The notes under the pieces: model-generated
The model's input: the letters and a program-made list of their open reading frames with translations, nothing else
Told to the model about the DNA's origin: nothing
The model's database searches: none
In this document: positions 1 to 40,036 of the stretch, piece by piece
How the letters are laid out: each line of letters begins with the position of its first letter
Numbering within the stretch: position 1 is the first letter of the stretch
Program-made: the position numbers and the translations under genes
Source: an uncultured Candidatus Saccharibacteria bacterium
GTDB lineage: Bacteria; Patescibacteriota; Saccharimonadia; Saccharimonadales; Saccharimonadaceae
Assembly (NCBI GenBank): GCA_947570505.1
Contig: CANOTH010000007.1
Span: 1 to 40,036 of the forward strand
Length of the DNA stretch: 40,036 bases
Reading direction: 5' to 3'

Positions 1-35
1 CAATTTTGCAATTTTGACAACATAAAATATGCTAA

Positions 36-68
36 TATTCTACTTACTTCGTCCGCTGTTTGGTATAG
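36..68 (+). pseudogene. remnant of a GFPVRCL-type surface-domain tail
   Basis: A ten-codon open stretch between two stops reads YSTYFVRCLV and ends at TAG. The 17 bases at 51-67 are repeated in inverse orientation at the ends of three other cassettes in this window (near 16370, 39295 and 39990). Only the extreme C-terminus is present, so this is a fragment or the landing end of a recombination event. The rest of 1-236 holds no gene I can support; a possible -10 (TATACT, 149-154) precedes the next gene. Confidence 0.5.
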
Positions 69-236
69 CTAGTTATATTACTGCCATTGTGGTGTAAGAC
101 AATGTATTTTCTACAACATTTTCTCTAGATGACCGGCTCGGTCTATGATATACTTAAGAAAAGCACGAGTGGGAACAAAAAGGGAAAAATAGCGCTCTTG
201 GGCAAAGCGGTAAAATAACGGAGAGTGGAGGCCCCG

Positions 237-641
237 ATGAGCAAAAGTGAAGATACTAAGGCTGACTCAGCTGCTAAAGATACTGATATTGCAGAGATGA
301 GTAAAGCCTTGATAAAAAAAGATAATAAAATTACCGATCTCGAGCAACGACTGAGCCGAATCGAAAAACGCACTAAGAACAATGAGCGCTTTGCACGTAC
401 CTTTGCCAATTCTTTGTCAACTCAGGTATTGGCGGTTGATGCGGTGACTGATACTATGGTGCGGGCATTGCGTGAAAATGCTGCAGTCCATGACGAGCTT
501 AGCATGGCCATCAAAGAATACGACAAGCACAAAATTCGTCGCTGGTTTTCTGGCTTCTTTGGAGTGCTATTATGGATTGCGTCAGTTACAGTAGCGGCAG
601 TCGTAGGTGCATTTATTTATTGGATGTTTTCTGGTAAGTAA
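237..641 (+). CDS. coiled-coil protein with C-terminal membrane anchor
   Basis: A 134-residue protein of unknown function. Residues 1-40 are polar and charged, residues about 20-60 look like a coiled coil with heptad-like Leu/Ile spacing, and residues about 108-131 form one hydrophobic helix (GFFGVLLWIASVTVAAVVGA) followed by a short tail, so most of the protein should face the cytoplasm. I chose ATG 237, because GGAGG at 227-231 gives normal spacing; the GTG at 225 is part of the ribosome binding site. A tail-anchored scaffold is plausible, but I do not recognise the family. Confidence 0.72.
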   Translation: MSKSEDTKADSAAKDTDIAEMSKALIKKDNKITDLEQRLSRIEKRTKNNERFARTFANSLSTQVLAVDAVTDTMVRALRENAAVHDELSMAIKEYDKHKIRRWFSGFFGVLLWIASVTVAAVVGAFIYWMFSGK

Positions 642-654
642 TTTTTGCTATAAT
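626..654 (+). promoter_or_regulatory. extended -10 promoter of thyA
   Basis: TATAAT at 649-654 is preceded by TGC, an extended -10, with only a weak -35 (GTTTTC, 626-631). The start of transcription should fall about 14 bases before the thyA ribosome binding site. It overlaps the end of the preceding gene. Confidence 0.6.
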
Positions 655-674
655 ATAGAAAAGTGGAGGTTAAG

Positions 675-1718
675 ATGGCGGATTATATCGAGACAAAAGA
701 GCAACGTCTATTTGGCTTAGTGCCAATTTGGAAAACCACAAAAAGCAAAACTACTATCCATGTAGATTCTGAGCAAAAAGCCACCAATGAAAATGAGTCT
801 GAATTAAACATTATTACCGGTACTAAAGGAGATCGTTATACTAAGACGATCGTTCAACGTATCTTAGACGAAGGTTGCCTAGATCAGTGGCCGAGCTCCA
901 AATATGGTGATGGTGTGCCAGCGCATACCTACAGTATCAACCATGTCATGACTACATATGATCTTACCAAAGGTGAGATACCCTTGATTACTTTGCGGCC
1001 GATTGCTGTCAAGTTTGCTATCGGAGAACTATTATGGATCTACCAAGACCAGTCTAATAACCTAGACTTATTAAAAGAAAAATACGGTATTACATGGTGG
1101 GATGAATGGGACATTGGTGACCGTACAATTGGGGCCGTCTATGGTGAAACGGTCAAGCGCCATAACTTAGTCAACGAACTGTTAGATGATATTAAAAATA
1201 ACCCAGACGGACGTCGGCATATTATTAATATGTGGCAAGTCGACGATTATAAGGATAAGCATGGTCTGAAGCCTTGTGCCTATCAGACTGCTTGGAATGT
1301 GCGTCACGGTAAGGATGGTGTCGATTATTTAGATATGTGTTTATATCAACGCTCTAGCGATTTTATGGCGGCGGGCTGTATTAACCAGGTGCAATATTTA
1401 GTGTTCTTGCACTTAGTGGCGCGACATTGTGGCTATGTGCCTGGGCGCTTCTCTTGGTTTGTGCAGAATATACAGATTTATGACCGTCACGTCGATCTCG
1501 CCAAAGAGCTAATTGCTCGTGAGCCAGTAGACTGTCAGCCTGAGATCTGGATTAATCCCGAGAAGAAGGATTTCTATAGCTTCACGGTTGACGACATCAA
1601 GATTAAGGGGTATCCGCGTAAGCAAATTGCTGAGAAGAATCCTCAGATGCGTTTTGACATTGGGCACGAAAATATTGATACCGAAGGTTTTGATTTGAAG
1701 GAATTTTTGTCGGAGTAA
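675..1718 (+). CDS. thyA: thymidylate synthase, ThyA type
   Basis: Makes dTMP from dUMP using methylene-tetrahydrofolate. In the 347-residue product the catalytic cysteine is Cys201 in LKPCAYQTAW, preceded by the phosphate-binding DGRRHI (178-183) and followed by YQRSSDF (224-230), the counterpart of the QRSxD substrate loop, and by the conserved C-terminal FVQNIQIYDRHVD segment. It is divergent: the usual His after the catalytic Cys is Ala, and about 45 extra N-terminal residues precede the core. ATG 675 has GGAGG at 664-668; the GTG at 663 belongs to the binding site. No dihydrofolate reductase gene lies next to it in this window. Confidence 0.95.
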   Translation: MADYIETKEQRLFGLVPIWKTTKSKTTIHVDSEQKATNENESELNIITGTKGDRYTKTIVQRILDEGCLDQWPSSKYGDGVPAHTYSINHVMTTYDLTKGEIPLITLRPIAVKFAIGELLWIYQDQSNNLDLLKEKYGITWWDEWDIGDRTIGAVYGETVKRHNLVNELLDDIKNNPDGRRHIINMWQVDDYKDKHGLKPCAYQTAWNVRHGKDGVDYLDMCLYQRSSDFMAAGCINQVQYLVFLHLVARHCGYVPGRFSWFVQNIQIYDRHVDLAKELIAREPVDCQPEIWINPEKKDFYSFTVDDIKIKGYPRKQIAEKNPQMRFDIGHENIDTEGFDLKEFLSE

Positions 1719-1724
1719 GTCTAA

Positions 1725-2420
1725 ATGCCACCCATGGTGTCACCTGAACAGTTACGTACCAGATTATTTGAACTGGAAGATGTGGGTTATCGTGAATTTC
1801 ATTTGAAGACCTGTCCGCAGGCCGAGCACGTAATCGGAGTGCGTATGCCAGATCAGCGCAAGCTCGCCAAGGAGATTATTAAAGGAGATTTTTGGCAGTA
1901 TCTGGATGAGATCAAGCCGTATTATTACGAAGAAATTTTAATTACTGGGATCGTGATTGCTTCTGCTCCGATGTCTTTGGACGAGCGCCTAGGCTATGTG
2001 GGCTGGTTTCTTCCGCTAGTTAATAATTGGGCAGTTTGTGATTGTTTTTGTGCTAGCTTTAAGCTGAATAGGAAGGATTTAGCGGGCATGTGGGAGTTTT
2101 TGCAAAGCTTAGCCAGCGATCAACATGAATATATCCAGCGCTTTCGCCTTGTGATGATGCTAGACCACTTCTTGTTGCCAGAGTATCTAGAGCAGATCTT
2201 TCAGATTCTAGACCAGCTCAAGACCGATTACTATTATGTTAATATGGCAATGGCTTGGCTGATTGCGGAAGCTTTTGCTAAGTTTCGTGACCAAACTTTA
2301 GCATACCTGCGCCACGACCAACTCACGGATTTTGTACATAATAAAGCAATTCAGAAAGCCCGCGAGTCTCGTCGGGTTAGCGCGGAGGACAAAGCGACTC
2401 TAGCATCCCTAAGGCTGTAA
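1725..2420 (+). CDS. AlkD-like DNA alkylation repair protein
   Basis: A 231-residue all-helical protein of the AlkD/AlkC HEAT-like repeat DNA glycosylase family, which removes alkylated bases. The diagnostic C-terminal part is clear: YYVNMAMAWLIAEAFAKF (about 168-186), then VHNKAIQKARESRRVS (about 203-219), which matches the family's NKAIQKxxESxRV signature. The middle has the NNWAVCDCFC segment where the family has NWDxxD. It starts six bases after thyA, probably on the same transcript, with GGAG about ten bases upstream. Exact substrate cannot be told from sequence. Confidence 0.85.
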   Translation: MPPMVSPEQLRTRLFELEDVGYREFHLKTCPQAEHVIGVRMPDQRKLAKEIIKGDFWQYLDEIKPYYYEEILITGIVIASAPMSLDERLGYVGWFLPLVNNWAVCDCFCASFKLNRKDLAGMWEFLQSLASDQHEYIQRFRLVMMLDHFLLPEYLEQIFQILDQLKTDYYYVNMAMAWLIAEAFAKFRDQTLAYLRHDQLTDFVHNKAIQKARESRRVSAEDKATLASLRL

Positions 2421-2694
2421 GTTTGTCTGGAAGACTCGATGTAATCTGGAGCCGGCAGAAGGATGACTGAGAGCCAAGCTCGCCATCTTCAAGTAAAACC
2501 TCTTCAGAAATTGCTGTAGCATTCTCTTCTACGGCATGTCCGCCAAATGCCATTAAGATTCCCGGCAACAGTAAGCACTCCAGGATATGAAACAAAATAT
2601 GCAAACTCATAAGTACGGTACCCAAAAGACCAAATTTTTTGGCTAAAAAGTGTTGGCGGTGTTTTTCTAGTCCGCAGTGACAATTATGCTTCAT
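2377..2694 (-). CDS. small His/Cys-rich membrane protein
   Basis: A 105-residue product of unknown function. It begins MKHNCHCGLEKHRQHF, a possible metal-binding patch, followed by a hydrophobic helix at about 22-50 (GLLGTVLMSLHILFHILECLLLPGILMAFGG) and a polar acidic tail. The gene fills an otherwise empty gap, has its own -10 box (TATAAT preceded by TGT, bases 2704-2709 on this strand), and the ATG lies so close to it that the mRNA would be leaderless. Its 3' end overlaps the AlkD-like gene by 44 bases. Reality as a gene is likely but not certain. Confidence 0.55.
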   Translation of the reverse strand: MKHNCHCGLEKHRQHFLAKKFGLLGTVLMSLHILFHILECLLLPGILMAFGGHAVEENATAISEEVLLEDGELGSQSSFCRLQITSSLPDKLTALGMLESLCPPR

Positions 2695-2703
2695 TCTGTC
2701 TGT

Positions 2704-2709
2704 ATTATA
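2704..2709 (-). promoter_or_regulatory. extended -10 for leaderless small gene
   Basis: On the minus strand TGT-TATAAT lies 9 bases before the ATG at 2694, so transcription should begin at or within a few bases of the start codon. No good -35 is seen. Confidence 0.5.
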
Positions 2710-2778
2710 ACATGCCGATTATGCCCATGCTTGAGTTTATGTGTTAGAATTGCTAGACTTAGAATAAGAAGGAGGTAC

Positions 2779-4197
2779 ATGAAGCTATATTTTCGCTGTT
2801 TAGTGATGTTAATACAGAAGTATCTTTTGCAGCGCAGTAGTGGACGTGTAATCTGCGATTTTGCAGAGAAGATGGGGGTTGTTTATATCAAAATGGCGCA
2901 AATTCTTGCTATGCAAAATGTAGGTGAGATTTTTACCGAAAATGACAGAGTACGTCTGGCGCAGATTTGTGATCATTGTAAACCTATTTCATATGACAAA
3001 ATCGCTCAGACCTTGCAGCGAGAATTATCCGAAACTCAGCTAGCACAAATTAAGACTATCGATCATGACCCACTAGGATCAGCTTCGATTTCTCAAGTCC
3101 ACCGCGCAATTTTGTTGGACGGCCAACAAATTGTCCTCAAGATCAAGCGCCATGATATCACCAGTGGTGTAGAGCATGATATTAAACAGCTCAAGCGCTT
3201 AATCCGCCGCTTTGGTCGTTTTACCCCTTTGCGCAACTTAATTGGTAGCGATAAGGCCCTAAGCCTTTGGGCGGATTGGATTTATCAAGAAACCGATTTT
3301 ACTAAGGAGCGGCAAAATCTTGAAGACTATCGCCAGTTCTGTACTAGTGTTAATGGTCGTATACACGGTACTAAGCAGCTTCGAGTTCCTCAAATTTACT
3401 CTGACTTTTGTACCGAAAATATTATTGCTATGGAGTACATTGCTGCTCCGACAATTAACAAGATGGAACTTAATGATCAGAACAAAATTTTAATTAGTCG
3501 TGGCCTCAATGATTATATTAGTCTGTCGTTTTGGGCTTTATTGCATGGCCAAAAAGTAGTTTTTCATGGTGATCCGCATAGTGGTAACATTTATATTGAC
3601 ACGCAGGGAAATATTGGTTTTCTAGATATGGGCTTGGTCTTTGCTTTTGACGGAGAGGAAACAGAATATATCCGCACCTTGTTTCTCAATGCTTATATGG
3701 GCAAAGCGGAGGAGATTGTAGATATGCTGATCGTGCGTAGTCAGTATATTAAGTTTGATCGTCAGCAATTAATTGCTGACGTACGAGCCGAAATCACCAA
3801 ATTTCGTCAAATTAGTGTGACTCAATTTTTTATCAACATGATTAATACTTTTACGCGCTATGATATTGCGCCACCAGAAATCTTATTCAAAATGGCCAAA
3901 GCCTTTCTAGCGATTTTTGGTATTAATAATTTTGTTGGTAACCGGACTGACGTTGAGGCCTTGCTCTCTCGGCAGGTCATTGAGTTCTATTTATATCGCA
4001 CTCGTAATGATTTGCGCAGCCTTACCGGTCAAGGTTTTAAATCCATGGTCGAAATCATTCAGAGTAGCACCCGAGAAGGGATTATTACCGGTTGTAGTAC
4101 CGTGCTTATCTCGTTAGACGAATTTTCTCAAAAATGCCAGACTACCCTAGAAAACGGCCGTGAACTTCTAGGCTTAATTCGGGGAGGTCTAGCATGA
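2779..4197 (+). CDS. ABC1/AarF/UbiB atypical kinase
   Basis: A 472-residue member of the ABC1/UbiB atypical kinase-ATPase family. Visible landmarks are the family N-terminal segment YIKMAQILAMQN, the Ala/Ser-rich nucleotide loop PLGSASISQVH, the beta-3 lysine Lys121 in IVLKIKRHD, the catalytic loop HGDPHSGN (263-270) and the metal-binding GFLDMG with Asp283. In other bacteria UbiB supports quinone synthesis; no quinone pathway is seen here, so a lipid-related role is only a guess. ATG 2779 follows AAGGAGG with correct spacing; upstream in-frame codons lack a binding site. It overlaps the next gene by ATGA, so the two are translationally coupled. Confidence 0.9.
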   Translation: MKLYFRCLVMLIQKYLLQRSSGRVICDFAEKMGVVYIKMAQILAMQNVGEIFTENDRVRLAQICDHCKPISYDKIAQTLQRELSETQLAQIKTIDHDPLGSASISQVHRAILLDGQQIVLKIKRHDITSGVEHDIKQLKRLIRRFGRFTPLRNLIGSDKALSLWADWIYQETDFTKERQNLEDYRQFCTSVNGRIHGTKQLRVPQIYSDFCTENIIAMEYIAAPTINKMELNDQNKILISRGLNDYISLSFWALLHGQKVVFHGDPHSGNIYIDTQGNIGFLDMGLVFAFDGEETEYIRTLFLNAYMGKAEEIVDMLIVRSQYIKFDRQQLIADVRAEITKFRQISVTQFFINMINTFTRYDIAPPEILFKMAKAFLAIFGINNFVGNRTDVEALLSRQVIEFYLYRTRNDLRSLTGQGFKSMVEIIQSSTREGIITGCSTVLISLDEFSQKCQTTLENGRELLGLIRGGLA

Positions 4198-6038
4198 CTA
4201 GGAAACATTGTTATGAGTTGCTTTGCGGTAGCGGTGCGATTAGCTCGTCAGACTGGCAAGGAATTATCCTTAAGCTGGCGCACTTTCTGCCTATGGGGCA
4301 AAAGTGGCACATTATTGCCAAGCTCGATCACAATATTTTAAGGTACTATATTCAGAGTAAATCTCCTCTGCCAGTTAGCTTTGGCTCCAAAGTAGCGCTC
4401 TTGAAGAAATGTAAAAACCAGGATTTTAGCGAATCGGCTATCTCGGGTTTGTGCGTTAATCGCTGGTCCGACAACATTGCCATTCTGATTAACAAAATTT
4501 CCTGCAAAGGTTTGAGGCCACTATTCTTTGTCGTTGATCTACAAATTTTCGGTAGTAAGATTCACAGCCACACTAAAGTTATCTGTCGAGACGGTGATGA
4601 CAGACGCACTAAATGCTTACTATTGTCGCAACCTACACAGTTATTGGCCGTCGATTTTAAACAGTACCAGAATTTAACTTATAAAAAAATCCCCAAATAC
4701 ACCAAAGTAGAAAAACTTTTGCCATTTTTGCAAGATCAGGTGACACAGGCAATTTTGGAGATTCAGACTTATCCCTATATGGACCAGGCACAATATTTAA
4801 GTTTGCCAGATTATGATTTTCATAAGCATTCTTTCATCATTGGCGGTAGTGGAATGGGAAAATCAAAATTTATCGCCAATTTTATCCATCAAGTCTATCA
4901 GGTCGCACCGCAAGCCTATCAATTTGTCATTATTGATCCGCATGCGGCTTTGAAGGATGATTTGACTGACCTAGAACGCACTGTAGTAAATTTTATGGAT
5001 TTAGCGCATAGTATTAATTTATTTGCTTCTGTTATCAGCAATATCGGAGTTGGTGTGGAACTCTTGCTAAGTTTATTAAAGACCTTGATTGCGGACAATT
5101 ATAATAGTCGCCTCGAGCGCGTCCTGCGCTATAGTATTTATGTGCTGCTCGCCAATCAGAGTTTTTCGTTCCTTAATTTGCGCCAGCTGATTTTGGATTT
5201 AGAGTATCGCAATCAGCTTCTGTCAAAAAAAGATATTAAATTGCCTGTTAATGTACAACAATTTTTCCTTACAGATTTTCAAGAGCTCAAAAGTCAAGCT
5301 TATAATATTGCTTTTGCTCCTATTATCTCTTTTGTAGATGAAATGCTCATGGTGCCTGTTTTTAATGTTTGTCCACCGTCTCAGACTCTGCAGCAGCTCT
5401 TAGAGGATAATTTCTTGACTATTTTTTCTTTAGATCGGCTCGAATTAGGTGATAAGGTAGTGCGTACTATAGCTGGACTAATCATGCAACAACTTTTCAG
5501 TTTGGCTGAACAACGTATTTTGCGGCAACAATTAATCATTATTATTGATGAGGTCTCCGTAGTAGAGAACCCAATTCTAACACGATTCCTCTCTGAGTTG
5601 CGAAAGTTTAATGTCTCTGTAATCTTGGCGGGACAATATTTCGCGCAAATTACTCCCGAGTTGCGTTCGGCTATTCTCGCTAACACTAGTAATTATTACA
5701 TTTTTCGTACTTCCAAATCCGATGCCATGATGCTCGCGCAGAATCTTGATATTAAGCCAGCTAATGGTGATGATCCAGGTGACCAGCCCAAACTAATTAC
5801 CGGTCTTAAGCATCGTGAATGTATTGTGCAGATCGACCATCGTGGAGAGATCCTGCCGGCATTCAAGGCTAAGAGCCTAGATTTGGTGCTAGGTGAGACC
5901 ATCACCGAAAAAGTTTATCATGTGATTGAGGAACCTCTAGCTATGCAGACCAAAGCCGTAGCTTTTGATTTTGTACTTGATGATATTGACGTGCATGACA
6001 TTATGAAACAAAATAGTACTAGTCGAAAAAAGATCTAA
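4194..6038 (+). CDS. VirD4/TraG- or HerA-like membrane-associated ATPase
   Basis: A 614-residue ATPase of the FtsK/HerA superfamily resembling type IV secretion coupling proteins. Walker A is GGSGMGKS (217-224), followed by the typical FVIIDPHAAL strand; Walker B is LIIIIDEVS with Asp452-Glu453. Downstream comes LSELRKFNVSVILAGQYFAQ and LRSAILANTSNYYIFRTS, the coupling-protein arrangement (LSEARKYGLSxxLAxQ, then ILxNxxxxxxFR). The first 200 residues are poorly conserved and no transmembrane helices are obvious. Patescibacteria commonly encode such ATPases, thought to serve DNA uptake or pilus-like machines. Partner genes are not in this window except the overlapping ABC1 kinase. Confidence 0.82.
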   Translation: MTRKHCYELLCGSGAISSSDWQGIILKLAHFLPMGQKWHIIAKLDHNILRYYIQSKSPLPVSFGSKVALLKKCKNQDFSESAISGLCVNRWSDNIAILINKISCKGLRPLFFVVDLQIFGSKIHSHTKVICRDGDDRRTKCLLLSQPTQLLAVDFKQYQNLTYKKIPKYTKVEKLLPFLQDQVTQAILEIQTYPYMDQAQYLSLPDYDFHKHSFIIGGSGMGKSKFIANFIHQVYQVAPQAYQFVIIDPHAALKDDLTDLERTVVNFMDLAHSINLFASVISNIGVGVELLLSLLKTLIADNYNSRLERVLRYSIYVLLANQSFSFLNLRQLILDLEYRNQLLSKKDIKLPVNVQQFFLTDFQELKSQAYNIAFAPIISFVDEMLMVPVFNVCPPSQTLQQLLEDNFLTIFSLDRLELGDKVVRTIAGLIMQQLFSLAEQRILRQQLIIIIDEVSVVENPILTRFLSELRKFNVSVILAGQYFAQITPELRSAILANTSNYYIFRTSKSDAMMLAQNLDIKPANGDDPGDQPKLITGLKHRECIVQIDHRGEILPAFKAKSLDLVLGETITEKVYHVIEEPLAMQTKAVAFDFVLDDIDVHDIMKQNSTSRKKI

Positions 6039-6046
6039 GGAGCAAC

Positions 6047-6742
6047 ATGAAGCCAAGCGATTTTAAAACCATCTGTAATCAAATTTTCCAAGGCATTTTT
6101 GGACGTGATTGTCCTTATGATTTGCCGGAGCTAAAAGAGAAGTTTGCTTTTGATCTAAAGTTACCTGAGCTCGTAAAAGACTCCACCACGGGCGAAGATA
6201 CTTATTCTGCAGTCGCTAATGGTAAGACCTATATCACTGATCGTAATTCGCAAAAACGTGGCAACGAACAAGGCTGGATGCTGCCCAGGCAAGAAGTTCA
6301 TAGCCTAAAAGATTTATTAAAGATTTGGGAATCTATTAATTATATTACTACTGAACGCGCTTATGATAGTGAAAATGTTTTGGCCAGTGATCCAATTTAT
6401 AATTCAGTTAATGTTTATAATTCTACTAATTGTGGGGAATGTAAAAATATCTTGTATTGCGATGGTACTTATGATAGCAATTTTTCGATTGCTTGTCAAC
6501 GTAGCAGCAAGGTTAATTATTGTTTGCGGGTAGATGATTCTAATACTTGCTCTAATTCCTACAATGTGATTTGTTCGGGGAATATTAGTAATTCATTCTT
6601 TATCCAAGATTCTGGGCATTTGCATGAATGTATGTTTTGCAGTCATATTTCTAATCATGAATATTGCATCGCAAATATGCAATTTGATGAGGAGGAGTAT
6701 TTTGCTTATAAGGCAAAAATTATTGATTGGATTCTATCATGA
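6047..6742 (+). CDS. Cys-rich repeat protein of CPR type
   Basis: A 231-residue protein without a signal peptide. Residues about 105-205 contain repeated short units with Asn, Ser and Cys (NCGECKN, YCDGTYDSN, ACQRSSKVNYC, TCSNSYNVICSGNISNSFF, ECMFCSHISN), compatible with a small beta-solenoid or metal-binding stack. It ends with YCIANMQFDEEEY, close to a YCILNKQYxxEEY motif I associate with conserved Patescibacteria proteins. Function unknown. It lies nine bases after the ATPase gene, and its stop overlaps the next start by ATGA. Confidence 0.7.
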   Translation: MKPSDFKTICNQIFQGIFGRDCPYDLPELKEKFAFDLKLPELVKDSTTGEDTYSAVANGKTYITDRNSQKRGNEQGWMLPRQEVHSLKDLLKIWESINYITTERAYDSENVLASDPIYNSVNVYNSTNCGECKNILYCDGTYDSNFSIACQRSSKVNYCLRVDDSNTCSNSYNVICSGNISNSFFIQDSGHLHECMFCSHISNHEYCIANMQFDEEEYFAYKAKIIDWILS

Positions 6743-6957
6743 CTTATACGGTCTTAGTGAAACCAGGTTCGAAAAAGGGTCCCTTAGTGGTAGAAAATGG
6801 ACACGCATTAACTGTTTTCCTAAGGGAGAAACCAATTGATGGTGCTGCCAATCAAGCTTTAGTCAAAGTTCTTGCTAAGCATTTTAGTGTTTCCAAAAGC
6901 CAAGTTACCATCAAAGCTGGTACCAAGAGTCGACACAAACTAGTCGATATAGTATAA
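6739..6957 (+). CDS. DUF167 (YggU) family protein
   Basis: A 72-residue protein that matches the DUF167 family end to end: an N-terminal VLVKPGSKKGPLV segment, a central LREKPIDGAANQALVKVLAKHF and a C-terminal VTIKAGTKSRHKLVDI. The family folds as a small alpha/beta protein of unknown function, conserved in bacteria, archaea and eukaryotes. ATG 6739 overlaps the preceding stop (ATGA), which favours it over the upstream TTG at 6727. Confidence 0.9.
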   Translation: MTYTVLVKPGSKKGPLVVENGHALTVFLREKPIDGAANQALVKVLAKHFSVSKSQVTIKAGTKSRHKLVDIV

Positions 6958-6958
6958 T
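6930..6958 (+). promoter_or_regulatory. promoter before the GNAT gene
   Basis: TCGACA at 6930-6935, a 17-base spacer and TATAAT at 6953-6958, overlapping the end of the DUF167 gene. Confidence 0.6.
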
Positions 6959-6990
6959 GAGGTTAATTACGACTATAAAAGGGAGAGACT

Positions 6991-7428
6991 ATGGAGGTAA
7001 ATTTTCGGCCTGCCACCCGCGCAGACCTTGAAGATATTATCACTTTAACCAATCTGTGCTTTGATGAGCAGACATCATTAGCCTATGCCGAGAAGATCTG
7101 GGACGAGAATGCGAACGATTCTAATCAGATTTATCTCAACGGTTATTTGAATGGAGAATTAGTAGCGCATACGAAGATTACGATTATTCCGACTATTTAT
7201 GAGGAAATGAATACTTTCGCAATTTTGAACCACGTTTGCGTTAAACCAGATCTGCGTCGCCATCATCTCGGTACTAAATTGCTGGATGAAGTTTTTAGAA
7301 TTTGCCAGGAACATCAAGTCAAGAACGTTGAGCTCTGGTCAAAGAATTTCCGTACGGCCGCGCACGGACTTTATCATCATTATGGCTTCAAGGTAGTCGA
7401 CGCGAAGTTCTTTAGCAAAGACGTCTAG
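6991..7428 (+). CDS. GNAT-family N-acetyltransferase
   Basis: A 145-residue acetyl-CoA-dependent N-acetyltransferase. It starts FRPATRADLEDIITL, the usual beta-1/alpha-1 of GNATs; the core strand ILNHVCVKPDLRRHHLGTKL (about 79-98) contains the acetyl-CoA pyrophosphate-binding R/Q-x-x-G-x-G/A loop as RRHHLG; and the C-terminal GLYHHYGFKVVD is the typical YxxxGF motif. The acceptor cannot be told. It has a clear GGGAG binding site and its own promoter upstream. Confidence 0.88.
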   Translation: MEVNFRPATRADLEDIITLTNLCFDEQTSLAYAEKIWDENANDSNQIYLNGYLNGELVAHTKITIIPTIYEEMNTFAILNHVCVKPDLRRHHLGTKLLDEVFRICQEHQVKNVELWSKNFRTAAHGLYHHYGFKVVDAKFFSKDV

Positions 7429-7454
7429 AATGAAGTAGAAAGGGAAGGCAAAAC

Positions 7455-8636
7455 ATGAAGATTGATAGCTTATACATCGGTGGCTGGTTCCAGAGGACCA
7501 TGTTGCAACTGTCTGAGATTTATGATTTTCTGCGCACTGGAGAGTCTCAGCTTAAGCTGAATAAGAAAAAGCTTTTGGAGTTACGTAAGTCTTTAGATAT
7601 CGGCAGTGTGGAATATGGGGTCGCGGGTGAAGAATTTATTTCTTTTACTACTAGTGAGCTACTGCGTATCAAAGTTTTTGAAGATGGTTTGATTGTAGTG
7701 GGTAGCGATAATGTGAGCGAAGCAACCCTGTTTTCGGATGTGGAGCATCTTAAAGACTATTACGAACAAAAGTTATCTCCCGCAATCAACTATATCTTCA
7801 GCTTAGGAGCGCCAGTTCCGAAAGAATTAGCTCATATTGAGAATATTTTTCCATACTTTGTAGTCTGTGATAATGCTACTCGCGAGGATATCGCGGAGCT
7901 CTTGTCTAAGACTGAGCGTCAAAAGTATTTTGAATTTGACAATAAGAACTATAGTGTACTGCGGGGTGATAAATACTATTTCATTAATAATAAGAAAACT
8001 TCCAAAGCTAAGATCGAACGTTATATTGAAGAGCAAATTTTCATCCGGGAGTTCAAAGGTCAGCTGCACCGATATTTAAACCTGCACCGGATTATCTGGG
8101 AAAAAATTGATGCCGTCAAAGACCGCGCGAAGGTGAGGGGAAGCGACGTGGTTAAGTTTTCGACAAAGCTAGAGGGTTATGCGAAGACGGTAACTTTAAT
8201 TGACGGTCGAATTCGCCAAATGTCTACTTATATTGCCACTCGGGAGCGAATTGCTAAGCAAGATAAAGAACTAGAAGACTTTTTAGCAATTTCGGGTTTC
8301 AGGTATGAAACTCTGCGCAACACCCTAGAATATATCAAAGATCTGTGGGATATGACTCGTAATTATGTCAACTCAGCCCAAAAATTGTTTGACGGGATCA
8401 AACAAGATGTTACGTCAAGCTCCATCAACAGCTTGACGATTGTGACTTCCATGTCCGCTGGTGCTGCCATTCTTGACTTGTTTACGGAATCGGAACCTAG
8501 CTTTACGTCTTTCGGATTTGTGTATTTCTTCGTGCTCGCTCTCGTTGGCTGGGTAGCTACTAAGCTACTCAGCTGGATAGCTCAGAAACGTAAGTATGAG
8601 ATTTCAGACATTGATTATGATAAGAACATTAAATAA
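7455..8636 (+). CDS. unknown protein with CorA-like shape (long helices, two C-terminal membrane helices)
   Basis: A 393-residue protein. Residues 1-190 look alpha/beta and soluble; residues about 190-310 are long charged helices; residues about 325-345 (LTIVTSMSAGAAILDLF) and 352-375 (FGFVYFFVLALVGWVATKLLSWIA) are two hydrophobic helices near the C-terminus. This order resembles CorA magnesium channels, but the GMN motif expected after the first helix is absent, so transport of magnesium is not supported. Ten bases separate it from the bactofilin-like gene, suggesting an envelope operon. Confidence 0.7.
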   Translation: MKIDSLYIGGWFQRTMLQLSEIYDFLRTGESQLKLNKKKLLELRKSLDIGSVEYGVAGEEFISFTTSELLRIKVFEDGLIVVGSDNVSEATLFSDVEHLKDYYEQKLSPAINYIFSLGAPVPKELAHIENIFPYFVVCDNATREDIAELLSKTERQKYFEFDNKNYSVLRGDKYYFINNKKTSKAKIERYIEEQIFIREFKGQLHRYLNLHRIIWEKIDAVKDRAKVRGSDVVKFSTKLEGYAKTVTLIDGRIRQMSTYIATRERIAKQDKELEDFLAISGFRYETLRNTLEYIKDLWDMTRNYVNSAQKLFDGIKQDVTSSSINSLTIVTSMSAGAAILDLFTESEPSFTSFGFVYFFVLALVGWVATKLLSWIAQKRKYEISDIDYDKNIK

Positions 8637-8645
8637 GGAGTCAAA

Positions 8646-9893
8646 ATGAAAAAACTTTTAGGAATCATGATGGCGGTCTTGGCTGGATTAGCAGTCAGCT
8701 TGCCAGTCGGAGCAGTAGATATTGAGAGGCCTGATGCCACAGAACACGTGCCAGTAGTGACTAGCGCCGGTGAAGATGGTGATAAAGGTACTGAGGGTGA
8801 GACTAACTCTAGCGATACCAATATAGAAATTGCTCCGACTTTTAAAGCGGAGAGTTTGGAAAACGAAGATTTAGCTCGGCTTTGGGCTGGTCGTAATTTG
8901 TTGGTAGCGGGTAACAACATCAACACCGACATCAAAGCGCCAGCCGGTCTGATGCTGGTAGCAGGGAATAATTTGGAACTCCAAAGTGAATCGGAATATG
9001 GCTTCATCCTCGGAAACAACATTAATTTTGCTGGTAACACAGAGCGCGATCTTTTCATGGCGGGCAATAATATTGTTCTGCAAAGAACTGCCAAGATTGG
9101 TCGCGACATTTATAGCAGCAGTGCGAGTTTAACAATTTCGGCGGATATACCTGGTAGTGTGAGCGGGGTGGCAGCGGTAGTTGAACTCAAAGATGTAAAT
9201 ATTGGGGGAAATCTGAATTTGACGGCTGATCGTATCAAAATTACTGGTAAGGTGGAGGTTGCTGGTACTTTTACATATAATGATAATGCAGAGATTCAAG
9301 GACTAGAACATCTTACGACCGATCGTACAGAGACATTTCATGTCGAAGAAGCTAACCAGGCAGTTGTAGTTTTAGCTCGAGTCTATGGTAAAATTATGAG
9401 CATCACCGCCCTTTTCCTAGCCATGGCTATTATCTTCTACTTTTGCCCACGTTTGCATCGCCATGTTGAAGGTACGACTTCGACTGATCGTTTCGGTAGT
9501 GTCCTCGTAAAAGGTCTAGGTGTTTTCTTGGCGGTACCGGTAGCTGCTATTTTAGTTTTTCTAACCTATGTAGCCGCTCCACTAGGAATTGTGGCGATTC
9601 TATTATATCTTGTACTAATTTACCTCTCTCAAGGCTTTGCTGGTCTATGGCTAGGACACGTGATTGTGGAAAAAATCTTCAAATCCAAGACTCACGTGCT
9701 AGTAGAAGCTTTAGTTGGGATTGTGACCTTGGGTGCTCTGGCACTGATCCCGTATGTCGGTGCGTTGACTGGTTTTGTTGGCATGATCCTGGGTCTGGGA
9801 CTTATCTTTGAATGTGTGAGGCCATGCAAAGATCAAGTTGCCACAGAAACCGTTGAAGCTAAAGCAGAAAAATCCTCCAAGAAAGAAGACTAA
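8646..9893 (+). CDS. secreted bactofilin-like beta-helix protein with membrane domain
   Basis: A 415-residue protein with a signal peptide (residues 1-24, cleavage near PVGA-VD). Residues about 75-215 carry repeated short units such as LLVAGNNI, LMLVAGNNLEL, FILGNNINFAG and FMAGNNIVLQ that predict a bactofilin/polymer-forming beta-helix. The remainder has about four hydrophobic helices between residues 250 and 390, then a Lys/Glu-rich cytoplasmic tail. Beta-helix plus polytopic membrane domain is a frequent arrangement in uncharacterised Gram-positive and Patescibacteria surface proteins; an envelope scaffold is my inference. Confidence 0.8.
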   Translation: MKKLLGIMMAVLAGLAVSLPVGAVDIERPDATEHVPVVTSAGEDGDKGTEGETNSSDTNIEIAPTFKAESLENEDLARLWAGRNLLVAGNNINTDIKAPAGLMLVAGNNLELQSESEYGFILGNNINFAGNTERDLFMAGNNIVLQRTAKIGRDIYSSSASLTISADIPGSVSGVAAVVELKDVNIGGNLNLTADRIKITGKVEVAGTFTYNDNAEIQGLEHLTTDRTETFHVEEANQAVVVLARVYGKIMSITALFLAMAIIFYFCPRLHRHVEGTTSTDRFGSVLVKGLGVFLAVPVAAILVFLTYVAAPLGIVAILLYLVLIYLSQGFAGLWLGHVIVEKIFKSKTHVLVEALVGIVTLGALALIPYVGALTGFVGMILGLGLIFECVRPCKDQVATETVEAKAEKSSKKED

Positions 9894-9896
9894 ACT

Positions 9897-10544
9897 ATGC
9901 ATGAAAGCTGGAAAGAGTTTTTAGAGTCTGAGTTCAGTAAACCATACTTTCAGGAGCTGAGCCAATTTCTCCATGCGGCCTATGAGTCGACAACGGTCTT
10001 TCCAGCTAAAACTCAAGTATTTCGAGCCTTTACGACTGACTTAGCACAAGTAAAGGTGGTAATATTGGGGCAAGATCCATATCATACACCCGGCGCAGCT
10101 CATGGTCTAGCATTCTCGGTTCCCAGCTCCCAGCCAGTTCCGCCCTCGCTAGTAAATATTTATAAAGAAATTGACAATGAGTATGGTCATCATGCGAATA
10201 AGAGTGGCAATCTCAAACCGTGGCAAGACCAAGGAGTACTATTGCTGAATAATGTCTTGACTGTAGAAGCGCATAAAGCTGGTTCACATCGTGGCAAAGG
10301 TTGGGAGCAATTTACCGAAGCCACAGTAAGATATCTTAATGAGCGGGCAGAGCATCTGGTATTCATGCTCTGGGGGCGCGATGCTCGCAGCAAGAAAACA
10401 CTTGTGGATACTCAGCGGCATCTTGTACTGGAGTCTCCGCACCCTTCGCCTTTGTCGGCCCATAGCGGTTTCTTTGGTAATGGTCATTTTGAGCAAGCTA
10501 ATGATTTTTTGGAAGCACAGGGGTTGACAAAAATCGAATGGTAA
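9897..10544 (+). CDS. ung: uracil-DNA glycosylase, family 1
   Basis: Removes uracil from DNA in base-excision repair. The 215-residue product has every family-1 hallmark: the water-activating loop GQDPYH (58-63, catalytic Asp60), the GLAFSVP uracil pocket, the VLLLNNVLTV strand with the uracil-binding Asn, and the Leu-intercalation loop HPSPLSAHSGFFG with His182. ATG 9897 lies three bases after the previous stop, so it is probably co-transcribed. A terminator follows at 10551-10592. Confidence 0.97.
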   Translation: MHESWKEFLESEFSKPYFQELSQFLHAAYESTTVFPAKTQVFRAFTTDLAQVKVVILGQDPYHTPGAAHGLAFSVPSSQPVPPSLVNIYKEIDNEYGHHANKSGNLKPWQDQGVLLLNNVLTVEAHKAGSHRGKGWEQFTEATVRYLNERAEHLVFMLWGRDARSKKTLVDTQRHLVLESPHPSPLSAHSGFFGNGHFEQANDFLEAQGLTKIEW

Positions 10545-10550
10545 CTAAAT

Positions 10551-10592
10551 AAAAATAGGCTATGGGTTGACAAAAAATCCAGACCTATTTTT
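10551..10592 (+). terminator. Rho-independent terminator after ung
   Basis: Arms AAAAATAGG (10551-10559) and CCTATTTTT (10584-10592) pair perfectly, giving a hairpin ending in a T run. Confidence 0.65.
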
Positions 10593-10628
10593 GTGTTGTA
10601 TGATTTTCATAAAAGATCATAGTTATGC

Positions 10629-10658
10629 TTGTTAATTTTGGAAAAATTTTGTTATACT
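10629..10658 (+). promoter_or_regulatory. promoter of the cutinase-vWA gene
   Basis: TTGTTA at 10629-10634, an 18-base spacer and TATACT at 10653-10658; the leader is about 35 bases and carries AAAGGAG before the ATG. Confidence 0.5.
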
Positions 10659-10698
10659 CACGAGAATTATCAAAATTAATCCAAAATCAAAGGAGAAA

Positions 10699-12909
10699 AT
10701 GATTAAAATCTGGAGAATAATCTTATCCGGCACATTAATACTAGCTAGTGTGGCTAGAATGCAGCCCGTGCAGGCTGGAGGAACAGACTGTGACGATGTT
10801 AAATTTGTGTTCGCGCGCGGATCTGGTGAACCTTTAGGCGCTAGTAATGCGCAAAAATGGCAAAAAGAAATCACAGCAACCATAGCAGGATCGGATCTAG
10901 ACTACGATTTTTACGAGCTGGGCACTCGAGATTATGGTGGTCACCAATATGAGGCGGTCGCCGTCAGCGGTTCTTTGTCAAGCCTCCTCACCTTGGTAGG
11001 AGCGAAAATTAGTGCTGGAGAATCGTATAAGTTTGGACAAAGTGTTAAATCAGGTGAACAAGAATTATTGGCCTACATTCAAGCTGTTAATAGCAGCTGC
11101 CCGCAAACCAAATTCGTTCTAGGTGGCTATTCACAAGGCGCCATGCTCGTGTCACACTCACTAAACTATATTGATCCAGACAAAATTATCTATGTAACTA
11201 ATTTTGGTGACCCAAAAACTTATTTGCCAGAAGGAAAAGGCAACTTTCCCGATGCTTGTCTCGGCAAAAACCTCTCTAATTATCGCGCGCATGTTGCGGA
11301 TTGCCATGCTTATGAAGGTATTTTGGGAAGTTATCGCCCCTATCAGTCAGAGGGGTATTATGATAAAATTGGGCTTTGGTGTAATGGTCAAGATGCCATG
11401 TGTAGTAGCGGGCTCAGCATTGATGCGCACGTCAGCTACGTCGATAATGGTATGTACGAAAGAGCAGCGGCCAAAATTGCTCAACGTCTACGTGAAGCTT
11501 TTCCCGAGCAAGCCGATTTTGAGATTGATGACTCGCTAGTTACTACGCAGGATGTCGCGATTATTCTTGATACTAGTCCCAGTATGATGCAGGGGCCATA
11601 TAATCTCTACCTTATGCGGATTCGGCAATTAGTCAATGAAGTTCGGAGTTTGGGTGGGCGAGTCGCTTTGTTTTATTACGGAGATTTCCGTTATTTCCGC
11701 CCCGGCTGTATTTGTGATTTTGAAACCTGTACACCAGAAAAAATTGATGAATTTTATAATAAATATGCTGAAATTGGCATCATTGCACACTGGTGGTATA
11801 ATTCTGGTATCTCGGCCGCCTACAAAGCGGTTACAGAGCTCAACTGGCGGGATGATGCAGATAAGTTGATTGTAATCTTCACCAATCAAAGCCTCTCTCC
11901 CGCTGACATGGATCGAGATTATCTCTTAGAAGCTAATCAGGTGGTGGGTGCAAAAATTTCGATGTACGTTCAGCACGGATTATATTTTGACGAAGCTATC
12001 GTCGAGGCAACGGGTGGTAAAGTGTATAGTGAGTCTAATAATATCGAAACTTTGACTATGGATCTAACCGGTAGGCTTCCAGCTGAGCTGCCTACATCTC
12101 AATATATCGGTAGTATCCATCAAGAAATTTACTTCAATGCTTCAGAAGTGGCTCGAGAACTGCAGCAGCAAAAATCGTCCGCCAAATCGCGTCGCCGCAG
12201 TCCTAACTCAGAAACACTTCACTATGATTGGGATCTGGACGGTGATGGGATTTTCGAAATCATTGACGGCCCCGCACAGGTGGCGAAGCAGTATGATCAA
12301 CCTTCAAATGGCTTTGTGCAAGTCAAAGTACGCAATGACAATGGCGACTATCGCATCGCTCTTTCGTGTTTGCGGATTACTGACGAAGATTCTAATTCAG
12401 CCGAAACACCAGCACTGCGGGCTACGGTAGAACAAATTGACCCAACCAGTTATCGTGTGAACTTCGATACAGAGGCGCGGTATTTACTGGTGAGCCTTGA
12501 TAATGTCATAGTTGGAAGAATTGACCCCAATAACCCCAAATTTATCGTGATAGAGGATATTCAACATCCGACCACTCTCCGGCTGGTCACCTATTCAGAA
12601 GAACAAGGTCGTGGTCAAGCTGTCGAACTTTTGCTAGGTGCAGACCTGCCAAGTGATGAAGATTCGACAGATGACAATGTATCTGGCGACCAAGATGGAA
12701 CCCCAGGACAGAATGGTAATTCTACCCCAGATCACAATGATCAAAACGACAGTGTCTCTGGACAACCTAATGACTCTCGGCCAGGCTTATCGCAACTCCC
12801 TACCATCAACCAGATTGCAGAGACCCTGCAGCCGTTTCAACCTTCTAACCTGCCCAAAGCACCCAATGCTGGAGTTGCAGGTTACACACGAGAGCTAAGA
12901 TGCCAGTGA
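10699..12909 (+). CDS. secreted cutinase-like hydrolase fused to vWA and PKD-like domains
   Basis: A 736-residue multidomain exported protein. A signal peptide (1-26, ending PVQA) precedes a cutinase-fold serine hydrolase with nucleophile Ser145 in GGYSQG and probable partners Asp232 (CNGQDAMC) and His244 (DAHVSY). Next is a von Willebrand A domain (about 285-460) with metal-site DTSPSM (Asp291, Ser293, Ser295). Then YDWDLDGDGIFE (about 510-522), a PKD-like or calcium-binding segment, a further beta domain and an acidic Asn/Ser/Gly-rich linker. The end, NLPKAPNAGVAGYTRELRCQ, resembles a surface-sorting region cut short: no membrane helix follows. It overlaps the convergent small gene by 28 bases. 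Likely an adhesin-enzyme acting on host or biofilm esters (inference). Confidence 0.85.
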   Translation: MIKIWRIILSGTLILASVARMQPVQAGGTDCDDVKFVFARGSGEPLGASNAQKWQKEITATIAGSDLDYDFYELGTRDYGGHQYEAVAVSGSLSSLLTLVGAKISAGESYKFGQSVKSGEQELLAYIQAVNSSCPQTKFVLGGYSQGAMLVSHSLNYIDPDKIIYVTNFGDPKTYLPEGKGNFPDACLGKNLSNYRAHVADCHAYEGILGSYRPYQSEGYYDKIGLWCNGQDAMCSSGLSIDAHVSYVDNGMYERAAAKIAQRLREAFPEQADFEIDDSLVTTQDVAIILDTSPSMMQGPYNLYLMRIRQLVNEVRSLGGRVALFYYGDFRYFRPGCICDFETCTPEKIDEFYNKYAEIGIIAHWWYNSGISAAYKAVTELNWRDDADKLIVIFTNQSLSPADMDRDYLLEANQVVGAKISMYVQHGLYFDEAIVEATGGKVYSESNNIETLTMDLTGRLPAELPTSQYIGSIHQEIYFNASEVARELQQQKSSAKSRRRSPNSETLHYDWDLDGDGIFEIIDGPAQVAKQYDQPSNGFVQVKVRNDNGDYRIALSCLRITDEDSNSAETPALRATVEQIDPTSYRVNFDTEARYLLVSLDNVIVGRIDPNNPKFIVIEDIQHPTTLRLVTYSEEQGRGQAVELLLGADLPSDEDSTDDNVSGDQDGTPGQNGNSTPDHNDQNDSVSGQPNDSRPGLSQLPTINQIAETLQPFQPSNLPKAPNAGVAGYTRELRCQ

Positions 12910-13067
12910 TTGCCGTATTCGCATTTATAAACCGCTAATTTCGGAGCACCATAATCATGTTCAGCTACCAGCGCTGCAGCCTCGGCCTCCTCGCGCGAAG
13001 CATAACAAATCTTTTGGTGCTCACCTACCCAGCATTTCTTCGGTGATGTGAAACGCGAATACCTCAT
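12882..13067 (-). CDS. small conserved protein with Cys/His pattern
   Basis: A 61-residue basic protein: MRYSRFTSPKKCWVGEHQK, then CYASREEAEAAALVAEHDYG, then YKCEYGNHWHLSS. The layout (Cys, an acidic Ala-rich helix, then Cys-x-x-x-x-HWHL) recalls small zinc-finger-like proteins that end in CxxxGxWHLT; here one of the usual cysteines is replaced. The promoter at 13074-13102 is strong and the ATG comes six bases after the -10, so the mRNA is leaderless or nearly so. Function unknown. Confidence 0.72.
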   Translation of the reverse strand: MRYSRFTSPKKCWVGEHQKICYASREEAEAAALVAEHDYGAPKLAVYKCEYGNHWHLSSRV

Positions 13068-13073
13068 CCTTCC

Positions 13074-13102
13074 ATTATATCACACATTAATAAAAAAGTC
13101 AA
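13074..13102 (-). promoter_or_regulatory. strong promoter, accessory-gene style
   Basis: On the minus strand: TTGACT (13097-13102), 17-base spacer ending TGTGA, TATAAT (13074-13079), then GGAAGGATG. It is nearly the same as the promoter at 17253-17281. Confidence 0.8.
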
Positions 13103-13105
13103 GAC

Positions 13106-13134
13106 TATTTTAGCCTTTCTGCTCATGCTATAAT
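13106..13134 (+). promoter_or_regulatory. extended -10 promoter of the FAD oxidase gene
   Basis: TGC-TATAAT with the -10 at 13129-13134; the -35 (TATTTT, 13106-13111) is weak. It is divergent from the minus-strand promoter at 13074-13102. Confidence 0.5.
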
Positions 13135-13161
13135 AAACCCAGGTGATAAACAGGTGGGAAT

Positions 13162-14751
13162 GTGAGCAAACTTGCTAATTATTTAAATCGTTATATTATT
13201 GGCAGTGTTTTTGATCGTCCATCAGTTTGTGAAGCTTATCGATCGGATCGTTCGATTTTGGAAATGACACCCCGGATAATTGCTATGCCAGAGAATGCTG
13301 ATGATGTGCGCCATCTAGTGACTTTTGCGGATCAGCTCGCCTTGCGTGGCTATCGTTTACCGGTGACGGTTCGAGGTACTGGGCTAGATAAGACCGGTGC
13401 TGCCATTGGCGAAGGCATGATTTTGTCTATGGAACACATGGATCGGATTGAGGAGATTGATTTACGTGGTCGCCTAATTCGGGTGCAGCCCGGTATTACC
13501 TTGGGCGCGCTCAATGCGGCTCTAGGCCTACACGGTCATTGTCTACCTATAGACTATGATCCAAAAGCTACCCTAGGGGGTTTGATTGCCAACTGTCCTA
13601 CTGATGATATGATGGCACATACTGGAGGAATCTATCACTTCGTCGAGCGAGCAGAGGTAGTGCTGTCTAGCGGTGAAATAGTACAGTTTGGCCCCTACAG
13701 CCCTCGTCATATCGCGACCAAAATTGCTACCTCGTCTTTTGAGGCTAATCTTTATCGCCGCATTGATCAAATTCTAGACGAACATGGAGATACAATTGTC
13801 GATCGCGGCATGCATCCGTTTGATGCTGCTGGCTATGCTAATATTACCAAGATCAAGCAAAATCGCTCAGTTAATCTCCTGCCTTTGCTGTTCGCATCGC
13901 AAGGTACTCTTGGCATCGTGACGGATATTATTATGCGTATAGAGGTTCTGCCACCACCAATGACCCGACTAGCTGTGGTCTTGCGTGATCTGCGTGCCCT
14001 CTTGAGATTTGCTAATTTTGTGGTAGATTTAGATCCTAGTATTCTCAAACTTTGTGATTTAAGACTTATGCAAACTGCCGCCGAGCAGGGCAAAGAAATT
14101 GAATTGCTCAACCATCTACCAGAGACGGGTTGGCTAATAGTAGTAGGATTCAACGAGCCGCACCGCCGGGCTAGTCGCAAGCTAAAGCACTGTATAGACT
14201 TGTTGCCAGTCGGTACTTACGTGGTAGAAGAAACCGATGATAACTCTGAGCGATTCGACGAACTCAATTCGGCTTTGACTTGCTATCTAAATAATGATGG
14301 TGACGGCGAAAGACTACCGATTGCTGATGACGTTTATATTCCGAACTATAAATTTGAGGATTATGTCAATAAACTCAAAATGCTAGAAAAAACTCTAGAG
14401 TTGTCCTTACCACTTTATGGTTCATTTGCCACTTCCAATTACACTGTGCGTCCAGAGATTGATTATACGGCGGTCGACGACCGTCGCAAGGCGATGATGT
14501 TTTTGCAGCAGTATGGGCAACTAGTGCGTGATTGCAATGGCTCGCTCACCGGCGGTAGCCCAGAAGGTCGTACTAAGGCTTTGCCCCTCAACGACATTTA
14601 TACTGATGCGGAACGCGCTTTGTATACCGAGATTAAAGATGCTTTTGACCCGAATCACATTTTAAATCCAGGTGTTAAATTAGGCGCTGAGCTCAAAAAT
14701 ACTCTTCGCCATATGCGTACTACTACCCAAAAAGGTATTATTACATCATAA
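13162..14751 (+). CDS. FAD-linked oxidase (GlcD/D-lactate dehydrogenase-like)
   Basis: A 529-residue flavoenzyme of the FAD_binding_4 (vanillyl-alcohol oxidase/GlcD) superfamily. The N-terminal FAD domain shows TPRIIAMPENADDVRHLV, VTVRGTGLDKTGAAIGEGMILSM (the glycine-rich FAD-binding stretch, here with Asp-Lys-Thr in place of the usual Ser-Gly) and the ATLGGLIANC segment. The C-terminal domain ends with the usual AFDPNHILNPGVKLG. No iron-sulfur motif is present. The substrate is probably a 2-hydroxy acid, but the sequence does not settle it. The start is GTG 13162; the ATG two bases upstream runs straight into a stop. Confidence 0.85.
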   Translation: MSKLANYLNRYIIGSVFDRPSVCEAYRSDRSILEMTPRIIAMPENADDVRHLVTFADQLALRGYRLPVTVRGTGLDKTGAAIGEGMILSMEHMDRIEEIDLRGRLIRVQPGITLGALNAALGLHGHCLPIDYDPKATLGGLIANCPTDDMMAHTGGIYHFVERAEVVLSSGEIVQFGPYSPRHIATKIATSSFEANLYRRIDQILDEHGDTIVDRGMHPFDAAGYANITKIKQNRSVNLLPLLFASQGTLGIVTDIIMRIEVLPPPMTRLAVVLRDLRALLRFANFVVDLDPSILKLCDLRLMQTAAEQGKEIELLNHLPETGWLIVVGFNEPHRRASRKLKHCIDLLPVGTYVVEETDDNSERFDELNSALTCYLNNDGDGERLPIADDVYIPNYKFEDYVNKLKMLEKTLELSLPLYGSFATSNYTVRPEIDYTAVDDRRKAMMFLQQYGQLVRDCNGSLTGGSPEGRTKALPLNDIYTDAERALYTEIKDAFDPNHILNPGVKLGAELKNTLRHMRTTTQKGIITS

Positions 14752-14767
14752 ACTCCTCTAGCTGTGC

Positions 14768-14773
14768 TATAAT
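14768..14773 (+). promoter_or_regulatory. extended -10 giving leaderless tig mRNA
   Basis: TGC-TATAAT at 14768-14773 lies seven bases before the ATG at 14781, so transcription should start at or within a base or two of the start codon. There is no Shine-Dalgarno sequence. Confidence 0.65.
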
Positions 14774-14780
14774 ATAAGAT

Positions 14781-16157
14781 ATGAAGACTACTACAAAGAA
14801 AATATCTGAGACTAAGGTGGAATTAAAAGTCGTGCTTGATGCCGACGATTTGCATAAAGCTCGCACACAAGCCGTAGCTCGATTAGCGGCAAATGTTAAA
14901 GTGCAGGGATTTCGTAAGGGTAAGGCTCCAGCCTCGCTGGTAGAAAAACAAATCTCGCCCAATGATATTGCTAGCGAGACTATCGATCTAGCCGTGCGTA
15001 CTACGATGGGTGTAGCTTTTGACCAGCAAAAGATTGCTCCGATTGCGATTGAAAAGGTTGACGTGACCAAATATGTCCCTGACGAGACGGCGGAGTACCA
15101 GGCTATAGCCGAAGTTTTGCCAGAAGTGAAGCTGGGCGATTTCAAGAAATTGAAAGCCAAGATGGATAAGACGGAGCCAACGGCTGCCGAGGTCCAGGAA
15201 ATCGTTGACAATATTATTAGGGCTTATGCCGAGAAAAATGTTGTCAAACGCGCTGCTCAGAATGGTGACGAAGTAATTATTGATTTCGTGGGCAAGAAGG
15301 ATGGTGAAGCTTTTGCTGGCGGTACTGCCAAAGATCATCATTTGACTCTGGGATCGGGCGAGTTCATTCCAGGTTTTGAAGAGGGGATCGTCGGTCATGC
15401 TGCTGGTGATAAATTTGATCTAGAGGTAACTTTCCCGCAAGATTATCCGGAGAAGAGTCTAGCTGGCCAAAAAGCTATCTTTGAGACTTTAGTTAAGCAG
15501 GTTAATGAAGTTGTCGTACCTAAAGCGGATGACGAGCTCGCGAAAAAATGCGGCAATTTTGAGACTATGGCCGATCTTAAAGCTGATATTAAGAAAAACT
15601 TAGAGACCCAAAACCGTCACAGAGCTAACGAGAAATATCGCGATGATCTAGTAAAGGAATTAGTCAAGGGCTCCAAGGTGGCTGCACCAGAGATTTTGAT
15701 TCAAGATCAGCTCAGGTTCATTAACGATGATGTGAGTCGTAATGCCGCATCTCACGGTATGACTTTGGAGCAATATCTTGAACGAACTGGTCAGACTATG
15801 GAAGAATGGCAAAAGGCCGCTCACGAGCTAGCCGAAGAGCGGGTTAAGGCCTCTCTAGTTTTGCAGATTTTGGCGCGCGAACAGAATATTACGGCTAGCC
15901 CAGAAGAAGTTGATGCCAAAATTGCTGAGCTGCGCGACTTATACAAGAAGTCTAAAGAAGCGATGGCCAATCTTAAAAAGCCTGAAGTTCGCCAGGATAT
16001 CCGTAATCGACTGATTATTGATAAGACTTTAGATTTCTTGGTTAGCGCTAATGAGAGTAATACAAAACCCGATAAGAGTAGCACTAAGACTACAAAGACG
16101 AAGAAGACTACGGCTAAGGCGACTAAGAATTCGAAAGAAAAGACTGAGAAGAAATAA
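14781..16157 (+). CDS. tig: trigger factor chaperone/peptidyl-prolyl isomerase
   Basis: Ribosome-bound chaperone that meets nascent chains. In 458 residues the order is: ribosome-binding domain with the signature GFRKGKAPASLV (about 45-56), FKBP-type isomerase domain (about 160-250, DEVIIDFVGKKDGEAF, FIPGFEEGIVG, VTFPQDYPEKSLAG), then the helical substrate-binding arms. The last 35 residues are an added Lys/Thr/Ser/Asn tail not usual for the family. The gene has no ribosome binding site and sits right after an extended -10. Confidence 0.96.
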   Translation: MKTTTKKISETKVELKVVLDADDLHKARTQAVARLAANVKVQGFRKGKAPASLVEKQISPNDIASETIDLAVRTTMGVAFDQQKIAPIAIEKVDVTKYVPDETAEYQAIAEVLPEVKLGDFKKLKAKMDKTEPTAAEVQEIVDNIIRAYAEKNVVKRAAQNGDEVIIDFVGKKDGEAFAGGTAKDHHLTLGSGEFIPGFEEGIVGHAAGDKFDLEVTFPQDYPEKSLAGQKAIFETLVKQVNEVVVPKADDELAKKCGNFETMADLKADIKKNLETQNRHRANEKYRDDLVKELVKGSKVAAPEILIQDQLRFINDDVSRNAASHGMTLEQYLERTGQTMEEWQKAAHELAEERVKASLVLQILAREQNITASPEEVDAKIAELRDLYKKSKEAMANLKKPEVRQDIRNRLIIDKTLDFLVSANESNTKPDKSSTKTTKTKKTTAKATKNSKEKTEKK

Positions 16158-16173
16158 GAGTTAACTCAAAGCA

Positions 16174-16208
16174 AAAAATGCCTCGAAGAGATTTGGGGCA
16201 TTTTTGTT
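16174..16208 (+). terminator. Rho-independent terminator of tig
   Basis: Arms AAAAATGCC (16174-16182) and GGCATTTTT (16197-16205) pair perfectly and are followed by further Ts. Confidence 0.85.
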
Positions 16209-16236
16209 TGTCCACTGTTCCCAATACTACTCATAA

Positions 16237-16353
16237 GCTTCTTTAGTTCCTATTCTGTTCGAGACTCGTTATGGAAGGTAAGTGGAGCAGTAGAGTAATA
16301 ATGATCCACTGCTAGTTTCTTTTAGTCTCTCACAGAATAGGAACTAAAGAAGC
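16237..16353 (-). repeat. 117-bp imperfect palindrome beside a surface-domain cassette
   Basis: Arms 16237-16266 and 16324-16353 pair at 28 of 30 positions, with one two-base mismatch 22 bases in. The 57-base centre has smaller complementary pairs (AGTGGA 16281-16286 with TCCACT 16305-16310). There is no T run on either side, so it is not an ordinary terminator. It ends one base from the stop of the orphan cassette at 16355-16618. Its length and layout match the element at 39087-39204, although the sequences differ. Confidence 0.75.
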
Positions 16354-16354
16354 A

Positions 16355-16618
16355 CTATACTAGTATTACCAAACAGCGGACGGGGAAACCGTTCCAACGA
16401 TTGTTTGGGCCGTGTGATGGATAGCTTGCCCAAGTATCGAAGATGAAATAATATGCAGCATCCCAGCTAGAGGGACCATAACCCGCTGCCGTATTGGACC
16501 AAGCGCGACCATAGTGACCAGCCAAAGTTAACTCGCCCGCACTCAAAACAATATTCCCGCTACGGACAAGCACTCCATTAACATAGCGCCCCCGAAGGAG
16601 CGCAGTATTAGGCGAAAC
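16355..16618 (-). pseudogene. orphan C-terminal surface-domain cassette (FISUMP-like)
   Basis: An open stretch of 87 codons without a usable start reads through YVNGVLVRSGN, AGHYGRAWSNT, WDAAYYFIFD and ends NNRWNGFPVRCLVILV. The VRSG...GR..W...YY.F...R..GFPVRC pattern is that of the Fibrobacter-succinogenes-major-paralogous (FISUMP) type domain found at the C-terminus of surface proteins. Only this domain is present, its 5' end runs into the P-loop kinase gene by eleven bases, and its last 25 or so bases are nearly identical to two other copies. A silent cassette or a dead remnant; family naming is from memory of the motif. Confidence 0.65.
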
Positions 16619-17204
16619 TTAGACTAATCTCGCGTGGATCCAGCACGATGTATTCTGCTACATAGCTACATGATGACCCGAAATTATATCTCCCTACCTT
16701 ATCGAATCTTTTGCGTTGAGCATCCAAGAGATTCCTTGGCAATCGACGATCATCCTGACGTTTTTCATAAAACAATTGATAAACATTGTCCGCGAGCATC
16801 ATTTTGATCAAGACGATAGGTCGATGGTGCGACATCACATGCAACATAGCCAGATTGTACAATACAATATCCGGGTCTAGCCGAATTTCATCCATTACTA
16901 ATAAATCACACTGTTGCAATTTCGCTTCAACCATCTCCGTTATCAAAAGACTAATCTCTTTTTGCAGTCGCCGCAAAACAGCAGGCGGTTGGGCAGATGT
17001 AGCAATTAAGCCCATGGAAATTAGAGAATACGGTGCTAGCTCGGGATGTGCGGCATAAATCTCATTAAGAGCCTGATCTCCCGAATGTATACCCTTAGAT
17101 GTATGTGGAGTTTCCGTTATAATTTTCTCCGCCAGGGTGCTCTTGCCGCTACATGATGGTCCATAAATCAGCACTACAGCTCGATTTGGAATAGAAATTG
17201 TCAT
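16608..17204 (-). CDS. P-loop nucleotide-binding kinase (AAA_33-like)
   Basis: A 198-residue P-loop protein with Walker A GPSCSGKST (15-23) right after the first strand and a Walker B-like LLVMDEIRLD (about 102-111). Total length and the HSGDQALNEIYAAHPEL segment fit a zeta-toxin/polynucleotide-kinase-like or chloramphenicol-phosphotransferase-like small kinase, but no acceptor-specific motif is clear. GGGGG before ATG 17204 serves as binding site; the leader is about 45 bases from a strong promoter. No antitoxin-like partner lies beside it. Confidence 0.75.
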   Translation of the reverse strand: MTISIPNRAVVLIYGPSCSGKSTLAEKIITETPHTSKGIHSGDQALNEIYAAHPELAPYSLISMGLIATSAQPPAVLRRLQKEISLLITEMVEAKLQQCDLLVMDEIRLDPDIVLYNLAMLHVMSHHRPIVLIKMMLADNVYQLFYEKRQDDRRLPRNLLDAQRKRFDKVGRYNFGSSCSYVAEYIVLDPREISLSFA

Positions 17205-17252
17205 ATTTTACCCCCTTAACTTAAAGATCATAGTAAACGACTACATCCTTCC

Positions 17253-17281
17253 ATTATAGCACACATTACCAAAAAAGTCAA
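17253..17281 (-). promoter_or_regulatory. strong promoter, accessory-gene style
   Basis: Minus strand: TTGACT (17276-17281), 17-base spacer ending TGTGC, TATAAT (17253-17258), then GGAAGGATG. It is almost the same as the promoter at 13074-13102, including the bases after the -10. Confidence 0.8.
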
Positions 17282-17307
17282 TACTTTTAGCCATATGCCA
17301 CTTATGT

Positions 17308-17313
17308 TACAAT
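17308..17313 (+). promoter_or_regulatory. extended -10 of the gap operon
   Basis: TGT-TACAAT at 17308-17313, 26 bases before the gap ATG, which has TAGGAGG as binding site. No clear -35. Confidence 0.5.
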
Positions 17314-17339
17314 AAATATAAGTATTTTTAGGAGGCAAA

Positions 17340-18344
17340 ATGATAAGATTAGCTATCAACGGGTTTGGTAGGATTGGGCGTTGCGCATTCAAGATTGCCT
17401 TTGAACGTCGCGACGCAGAGGTAGTCGCGATTAACAGTCTAGGAGATCCAGGGACTTTTGCCCATCTTCTGAAATATGATTCGGCCTACGGAGTTTATGA
17501 TCATGAAGTGGGTTTTGATGATAAACATATTATTGTTGACGGGGTGAAGATCCTTTTCCTCAATGAGCCAGATCCTAATCGTTTGCCGTGGGAACAGCTG
17601 AAGATTGATGCCGTCATGGAATGCACCGGTAGGTTCTGCAATCCAGCTGATGCCAGGGCGCATATTAAAGCTGGTGCGCGCAAAGTCGTGATCTCCGCTC
17701 CAGCTAAGGGTCCAGGGGCGAAGACAGTCGTACTGGGTGTTAATGAAGAGGTAGTGACTGCAGATGATGATATTTTGTCTTGTGCTAGTTGTACCACGAA
17801 CTGTATCGCACCAGTAATGAAAGTAATCGAAGACAACTTTGGGATCGAAAAAGCCATGATGACCACAGTGCATTCTTATACTGCTTCGCAAAAGTTAGTG
17901 GACGATGCTGCTAAGGATATTCGTGAGGCTCGGGCGGCTGCCGTCAATATTGTCCCGACTACCACTGGCGCTTCTAAGGCGGCGGCTTTGACGATCCCTA
18001 GCCTAGAAGGAAAGTTTAATGGCCTAAGTGTGCGTGTGCCAAGCTTAGTGGTTTCACTGGCGGATATTACCGCCGTGCTGAAGCGCGATGTCACGAAGGA
18101 TGAGCTCAATAATGTCCTAGAAAAATCTGCTCGTGAGCCATATTATGAAGGTATTTTAGATGTGACTCATGACGAGCTAGTAAGTTCGGATTTCCGTGGC
18201 AATTCGCATTCCGCTGTGGTCGATTTAGCCTTGACGGATGTGGTTGGAGGCAATTTGATTAAGCTAGTTGCTTGGTATGATAATGAATGGGGTTACTCAA
18301 ATCGTTTGGTGGAGCTGTCAGTTGATTTTGGGCGAGAAGTATAA
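17340..18344 (+). CDS. gap: glyceraldehyde-3-phosphate dehydrogenase
   Basis: Oxidises glyceraldehyde-3-phosphate to 1,3-bisphosphoglycerate with NAD(P). The 334-residue product has the Rossmann start AINGFGRIGR (5-14), catalytic Cys151 in SCASCTTNC and His178 in TTVHSYT, and the C-terminal WYDNEWGYSNR. The cofactor loop reads AINSLGD where NAD-specific enzymes have NDLTD; Ser33 replaces the aspartate that holds the adenosine ribose, so NADP may be accepted (inference). It leads a run of five closely spaced sugar-phosphate and nucleotide genes with binding site TAGGAGG. Confidence 0.97.
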   Translation: MIRLAINGFGRIGRCAFKIAFERRDAEVVAINSLGDPGTFAHLLKYDSAYGVYDHEVGFDDKHIIVDGVKILFLNEPDPNRLPWEQLKIDAVMECTGRFCNPADARAHIKAGARKVVISAPAKGPGAKTVVLGVNEEVVTADDDILSCASCTTNCIAPVMKVIEDNFGIEKAMMTTVHSYTASQKLVDDAAKDIREARAAAVNIVPTTTGASKAAALTIPSLEGKFNGLSVRVPSLVVSLADITAVLKRDVTKDELNNVLEKSAREPYYEGILDVTHDELVSSDFRGNSHSAVVDLALTDVVGGNLIKLVAWYDNEWGYSNRLVELSVDFGREV

Positions 18345-18371
18345 TAGACTTAAGAGTAAAGAAGGAGGAAA

Positions 18372-18911
18372 ATGCCAGAATATCACATTTATCTAGGAGC
18401 AGATCATCGCGGTTTTAAGAAAAAAGAAGAACTTTTTCCCATGCTGAGGGATTGTCATGAGAATGTCATAGTCGAAGATTTAGGAGCAGAGGCATACGAT
18501 GAGAATGATGATTTCAACGATGCCGCAATTGCTGTCGCTCAAGCTGTAGCAAATGGTGAGCATAATATTGGTGTATTACTTTGCGGATCGGCGCACGGTG
18601 TTTGTATGCAGGCTAATCGTATCCGCGGTGCTAGAGCTATCAATGCCAAAGATGCTGAGAGTGCCAAAGCTGGTCGCGAGCATGATCATGCTAATATCCT
18701 GTGTTTGGCTGCAGATGAATTGGATGTTGACCAGATGGAGCAGATCATCAAAGCTTTTTGTCATACTCGCCCATCTCAGGAAGAGCGCTATCTGCGTCGA
18801 GTTAAACGTTTAGACGAGGGTGTGACTAGCGAGCCAGAAGGCTTAGAAGTTGGCTTCAGTATGAAGTTGGCTGGTGATGGTAATGAGGAAAATGAAGACG
18901 AGGAGGAGTAA
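18372..18911 (+). CDS. rpiB: ribose-5-phosphate isomerase B (RpiB/LacAB family)
   Basis: Interconverts ribose-5-phosphate and ribulose-5-phosphate. The 179-residue product has ADHRGFKKKEEL (10-21), the active-site segment LLCGSAHGVCMQANRIRGARA (69-89, Cys71 as the likely catalytic base and His75 nearby) and REHDHANIL (102-110). The family usually ends near residue 145; this one has about 30 more residues, ending in an acidic GDGNEENEDEEE tail. Next to rpe, which uses its product. Confidence 0.92.
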   Translation: MPEYHIYLGADHRGFKKKEELFPMLRDCHENVIVEDLGAEAYDENDDFNDAAIAVAQAVANGEHNIGVLLCGSAHGVCMQANRIRGARAINAKDAESAKAGREHDHANILCLAADELDVDQMEQIIKAFCHTRPSQEERYLRRVKRLDEGVTSEPEGLEVGFSMKLAGDGNEENEDEEE

Positions 18912-18916
18912 GACAC

Positions 18917-19564
18917 ATGGCGATCATTGTGCCGACGATTACGACGGATAATAAAGCAGTCTATGATGAGAATTTGGCTAAATTTAGTCAGTTTTCCAAG
19001 CGCATTCAAGTCGATATTTCTGATGGCACTTTTGCTCCTACTGCTACAGTGCAGTTGCAAGACGTCAGCTTTCCGGAAGGTGTAGAAATCGATTTGCACC
19101 TCATGAGCGCCCGCCCTAGTGAGCATTTAGCTAGCATTATCGCTTTGAAGCCTAGTTTGTGCATTTTGCATGCCGAAGTCGATGATAACCTGGTTGAGGT
19201 CTTTAATCAGCTACGCGGGGCTGGAATTAAAGTCGGAGTTGCTCTGATCAAGACTACTTTTCCAGGTAAAGTGGTGGATTTGATCACGGCGGCAGATCAT
19301 GTGATGATTTTTGATGGTGAGCTAGGCCGGCAAGGCGGGACGGTTGATATGATGCAGATTGAAAAGGTTCCCCTGATTCGCAATGTGAAGGCGAATCTAG
19401 AAGTAGGATGGGATGGTGGGGCTAATCTCAGCAACGTGCGGGCGATTGCTCATGCCGGGGTCGACGTGATTAATGTTGGCAGTGCCATCACTCAGGCTGC
19501 TGACCCAGGCGCAATGTATCAGTCACTAGTCACAGAGTCAGACAAGAAAGGTGTGCTGATCTAG
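18917..19564 (+). CDS. rpe: ribulose-phosphate 3-epimerase-like protein
   Basis: A 215-residue TIM-barrel protein of the Rpe family. It shows IQVDISDGTFAP (29-40; canonical VDVMDGHFVPN), EIDLHLMSARP (57-67; canonical DVHLM) and VDVINVGSAI near the phosphate-binding end, where the canonical form is G-G-I. Several usual active-site residues are replaced: the metal-binding His of DGHF is Thr here, and the usual Met is Ser. It may therefore be a divergent epimerase or a related ribulose/hexulose-phosphate enzyme. Its stop is directly followed by the next ATG. Confidence 0.75.
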   Translation: MAIIVPTITTDNKAVYDENLAKFSQFSKRIQVDISDGTFAPTATVQLQDVSFPEGVEIDLHLMSARPSEHLASIIALKPSLCILHAEVDDNLVEVFNQLRGAGIKVGVALIKTTFPGKVVDLITAADHVMIFDGELGRQGGTVDMMQIEKVPLIRNVKANLEVGWDGGANLSNVRAIAHAGVDVINVGSAITQAADPGAMYQSLVTESDKKGVLI

Positions 19565-20539
19565 ATGGCGCGCATCGTTTCGTTGGGATCGGCTTTACAG
19601 GATATTTACCTCATTGATCGAGATGATTTTGTAGGGGCGGAAATCGCTGGGCAATCGGTTTTTGGTAAGCTAGTCATTGGGGATAAGGTTGATATCGATC
19701 GAGTAGCTTACGAAGTGGGCGGCGGTGGCACCAATGCTGCCGTTAGCTTCGCTAGGCATGGACATGAAACTATTTTTATTGGTAATGTCGCACGCGATGC
19801 TGCTGGTGAGGCCGTGTTGGCTTGCCTTGATGAAGAATATATTGATAGCAGCTACGTCGAGACTGTGCGAGGTGGTACTGGATGTTCAATTGTTTTGCTC
19901 GACGCGAAGAGCGGGGAACGGACGATTTTGACTCACCGTGGCGCCAGCGGCAAATTTGACAATTTGGAGGCAGACGATCTGGAGTTGATTTCACCTGATT
20001 GGCTGTATGCTACGAGTTTGCGCGGCGATATGGAGACTCTGTTGCGCTTTTTCGAGAAGGCTCACGAGCTTGATGCTAAGGTTATGTTTAACCCTGGGGA
20101 GATGGAGATTGCTCAGCTGCCAAAGCTAATGGGCTTGTTGCAGGATGTCGATGTGCTACTGGTGAATCGTCGCGAGGCTGCCAAGATTGTGCCTGGGACT
20201 TTGCTGACCGAACTACTGGGCAGGTTGGCTAATTATTGCCAAACTGTGATTATTACAGATGGCGAAATGGGCTCGATTGCTACTGATCACCATGATGTGT
20301 ATCGCCTAGGTAGCTACGAACAGGTAAAAAAACGCGATGCCACTGGTGCTGGAGATGCTTTCGGCTCAGGTTTCTTGGCTAAATGGGCTACTGGAGCGAA
20401 ATTTATTGATGCTTTGCAATTTGGAGCGGCTAATGCTGCCAGTGTAGTACAAAAATACGGCGCCAAGGCTGGGATTCTCACAGGCAGGGAGGATCTGCAT
20501 CCTATGCCAGTACAAAAAATTGAAGTTTTAAGATTATAA
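19565..20539 (+). CDS. PfkB-family sugar kinase
   Basis: A 324-residue ribokinase/PfkB-fold carbohydrate kinase. The N-terminal sugar-binding glycine motif is YEVGGGGTNAAVSFARHG (about 50-67); the C-terminal PfkB signature is DATGAGDAFGSGF (258-270) with catalytic Asp264 and the anion hole GAGD. VLLVNRREAAKI is the usual N-x-x-E magnesium motif region. The substrate is not set by sequence, but its position behind rpiB and rpe, with no gap, suggests a pentose, nucleoside or fructose-phosphate. ATG 19565 follows the rpe stop at once. Confidence 0.9.
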   Translation: MARIVSLGSALQDIYLIDRDDFVGAEIAGQSVFGKLVIGDKVDIDRVAYEVGGGGTNAAVSFARHGHETIFIGNVARDAAGEAVLACLDEEYIDSSYVETVRGGTGCSIVLLDAKSGERTILTHRGASGKFDNLEADDLELISPDWLYATSLRGDMETLLRFFEKAHELDAKVMFNPGEMEIAQLPKLMGLLQDVDVLLVNRREAAKIVPGTLLTELLGRLANYCQTVIITDGEMGSIATDHHDVYRLGSYEQVKKRDATGAGDAFGSGFLAKWATGAKFIDALQFGAANAASVVQKYGAKAGILTGREDLHPMPVQKIEVLRL

Positions 20540-20548
20540 AGGAGAAGT

Positions 20549-21280
20549 ATGTTAGACGAAGAAATGTTAAAACAGTTAGAGGAAGCTGATATTGTGCGCG
20601 CTAAGGCCTACGCGAATGATTTGGAGCGCGGTCTTAAGATTGTTCGTACTTTTCCTCAAGGTGTGACGGTGTTTGGCTCTGCCCGGTTGCCACAAGACAA
20701 TAAATATTGCAAGAAGGCACGCGAGCTTGGTCAGCTGCTGGCTCAGAATGGTCATGCTGTGATTACAGGCGGTGGTCCAGGTATTATGGAAGCAGCTAAT
20801 CACGGAGCTTTCGAGTACGGCGGTCGTAGTATTGGTCTTAATATTACCCTGAGGCATGAACAGTTTCCAAATCCGTATTTGACCGACACTCTAGATTTCC
20901 AGTATTTCTTCGCTCGCAAGGTAATGCTGGCGATGTCGGCCAAAGTTTACGTGATGTTTCCAGGTGGGCTTGGGACGATGGACGAGCTGTCTGAGATTAT
21001 TATTCTAATGCAAGAAGGAAAAATGCCCAAAATGCCAGTGTTTCTATATGGCAAAAGCTTCTGGAAGCCGCTTGATAAGTTCTATCAGGCCAAGATGATC
21101 CCGCTTGGGTTGATTTCTAAGAGCGATCTCAAAATCTATAAGATGACTGACGATGTGAACGAAATTGTTAAAGCCGCCAATAAGATTGGTCATCCCGATA
21201 TCAAGACTAATTATTATGATGGTTTTTCTAGTGCTTCTGGTGTTCGCAAGCTCAAGCCTGAAGACCAACTGATCAAATAA
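20549..21280 (+). CDS. LOG-family nucleotide 5'-monophosphate phosphoribohydrolase
   Basis: A 243-residue protein of the LOG (Rossmann-like, lysine-decarboxylase-like named) family, which splits nucleoside monophosphates to base plus ribose-5-phosphate. VTVFGSARLP (about 38-47), VITGGGPGIMEAANHGA (about 71-87) and the diagnostic PGGLGTMDE (about 138-146) are all present. The ribose-5-phosphate released would feed the neighbouring rpiB, so nucleotide salvage into the pentose pathway is a sensible reading of the operon. Confidence 0.9.
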   Translation: MLDEEMLKQLEEADIVRAKAYANDLERGLKIVRTFPQGVTVFGSARLPQDNKYCKKARELGQLLAQNGHAVITGGGPGIMEAANHGAFEYGGRSIGLNITLRHEQFPNPYLTDTLDFQYFFARKVMLAMSAKVYVMFPGGLGTMDELSEIIILMQEGKMPKMPVFLYGKSFWKPLDKFYQAKMIPLGLISKSDLKIYKMTDDVNEIVKAANKIGHPDIKTNYYDGFSSASGVRKLKPEDQLIK

Positions 21281-21282
21281 AA

Positions 21283-21313
21283 CAAAAAGGGGCGACTATT
21301 TATATAGTCGCCC
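21283..21313 (-). terminator. terminator between convergent genes
   Basis: GGGCGACTAT (21290-21299) and ATAGTCGCCC (21304-21313) form a perfect 10-bp stem with loop TTAT. The T run follows on the minus strand (CCCCTTTTTG), so it ends the 21335-21988 gene; the plus-strand operon may use it less well. Confidence 0.8.
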
Positions 21314-21334
21314 ATTACGAATGTGTTATGGAGG

Positions 21335-21988
21335 CTAGACCTTGATCAGATTATCCGTCAAGGGAACATAATCAGTAATATTAATCTCTTTTAAGATCTC
21401 GTTCTCCCGGAACACTCTCAAGCGCATAGTGCTCGACGTGTTATTTTGACTATGTGAATTAGCATACTCCAGGCGGTATTTAGGCATCACCTCATCGCGC
21501 AACTGGACATGTAGATCAAACATCAAAGACCCACCGGTCACAAAAACTTTGCCCAGATGCGTAACATCATGAGCACTGTGATACTGCAGTAAAACCCCGA
21601 GCGAGCTAAGCGCCAGCGACCAAATTTTCCAATCTTGGCTTCGACCGAATAGTTGCTCTGCGCAAATTTTCTGCAATTGTGGTCGATAGTTCCTCCACCA
21701 GTCCTCCTGATTTTGTTGTAAGTCGTAAAATCTACACACACCTTGACCTAACATCGCCACAGATAAACTATCGGGGTCGTCAACTTCCCGCACCGCCATG
21801 TAATCGTCGGTAGTGAAACAGAACCCTTCCATAAAACACCTCCGATTCAGCTTGTTGGGAAAGCTAATTTCATAGTCACAATCAGACAATCCAGACTTTA
21901 GCCTATTGGCATCAAACTTCTGCTGGGCTAAACTGTCCAAGACAATTGTTGTGCCATCCTGTAGTAACAAATCGACAAATTGAATCAT
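21335..21988 (-). CDS. unknown protein, possible carboxysome-free alpha/beta hypothetical
   Basis: I do not recognise this 217-residue protein. It has no signal peptide or membrane helix. It is rich in acidic and aromatic residues (DWWRNYRPQL, KIWSLALSSLGVLLQYHSAHD), and its C-terminal part looks beta-rich (GGSLMFDLHVQLRDEVMPKYRLEYA, MRLRVFRENEILKEINITDYVPL), which could be a small ligand-binding or tail-like domain. Transcribed alone from the promoter at 22054-22082 and ended by a good terminator. The start has GGGAGG with about 8 bases spacing. Confidence 0.65.
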   Translation of the reverse strand: MIQFVDLLLQDGTTIVLDSLAQQKFDANRLKSGLSDCDYEISFPNKLNRRCFMEGFCFTTDDYMAVREVDDPDSLSVAMLGQGVCRFYDLQQNQEDWWRNYRPQLQKICAEQLFGRSQDWKIWSLALSSLGVLLQYHSAHDVTHLGKVFVTGGSLMFDLHVQLRDEVMPKYRLEYANSHSQNNTSSTMRLRVFRENEILKEINITDYVPLTDNLIKV

Positions 21989-22053
21989 GCTCTAGTCCTC
22001 CCTATATATTAATGTACACTGGATTACTTTAAATAATCCACAGCCACCCGTCC

Positions 22054-22082
22054 ATTTTAACATAATCAAAACCGTATCACAA
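22054..22082 (-). promoter_or_regulatory. promoter of the 21335-21988 gene
   Basis: Minus strand: TTGTGA (22077-22082), 17-base spacer, TAAAAT preceded by TGT (22054-22059). A small hairpin with arms GGATTA/TAATCC (22021-22039) lies in the leader. Confidence 0.6.
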
Positions 22083-22095
22083 CATGTAATTATTA

Positions 22096-22123
22096 TTGAC
22101 AATAACTAAAAAACATATATAAT
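22096..22123 (+). promoter_or_regulatory. promoter of the 22257-23195 gene
   Basis: TTGACA (22096-22101), 16-base spacer, TATAAT (22118-22123). Transcription from about 22130 gives a leader of about 125 bases. Confidence 0.65.
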
Positions 22124-22170
22124 ATAACACATCGGACGTTTTCCGTGCACCTTTATAGTCTACAGATTAT

Positions 22171-22226
22171 CTTATAGGCGATACCAGCTTCGTAGCTTCG
22201 GCTACTAACCTAGTTTTGCCTATAAG
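22171..22226 (+). promoter_or_regulatory. folded leader RNA with UUCG-capped hairpin
   Basis: CTTATAGGC (22171-22179) pairs perfectly with GCCTATAAG (22218-22226). Inside, GTAGC-TTCG-GCTAC (22192-22205) forms a stable UUCG-capped hairpin. There is no T run, and the element ends about 15 bases before the binding site, so control of translation is more likely than termination. It matches no riboswitch class I can name. Confidence 0.6.
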
Positions 22227-22256
22227 GCAAGAATATTATAAAAAGGATGTGATAAC

Positions 22257-23195
22257 ATGATAGTGAATTGGTCTGGACTTTACCACCACCTGCCACTTAG
22301 AATGACTACACAGTATAGCGATGAATATGAGCCTGGAGACGGTGACGTCACTGACAGATGGCATTCACCTATGAGTCGGCATTATGCCGAAGCTTACTAT
22401 CAGTGCGATGTTCGTCAGACTGCTAAAACATTTATACTGAAAGGTCATCGGCTTTTCCCTAAGTTCCAGCTTGTTGTCCCGCAGAACACCCCTAGCACAC
22501 GTGACGGGAGTTATTGCGACATTATTTGGCCATGGCATTATCCAAAGCTCTACGGTACACTTGGGTTCCATCTGGAGTCAATGCCAACTATGCTTTTTGT
22601 CACTATGAAGGATGATTACGCGATTTTGGAATCGCCAGAAACTGCCCAACATATCATTTTGTCGGGCACTTGCGATTTACCGGGTGAGATTCAACGTCGT
22701 CATAATGAATATGGAGACACACCCGGTAGTGAGGTTATATGTTTGGTTGAAAATACCGGCCCTGCTGCCGGGAGATTTCAAGTTGTTATTCCAGTTGAGT
22801 TTACGTCAATTATTTATGACGAGGTACTCGATAGTGCTGCAGATATCAAATACACTCGTAAAAAACAACAAGCTATTTGGACTGCCGCTCGCGAACAGGC
22901 CTATCGCATCTGGGTGCACCATTGTGGTTGCCCAGTTACCAGGGAATGGCAAGCTCATCTTCGACTTCTGCATCAGAGTGGAGATCTTCCGTTTGTTGAA
23001 CATCAGCTTATGACGGAAAAGCAGCTTGTCCGTTTTGGACTCAAATCTGGTCCTACTGACATTGACAAAATTCGCCAATTTCATATTGATAAAGCCCGTG
23101 AATATTATCCGGGTAATTCCACAGAAGAATTTATCGAAGAAATGGGTTGGAAAGATAACTACTTCGAGCGCCAGAGACAAGCCTCAGCAAACTAA
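22257..23195 (+). CDS. unknown soluble protein with structured leader
   Basis: An unrecognised 312-residue protein without signal peptide or membrane helices. It is rich in Tyr, Trp and His (WSGLYHHLPLRMTT, IIWPWHYPKLYGTLGFHLE), with a probably beta-rich N-terminal two thirds and a helical charged C-terminal third (DIDKIRQFHIDKAREYY, STEEFIEEMGWKDNYFERQ). The binding site AAGGATGTGAT lies three bases before ATG 22257. Single-gene unit between its own promoter and terminator. No catalytic motif is evident. Confidence 0.7.
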   Translation: MIVNWSGLYHHLPLRMTTQYSDEYEPGDGDVTDRWHSPMSRHYAEAYYQCDVRQTAKTFILKGHRLFPKFQLVVPQNTPSTRDGSYCDIIWPWHYPKLYGTLGFHLESMPTMLFVTMKDDYAILESPETAQHIILSGTCDLPGEIQRRHNEYGDTPGSEVICLVENTGPAAGRFQVVIPVEFTSIIYDEVLDSAADIKYTRKKQQAIWTAAREQAYRIWVHHCGCPVTREWQAHLRLLHQSGDLPFVEHQLMTEKQLVRFGLKSGPTDIDKIRQFHIDKAREYYPGNSTEEFIEEMGWKDNYFERQRQASAN

Positions 23196-23229
23196 AGCAA
23201 AAGTCACTCGTCTGTAGCATTATTTAGAT

Positions 23230-23258
23230 ACGGTCACTTTATTAGGTGACCGTTTTTT
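23230..23258 (+). terminator. Rho-independent terminator
   Basis: ACGGTCAC (23230-23237) pairs perfectly with GTGACCGT (23246-23253), followed by TTTTT. It ends the 22257-23195 transcript just before the convergent methyltransferase gene. Confidence 0.9.
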
Positions 23259-23265
23259 CTTATAT

Positions 23266-23778
23266 TTAAGCTCGCAGGCTCAATTCCCACAAAGCAATAG
23301 CCGCCGCAATCGACACATTAAACGATTCCTTTTGCCCTCGCATGGGAATTTCCAAGAAACAATCGCACAATTTCCGGATTTCTGTCGGGATGCCTTTCAC
23401 CTCTTCCCCCAATACTAAAATCACCTCTTCCTCATTAATGTCCGGTTCCGCTCCTAATATGATTTTTCGAGGCTCTTCATCGGCTTTCAAATTATTCTCC
23501 AACCCTATAATCATTGCACCTTGGGTTTTCCTCCGCTCTAGCCATTTCGCCAAATCTGCCACCAGCTCTTGTTTTACAGTCTTTTCCGCTCCCAGAGCCG
23601 ATTTTTCGATTTGCCGGTTCAGCTTGGCTCGCACATGCGGTAGAGCTGCCGGATTATTATATTTGGGAGTGTAGCCCGAAAGCGCTACCTCTGTGATGCC
23701 TAGTCCGTCACAAGTGCGCAAAATCGCCCCCACATTATATACTGAACGGATATTATGCAAAACTGGTGTGACTATCAT
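23266..23778 (-). CDS. SpoU/TrmH-type RNA ribose methyltransferase
   Basis: A 170-residue knotted (SPOUT) methyltransferase that would methylate tRNA or rRNA 2'-OH using S-adenosylmethionine. Motif 1 is NIRSVYNVGAILRTCDG (9-25) with the conserved Asn and Arg, motif 2 is LVLGEEVKGIP, and motif 3 is EIPMRGQKESFNVSIAAAIA, which forms the knot. The length fits the minimal TrmH/TrmL type without an added RNA-binding domain. The target base cannot be told. Confidence 0.93.
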   Translation of the reverse strand: MIVTPVLHNIRSVYNVGAILRTCDGLGITEVALSGYTPKYNNPAALPHVRAKLNRQIEKSALGAEKTVKQELVADLAKWLERRKTQGAMIIGLENNLKADEEPRKIILGAEPDINEEEVILVLGEEVKGIPTEIRKLCDCFLEIPMRGQKESFNVSIAAAIALWELSLRA

Positions 23779-23844
23779 GCTCAGATTATAAGATGAAAAC
23801 TACCATAAATCAACTAGACGGAGCAAAAAATCATGCCAAAGCTA

Positions 23845-23873
23845 TTGACAAATATAAAATAGTGTGCTACAAT
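23845..23873 (+). promoter_or_regulatory. strong promoter of the Cys-rich peptide gene
   Basis: TTGACA (23845-23850), 17-base spacer ending TGTGC, TACAAT (23868-23873). It is of the same style as those at 27627, 32233 and 37841. Confidence 0.8.
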
Positions 23874-23941
23874 GAAAATATGGGCTAGTTCTGCTCAAGC
23901 AATTTTAGTAGATTCAAGAGTTTTTACTTCTGATTTTGCAT

Positions 23942-23994
23942 TTTATGATGCTATTCTCTTAGAATTTGACAATGCTGAGAGATTGCATCATAAA
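23942..23994 (+). promoter_or_regulatory. leader hairpin before the Cys-rich peptide
   Basis: TTTATGATGC (23942-23951) pairs perfectly with GCATCATAAA (23985-23994); TCTCT (23955-23959) can pair with AGAGA (23978-23982) inside. The stem ends about ten bases before the binding site AAGGAGG in a leader of about 135 bases. Confidence 0.6.
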
Positions 23995-24021
23995 CAAACA
24001 CAAAGAAGGAGGTAAATGTTT

Positions 24022-24228
24022 ATGGGAAACATGAAAGAGCGCGAAGTAACTGTTGATGGTCTTGAGTATCAGGAGCACAGCGAGAATGTGGTGCCAATGC
24101 TTCAGGCTGAGATTAAGCCGGCGACATCAGAGGATGATGCCTCTCCGTGCTGTAGTGGATGTATGCGCAGAGGAGCTGTCTTTGGGGGTTGCAGAGGCGC
24201 ATGCGGCAGAACCTGCCAGGCCGATTAG
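24022..24228 (+). CDS. Cys-rich small peptide, RiPP-precursor-like
   Basis: A 68-residue peptide (70 if ATG 24016 is used). Residues 1-40 are acidic and Cys-free, like a leader (ending KPATSEDDASP). The last 26 residues hold all six cysteines in the order CC-x2-C-x9-C-x3-C-x3-C with many Gly and Arg. This split resembles precursors of ribosomal modified peptides, or a small metal- or disulfide-stabilised toxin, but there is no signal peptide and no maturation enzyme nearby. It has a strong promoter, a folded leader, AAGGAGG (which favours ATG 24022 by spacing) and its own terminator. Function is unknown. Confidence 0.7.
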   Translation: MGNMKEREVTVDGLEYQEHSENVVPMLQAEIKPATSEDDASPCCSGCMRRGAVFGGCRGACGRTCQAD

Positions 24229-24325
24229 GACCTTCGGGAGTTCGTCACTGGCTGGCGCTACATAATCTTTAACAGTACTAAAATTAAAACGTATTTTCAT
24301 GCAATATAAAACTCTTGATCTCAAG

Positions 24326-24358
24326 AAGCCTCGCTATTCCTAGCGAGGCTTTTATTTT
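24326..24358 (+). terminator. terminator of the Cys-rich peptide gene
   Basis: AAGCCTCGCTA (24326-24336) and TAGCGAGGCTT (24341-24351) form a perfect 11-bp stem with loop TTCC, then TTATTTT. Confidence 0.92.
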
Positions 24359-24425
24359 CATTGCTGCAAAGATTTCGCAAGGAGATCTTACCATTATCTA
24401 CAATTAAATCTATGATTAGTTAGTA

Positions 24426-24519
24426 CAAAAAATGCCGGTACTCGCGTTCGGTTGAAACCTTAGGCTACTACCCAGCTTAGTGACATTCTCATTATAGCAT
24501 ACTTTGTCAAAAAAGTCAA
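24426..24519 (-). ncRNA. possible short transcript divergent from leuS
   Basis: Minus strand: TTGACT (24514-24519), 17-base spacer ending TATGC, TATAAT (24491-24496). Transcription would start near 24484 and meet a T run (opposite 24426-24431) about 55 bases later. The RNA holds no credible reading frame (an ATG-started frame ends after ten codons) and only weak stems. It is either a small RNA or an orphan promoter. It overlaps the leuS promoter. Confidence 0.35.
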
Positions 24520-24532
24520 TATAAAGTATAAT
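24504..24532 (+). promoter_or_regulatory. leuS promoter, leaderless
   Basis: TTGTCA (24504-24509), 17-base spacer, TATAAT (24527-24532); the ATG at 24540 is seven bases further on, so the mRNA is leaderless. It is interleaved with the opposite promoter at 24491-24519, so the two cannot be used at once. Confidence 0.75.
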
Positions 24533-24539
24533 TATTCCT

Positions 24540-27500
24540 ATGGATAGATATAACCCACTGCAAATCGAACAAAAATGGCAAAAAATCTGGGACGAAACCA
24601 AAGCTTTCAAGGCGGGCCCGATTGATGAAGGGCGGCCGAAAATGTACTGCGCCGAGATGTTCCCGTACCCTTCGGGGGCAGGTCTTCATGTGGGGCATGT
24701 CCGCAATTTTACTATTGTCGACGTTTTGGCTCGATTTTATACTCAGCAAGAGATGAACGTCTTACGGCCTTTTGGCTATGATACCTTTGGTTTGCCGGCC
24801 GAGAATTATGCTATTAAGACGGGGATTTCTCCGCAAAAAGCTACCGAGACCAATATTAACAATTTCCGCAAACAGGCGAAGAAGCTCGGTTATGCTATCG
24901 ATTGGGATCGTGAGATTAACACCAGTGATCCAGAATATTATAAATGGACCCAGTGGTGCTTCTTGCAGCTTTATAAAAAGGGTCTGGCCTATCAGAAAGA
25001 GAGCTATCAGTGGTGGTGTCCGGTTGATAAAACAGTGCTAGCTAACGAACAGGTAGAAAACGGTCATTGTTGGCGCTGTGGTCACGAAGTCGAAAAGAAA
25101 AAGATGAAACAGTGGTTCTTCAAGATTACGGCTTATGCCGATGAGCTGCTGGACGGTATTGATGCCCTGGAGTGGCCGGATAAAATTAAGACCATGCAGA
25201 AGAATTGGATCGGCCGCTCCAAGGGTGCCGAGGTGAAATTCCATATTGACGGCGGGCCACATTTCATCGGTGAACCTCCTCGCGCAGACAAAAAGAATAC
25301 CAAGCGCCGCACGATTCAAGCTTTCGTCTATAATCCTGAGACTGACAAATATTTAGCCATCAGCTATAAGAAAATGGACTGCGTTGCGCCAGTGATTGGC
25401 GGTCTGGAGGGCGATGAAAGCCCAGAAGCGGCTGCTCGGCGTGAAGTCTTAGAGGAAACTGGTTATAAAAATCTCAAATTTCAGGGGATTTTGGGTGATT
25501 ATCGTGCTGGATTTTATGCAGAGCATAAAGATGTTAATCGTGAAATTGAGGCCACACAAGTTTACTTTGTTCTAGAGAATGATGAACGTGATGAAGTTTC
25601 AGCCGAGGAGCAGGCCACGCAAGATATGCTTTGGCTGACGCGCGAGCAACTCCTGAACGCCGACCCTAAGATGAAAGGCGAGATAGAACTCGGCTTCACC
25701 CGCATTGATAGGCTGAATGCTGGTGGAGGGTGTGATGGTTCTGGTGCGCAAGCTACATGTCTTTTTCAGGAATCTTCGGAGCCTACGGGCGAGAACGAAG
25801 ATGCGCGACACCCGCAACGGCGGGCTGGCGCGACATCGTGTCCTGAAAAAGAACATGATGCTTGCGATTTGGATGCTATCACCGTCTTCACCACCCGCTG
25901 GGATACGATTTTCGGCGTCACTTTCCTTGTTCTTGCACCAGAGCATCCGCTCATTCCATACCTGGTCAATACTGACACTCGCGAAGCCGTCAATGCTTAT
26001 TGCAAAGATGCTCTGAGGAAGTCCGAAATTGAACGTCAAGAAAACAAAGACAAGACCGGAGTTTTCACTGGCAGTTATGCGATTAATCCCGCCACTGGTG
26101 AGAAAATACCTATCTGGGTGGCCGATTACGTCTTAAGTGGTTATGGTACCGGTGCTATTATGGCGGTGCCAGCTCATGATGAGCGGGATTTTGAGTTTGC
26201 CGAGAAGTTTGAGCTACCGATTATCGAAGTAGTAGAAAAGCCCGAAAACAGTACAGATGACGAACGATGCTATCATGGTGAGGGTGAGCTGGTTAATTCT
26301 GCGCAATTTAATGGCACTCGTAGCGAAGATGCTCGCGAACAAGTCGTAGCTTGGTTAGAGCAAATAGGTGTGGGCAAACAAAAAGTCACTTATCGCATGC
26401 GTGACTGGTTGATTTCGCGTCAACGTTATTGGGGTTGCCCGATTCCGATTGCCTATGATAAAGATGGTAATGCCCATCCGATTCCAGAGGACCAGTTACC
26501 AGTTATGCACCCTGAGGTGAAAGATTATCAGCCCGATGATAGTGGGCGCTCTCCTCTAGCCAAGGCAGAAGATTGGTTGAAGGTTACCCTGAAAGATGAG
26601 AATGGCAACGATATTGAATGTACCAGGGAGACTGATACTCTAGACGGCTATGCTTGCTCCAGTTGGTATTTGTGGCGCTATACTAGCCCGCACGATCAGC
26701 AGGCGGCTTGGGATCCAGAGGCAATTAAATATTGGGCACCAACTGATATTTATGTTGGTGGCGACCATGCCGTAGCACACTTGCTCTATATTAGGTTTTG
26801 GTGCAAGTTCTTTGCTGATGAGGGCTACCTGCCGTTCCGCGAGCCGATCAAGAAGCTGCTTTATAATGGCTATATTAACGCGCCAGACGGCAAGAAAATG
26901 TCTAAGAGCAAGGGGAATGTGATTGATCCGCTAGAGGTGATTGAGAGTGGCTATGGTGCAGATACACTGAGGACCTACGAGATGTTTATCGGTCCATATG
27001 ATCAAGATGCAGCTTGGAACACCGAAGCTATTGGTGGGGTGTATCGCTTCCTAAATCGCTGTTGGACATTGTGCTTCGATCGCGCGAATTCGTGTCCCGA
27101 AAAGAAGGCTGCGACCTCGCCTACGGTTGTCCTAAGGCATAAAACGATTAAGAAAGCTACCGAAGATCTGTATCGTCATAGCTTCAATACCGTGGTAGCC
27201 AGCCTGATGGAATACGTCAATGAACTCTACAAAGTTGGTGCTGAGCACGAAGATATCGTAGTGCTGGCCAAGCTGTTGAAGCCGTTTGCCCCACATCTGG
27301 CAAGTGAGATGCTAGAGAAATTAGGGTCGGATGATATCTGGCCAGTATGGGATGAGCAATATCTGGTGGCCGACGAAGTGGAGCTAGTGGTACAGGTTAA
27401 TGGCAAGCTGCGTGGTCGGGTCATGGTAGCGGTTGATGATCTGCGGGATGAAGCTAAGCTGCAAGAGCTAGCCCTGGCTGACGAGAACGTGCGGCGCTTT

Positions 27501-27572
27501 ACCAAAGGCAAAGAAATTCGCAAGGTGATTGTGCCTAAGGGTGCTAAGCTGGTGAATATCGTTGTAGCTTGA
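24540..27572 (+). CDS. leuS: leucyl-tRNA synthetase with inserted Nudix domain
   Basis: Charges tRNA-Leu. The 1010-residue product has HVGH (50-53), KMSKS (786-790), a Cys-rich zinc knuckle (WWCPVDK...CWRCG, about 160-180) and a complete editing domain: Thr-rich TTRWDTIFG after residue 440 and GTGAIMAVPAHDERD (HDERD at 546-550). Between GRSKGAEVKF (about 230) and that Thr-rich strand lies an extra segment of about 200 residues. It contains a full Nudix fold, residues about 255-395, with a perfect Nudix box at 287-309 (Gly287, Glu293, Arg301-Glu302, Glu305-Glu306, Gly308). A polar linker (about 398-442) encoded by a palindrome follows. The usual bacterial enzyme is about 800-880 residues. Leaderless start. 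Confidence 0.96.
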   Translation: MDRYNPLQIEQKWQKIWDETKAFKAGPIDEGRPKMYCAEMFPYPSGAGLHVGHVRNFTIVDVLARFYTQQEMNVLRPFGYDTFGLPAENYAIKTGISPQKATETNINNFRKQAKKLGYAIDWDREINTSDPEYYKWTQWCFLQLYKKGLAYQKESYQWWCPVDKTVLANEQVENGHCWRCGHEVEKKKMKQWFFKITAYADELLDGIDALEWPDKIKTMQKNWIGRSKGAEVKFHIDGGPHFIGEPPRADKKNTKRRTIQAFVYNPETDKYLAISYKKMDCVAPVIGGLEGDESPEAAARREVLEETGYKNLKFQGILGDYRAGFYAEHKDVNREIEATQVYFVLENDERDEVSAEEQATQDMLWLTREQLLNADPKMKGEIELGFTRIDRLNAGGGCDGSGAQATCLFQESSEPTGENEDARHPQRRAGATSCPEKEHDACDLDAITVFTTRWDTIFGVTFLVLAPEHPLIPYLVNTDTREAVNAYCKDALRKSEIERQENKDKTGVFTGSYAINPATGEKIPIWVADYVLSGYGTGAIMAVPAHDERDFEFAEKFELPIIEVVEKPENSTDDERCYHGEGELVNSAQFNGTRSEDAREQVVAWLEQIGVGKQKVTYRMRDWLISRQRYWGCPIPIAYDKDGNAHPIPEDQLPVMHPEVKDYQPDDSGRSPLAKAEDWLKVTLKDENGNDIECTRETDTLDGYACSSWYLWRYTSPHDQQAAWDPEAIKYWAPTDIYVGGDHAVAHLLYIRFWCKFFADEGYLPFREPIKKLLYNGYINAPDGKKMSKSKGNVIDPLEVIESGYGADTLRTYEMFIGPYDQDAAWNTEAIGGVYRFLNRCWTLCFDRANSCPEKKAATSPTVVLRHKTIKKATEDLYRHSFNTVVASLMEYVNELYKVGAEHEDIVVLAKLLKPFAPHLASEMLEKLGSDDIWPVWDEQYLVADEVELVVQVNGKLRGRVMVAVDDLRDEAKLQELALADENVRRFTKGKEIRKVIVPKGAKLVNIVVA
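25748..25865. repeat. 118-bp imperfect palindrome inside leuS
   Basis: GCAAGC (25748-25753) and GCTTGC (25860-25865) are the outer ends. Further in, CATGT and CTTTTTCAGGA pair with the right arm, with one two-base mismatch and one bulge. Inside are CCCGC-AACG-GCGGG (25811-25824) and ATCTTCG/CGAAGAT (25772-25802). It encodes a polar linker (about residues 403-442) between the Nudix and editing parts. A partial relative (22 of 26 bases) occurs at 27082-27106, also in frame. Mobility, like in-frame palindromic elements of Rickettsia, is inference. Confidence 0.6.
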
Positions 27573-27587
27573 GTAGCTAAGCAGTGA

Positions 27588-27620
27588 AAAATAATACCTC
27601 TGTACGGGGGTATTATTTTG
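27588..27620 (+). terminator. terminator of leuS
   Basis: AAAATAATACC (27588-27598) pairs perfectly with GGTATTATTTT (27609-27619). Confidence 0.8.
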
Positions 27621-27626
27621 TTAGTA

Positions 27627-27655
27627 TTGACAAAATTACAAATCTGTGATACAAT
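27627..27655 (+). promoter_or_regulatory. strong promoter, accessory-gene style
   Basis: TTGACA (27627-27632), 17-base spacer ending TGTGA, TACAAT (27650-27655). The whole span is almost identical to 37841-37869, spacer included. Confidence 0.85.
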
Positions 27656-27720
27656 GGAAGTATGGGCAAGAGATTTTTAGCCCGAATACAGTATCTAGAA
27701 CATTTAAAAGGGGGAACATT

Positions 27721-28212
27721 ATGAGAATAGAAGAAGCAGCTGCTCAGAACGAGCGGCAAGACAGAGTAGTAGAAGAGATTATCAGAGGTTTGGGCTTAGC
27801 TCACGACCTGAAAGTTGGACTGGTGACTCGCGGAGACTGCTGCGAAGTGGAAATCCGGGTTCTGGACGGCGAAGCTGTCAAGTTTGTCAAGTTTGAAGTC
27901 GATGACATCAACGACTCCTGGGACTGGACAGGCCAAATTGCTGCTGCTTTAACCGGTTTAGCTCAAGAGATAGGCACTTTATCTGCATCTGAAGAGTTTT
28001 GTTTTGATAGAGCGGACTTATCATCTGATGCCATCTGGAACTTTGCCAAAGTCGCAGCACTGGATCTTTCTGAGTTTGACGATAATACTGTATTAGCGAC
28101 CAATGACGAGTTACCAGCGGGAAAGGTCATTACGACCATCAAAATACCAGAATCGGTCGTCGATTGGAAAGTCCTGATTGAGCGCTTGACTAAAAGAGCG
28201 CTTTGGTGCTAA
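27721..28212 (+). CDS. unknown acidic protein
   Basis: A 163-residue acidic soluble protein that I do not recognise. An N-terminal helix (IEEAAAQNERQDRVVEEIIRGLGLA) is followed by beta segments (LKVGLVTRGDCCEVEIRVLDG, FVKFEVDDI) and alternating helices. It has no signal peptide or membrane segment. ATG 27721 has GGGGG upstream; the longer frame from 27646 would begin before the promoter's expected start and is unlikely. It is a single-gene unit with promoter and terminator. Confidence 0.65.
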   Translation: MRIEEAAAQNERQDRVVEEIIRGLGLAHDLKVGLVTRGDCCEVEIRVLDGEAVKFVKFEVDDINDSWDWTGQIAAALTGLAQEIGTLSASEEFCFDRADLSSDAIWNFAKVAALDLSEFDDNTVLATNDELPAGKVITTIKIPESVVDWKVLIERLTKRALWC

Positions 28213-28233
28213 AAACTTCATAATGCTTGTTTC

Positions 28234-28266
28234 GGACCCGGTCACACGGGTCCATTTTTGCTTTTT
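28234..28266 (+). terminator. Rho-independent terminator
   Basis: GGACCCG (28234-28240) pairs with CGGGTCC (28247-28253), followed by ATTTTTGCTTTTTT. Confidence 0.9.
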
Positions 28267-28285
28267 TGGATCTTTATGCTAAAAT
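28258..28285 (+). promoter_or_regulatory. promoter inside the terminator tail
   Basis: TTGCTT (28258-28263), 16-base spacer, TGC-TAAAAT (28280-28285). The -35 is built from the T run of the previous terminator. Confidence 0.45.
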
Positions 28286-28382
28286 CAGTTACGAAAACAG
28301 CTGAATGTTTTGGTAACCTAGAAGATTGATGTTTAATTTTCTCTATTCTCAAAACACGGCAGAAAAACGGAGGAAAGAAATA

Positions 28383-29312
28383 ATGAAACAAAAAAGACTG
28401 GTAATGTTAATCCTATGCTTCGCGATGCTGCTTGCGTTGCCCTTGACCGTCAAGGCAGATTCGTCAAAAACTCATGCCGGAGGAGTCATGCCTCCTTTTG
28501 ACGAAGAACTTCTAGACTTAGAGGAGATGCGTGCGGGCATAGCTGAACTTGGCTTCAAAGACGGAATTTTCTGGGCGACCTTGATTCATGATGGTCTGGA
28601 CACCGAAGAAATTAGCCCTGATGTCCAGATCGAGCAGGCCTATCTAGAACCCGGGAAGTTCTATACTTTTGAATTTGCTCTAGTAGCAATTTGGGATGAG
28701 GCGGAAAGAACTCGTAATGCCGAGACTTTTCTTCAAGCCAGATTTCCGCAGGTGGTTGTAAATAGCAAGCCCAGTAGCTTCGGAGCAGCCGTGTTTGGCG
28801 ACCAGGTTCATTGCGTCGCTCAGACTACACCCATCATCGCTACCGAGAACCTGCGGATTCATTACGTAGAAGATTCGGCAAAATTTCTATCCATGGCCGT
28901 CAGAAATGACTTTGAAAAAATTAGCGCTGAAGACCTATTGGAGTCAGAATCCGGGCTCTGCTTGTATCCGATTTTGAATACTGGAGGTCGCACCGACATG
29001 CCTATGACTATGGCTTTTGTCAGCTACAGTATCTATACTGAGCCACTTGAGTCTGGGGGGTTTGACGAGTATCAACCGATGTTTTGGGATCAGTCGCCGC
29101 CTGATGGTGAAGATTACACTCCAGCCTCGGCGACTACAGTTTCTCGAGTTGATCATCACGGAAAACCCATTCGGAATTATAATGTCGTCGTGATTATGGC
29201 TATAATCTTGGGGATTTGCAAATTAGTAGGACTGTTCCTATTCCTGAGACATAAACAGATCAAAAAAGTGACGGCAAATGCGGATCTTGGTGACACCTTT
29301 GGGCATTTATGA
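28383..29312 (+). CDS. type I membrane-anchored surface protein
   Basis: A 309-residue exported protein. A signal peptide (1-25, MKQKRLVMLILCFAMLLALPLTVKA), an extracellular domain of about 230 residues rich in beta-like segments (LEPGKFYTFEFALVAIWDEAE, VALSYSIY-like), a Pro/Asp linker, and a C-terminal membrane helix (about 274-296, VVVIMAIILGICKLVGLFLFL) with a basic stop (RHKQIKK). I do not know the family. ATG 28383 has GGAGGAAAG upstream; the frame's earlier ATGs have no binding site. Confidence 0.75.
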   Translation: MKQKRLVMLILCFAMLLALPLTVKADSSKTHAGGVMPPFDEELLDLEEMRAGIAELGFKDGIFWATLIHDGLDTEEISPDVQIEQAYLEPGKFYTFEFALVAIWDEAERTRNAETFLQARFPQVVVNSKPSSFGAAVFGDQVHCVAQTTPIIATENLRIHYVEDSAKFLSMAVRNDFEKISAEDLLESESGLCLYPILNTGGRTDMPMTMAFVSYSIYTEPLESGGFDEYQPMFWDQSPPDGEDYTPASATTVSRVDHHGKPIRNYNVVVIMAIILGICKLVGLFLFLRHKQIKKVTANADLGDTFGHL

Positions 29313-29332
29313 CATTAATTTTCATTGCAAAC

Positions 29333-29358
29333 ATGGCGCCTCCCTGTGGGCGCCATTT
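29333..29358 (+). terminator. hairpin terminator
   Basis: ATGGCGCC (29333-29340) and GGCGCCAT (29349-29356) form a perfect stem followed by TT. The T run is short, so strength is uncertain. Confidence 0.6.
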
Positions 29359-29436
29359 CCATATGTAAAACCTCTTGCGAGGCTTAAAAAAATATGATAA
29401 GATTAACTACAGAATTAGATATTAACAAGGAGCATT

Positions 29437-29700
29437 ATGCCTGAACCTAAAAAACAGAGTAGCCCACGCAAGACTGGCCTCAGAAGGAGCCACCTGCGCC
29501 TGAAATTAGCGCGCAGTGTGAATCGTACTTCTCCAGTCAAAGCTTTTGAGACTGCTAAGCAAACCCCGAATGTCAAAGTCAAGACTGTTAAGGCAGCCTC
29601 GGCGCAGACTGTTAAAGAGAAAAAAGCCGCTAAGAAGGCTACTAAAGAAACAGGCGCCAAGAAGCGCACTACTACAAAAATCACTAAAAAGTCTAAATAA
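29437..29700 (+). CDS. rpmF: ribosomal protein bL32 with long basic tail
   Basis: An 87-residue basic protein. The first 40 or so residues (MPEPKKQSSPRKTGLRRSHLRLKLA) match the bL32 N-terminus PEPKK...R.GxRRSH. The zinc-binding cysteines of most bL32 are absent. The second half is a Lys/Thr/Ala tail (VKTVKAASAQTVKEKKAAKK and on) like that on trigger factor. Position directly before nusB, a Nudix gene and rnc supports a translation gene. If not bL32, it is a small basic nucleic-acid-binding protein. Confidence 0.65.
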   Translation: MPEPKKQSSPRKTGLRRSHLRLKLARSVNRTSPVKAFETAKQTPNVKVKTVKAASAQTVKEKKAAKKATKETGAKKRTTTKITKKSK

Positions 29701-29712
29701 AAGGGAAGGTAT

Positions 29713-30255
29713 ATGGCTAGTAACCGGCACTTAGGTAGAATTATTGTATTACAAAGTTTGTATGAGTATGAGTTTCGTACCAAAGCCGGCGATGCGACTG
29801 CGGATATTGATACTATAGTCGCAAAGAATATTGAGCCCTATACGAAAGCCTTAGGCGACACTGAGTTTGTCTATGGGTTAGCTCGGGCTGTATCGGAAAG
29901 GTTTCAGGATCTCGATACTAAGCTCCAGCCGATGGCTCCAGAGTGGCCGCTTAGTACCATCGCTGCCATTGATCGTAATGTCTTGAGGATGGGATTATAC
30001 GAGCTTGAATCTTCGGCGGATACCGTACCGCCAAAAGTGGCGATTAACGAGGCGGTAGAGCTGGCCAAGGCCTTTGGGTCAGATAATTCCTCGAAGTTCA
30101 TTAACGGGGTCTTAGGTACAGCTTATCGCCAAATTTATAACGAAGAACAATCTCCTAAGGAGAATAATTATGAAGAAAAAACACAGTCGGGCACATCAGC
30201 AGGCGACGGCCAAGCTGAAGCTGCAGTCGAGGAGGAAACCGCAGCCAGCGCCTAA
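29713..30255 (+). CDS. nusB: transcription antitermination factor NusB
   Basis: Binds boxA RNA with NusE (S10) to keep rRNA transcription going. In 180 residues the NusB helical fold is recognisable: NRHLGRIIVLQSLYEYEF at the start, AIDRNVLRMGLYEL and the C-terminal VAINEAVELAKAFGSDNSSKFINGVLGTAYR. The conserved part ends near residue 140. The last 40 residues are a Glu/Ala-rich tail that overlaps, in another frame, the basic N-terminus of the next gene by 86 bases. GGAAGG precedes ATG 29713. Confidence 0.95.
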   Translation: MASNRHLGRIIVLQSLYEYEFRTKAGDATADIDTIVAKNIEPYTKALGDTEFVYGLARAVSERFQDLDTKLQPMAPEWPLSTIAAIDRNVLRMGLYELESSADTVPPKVAINEAVELAKAFGSDNSSKFINGVLGTAYRQIYNEEQSPKENNYEEKTQSGTSAGDGQAEAAVEEETAASA

Positions 30256-30916
30256 GACGAAAGCGCCGCGAGCTAGTCAGCAAAGTGACAGGCGGGGTCG
30301 GGCTAAGCCAAGTGCTGCAACAACTGATGCGGCGACCACAGTGGCTAAGCCGGCCGTGCGGCCGCCAAATGCTAGCGGGGTTGGACGCAAAATTCCGGAG
30401 GCCTTGCCCCTAAAATCCGAGCAGGCCAAAATCGGGGCTCTCTCACGTTTGACCACTCGTGTCTTTAAGAAACCAGCCATTCAAGAAGTGGTGCGTGAGC
30501 CAACCTCCGGTGGTATCGTTTATCGCATGAGTAAGGATCAGAAAGATATCGAGATTCTGCTGATTCAAGATTCTAAAGGCCGCTGGACTATCCCCAAAGG
30601 TCACATTGAGCCCGGAGAGAATGCTAAACAAACCGCCGTACGAGAGATTGGGGAAGAATCAGGCCTCTTTCATATTCAAGTCATGGCTTGGCTAGGCAAA
30701 ATTCATTTTCAGTATCGCCGAGTCGACAAGCTAGTGCTGATGACAACGCAAATTTACCTGGTGCGAGCATTAGATGAAGCCGAGATCCCCACCAAAGAGC
30801 AATGGATGAAGGGTATTAAGTGGTTTAAGTTTAATGATGCGCTAGATGCGATCGAATATGAGGATATCGAAAAACTGATGCTACTGGCCAAAAATAAAAT
30901 TCGTCAAGGTTTATAA
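30170..30916 (+). CDS. Nudix hydrolase with basic N-terminal extension
   Basis: A 248-residue protein. Residues 1-100 are disordered and strongly basic with Ala/Pro (KKKHSRAHQQATAKLKLQ and on), likely for nucleic-acid binding. Residues about 112-248 form a Nudix domain with a full Nudix box at 144-166 (Gly144, Glu150, Arg158-Glu159, Glu162-Glu163, Gly165). Nudix enzymes cleave nucleoside-diphosphate linkages; a decapping or 8-oxo-dGTP role is possible. AAGGAG about nine bases upstream supports ATG 30170, even though this lies inside nusB. rnc follows after 15 bases. Confidence 0.85.
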   Translation: MKKKHSRAHQQATAKLKLQSRRKPQPAPKTKAPRASQQSDRRGRAKPSAATTDAATTVAKPAVRPPNASGVGRKIPEALPLKSEQAKIGALSRLTTRVFKKPAIQEVVREPTSGGIVYRMSKDQKDIEILLIQDSKGRWTIPKGHIEPGENAKQTAVREIGEESGLFHIQVMAWLGKIHFQYRRVDKLVLMTTQIYLVRALDEAEIPTKEQWMKGIKWFKFNDALDAIEYEDIEKLMLLAKNKIRQGL

Positions 30917-30931
30917 TAAAAGGGAGGAACC

Positions 30932-31684
30932 ATGAACCAAACACAATTAGAGGAGTATCAAAATTTTGCTCGAGAGAAGCTAGGTTTTGAGTTTAATGAT
31001 ATTGAGCTGCTAGTCACAGCCTTGACGCACCGCAGCTACGTCAATGAGCACCGTCAAAGCACCAAAGCGCACAACGAACGTCTAGAATTCTTGGGTGATG
31101 CCGTACTCGAACTAGTGACTTCTGACTTTTTGTACCGCAACTACGACGAACCAGAAGGCATTATGACGGCATGGCGCTCAGCTCTGGTGCGTACTGAAAG
31201 TATTGGAGAATCTGGCGAAATGCTGGGCTACGAACCATTAGTGCGATTGTCAAGAGGTGAGAAACACGGCTCTAGCCGCGCTCATGCAGTGATTCTGGCT
31301 GACTGCTTCGAAGCTGTGATTGGGGCAATTTATCTAGACCAAGGTTATGATACGGCTAAGGAGTTTATTTCTAAGTGGATTTTGGTCAAGATTGACAAGA
31401 TTCTCGCTGAAGGTAGTTGGCGCGATCCAAAATCTTATTTGCAAGAGCTAGCTCAGCATAATTATGGTGCTACCCCGGTTTATAAGGTTTTGGGTGAAGA
31501 AGGTCCCGATCACGACAAGACCTTTACTGTAGGGGTGTTTGTCGATAAGCGCTTAATGGGTGAAGGTAATGGTCATTCCAAGCAAGAAGCCGAAGGTAAT
31601 GCTGCTAGCGAGGGGGTCAAAGCTATTCTCAAGGCTCAAGGTACAACGCATAAGCCAAAGGCTAGCACTAAAGATCCAGAATAA
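30932..31684 (+). CDS. rnc: ribonuclease III
   Basis: Cuts double-stranded RNA in rRNA and mRNA processing. The 250-residue product has the endonuclease signature ERLEFLGDAVLEL (49-61, Glu52 and Asp56), ADCFEAVIGAIYLDQG with the second metal-binding Asp/Glu pair, and a C-terminal double-stranded-RNA-binding domain (about 168-238, DPKSYLQELAQ ... HSKQEAEGNAASEGVKAI). A short Lys/Thr tail ends it. GGGAGG before ATG 30932. Grouped with nusB and rpmF as an RNA-metabolism operon. Confidence 0.97.
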   Translation: MNQTQLEEYQNFAREKLGFEFNDIELLVTALTHRSYVNEHRQSTKAHNERLEFLGDAVLELVTSDFLYRNYDEPEGIMTAWRSALVRTESIGESGEMLGYEPLVRLSRGEKHGSSRAHAVILADCFEAVIGAIYLDQGYDTAKEFISKWILVKIDKILAEGSWRDPKSYLQELAQHNYGATPVYKVLGEEGPDHDKTFTVGVFVDKRLMGEGNGHSKQEAEGNAASEGVKAILKAQGTTHKPKASTKDPE

Positions 31685-31695
31685 TCAATAGCGAT

Positions 31696-31724
31696 TTGAC
31701 GTGTAGTACAAGCTTTGCTATAAT
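31696..31724 (+). promoter_or_regulatory. strong promoter
   Basis: TTGACG (31696-31701), 17-base spacer, TGC-TATAAT (31719-31724). Confidence 0.8.
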
Positions 31725-31765
31725 TGAGCTAATAGTTCATCAAAATCAAAAGTAAAAGGAAAAAC

Positions 31766-32224
31766 ATGAAAAAGAGTCACATCTTACTAATGAGTATCGC
31801 TGTCATACTGGGTGTCGCCAGTGTCACAATGGCCATAGCGGTTAACAGTAGTGATGCCGTAGCGGCGGAAGTAGCCGGCCAACTAGCTGCTGGTAGTGCC
31901 ACTCATATTGCTACCACGATTATCACTGGAGCATTAGTAGTAGCGGCGGGAATCTTGTGGTATCTTAGCTTCCACCGCAAGCATACCGAGCTGAAGGAAG
32001 CAGCAACGCAAGGTACTCGAAGGTCTAATACGAATGCAAGCCGAGCTAAGAGTAATACTAAGAAGGCTAGCCAGAGCAAGACTACTGCTAACGCAACTAG
32101 TAGCAGAGCTAAAAAGACCACAACAAGGTCTACTAGTAGCAAGTCTGGCAAATCGGTCAAGGGTAAAAGTACAGTTTCTAAGGCAACAAAGGCTACTAAG
32201 ACTAGCAAAAGCAGCCGCAAGTAA
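31766..32224 (+). CDS. two-helix membrane protein with long Lys/Ser/Thr tail
   Basis: A 152-residue protein: hydrophobic helix at 6-27 (ILLMSIAVILGVASVTMAIAV), a short outside loop, a second helix at about 51-70 (TTIITGALVVAAGILWYLSF), then about 75 residues of low-complexity Lys, Ser, Thr and Ala. Both ends face the cytoplasm and the basic tail may bind DNA or RNA at the membrane (inference). The tail resembles those on trigger factor and bL32 in this window. It has its own promoter and AAAAGG before ATG 31766. Confidence 0.72.
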   Translation: MKKSHILLMSIAVILGVASVTMAIAVNSSDAVAAEVAGQLAAGSATHIATTIITGALVVAAGILWYLSFHRKHTELKEAATQGTRRSNTNASRAKSNTKKASQSKTTANATSSRAKKTTTRSTSSKSGKSVKGKSTVSKATKATKTSKSSRK

Positions 32225-32232
32225 TCCAAGTA

Positions 32233-32261
32233 TTGACAAAAATGACAATGTGTGCTATCAT
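32233..32261 (+). promoter_or_regulatory. promoter, accessory-gene style
   Basis: TTGACA (32233-32238), 17-base spacer ending TGTGC, TATCAT (32256-32261); leader of about 90 bases. Confidence 0.75.
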
Positions 32262-32357
32262 GGTAGATGATGGCACACATTTTGTCTGTGGGTCATAGTT
32301 TTTCGTTGGTTACTCTAGGATTATCTAGGGCCGGTTTTTATCAAAAGGGGGTTTAAG

Positions 32358-32747
32358 ATGAAGAAATCAGAAAAAGTACAAATTAATTATGCTGCGTCCA
32401 GAAAGTTGCTAGCGGATTATGCCGAGTATTTGCTCGAAAAATTTCAGCATTTTTATCGTTACTGTCAATTCCTTAATATACTGATGGTAATTGTATTTCT
32501 CATGTCGTTCGCGCTACTGGTATTAACGGATTGGTCGCCACAAGAAATCAGGATTCAGGGCGGAATATGTGCATTCTTAGGCATGCTTAATGTCGTCGGG
32601 GGTCTATTTCAAGGATATTTAGGCCGATGTAAAGCTGAAGCAGCGGCTTTGCTAGAAATAGCGCAGAAGGATGATTATGCTGAGCGTTGCCTGGCATTTG
32701 AGGAGTTTATGCTGAAGCATCCCAGAAGCCGCTTTTGCAGACAATAG
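32358..32747 (+). CDS. small two-helix membrane protein
   Basis: A 129-residue protein. A charged N-terminal helix (YAASRKLLADYAEYLLEKFQHF) leads into two membrane helices at about 38-60 (FLNILMVIVFLMSFALLVL) and 71-91 (IQGGICAFLGMLNVVGGLFQGYL), then a helical acidic segment and a Cys/His-containing end. The helix-TM-TM-helix plan is like small 2TM effector proteins (SLATT type), but I see no diagnostic motif, so this is only one option. Strong promoter, GGGGG before ATG 32358, and a terminator. Confidence 0.65.
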   Translation: MKKSEKVQINYAASRKLLADYAEYLLEKFQHFYRYCQFLNILMVIVFLMSFALLVLTDWSPQEIRIQGGICAFLGMLNVVGGLFQGYLGRCKAEAAALLEIAQKDDYAERCLAFEEFMLKHPRSRFCRQ

Positions 32748-32779
32748 AGTTTAATCCACAGCCACGAATTTTCTAGACT

Positions 32780-32803
32780 AACGGTCCTACGGGGCCGTTT
32801 TTT
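32780..32803 (+). terminator. Rho-independent terminator
   Basis: AACGGTCC (32780-32787) pairs with GGGCCGTT (32792-32799, one G-U pair), followed by TTTTT. Confidence 0.85.
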
Positions 32804-32825
32804 CAGGGTTAAAACAGAATCATCC

Positions 32826-32854
32826 TTTACTAATCGAGCCAAATAGAGTATAAT
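32826..32854 (+). promoter_or_regulatory. promoter of rpsP
   Basis: TTTACT (32826-32831), 17-base spacer, TATAAT (32849-32854); short leader with TAGGAG. Confidence 0.75.
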
Positions 32855-32884
32855 GATAGAGATATTAATTTTAGGAGAAATCTC

Positions 32885-33265
32885 ATGCTAGCGATTCGCA
32901 TGCAACGTAATGGCCGTGTGCACGCACCTGTGTACCGGATAGTCGTCCAAGAAGCGCAGCGCCACCCACTTTCGGGTCGTGTTGTGGCCGAGGTCGGCAA
33001 CTACAACCCCGAGACTAAACAAACAGTTTTGGACAAAGAAAAAGTCGAGTTTTACCTGGGTCATGGTGCTCAGCCATCTAGCCGGGTTGCCCGGATTTTA
33101 GAAAAAGAAGGCATTAAGCTACCTAGCTGGTACAAGGCTCCAGCCGAGAAACATGCTCAAGCTAAGCATGCGGATAAATTGCGCAAGAACCAGCCCAAAG
33201 AAGAGCCAGTTGCTGAAGCCGCCGAAGATGTGGCGGAGACTCCAGCTGAGGGTGGTGAAGCTTAG
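32885..33265 (+). CDS. rpsP: ribosomal protein bS16 with acidic tail
   Basis: Small-subunit protein bS16. The first 80 residues match the family: MLAIRMQRNGRVHAPVYRIVV, VVAEVGNYNPETKQ and VEFYLGHGAQPSSRVARIL. The family usually ends near residue 85-90; here 40 more residues run from a Lys/His-rich patch into an acidic Glu/Ala end. In many bacteria rpsP is followed directly by the KH gene khpA, which here lies 4 kb downstream. Confidence 0.96.
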   Translation: MLAIRMQRNGRVHAPVYRIVVQEAQRHPLSGRVVAEVGNYNPETKQTVLDKEKVEFYLGHGAQPSSRVARILEKEGIKLPSWYKAPAEKHAQAKHADKLRKNQPKEEPVAEAAEDVAETPAEGGEA

Positions 33266-33284
33266 GCTTCAGTAATGTAGATGA

Positions 33285-33311
33285 AAAAACTCCCCTTACT
33301 GGGGAGTTTTT
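33285..33311. terminator. bidirectional terminator between rpsP and a minus-strand gene
   Basis: AAAAACTCCCC (33285-33295) pairs with GGGGAGTTTTT (33301-33311), giving an A/T-flanked hairpin that works on both strands. Confidence 0.92.
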
Positions 33312-33317
33312 ATAGCA

Positions 33318-33965
33318 TTAATGTTTGGTTTTGCGCGGCATGCGCCGTACTAGCATTATCGATACGATAATCATTGCTACCGTGCCAACAAGATTAGCCG
33401 CAATGGTCGTAATAGCAATGATCGGGCTCAAGGTGCTCGAGCTTTGGCTGTTCGACTCCCCGCCAGAATGGTTTTCTACTGAGCTTACTGCCTGTGGGTC
33501 CTCTAACACCGTATCAACCACGGTTTCTGGTATGGTTTGGCCATATTCTGATACCGTGCTAGATTCCGCCGTGGTTTCACTAGTAGTCTTAGGCTCGACA
33601 TGCTCAGTCGTTTGGACAGAGTTTGGCCCGACTGGGGCTCCAACCTGTTCCTCAAACCCTTGCCAAAACTCAGCTTCCTGATTCTCGCGAAACTCTTGCA
33701 CATTTTGCTGTGCCTCGCCTAGTTTCTCGGTGGCTTTGTCTTTAAGCTCCGGGGCTTTCTCCTTAGCCTTATCATAAAGCTCACCACCTTTTTCCTTCAG
33801 GTCGTCATAGACCTCTGGGGCCTTGTCTTTGGCATCTTCGTACCACTTTGTACCCTGATCCTTGACTTTGTCCCAAAGGGAATCATCCTCGGCGGCCTGC
33901 ACCGGTATTACTGGTGTTAAGGCCAATAACAAAATCGCCAATCTTTTACCTCCTAAAGTGCGCAT
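33318..33965 (-). CDS. exported helical-repeat protein with membrane anchor
   Basis: A 215-residue surface protein. A signal peptide (1-24, ending VQA), then residues 28-95 with amphipathic charged repeats (DKAKEKAPELKDKATEKLGE, with similar units before it) as in YtxH/LEA or apolipoprotein-like helices. A Ser/Thr/Glu-rich stalk follows, then one membrane helix (about 180-205, IAITTIAANLVGTVAMIIVSIML) and a basic stop RRMPRKTKH. Stress-related envelope spacer or lipid binder are both possible. Binding site AAGGGGG precedes ATG 33965. Confidence 0.78.
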   Translation of the reverse strand: MRTLGGKRLAILLLALTPVIPVQAAEDDSLWDKVKDQGTKWYEDAKDKAPEVYDDLKEKGGELYDKAKEKAPELKDKATEKLGEAQQNVQEFRENQEAEFWQGFEEQVGAPVGPNSVQTTEHVEPKTTSETTAESSTVSEYGQTIPETVVDTVLEDPQAVSSVENHSGGESNSQSSSTLSPIIAITTIAANLVGTVAMIIVSIMLVRRMPRKTKH

Positions 33966-34012
33966 CTTCGCACCCCCTTTCAGATTTGGGGATAAAACAC
34001 CCCTGTACTGCC

Positions 34013-34041
34013 ATTATATCATATATAACTTAAAATGTCAA
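34013..34041 (-). promoter_or_regulatory. strong promoter, accessory-gene style
   Basis: Minus strand: TTGACA (34036-34041), 17-base spacer ending TATGA, TATAAT (34013-34018). Confidence 0.8.
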
Positions 34042-34063
34042 TAGTAAAACTCGCCTCGGCCTG

Positions 34064-34088
34064 AAAAAGGGGCTGCCTAGGCAGCCCC
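34064..34088 (-). terminator. terminator of the three-gene module
   Basis: A perfect 20-base palindrome GGGGCTGCCTAGGCAGCCCC (34069-34088) followed on the minus strand by TTTTT (34064-34068). Confidence 0.9.
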
Positions 34089-34110
34089 TCCCATCGCTAT
34101 AGTGATAAAA

Positions 34111-35364
34111 TCAATTTTCCGCTATTACCTGACCGTCCATCTGGATCAACTTCGGGCTGTCCAAACTAGCAATCGCCGGGGTAGGTGCTACCGGAGCCAG
34201 ATTTGGGATTATCGGAGTTGTCATACCGTGAAATATAGTTGGCATCACACTAAAACGGTCGCTATCGGCCGGATTATCAGTCAGAGCTGACCAGTCGATC
34301 TGCCGCATCAGATTATACAGTTCACGGAAGAAAATCATCTCGTTTTTGGCGGCCAGTTTCTCGACATCAATCATGCTCATGACGTATTTCAGAATGTATT
34401 TTTCCGAACGTACTGCCGCTGCATTCGGGTTAAAGCCCAGCGCAGTGAGCACTGCGTCACGATCAACCGCTCCGACGGATTCAGCCAGATTTTCGTTATT
34501 CAGAACATCCACGAAACACTTGTATTCATTATGAATCGCCAAAGCTTTCTGAATGCCGTTGCCGGCAAAAGTCTGATTAATGCTAATGCGCAAGTTCTTG
34601 CCCGCATCATACAGGGCTGCCGTACTGGGGTAGGAATTCTGCGGAATCTCCATCCCGAGAGTAGCATTCATAAAAAAGTCTGACTGTGACATGGAGTTGA
34701 GCTTGCCGAACCAATCCGACAAAGTTTGAGCTGTGTCTAGGACCGCAGGCACCAAAAACGTATCGATCCGCCCCATTAGCTGATCAACATCTTCACTAGT
34801 AGCATAGATCGGCACACCCTTGTAGCGGTCGCTCTGCTGATTCGACACCGCAAAGATCAACCCATACTTTCTCCGGGTCAAGATTGCCTGTAAATCATAA
34901 TAGAAGAGCGGCGCAGGGCGGGCATTTTTGATGGCATACTCATACACCATCCGCTCCAGTCTCTCCACGGACTTAAATACCCCCATGTTCTTAGCTAAAA
35001 TCGCCTTGAAACCAGCCAGATAGGTCTGATTCCCAAAGTTCAAGAAGCCGTCCTGCTCCAAAGCCTGCATCCAGTCTTCTTCACCAATATCACTGGCCAG
35101 CAAGGACATATCCGGCTCTCTCGCCGGCTGCGTCTGAGCTTTGGCTTCTGCTTCCCGTGCAGCCTTAGTATCCCTCATATTCTGAGCATATTCCAGCAAT
35201 TTCTCTTGTGCAAGTACGGTTTTAACCCCGACTTTCTCTAACTGTTCGGCTTTTTTGATATAAATCATATCAGTAATGCTCTGAAAACCTAACTGTTCCA
35301 AGACATCGTCAACAATATCTTCTTTCACGCCATTTTCTAAAAATAATTTTTTCAATTCATCCAT
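34111..35364 (-). CDS. unknown protein with SAM-like N-terminal helices (module gene C)
   Basis: An unrecognised 417-residue protein with no signal peptide. Residues 1-65 (MDELKKLFLENGVKEDIVDD, then VLEQLGFQSITDMIYIKKAE and LEKVGVKTVLAQEKLL) look like a five-helix SAM-type adaptor. A short Ala/Glu/Gln linker leads into a mixed domain of about 300 residues and a Pro-rich end. I chose ATG 35364 because AGGAGGG lies upstream and the previous gene ends two bases before; the longer frame to 35511 only shadows that gene. It appears co-transcribed with it and ended by a strong terminator. Confidence 0.75.
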   Translation of the reverse strand: MDELKKLFLENGVKEDIVDDVLEQLGFQSITDMIYIKKAEQLEKVGVKTVLAQEKLLEYAQNMRDTKAAREAEAKAQTQPAREPDMSLLASDIGEEDWMQALEQDGFLNFGNQTYLAGFKAILAKNMGVFKSVERLERMVYEYAIKNARPAPLFYYDLQAILTRRKYGLIFAVSNQQSDRYKGVPIYATSEDVDQLMGRIDTFLVPAVLDTAQTLSDWFGKLNSMSQSDFFMNATLGMEIPQNSYPSTAALYDAGKNLRISINQTFAGNGIQKALAIHNEYKCFVDVLNNENLAESVGAVDRDAVLTALGFNPNAAAVRSEKYILKYVMSMIDVEKLAAKNEMIFFRELYNLMRQIDWSALTDNPADSDRFSVMPTIFHGMTTPIIPNLAPVAPTPAIASLDSPKLIQMDGQVIAEN

Positions 35365-35366
35365 AA

Positions 35367-36254
35367 CTATCCCTCCTTTTGTTTTCTGGATGCAAGTTGA
35401 TAGGGCGGCTGACCCGGCTCCAAATCGGCATCGATCAGGAAATTCATGACCCGCGGTATGAGATAATCTCTTTGTTCCTGCAAACTGATAATGCAGTCCA
35501 TTACCGTACAAGTATCGTCGGGCAAGCTCAAATCAAAATCAATAATCTTCTGCAATAAGTCAAACAGTCTGAGCAAGACTCGATCCTCGGCCGGTATAGG
35601 TGTCCGCCAGTTAAAGCCATCCAGCTGAGCGCCAGCTAACTGTTTCACAATCCTTGCCACATCCTGATAATAAGCTACAATAGCGTCCAGAGACAGATCT
35701 TGCTGAATTTTCACCTTACTCCAATCGAGCATGGTCACAAAAGCTGAGCTCAGATCGATAATTAGATTATCAGTCGAGAGTGGCACTACTAAGCGCAAAC
35801 GAATTAGCCAATCTACCAAAGTAATCAAGCTGACAAACACGCGATATGCCGTCGGAACGGCGATGTAGTAGTGCTTGGCTAGCTGATCCATCAAGACAGT
35901 TTGGCCAAAATCCACACATCGGTAGCGCAGTACCAGAGCATGAGACTTTTTAAAATCGTCGATGACCACTTGAGGCAAAAAGTTCACCCGAATACAGCCT
36001 CGGTGACCTTGGCAATCTTGATAACAACATTTGGCATCACATGGCAACTTCATTTCCGCCATAAATTCTCGACGTCGCTGCTCGATCTGCTCTAAAGCCA
36101 GACTAATATTGATCTTACGACTGAGCGCTATTACTACGCATTCCTGATCTGGTGAGCGACAGGCATAATAACCTAAATCACCCTGGCGCCGAATTGCATC
36201 ATCAAAAATGCTAGTATAATAGCCACCAGATGACAGAGAAACTCCTTTGAACAA
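35367..36254 (-). CDS. possible degenerate protein kinase (module gene B)
   Basis: An unrecognised 295-residue protein. Residues about 70-90 hold a Cys cluster (CDAKCCYQDCQGHRGC). Around residues 140-185 a long helix is followed by VVPLSTDNLIIDLSSAF and VTMLDWSKVKI, the layout of a kinase catalytic loop (N-x-L-I) and metal site (L-D-W/F), but the catalytic Asp of HRD is missing, so a pseudokinase is the better guess. The start is TTG 36254: AAGAAGGTGAT lies four bases before it, as in the neighbouring gene; ATG 36260 would be only two bases from that site. Confidence 0.7.
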   Translation of the reverse strand: MFKGVSLSSGGYYTSIFDDAIRRQGDLGYYACRSPDQECVVIALSRKINISLALEQIEQRRREFMAEMKLPCDAKCCYQDCQGHRGCIRVNFLPQVVIDDFKKSHALVLRYRCVDFGQTVLMDQLAKHYYIAVPTAYRVFVSLITLVDWLIRLRLVVPLSTDNLIIDLSSAFVTMLDWSKVKIQQDLSLDAIVAYYQDVARIVKQLAGAQLDGFNWRTPIPAEDRVLLRLFDLLQKIIDFDLSLPDDTCTVMDCIISLQEQRDYLIPRVMNFLIDADLEPGQPPYQLASRKQKEG

Positions 36255-36326
36255 TTTCATCACCTTCTTTTAATGTAGTAGGACTAAATTTGTTCACCAA
36301 GAACAAAAAACATCCCCCATTCTTTA

Positions 36327-36355
36327 ATTATAGCAAAAATTTCAACCAAAGTCAA
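36327..36355 (-). promoter_or_regulatory. promoter of module genes B and C
   Basis: Minus strand: TTGACT (36350-36355), 17-base spacer, TGC-TATAAT (36327-36332). It lies right after the terminator of module gene A. Confidence 0.75.
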
Positions 36356-36383
36356 ATAAATATCCCCTATTGCTAGGGGATAT
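36356..36383 (-). terminator. terminator of module gene A
   Basis: ATATCCCCTA (36360-36369) and TAGGGGATAT (36374-36383) form a perfect stem with loop TTGC, followed on the minus strand by TTTATTTG. Confidence 0.75.
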
Positions 36384-36385
36384 GG

Positions 36386-37135
36386 CTAAATCGCCAGGTA
36401 CTTTTGTTCCCACATGCGAAACCGTTCCCGCTGGTTACGGAATTGCACGAAATTGTAGCGGTCCTGGTGCTGCTTACGGTATTCTTCAATCTTCCAAGAC
36501 AGCAGATAAGCCAAGTTATCCAGAGCTTGTAGATAAGTCTCCGACCAAGGGATTTTGAAACAAATGCCATCATAGTTATGGAAGTGTACAATACTAATGT
36601 CTATAAATCTAAAAACGTTATCAGCATAAACTATGTGGTATTTGGCCAGAGTCAAAAGCGGTATTGCAACTATAACGTAATGCAGCCCGAAATGAACATA
36701 AATCGTCGGATCCAGCTGGTCAGTATGATTCCAAACCCGCTCATAATCCCCTAAAAGGTTGTGTCGCGCAATATAGAACTGCTCTAGACGGCGCATAACG
36801 GACCACACTTGATTGCATTGCATTTCAGCTTCCGAGGCATTGTACTCAAAATGCTTGTACCGCGGCCCAATCCATGGAGCATCTTCAAACAGCTCAATCG
36901 GGTTTTCGTAGATGTCATCCATACAGCGAAAACCGTCCGACTCGATTTGGAAGTGCGCTAAGGTTAAGCCTGTATCCTCTTCAACCTGATGGAGGAGGTA
37001 ATTAACTTCCTCCAAGGCACTGCGCAAAACTTGTACTTTACGATCGTATGGTTGGCTGCGAAATTCCGGAATTGGCGCTTTCTTGGTCAAATCTTCATCT
37101 GACTCCTGAAGCTTTTGTAGGTCGATGTTAAACAA
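36386..37135 (-). CDS. unknown soluble protein (module gene A)
   Basis: An unrecognised 249-residue protein without signal peptide or clear membrane helix. It has Glu/Gln-rich helices (KVQVLRSALEEVNYLLHQVE), an aromatic middle (YVHFGLHYVIVAIPLLTLAKYHIVYADNVFRFIDIS split by polar residues) and a helical end (YLSWKIEEYRKQHQDRYNFV-like). TTG 37135 is chosen: AAGAAGGTGAT ends four bases before it; the GTG at 37144 is part of that site. The leader shares a 20-base match with the next gene of the module. Confidence 0.68.
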   Translation of the reverse strand: MFNIDLQKLQESDEDLTKKAPIPEFRSQPYDRKVQVLRSALEEVNYLLHQVEEDTGLTLAHFQIESDGFRCMDDIYENPIELFEDAPWIGPRYKHFEYNASEAEMQCNQVWSVMRRLEQFYIARHNLLGDYERVWNHTDQLDPTIYVHFGLHYVIVAIPLLTLAKYHIVYADNVFRFIDISIVHFHNYDGICFKIPWSETYLQALDNLAYLLSWKIEEYRKQHQDRYNFVQFRNQRERFRMWEQKYLAI

Positions 37136-37167
37136 AAAAATCACCTTCTTTCTAATGTACTCGTTCT

Positions 37168-37195
37168 ATCATAGCATAAAACTCGTCAAAGTAAA
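37168..37195 (-). promoter_or_regulatory. promoter of module gene A
   Basis: Minus strand: TTTACT (37190-37195), 16-base spacer, TGC-TATGAT (37168-37173). Confidence 0.5.
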
Positions 37196-37264
37196 CCACC
37201 ACCTGTAGCCTGCGCGATTAATAAGAATAATCGATTTCACTATGTATATTTTTTGTGCTTGTGA

Positions 37265-37270
37265 TATAAT
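37265..37270 (+). promoter_or_regulatory. extended -10 promoter of khpA
   Basis: TGTGA-TATAAT, -10 at 37265-37270, about 32 bases before the ATG; no clear -35. Confidence 0.5.
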
Positions 37271-37301
37271 CAATAATATAGTATTAATAACTGGAGACCT
37301 T

Positions 37302-37739
37302 ATGGCAACCATTGACCAACAATTTGTAGAATATATCGTAAAAACTCTCGTCAACAACCCAGACAAAGTCGTTGTCGAACGCGAAATTGACGAACGCGGA
37401 GTGTTGCTATCTCTGAGTGTCGACCCCGAAGACGTCGGTCGCGTAATCGGTAAACGTGGCGCAACTGCTCAAAGCATCCGGACTTTGCTACGGGTACTGG
37501 GTACCAAGAATGGAGCAAGATACAACCTCAAGGTAGTAAATACTGATGAAGATGAGGGCGGATATCGGGCTGAGCGCGGTAACGGTACAGCTGAGACCAG
37601 AGCTGATGCCGAGGCAGTAGGTGAGCTGAGGGCCGACGAAGAGGACGGTGCTGCTCCAATGGACGGTGGCGAGAGCGAAAACGAGCTAGCCGAGAAGACT
37701 CGGGCTGAACTAGCCGATTTGGATGATTTAGATATCTAA
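37302..37739 (+). CDS. khpA: KH-domain RNA-binding protein KhpA
   Basis: A small RNA-binding protein usually encoded directly after rpsP. In 145 residues, residues 1-77 are the single KH domain (FVEYIVKTLVNNPDKVVVE, then VGRVIGKRGATAQSIRTLL with the GxxG loop GKRG at 50-53). Residues 78-145 are an added acidic, disordered tail (DEDEGGYRAERGNG ... ELADLDDLDI). Such proteins act in mRNA control and cell division in Gram-positives. GGAG before ATG 37302. Confidence 0.93.
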   Translation: MATIDQQFVEYIVKTLVNNPDKVVVEREIDERGVLLSLSVDPEDVGRVIGKRGATAQSIRTLLRVLGTKNGARYNLKVVNTDEDEGGYRAERGNGTAETRADAEAVGELRADEEDGAAPMDGGESENELAEKTRAELADLDDLDI

Positions 37740-37759
37740 TTTAGCTAGGTAGATGGGTG

Positions 37760-37787
37760 AAAACTCCTGGGAAACCGGGAGTTTTTG
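37760..37787 (+). terminator. terminator of khpA
   Basis: AAAACTCCTGG (37760-37770), loop GAAA, CCGGGAGTTTT (37775-37785, one G-U pair), then TT. Confidence 0.9.
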
Positions 37788-37840
37788 TAGTTGATATAGC
37801 GGATATTATTGGCTCGCATGTCAAGTTAGCATTAAAAGTA

Positions 37841-37869
37841 TTGACAAAATTAACAATCTGTGATACAAT
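37841..37869 (+). promoter_or_regulatory. strong promoter, accessory-gene style
   Basis: TTGACA (37841-37846), 17-base spacer ending TGTGA, TACAAT (37864-37869). It is near-identical to 27627-27655; the leader is about 85 bases with a small TTTAC/GTAAA hairpin. Confidence 0.85.
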
Positions 37870-37961
37870 AGAAAGGTAGGTAAGGGCGGGGTACTAGTAT
37901 TTTACAATCTGTAAAGAACTATTTCGCTCAATTTTTTTTATTTCTTTAGGAGGGAAAGAAT

Positions 37962-38552
37962 ATGAAAATGACAAAGAAAATGGTAGCTGTTGTAGTGTGC
38001 GTGATTGCAATGATAGGTGTAATGGCATTACATCTTAAGCTGGCCGCGCAGTCGGCTGCGAAAGCTGAAATGAACGAGCACTATTATGACCTGACTTACA
38101 AAGAACAGGAAACGAGTGAGGATCCGGAGCCACTGTGTGTCGAACTGGCTGTAGAAGGACAGTGTGACTTCAAGGCTGATACGGCCTATGAAATCAGCTT
38201 CGATCTGCCGGATATTCTACTGGAGGAAATGCAGGAGGCGCACAGGGGTGAATACGACATTAAGCTGGCTTACATCGATCGGGTGGAGGCAGACGGGTAC
38301 GGCTATATTCGCTTTACCATCACCAACCCCCGGACGAGGCAGGTCTACCTTGCACATAGTGGCTTTGGCACTGAAGAAGCGCTGTATTTGCAACATCAGA
38401 TGCAAGGTACCGGGCTTTCGGAAGACGGAAAGTCGATTCAGTTGGTCTTAGAGACGAGCACGGCTCCCAGTAATGGGCCGCTCCAGACTACATTCCCAGA
38501 CGCAACCGGTGAGTGGCGCATTCTGCGCTGTGAAGAAATGGAACAGTTCTGA
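37962..38552 (+). CDS. N-terminally anchored or secreted unknown protein
   Basis: A 196-residue protein. Residues 6-26 form a hydrophobic helix (KMVAVVVCVIAMIGVMALHL) acting as signal or anchor; the rest is an acidic extracellular domain of beta type (PLCVELAVEGQCDFKADTAY, YDIKLAYIDRVEADGYGYIRF, IQLVLETSTAP), compatible with an immunoglobulin-like fold with one possible disulfide. No family recognised. AGGAGGG precedes ATG 37962. Confidence 0.7.
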   Translation: MKMTKKMVAVVVCVIAMIGVMALHLKLAAQSAAKAEMNEHYYDLTYKEQETSEDPEPLCVELAVEGQCDFKADTAYEISFDLPDILLEEMQEAHRGEYDIKLAYIDRVEADGYGYIRFTITNPRTRQVYLAHSGFGTEEALYLQHQMQGTGLSEDGKSIQLVLETSTAPSNGPLQTTFPDATGEWRILRCEEMEQF

Positions 38553-38558
38553 TCAGAA

Positions 38559-38589
38559 TGGCATACCTATTAACGGGTGTGCCAGTTTT
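38559..38589 (+). terminator. weak hairpin terminator or coupling hairpin
   Basis: TGGCATACC (38559-38567) pairs with GGTGTGCCA (38576-38584, one G-U pair), then GTTTTC. It lies between two genes on the same strand. Confidence 0.5.
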
Positions 38590-38609
38590 CGTTATTGAGG
38601 GATATGCCC

Positions 38610-38981
38610 ATGGACGCATGTGTATTAGTGTGGTTTAATATAGAGAGTGCAAAAACTGTGAGCTATATTAATTTTAGACGCAAGAACACGCAGAGCGAGC
38701 TTAGTGCTGGCCAGATCGCTGCGGATTGCCCTACTCACACCAAGGAAGAGTGGCTCAAGATCCTGCAGGCTAAATCCCAGGCGCAAGGCGAACGGCTATC
38801 TTGGTGGCAGATCAATTTTCGCCTCCTACCTGGACAAAAGATAAAATTATTTATTGGATTGGTTTTGTTTGACGAGCAGTGCGAGCCTGAAAACCACGAT
38901 TACATAGTCTGTGAATGCGTAGGTCTGGAAACGAAGCGGCAAACCAGGATTATAGACTACGAATATTGCGAAATAAGGTAA
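38610..38981 (+). CDS. unknown small soluble protein
   Basis: A 123-residue protein with mixed alpha/beta character: CVLVWFNIESAKTVSYINF, a helix EEWLKILQAKSQAQGE, SWWQINFRLLPGQKIKLFIGLVLFDEQC and a final RIIDYEYCEI. No known family. ATG 38610 is chosen since GAGGG lies eight bases upstream; ATG 38604 is too close to it. It follows the previous gene after a hairpin and may be read through from it. The next 300 bases (38982-39286) hold only repeats. Confidence 0.6.
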   Translation: MDACVLVWFNIESAKTVSYINFRRKNTQSELSAGQIAADCPTHTKEEWLKILQAKSQAQGERLSWWQINFRLLPGQKIKLFIGLVLFDEQCEPENHDYIVCECVGLETKRQTRIIDYEYCEIR

Positions 38982-39086
38982 TTATCGCAACCACATAAAG
39001 GTTCCACTAGTGGTGTCTTTTAATTTTGTTCACTGCTTTCTGACAATTCATGCCACAAAATAGCAAAAGTTCTAGATTCCTGATGG

Positions 39087-39204
39087 GTTAATCTTTTGCA
39101 TACTACTTTTGAAGTCATGACGGCTCGAAGGGCTGGAGCTAAGGCGCATCTTTAGATAAGCCTTGCTCCACCCAGACTGAAAAAGTAGTATGCAAAAGAT
39201 TAAC
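39087..39204 (-). repeat. 118-bp imperfect palindrome beside a surface-domain cassette
   Basis: Arms 39087-39110 and 39181-39204 pair perfectly over 24 bases, then a two-base mismatch, then AGTC/GACT, so 28 of 30. The centre folds further (TGGAGC 39134-39139 with GCTCCA 39165-39170 and AAGGC with GCCTT). There is no T run on either side. It has the same length and plan as 16237-16353 with unrelated sequence, and likewise lies downstream of a cassette. Confidence 0.75.
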
Positions 39205-39211
39205 TAGCTAT

Positions 39212-39276
39212 ACTCTACTTCGTAGAGTTGTATACTTGCGTAGTCTCGGTAGAAGAAATGCTAGCATTTCTTCTAC
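39212..39276. repeat. two further palindromes before the cassette end
   Basis: ACTCTAC-TTC-GTAGAGT (39212-39228) and a perfect 28-base palindrome (39249-39276, centre GCTAGC) lie between the 118-bp palindrome and the cassette stop. There is no T run, so terminator use is doubtful. Confidence 0.65.
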
Positions 39277-39286
39277 ACTCGCCTAC

Positions 39287-39538
39287 TTAGTATACCAAAC
39301 AGCGGACGGGGAGACCGCGCCAACGGTCATCTGGGCCAAGTGAAGAGTTGACAGTATCAGGATAGAAACCAAAGTAGTAAACACGAGCTGAGGTGGATGA
39401 TGAGTAAGCTTTGGTACTACGTGGCCAATCGTAGCCATCTCTACCAAAGCGCCGCAAGGAGCCATTTGCTAAAAAGGAGATGGTCCCGCTACGGACGAAG
39501 TACTGGACGTCATGCCTCATATAGCTATCCTGAATATT
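39287..39538 (-). pseudogene. orphan C-terminal surface-domain cassette (FISUMP-like)
   Basis: 83 codons open between stops, without a binding site at the only ATG (39520): QDSYMRHDVQYFVRSGTISF, LRRFGRDGYDW, RVYYFGFYPD, then DDRWRGLPVRCLVY. The domain plan is the same as at 16355-16618 (VRSG...GR.G..W...YY.F...RW.G.PVRCL), and DNA matches are exact around VRSG (TCCCGCTACGGAC) and over most of the last 35 bases. The middle is quite different. Likely a silent cassette or remnant. Confidence 0.65.
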
Positions 39539-39551
39539 CTAAACAGTCCAT

Positions 39552-39598
39552 AAAAAAGAAGCTCTGCGGTAGGCACATACTGCGCCGTGCAGAACTTC
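39552..39598 (-). terminator. terminator of the toxin-like remnant
   Basis: Minus strand: GAAGTTCTGC (39589-39598) pairs with GCAGAGCTTC (39558-39567, one G-U pair), followed by TTTTTT. Confidence 0.75.
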
Positions 39599-39613
39599 AA
39601 TGCTTTCAGTATA

Positions 39614-39911
39614 TCAGACCATAGCTTTGATGTCAATAATTTGCTTATTTCGAGTGATAAAAAGCATTCGCTTGATTTGTTTATGCCGACGAGCTTTACT
39701 TATGAGGAATTTACGGATTTGGTCATCACGAATTTTCTTACCATTGGTACGCGAAGAGTCGATGATAAGATTTGGTGACTGGCGAAGCGCTCGTTTAAGC
39801 ATATGCTCCAAGGTGTTAGCTAAGCGCCAGAATATCAGCCACGCGAAGCTCGTGTGGCCAAGGATGTGTACCAGCTGGAATGATTATTTGAGATTTTTTC
39901 TTTATATTCAT
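39614..39911 (-). pseudogene. broken CdiA-C/nuclease-like toxin-domain gene
   Basis: Two pieces in different frames. The first (from ATG 39911) reads KKKSQIIIPAGTHPWPHELR then VADILALS and stops at 39816. The second reads LANTLEHMLKRALRQSPNLI, then IDSSRTNGKKIRDDQIRKFL, then RRHKQIKRMLFITRNKQIID. From memory this matches the start and end of a small domain (P-H-E-L...A.ILA..G / K-x-P / qSpNiIIDsR...iKR..iIt..g..iDI) seen in CDI-type toxins and related proteins; the middle with the E-x-K-type active site appears deleted. It begins nine bases after the stop of the next upstream gene. Confidence 0.5.
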
Positions 39912-39919
39912 ACAATCTA

Positions 39920-40036
39920 TTATACATGTAAAACTACACCTCTGTGCAACAAGATTATCAAAAATATCAAACACGACTCTTTAACTATGTATACCAAACA
40001 GCGGACGGGGAAACCACCCCAACGAAGACCGAGAGA
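39920..40036 (-). CDS. C-terminal end of a surface-domain gene, runs off the window
   Basis: The reading frame enters from the right edge and reads SLGLRWGGFPVRCLVYIVKE, then a hydrophobic LIFLIILLHRGVVLHV tail, stopping at TAA 39920-39922. The first part is the same domain end as in the other cassettes; bases 39990 to about 40023 match the 39293 copy except for a few. The tail after VRCLV differs from the other copies. Whether a full gene lies outside cannot be seen. Confidence 0.6.
   Translation of the reverse strand, partial: SLGLRWGGFPVRCLVYIVKESCLIFLIILLHRGVVLHV

What the first reader, a model, noticed from the sequence alone, without database searches (positions are those of the whole stretch)
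34064..37200. Unrecognised three-gene module with possible pseudokinase and SAM-like adaptor
Seen: three minus-strand genes (249, 295 and 417 residues), two promoters, two terminators, and matching translation signals. B has N-x-L-I...L-D-W in kinase-like order but no HRD Asp; C begins with SAM-like helices. None matches a family I know. They sit in the rpsP-khpA gap. Inference: an undescribed signalling or defence-like system.
Basis: partly seen in the sequence, partly recalled or inferred. Interest (0 to 1): 0.75.

Follow-up and report, generated by a model that had tools for sequence, protein, structure and literature searches.

The report
Trimmed-down pseudokinase–SAM gene cassette
Three unannotated genes in a gut Saccharibacteria genome are a stripped-down, apparently settled version of a gene cassette that viruses and plasmids also carry, built around a dead protein kinase, a clustering protein and (in the full version) a purine-making enzyme with an altered active site; no description of the cassette was found in the sources searched.

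Summary
In detail: three real minus-strand genes, A (249 aa), B (about 295 aa) and C (417 aa), with matching start signals and two terminators, sit between rpsP and khpA. B has a protein-kinase fold (AlphaFold model; structural Z 15.1 over 227 residues) but lacks the catalytic Asp and the beta-3 Lys. C begins with a SAM-like five-helix domain. A matches nothing.

Surveying relatives shows what it is. A-B-C occurs in 3 of 170 genomes of the genus. C otherwise closes a four-gene operon, B-VWA-PurA-like-C (19 of the other 22 C-positive genomes), nearly always with a convergent nucleotidyltransferase gene. The ABC C proteins are one clade nested beside those operons, so ABC most likely arose by losing the VWA, PurA-like and nucleotidyltransferase genes and gaining A. 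Kinase-VWA-PurA-like homologues recur in mycobacteriophages and on plasmids; the whole five-gene set is on a 408-kb predicted viral contig. The PurA-like enzymes keep the Asp13/Lys16/His41 motifs but carry WQGxxRxGxxD where PurA has its aspartate-binding loop.

Best reading: a domesticated, non-catalytic scaffold/sensor remnant of a mobile nucleotide-processing cassette. Function is inferred; "defence" is untested. No description was found in PADLOC, Pfam, NCBIfam or the searched papers.

The parts
36386..37135 (-). gene A, 249 aa, TTG start; orphan family, only 3 members, always with B and C
   Evidence: no relation to V, P, N, C or B by hhalign
35367..36254 (-). gene B, ~295 aa, TTG start; pseudokinase
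   Evidence: AlphaFold2 pLDDT 81, pTM 0.81; Foldseek 738 matches E<1e-3, all 50 listed are kinases; VIA Z 15.1, 3.7 A, 227 residues
35718..35783 (-). B catalytic-loop/DFG equivalent PLSTDNLIIDLSSAFVTMLDWS: HRD Asp replaced by Pro, Asn kept, DFG Asp kept as DW
   Evidence: alignment to phage kinase HGAITPDNILIEPQDHAVVLIDWCYS; position inferred from sequence alignment
35994..36041 (-). B Cys-rich insertion CDAKCCYQDCQGHRGC, seen only in ABC-type B; possible Zn site
   Evidence: alignments A2, A8; Zn binding is inference
34111..35364 (-). gene C, 417 aa; SAM-like N-terminus plus large helical domain plus conserved C-terminal tail
35167..35364 (-). C residues 1-66, SAM-like five-helix domain
   Evidence: VIA Z 6.9 to BICC1 SAM, 62 of 63 residues; Pfam SAM_TNK E 0.0054 in a homologue
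36327..36355 (-). promoter-like site for B-C, TTGACT-17-TATAAT
37168..37195 (-). promoter-like site for A, TTTACT-16-TATGAT (weak)
36360..36383 (-). intrinsic terminator after A
34064..34087 (-). intrinsic terminator after C
   Evidence: visible

Best explanation
A-B-C is a domesticated, pared-down derivative of a five-gene cassette (pseudokinase, VWA protein, PurA-like enzyme, SAM protein, nucleotidyltransferase) whose parts are widespread on phages and plasmids. In the full cassette the PurA-like enzyme probably condenses a purine nucleotide with a nucleophile other than aspartate, while pseudokinase, VWA and SAM proteins form the regulatory scaffold that senses a nucleotide or peptide ligand. 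In the window's lineage the enzyme, VWA and NTase genes left the locus; B (non-catalytic, possibly nucleotide-binding) and C (SAM-mediated clustering) remain as a sensor/scaffold, with A as a new partner. Shown: gene reality, B's predicted fold and missing catalytic residues, C's SAM-like start, cassette conservation, nested origin of the ABC clade, PurA-like motif changes. Inferred: that the proteins bind each other, that a modified nucleotide is made, and that ABC now works as a scaffold/sensor.
For: Co-occurrence: intact A only with B and C (3/170 genomes); C in 25/170, 19 of them in B-VWA-PurA-C order, 18 of these with the NTase. Tree: ABC C proteins one clade (100/100) inside a 99/99 group with full (G168) and partly eroded (G195, G013) cassettes. 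Synteny: rpsP and khpA lie within about 1.3 kb of each other in 24 of 29 other loci, on one strand in 23, but are split by ABC in the window and G192. Phage/plasmid homologues: kinase-VWA-small-PurA in Bixzunavirus, VWA hhalign prob 99.3 and kinase prob 97.5 to the Saccharibacteria families, plasmid triads, whole B-V-P-C-N on a 408-kb viral contig and on a contig with terminase, endolysin and integrase. PurA-like: Asp13, Lys16, His41 kept, aspartate loop replaced by WQGxxRxGxxD. NAD/nucleotide genes nearby: NUDIX, NMN adenylyltransferase, nicotinamidase, ADP-ribosylglycohydrolase.
Against: No interaction, expression or activity data. ABC has a long stem branch (3.49) and long branches meet in the tree, so its exact sister is unsure. 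Direction (loss from the full cassette rather than gain) rests on that tree and on wider distribution. A has no known fold. The window genome also holds a solitary PurA-like gene (with NUDIX beside it) and G196 a solitary VWA gene, so some partners may still act in trans.
Confidence: 0.5

Rival explanations
1. ABC is a host immunity or decoy module: B and C mimic the phage-borne pseudokinase and SAM proteins and titrate or sense them when a phage carrying the full cassette infects.
For: Full cassette occurs on predicted phage contigs, including one with terminase, endolysin and integrase that is close to a Saccharibacteria cassette (VWA 92% identical); ABC is non-enzymatic, chromosomal and fast-evolving; patchy distribution (3/170).
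Against: No genomic link to defence genes recognised, no PADLOC hit; most full cassettes in Saccharibacteria also lie among chromosomal genes.
Confidence: 0.12
2. ABC still works with in-trans copies of the missing parts, i.e. it is the full cassette split over the genome, not a reduced one.
For: Solitary PurA-like gene G000:C28:5768-7141 next to a NUDIX gene in the window's own genome; solitary VWA in G196.
Against: No VWA or NTase found in the window genome, no VWA/PurA/NTase at all in G192; the solitary PurA-like copy has the catalytic Asp changed to Asn and a degraded RHGAGP motif; C28 could be contamination (MAG 6.5%).
Confidence: 0.2
3. ABC is a decaying remnant without function.
For: Loss of three cassette genes; missing kinase residues; long branches.
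Against: Three species keep intact ORFs in order at 24-44% identity with ribosome-binding sites; in the window promoters and terminators are intact too; a new gene A and a new Cys cluster were gained.
Confidence: 0.08
4. B is an active but atypical kinase (or AMPylator-like enzyme) despite lacking the HRD Asp.
For: Asn and DFG-type Asp retained; known atypical kinase-fold enzymes lack HRD Asp (general knowledge).
Against: ABC-type B also lacks the beta-3 Lys (Ala/Val/Ala).
Confidence: 0.1

Closest known systems
Bixzunavirus (cluster C1 mycobacteriophage) right-end genes: Ser/Thr kinase (phrog_3043), hypothetical (phrog_2971), PurA-like / '2-aminooxy adenylosuccinate synthetase' (phrog_1211)
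   Same: Same order kinase-VWA-PurA; kinase also lacks HRD Asp (HGA) and has DW; VWA and PurA-like proteins clearly homologous to the full Saccharibacteria cassette
   Different: J-domain-like N-terminus on the kinase, no C, no A, no NTase noticed; function of the phage genes is unknown; the window's locus has only the kinase member
TerY-P triad (vWA + PP2C phosphatase + kinase) of Ter stress systems (from general knowledge)
   Same: Kinase-like plus VWA gene pairing in the full cassette
   Different: No PP2C phosphatase seen; PurA-like and SAM genes instead; VWA absent at the window locus
vWA-MoxR ternary conflict systems (PMC7159879)
   Same: VWA component; these systems also contain catalytically disrupted kinase domains (PMC7159879)
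   Different: No MoxR ATPase recognised in the Saccharibacteria cassettes; PurA or adenylosuccinate enzymes are not mentioned in that paper
Adenylosuccinate synthetase PurA (and phage PurZ)
   Same: PF00709 match over most of the length (1e-33), Asp13/Lys16/His41 kept in cassette copies
   Different: Aspartate loop TTGRxRR replaced by WQGxxRxGxxD and the TKLD motif changed; absent from the window locus itself

Membership tests
Protein kinase fold (B) | bilobal protein-kinase fold | tested here: met
   predicted model: Foldseek E 6e-6, prob 1.00; VIA Z 15.1, rmsd 3.7, 227 aligned
Active protein kinase (B) | beta-3 Lys and HRD Asp | tested here: not met
   beta-3 Lys -> Ala, HRD Asp -> Pro in alignment with related kinases
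Active protein kinase (B) | catalytic-loop Asn and DFG Asp | tested here: met
   N165 and D179 (numbering from ATG 36260) kept as DNLI ... LDWS
SAM domain (C residues 1-66) | five-helix SAM fold | tested here: inconclusive
   BICC1 SAM Z 6.9 over 62 residues, but a NusA region also Z 5.6; Pfam SAM_TNK and HHH_5 both weak in a homologue
TerY-P triad | PP2C phosphatase gene beside kinase and vWA | tested here: inconclusive
   none recognised among the ORFs read around the cassettes, but by inspection only; no PP2C profile was run
vWA-MoxR ternary system | MoxR AAA ATPase gene | tested here: inconclusive
   none recognised at the Saccharibacteria loci by inspection, no profile run; one phage ATPase (phrog_1297) a few kb from the cassette on viral contig L111
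PurA adenylosuccinate synthetase (P of the full cassette) | catalytic Asp, Lys, His | tested here: met
   conserved in all 17 cassette, phage and plasmid copies aligned; Asp->Asn in the solitary G000:C28 copy
PurA adenylosuccinate synthetase (P of the full cassette) | L-aspartate loop TTGRxR | tested here: not met
   replaced by WQGxxRxGxxD or close variants
Known anti-phage defence systems | match to a PADLOC-DB model | tested here: not met
   no hits for A, B, C or the VWA, PurA-like and NTase proteins; kinase-bearing models hit the phage kinase only
PurZ (2-aminoadenine synthesis) | dGMP-specific active site and partner genes | not tested
   no PurZ reference was aligned; partner genes were not searched for

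The most novel reading that the evidence does not exclude
A previously undescribed, mobile nucleotide-conjugate system (pseudokinase/J-domain kinase, VWA, re-tooled PurA-like ligase, SAM scaffold, NTase) shared by phages, plasmids and candidate-phyla bacteria, with ABC as a host-domesticated, enzyme-free sensor branch that responds to or neutralises it.
Probability: 0.25. Interest if true: 0.85.

Novelty: new variant of a known kind. Interest (0 to 1): 0.62.

Why it matters
The full cassette links a degenerate kinase and a VWA protein to a purine enzyme whose substrate loop has been rebuilt, and it recurs in mycobacteriophages that grow on a standard laboratory host, so its chemistry can be tested directly. 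If the PurA-like enzyme makes a new nucleotide conjugate, it would be an unrecognised phage/plasmid pathway; ABC would then show how a bacterium with a tiny genome keeps only the sensing half. It also gives function-testable context to three protein families (phrog_2971, phrog_3043, phrog_1211) that are unannotated or only loosely annotated in phage genomes.

Tried and rejected
Sequence searches of A, B and C against Pfam, NCBIfam, PADLOC, PHROGs and PDB gave nothing meaningful. A single-protein scan of genome contigs found no relative of C; the profile did. Foldseek/VIA on C beyond the SAM-like part gave only weak helical matches. A compared with V, P, N, B and C profiles: no relation. Housekeeping function for the rpsP-khpA gap rejected: most relatives lack the insert. 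Papers on vWA conflict systems, jumbo phages, NAD-ADPr systems and BREX do not mention PurA or adenylosuccinate enzymes, hence not this cassette; targeted literature searches found no description, though only open-licence papers are held.

Full report
What is there. The window belongs to a Saccharibacteria-type MAG (G000, 1.23 Mb, 95.9% complete, 6.5% contaminated); named relatives are Candidatus Saccharibacteria MAGs, many of them from ruminant gut. Three minus-strand genes lie between rpsP and khpA: A 36386-37135, B 35367-36254, C 34111-35364. A and B share the leader AAAGAAGGTGAT before a TTG start. A has its own weak promoter and a terminator; B and C are separated by 2 nt and follow a strong promoter, ending in a second terminator. 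Random sequence of the same composition gave no open run above 263 codons in 1000 trials.

What the proteins are. No Pfam, NCBIfam, PADLOC or PDB sequence family gives a meaningful match. B is predicted to fold as a protein kinase (AlphaFold2 pLDDT 81, pTM 0.81; Foldseek top hits all kinases; VIA Z 15.1 over 227 residues). Against related kinases its HRD Asp is Pro and its beta-3 Lys is Ala, while the catalytic-loop Asn and the DFG-type Asp (as DW) remain. C starts with a SAM-like five-helix domain (BICC1 SAM Z 6.9); the rest is helical without a clear match. A has only two known intact homologues.

Relatives in the genus. C is found in 25 of 170 genomes. In 19 it ends a four-gene operon: kinase-like B (about 270 aa), a VWA protein with a DTTGSMG MIDAS-type motif, a PurA-like protein (PF00709, 1.1e-33) and C; in 18 of these an NTase-like gene with GGSxLKGY...SDLD converges on C. 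One genome has B-C (G013), one a shortened VWA-PurA-C (G195), one B-PurA-C at a contig end (G150), and three, including the window, have A-B-C. A never occurs as an intact gene without B and C. The same operon is present in another genus of the family and, more diverged, in other families of the phylum.

Direction of change. The ABC C proteins form one clade (100/100) inside a 99/99 group that also holds a complete operon (G168) and eroded ones (G195, G013); long branches make the exact sister unsure. rpsP and khpA lie 49-1289 bp apart in 24 of 29 other loci, on one strand in 23 and in opposite orientation in one, but are separated by ABC in the window and in G192. The simplest reading is insertion of a cassette followed by loss of VWA, PurA-like and NTase genes and gain of A. 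A solitary PurA-like gene with a neighbouring NUDIX gene remains elsewhere in the window's genome, with the catalytic Asp changed to Asn; G196 keeps a solitary VWA gene; G192 has none of the three.

Beyond the phylum. The VWA and PurA-like proteins lead to Bixzunavirus mycobacteriophages, where kinase, VWA, a small gene and PurA-like lie in a row. The phage VWA matches the Saccharibacteria VWA profile (hhalign prob 99.3) and the phage kinase matches the B profile (97.5); the phage kinase has a weak, sub-threshold N-terminal DnaJ match and also lacks the HRD Asp (HGA...DW). The same triad is on Rhodococcus, Tsukamurella, Agrobacterium and Acetobacter plasmids, often with a NUDIX gene; a Rhizobium phage has VWA-PurA near an NMN adenylyltransferase/NUDIX gene. 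On viral contigs the full B-V-P-C-N set is found on a 408-kb contig, and on another between terminase/endolysin and integrase genes. One Patescibacteria locus places the kinase, VWA and PurA-like genes among NMN adenylyltransferase, nicotinamidase, NAD kinase and ADP-ribosylglycohydrolase genes.

Chemistry. All cassette, phage and plasmid PurA-like proteins aligned keep the Asp13, Lys16 and His41 positions of PurA, but the L-aspartate loop TTGRxRR is replaced by WQGxxRxGxxD or a close variant, and the TKLD motif is changed. That the nucleophile is therefore not aspartate is inference; the roles of these residues in PurA are from general knowledge.

Mechanism and confidence. Most likely ABC is a non-catalytic sensor/scaffold left from a mobile nucleotide-processing cassette (0.5 overall; evolutionary origin about 0.8, mechanism about 0.35). 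A defence role is possible but untested. PADLOC has no matching model for A, B, C or the Saccharibacteria cassette proteins, and the literature searches and papers read do not describe it; the library holds open-licence papers only.

Limits. Most relatives are MAGs; cassette counts depend on contig ends. Motif positions come from alignments of divergent proteins. Viral status of the IMG/VR contigs is a prediction. Absence of neighbouring PP2C and MoxR genes was judged by reading ORFs, not by profiles.

Noticed in passing
window 33318-33965 (-): Gene D in the same gap: secreted-looking, LEA/YtxH/apolipoprotein-like amphipathic repeat protein with a C-terminal hydrophobic segment, own perfect promoter match (34041-34013); similar-looking genes fill the rpsP-khpA gap in relatives without ABC (L139-L143).
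   Followed up: partly
L104 5768-7141 (G000 contig C28): Solitary PurA-like gene of the cassette family in the window's own genome, catalytic Asp changed to Asn, divergent from a NUDIX gene.
   Followed up: yes
L113 6616-10392 (mycobacteriophage Dandelion): Kinase-VWA-small-PurA gene row in Bixzunavirus; the VWA is annotated only as hypothetical and the PurA as '2-aminooxy adenylosuccinate synthetase'.
   Followed up: yes
L168 3992-12667 (G453): Cassette genes embedded in an NAD cluster: NMN adenylyltransferase, nicotinamidase, adenylyltransferase-NAD kinase fusion, ADP-ribosylglycohydrolase.
   Followed up: partly
L021 5331-7099 (G013): Two-gene B-C variant followed by a receiver-domain-like gene (no Pfam hit; by eye).
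   Followed up: no
G021:C5:6413-6655 (L122): Weak A-like stretch with two stops (E 3e-5), perhaps a relic of A about 23 kb from a full cassette.
   Followed up: no
window 29415-29783 (-): Minus-strand open frame overlapping the start of a plus-strand gene, with a similar sequence in G192 (L014 7613-8056, +); probably conserved leader DNA, not a gene.
   Followed up: no
L167 8188-9195 (G298), L170 7046-8080 (G505): Related DnaJ-kinase proteins that keep intact HGD and DFG/DYG motifs, so the kinase family includes probably active members.
   Followed up: partly
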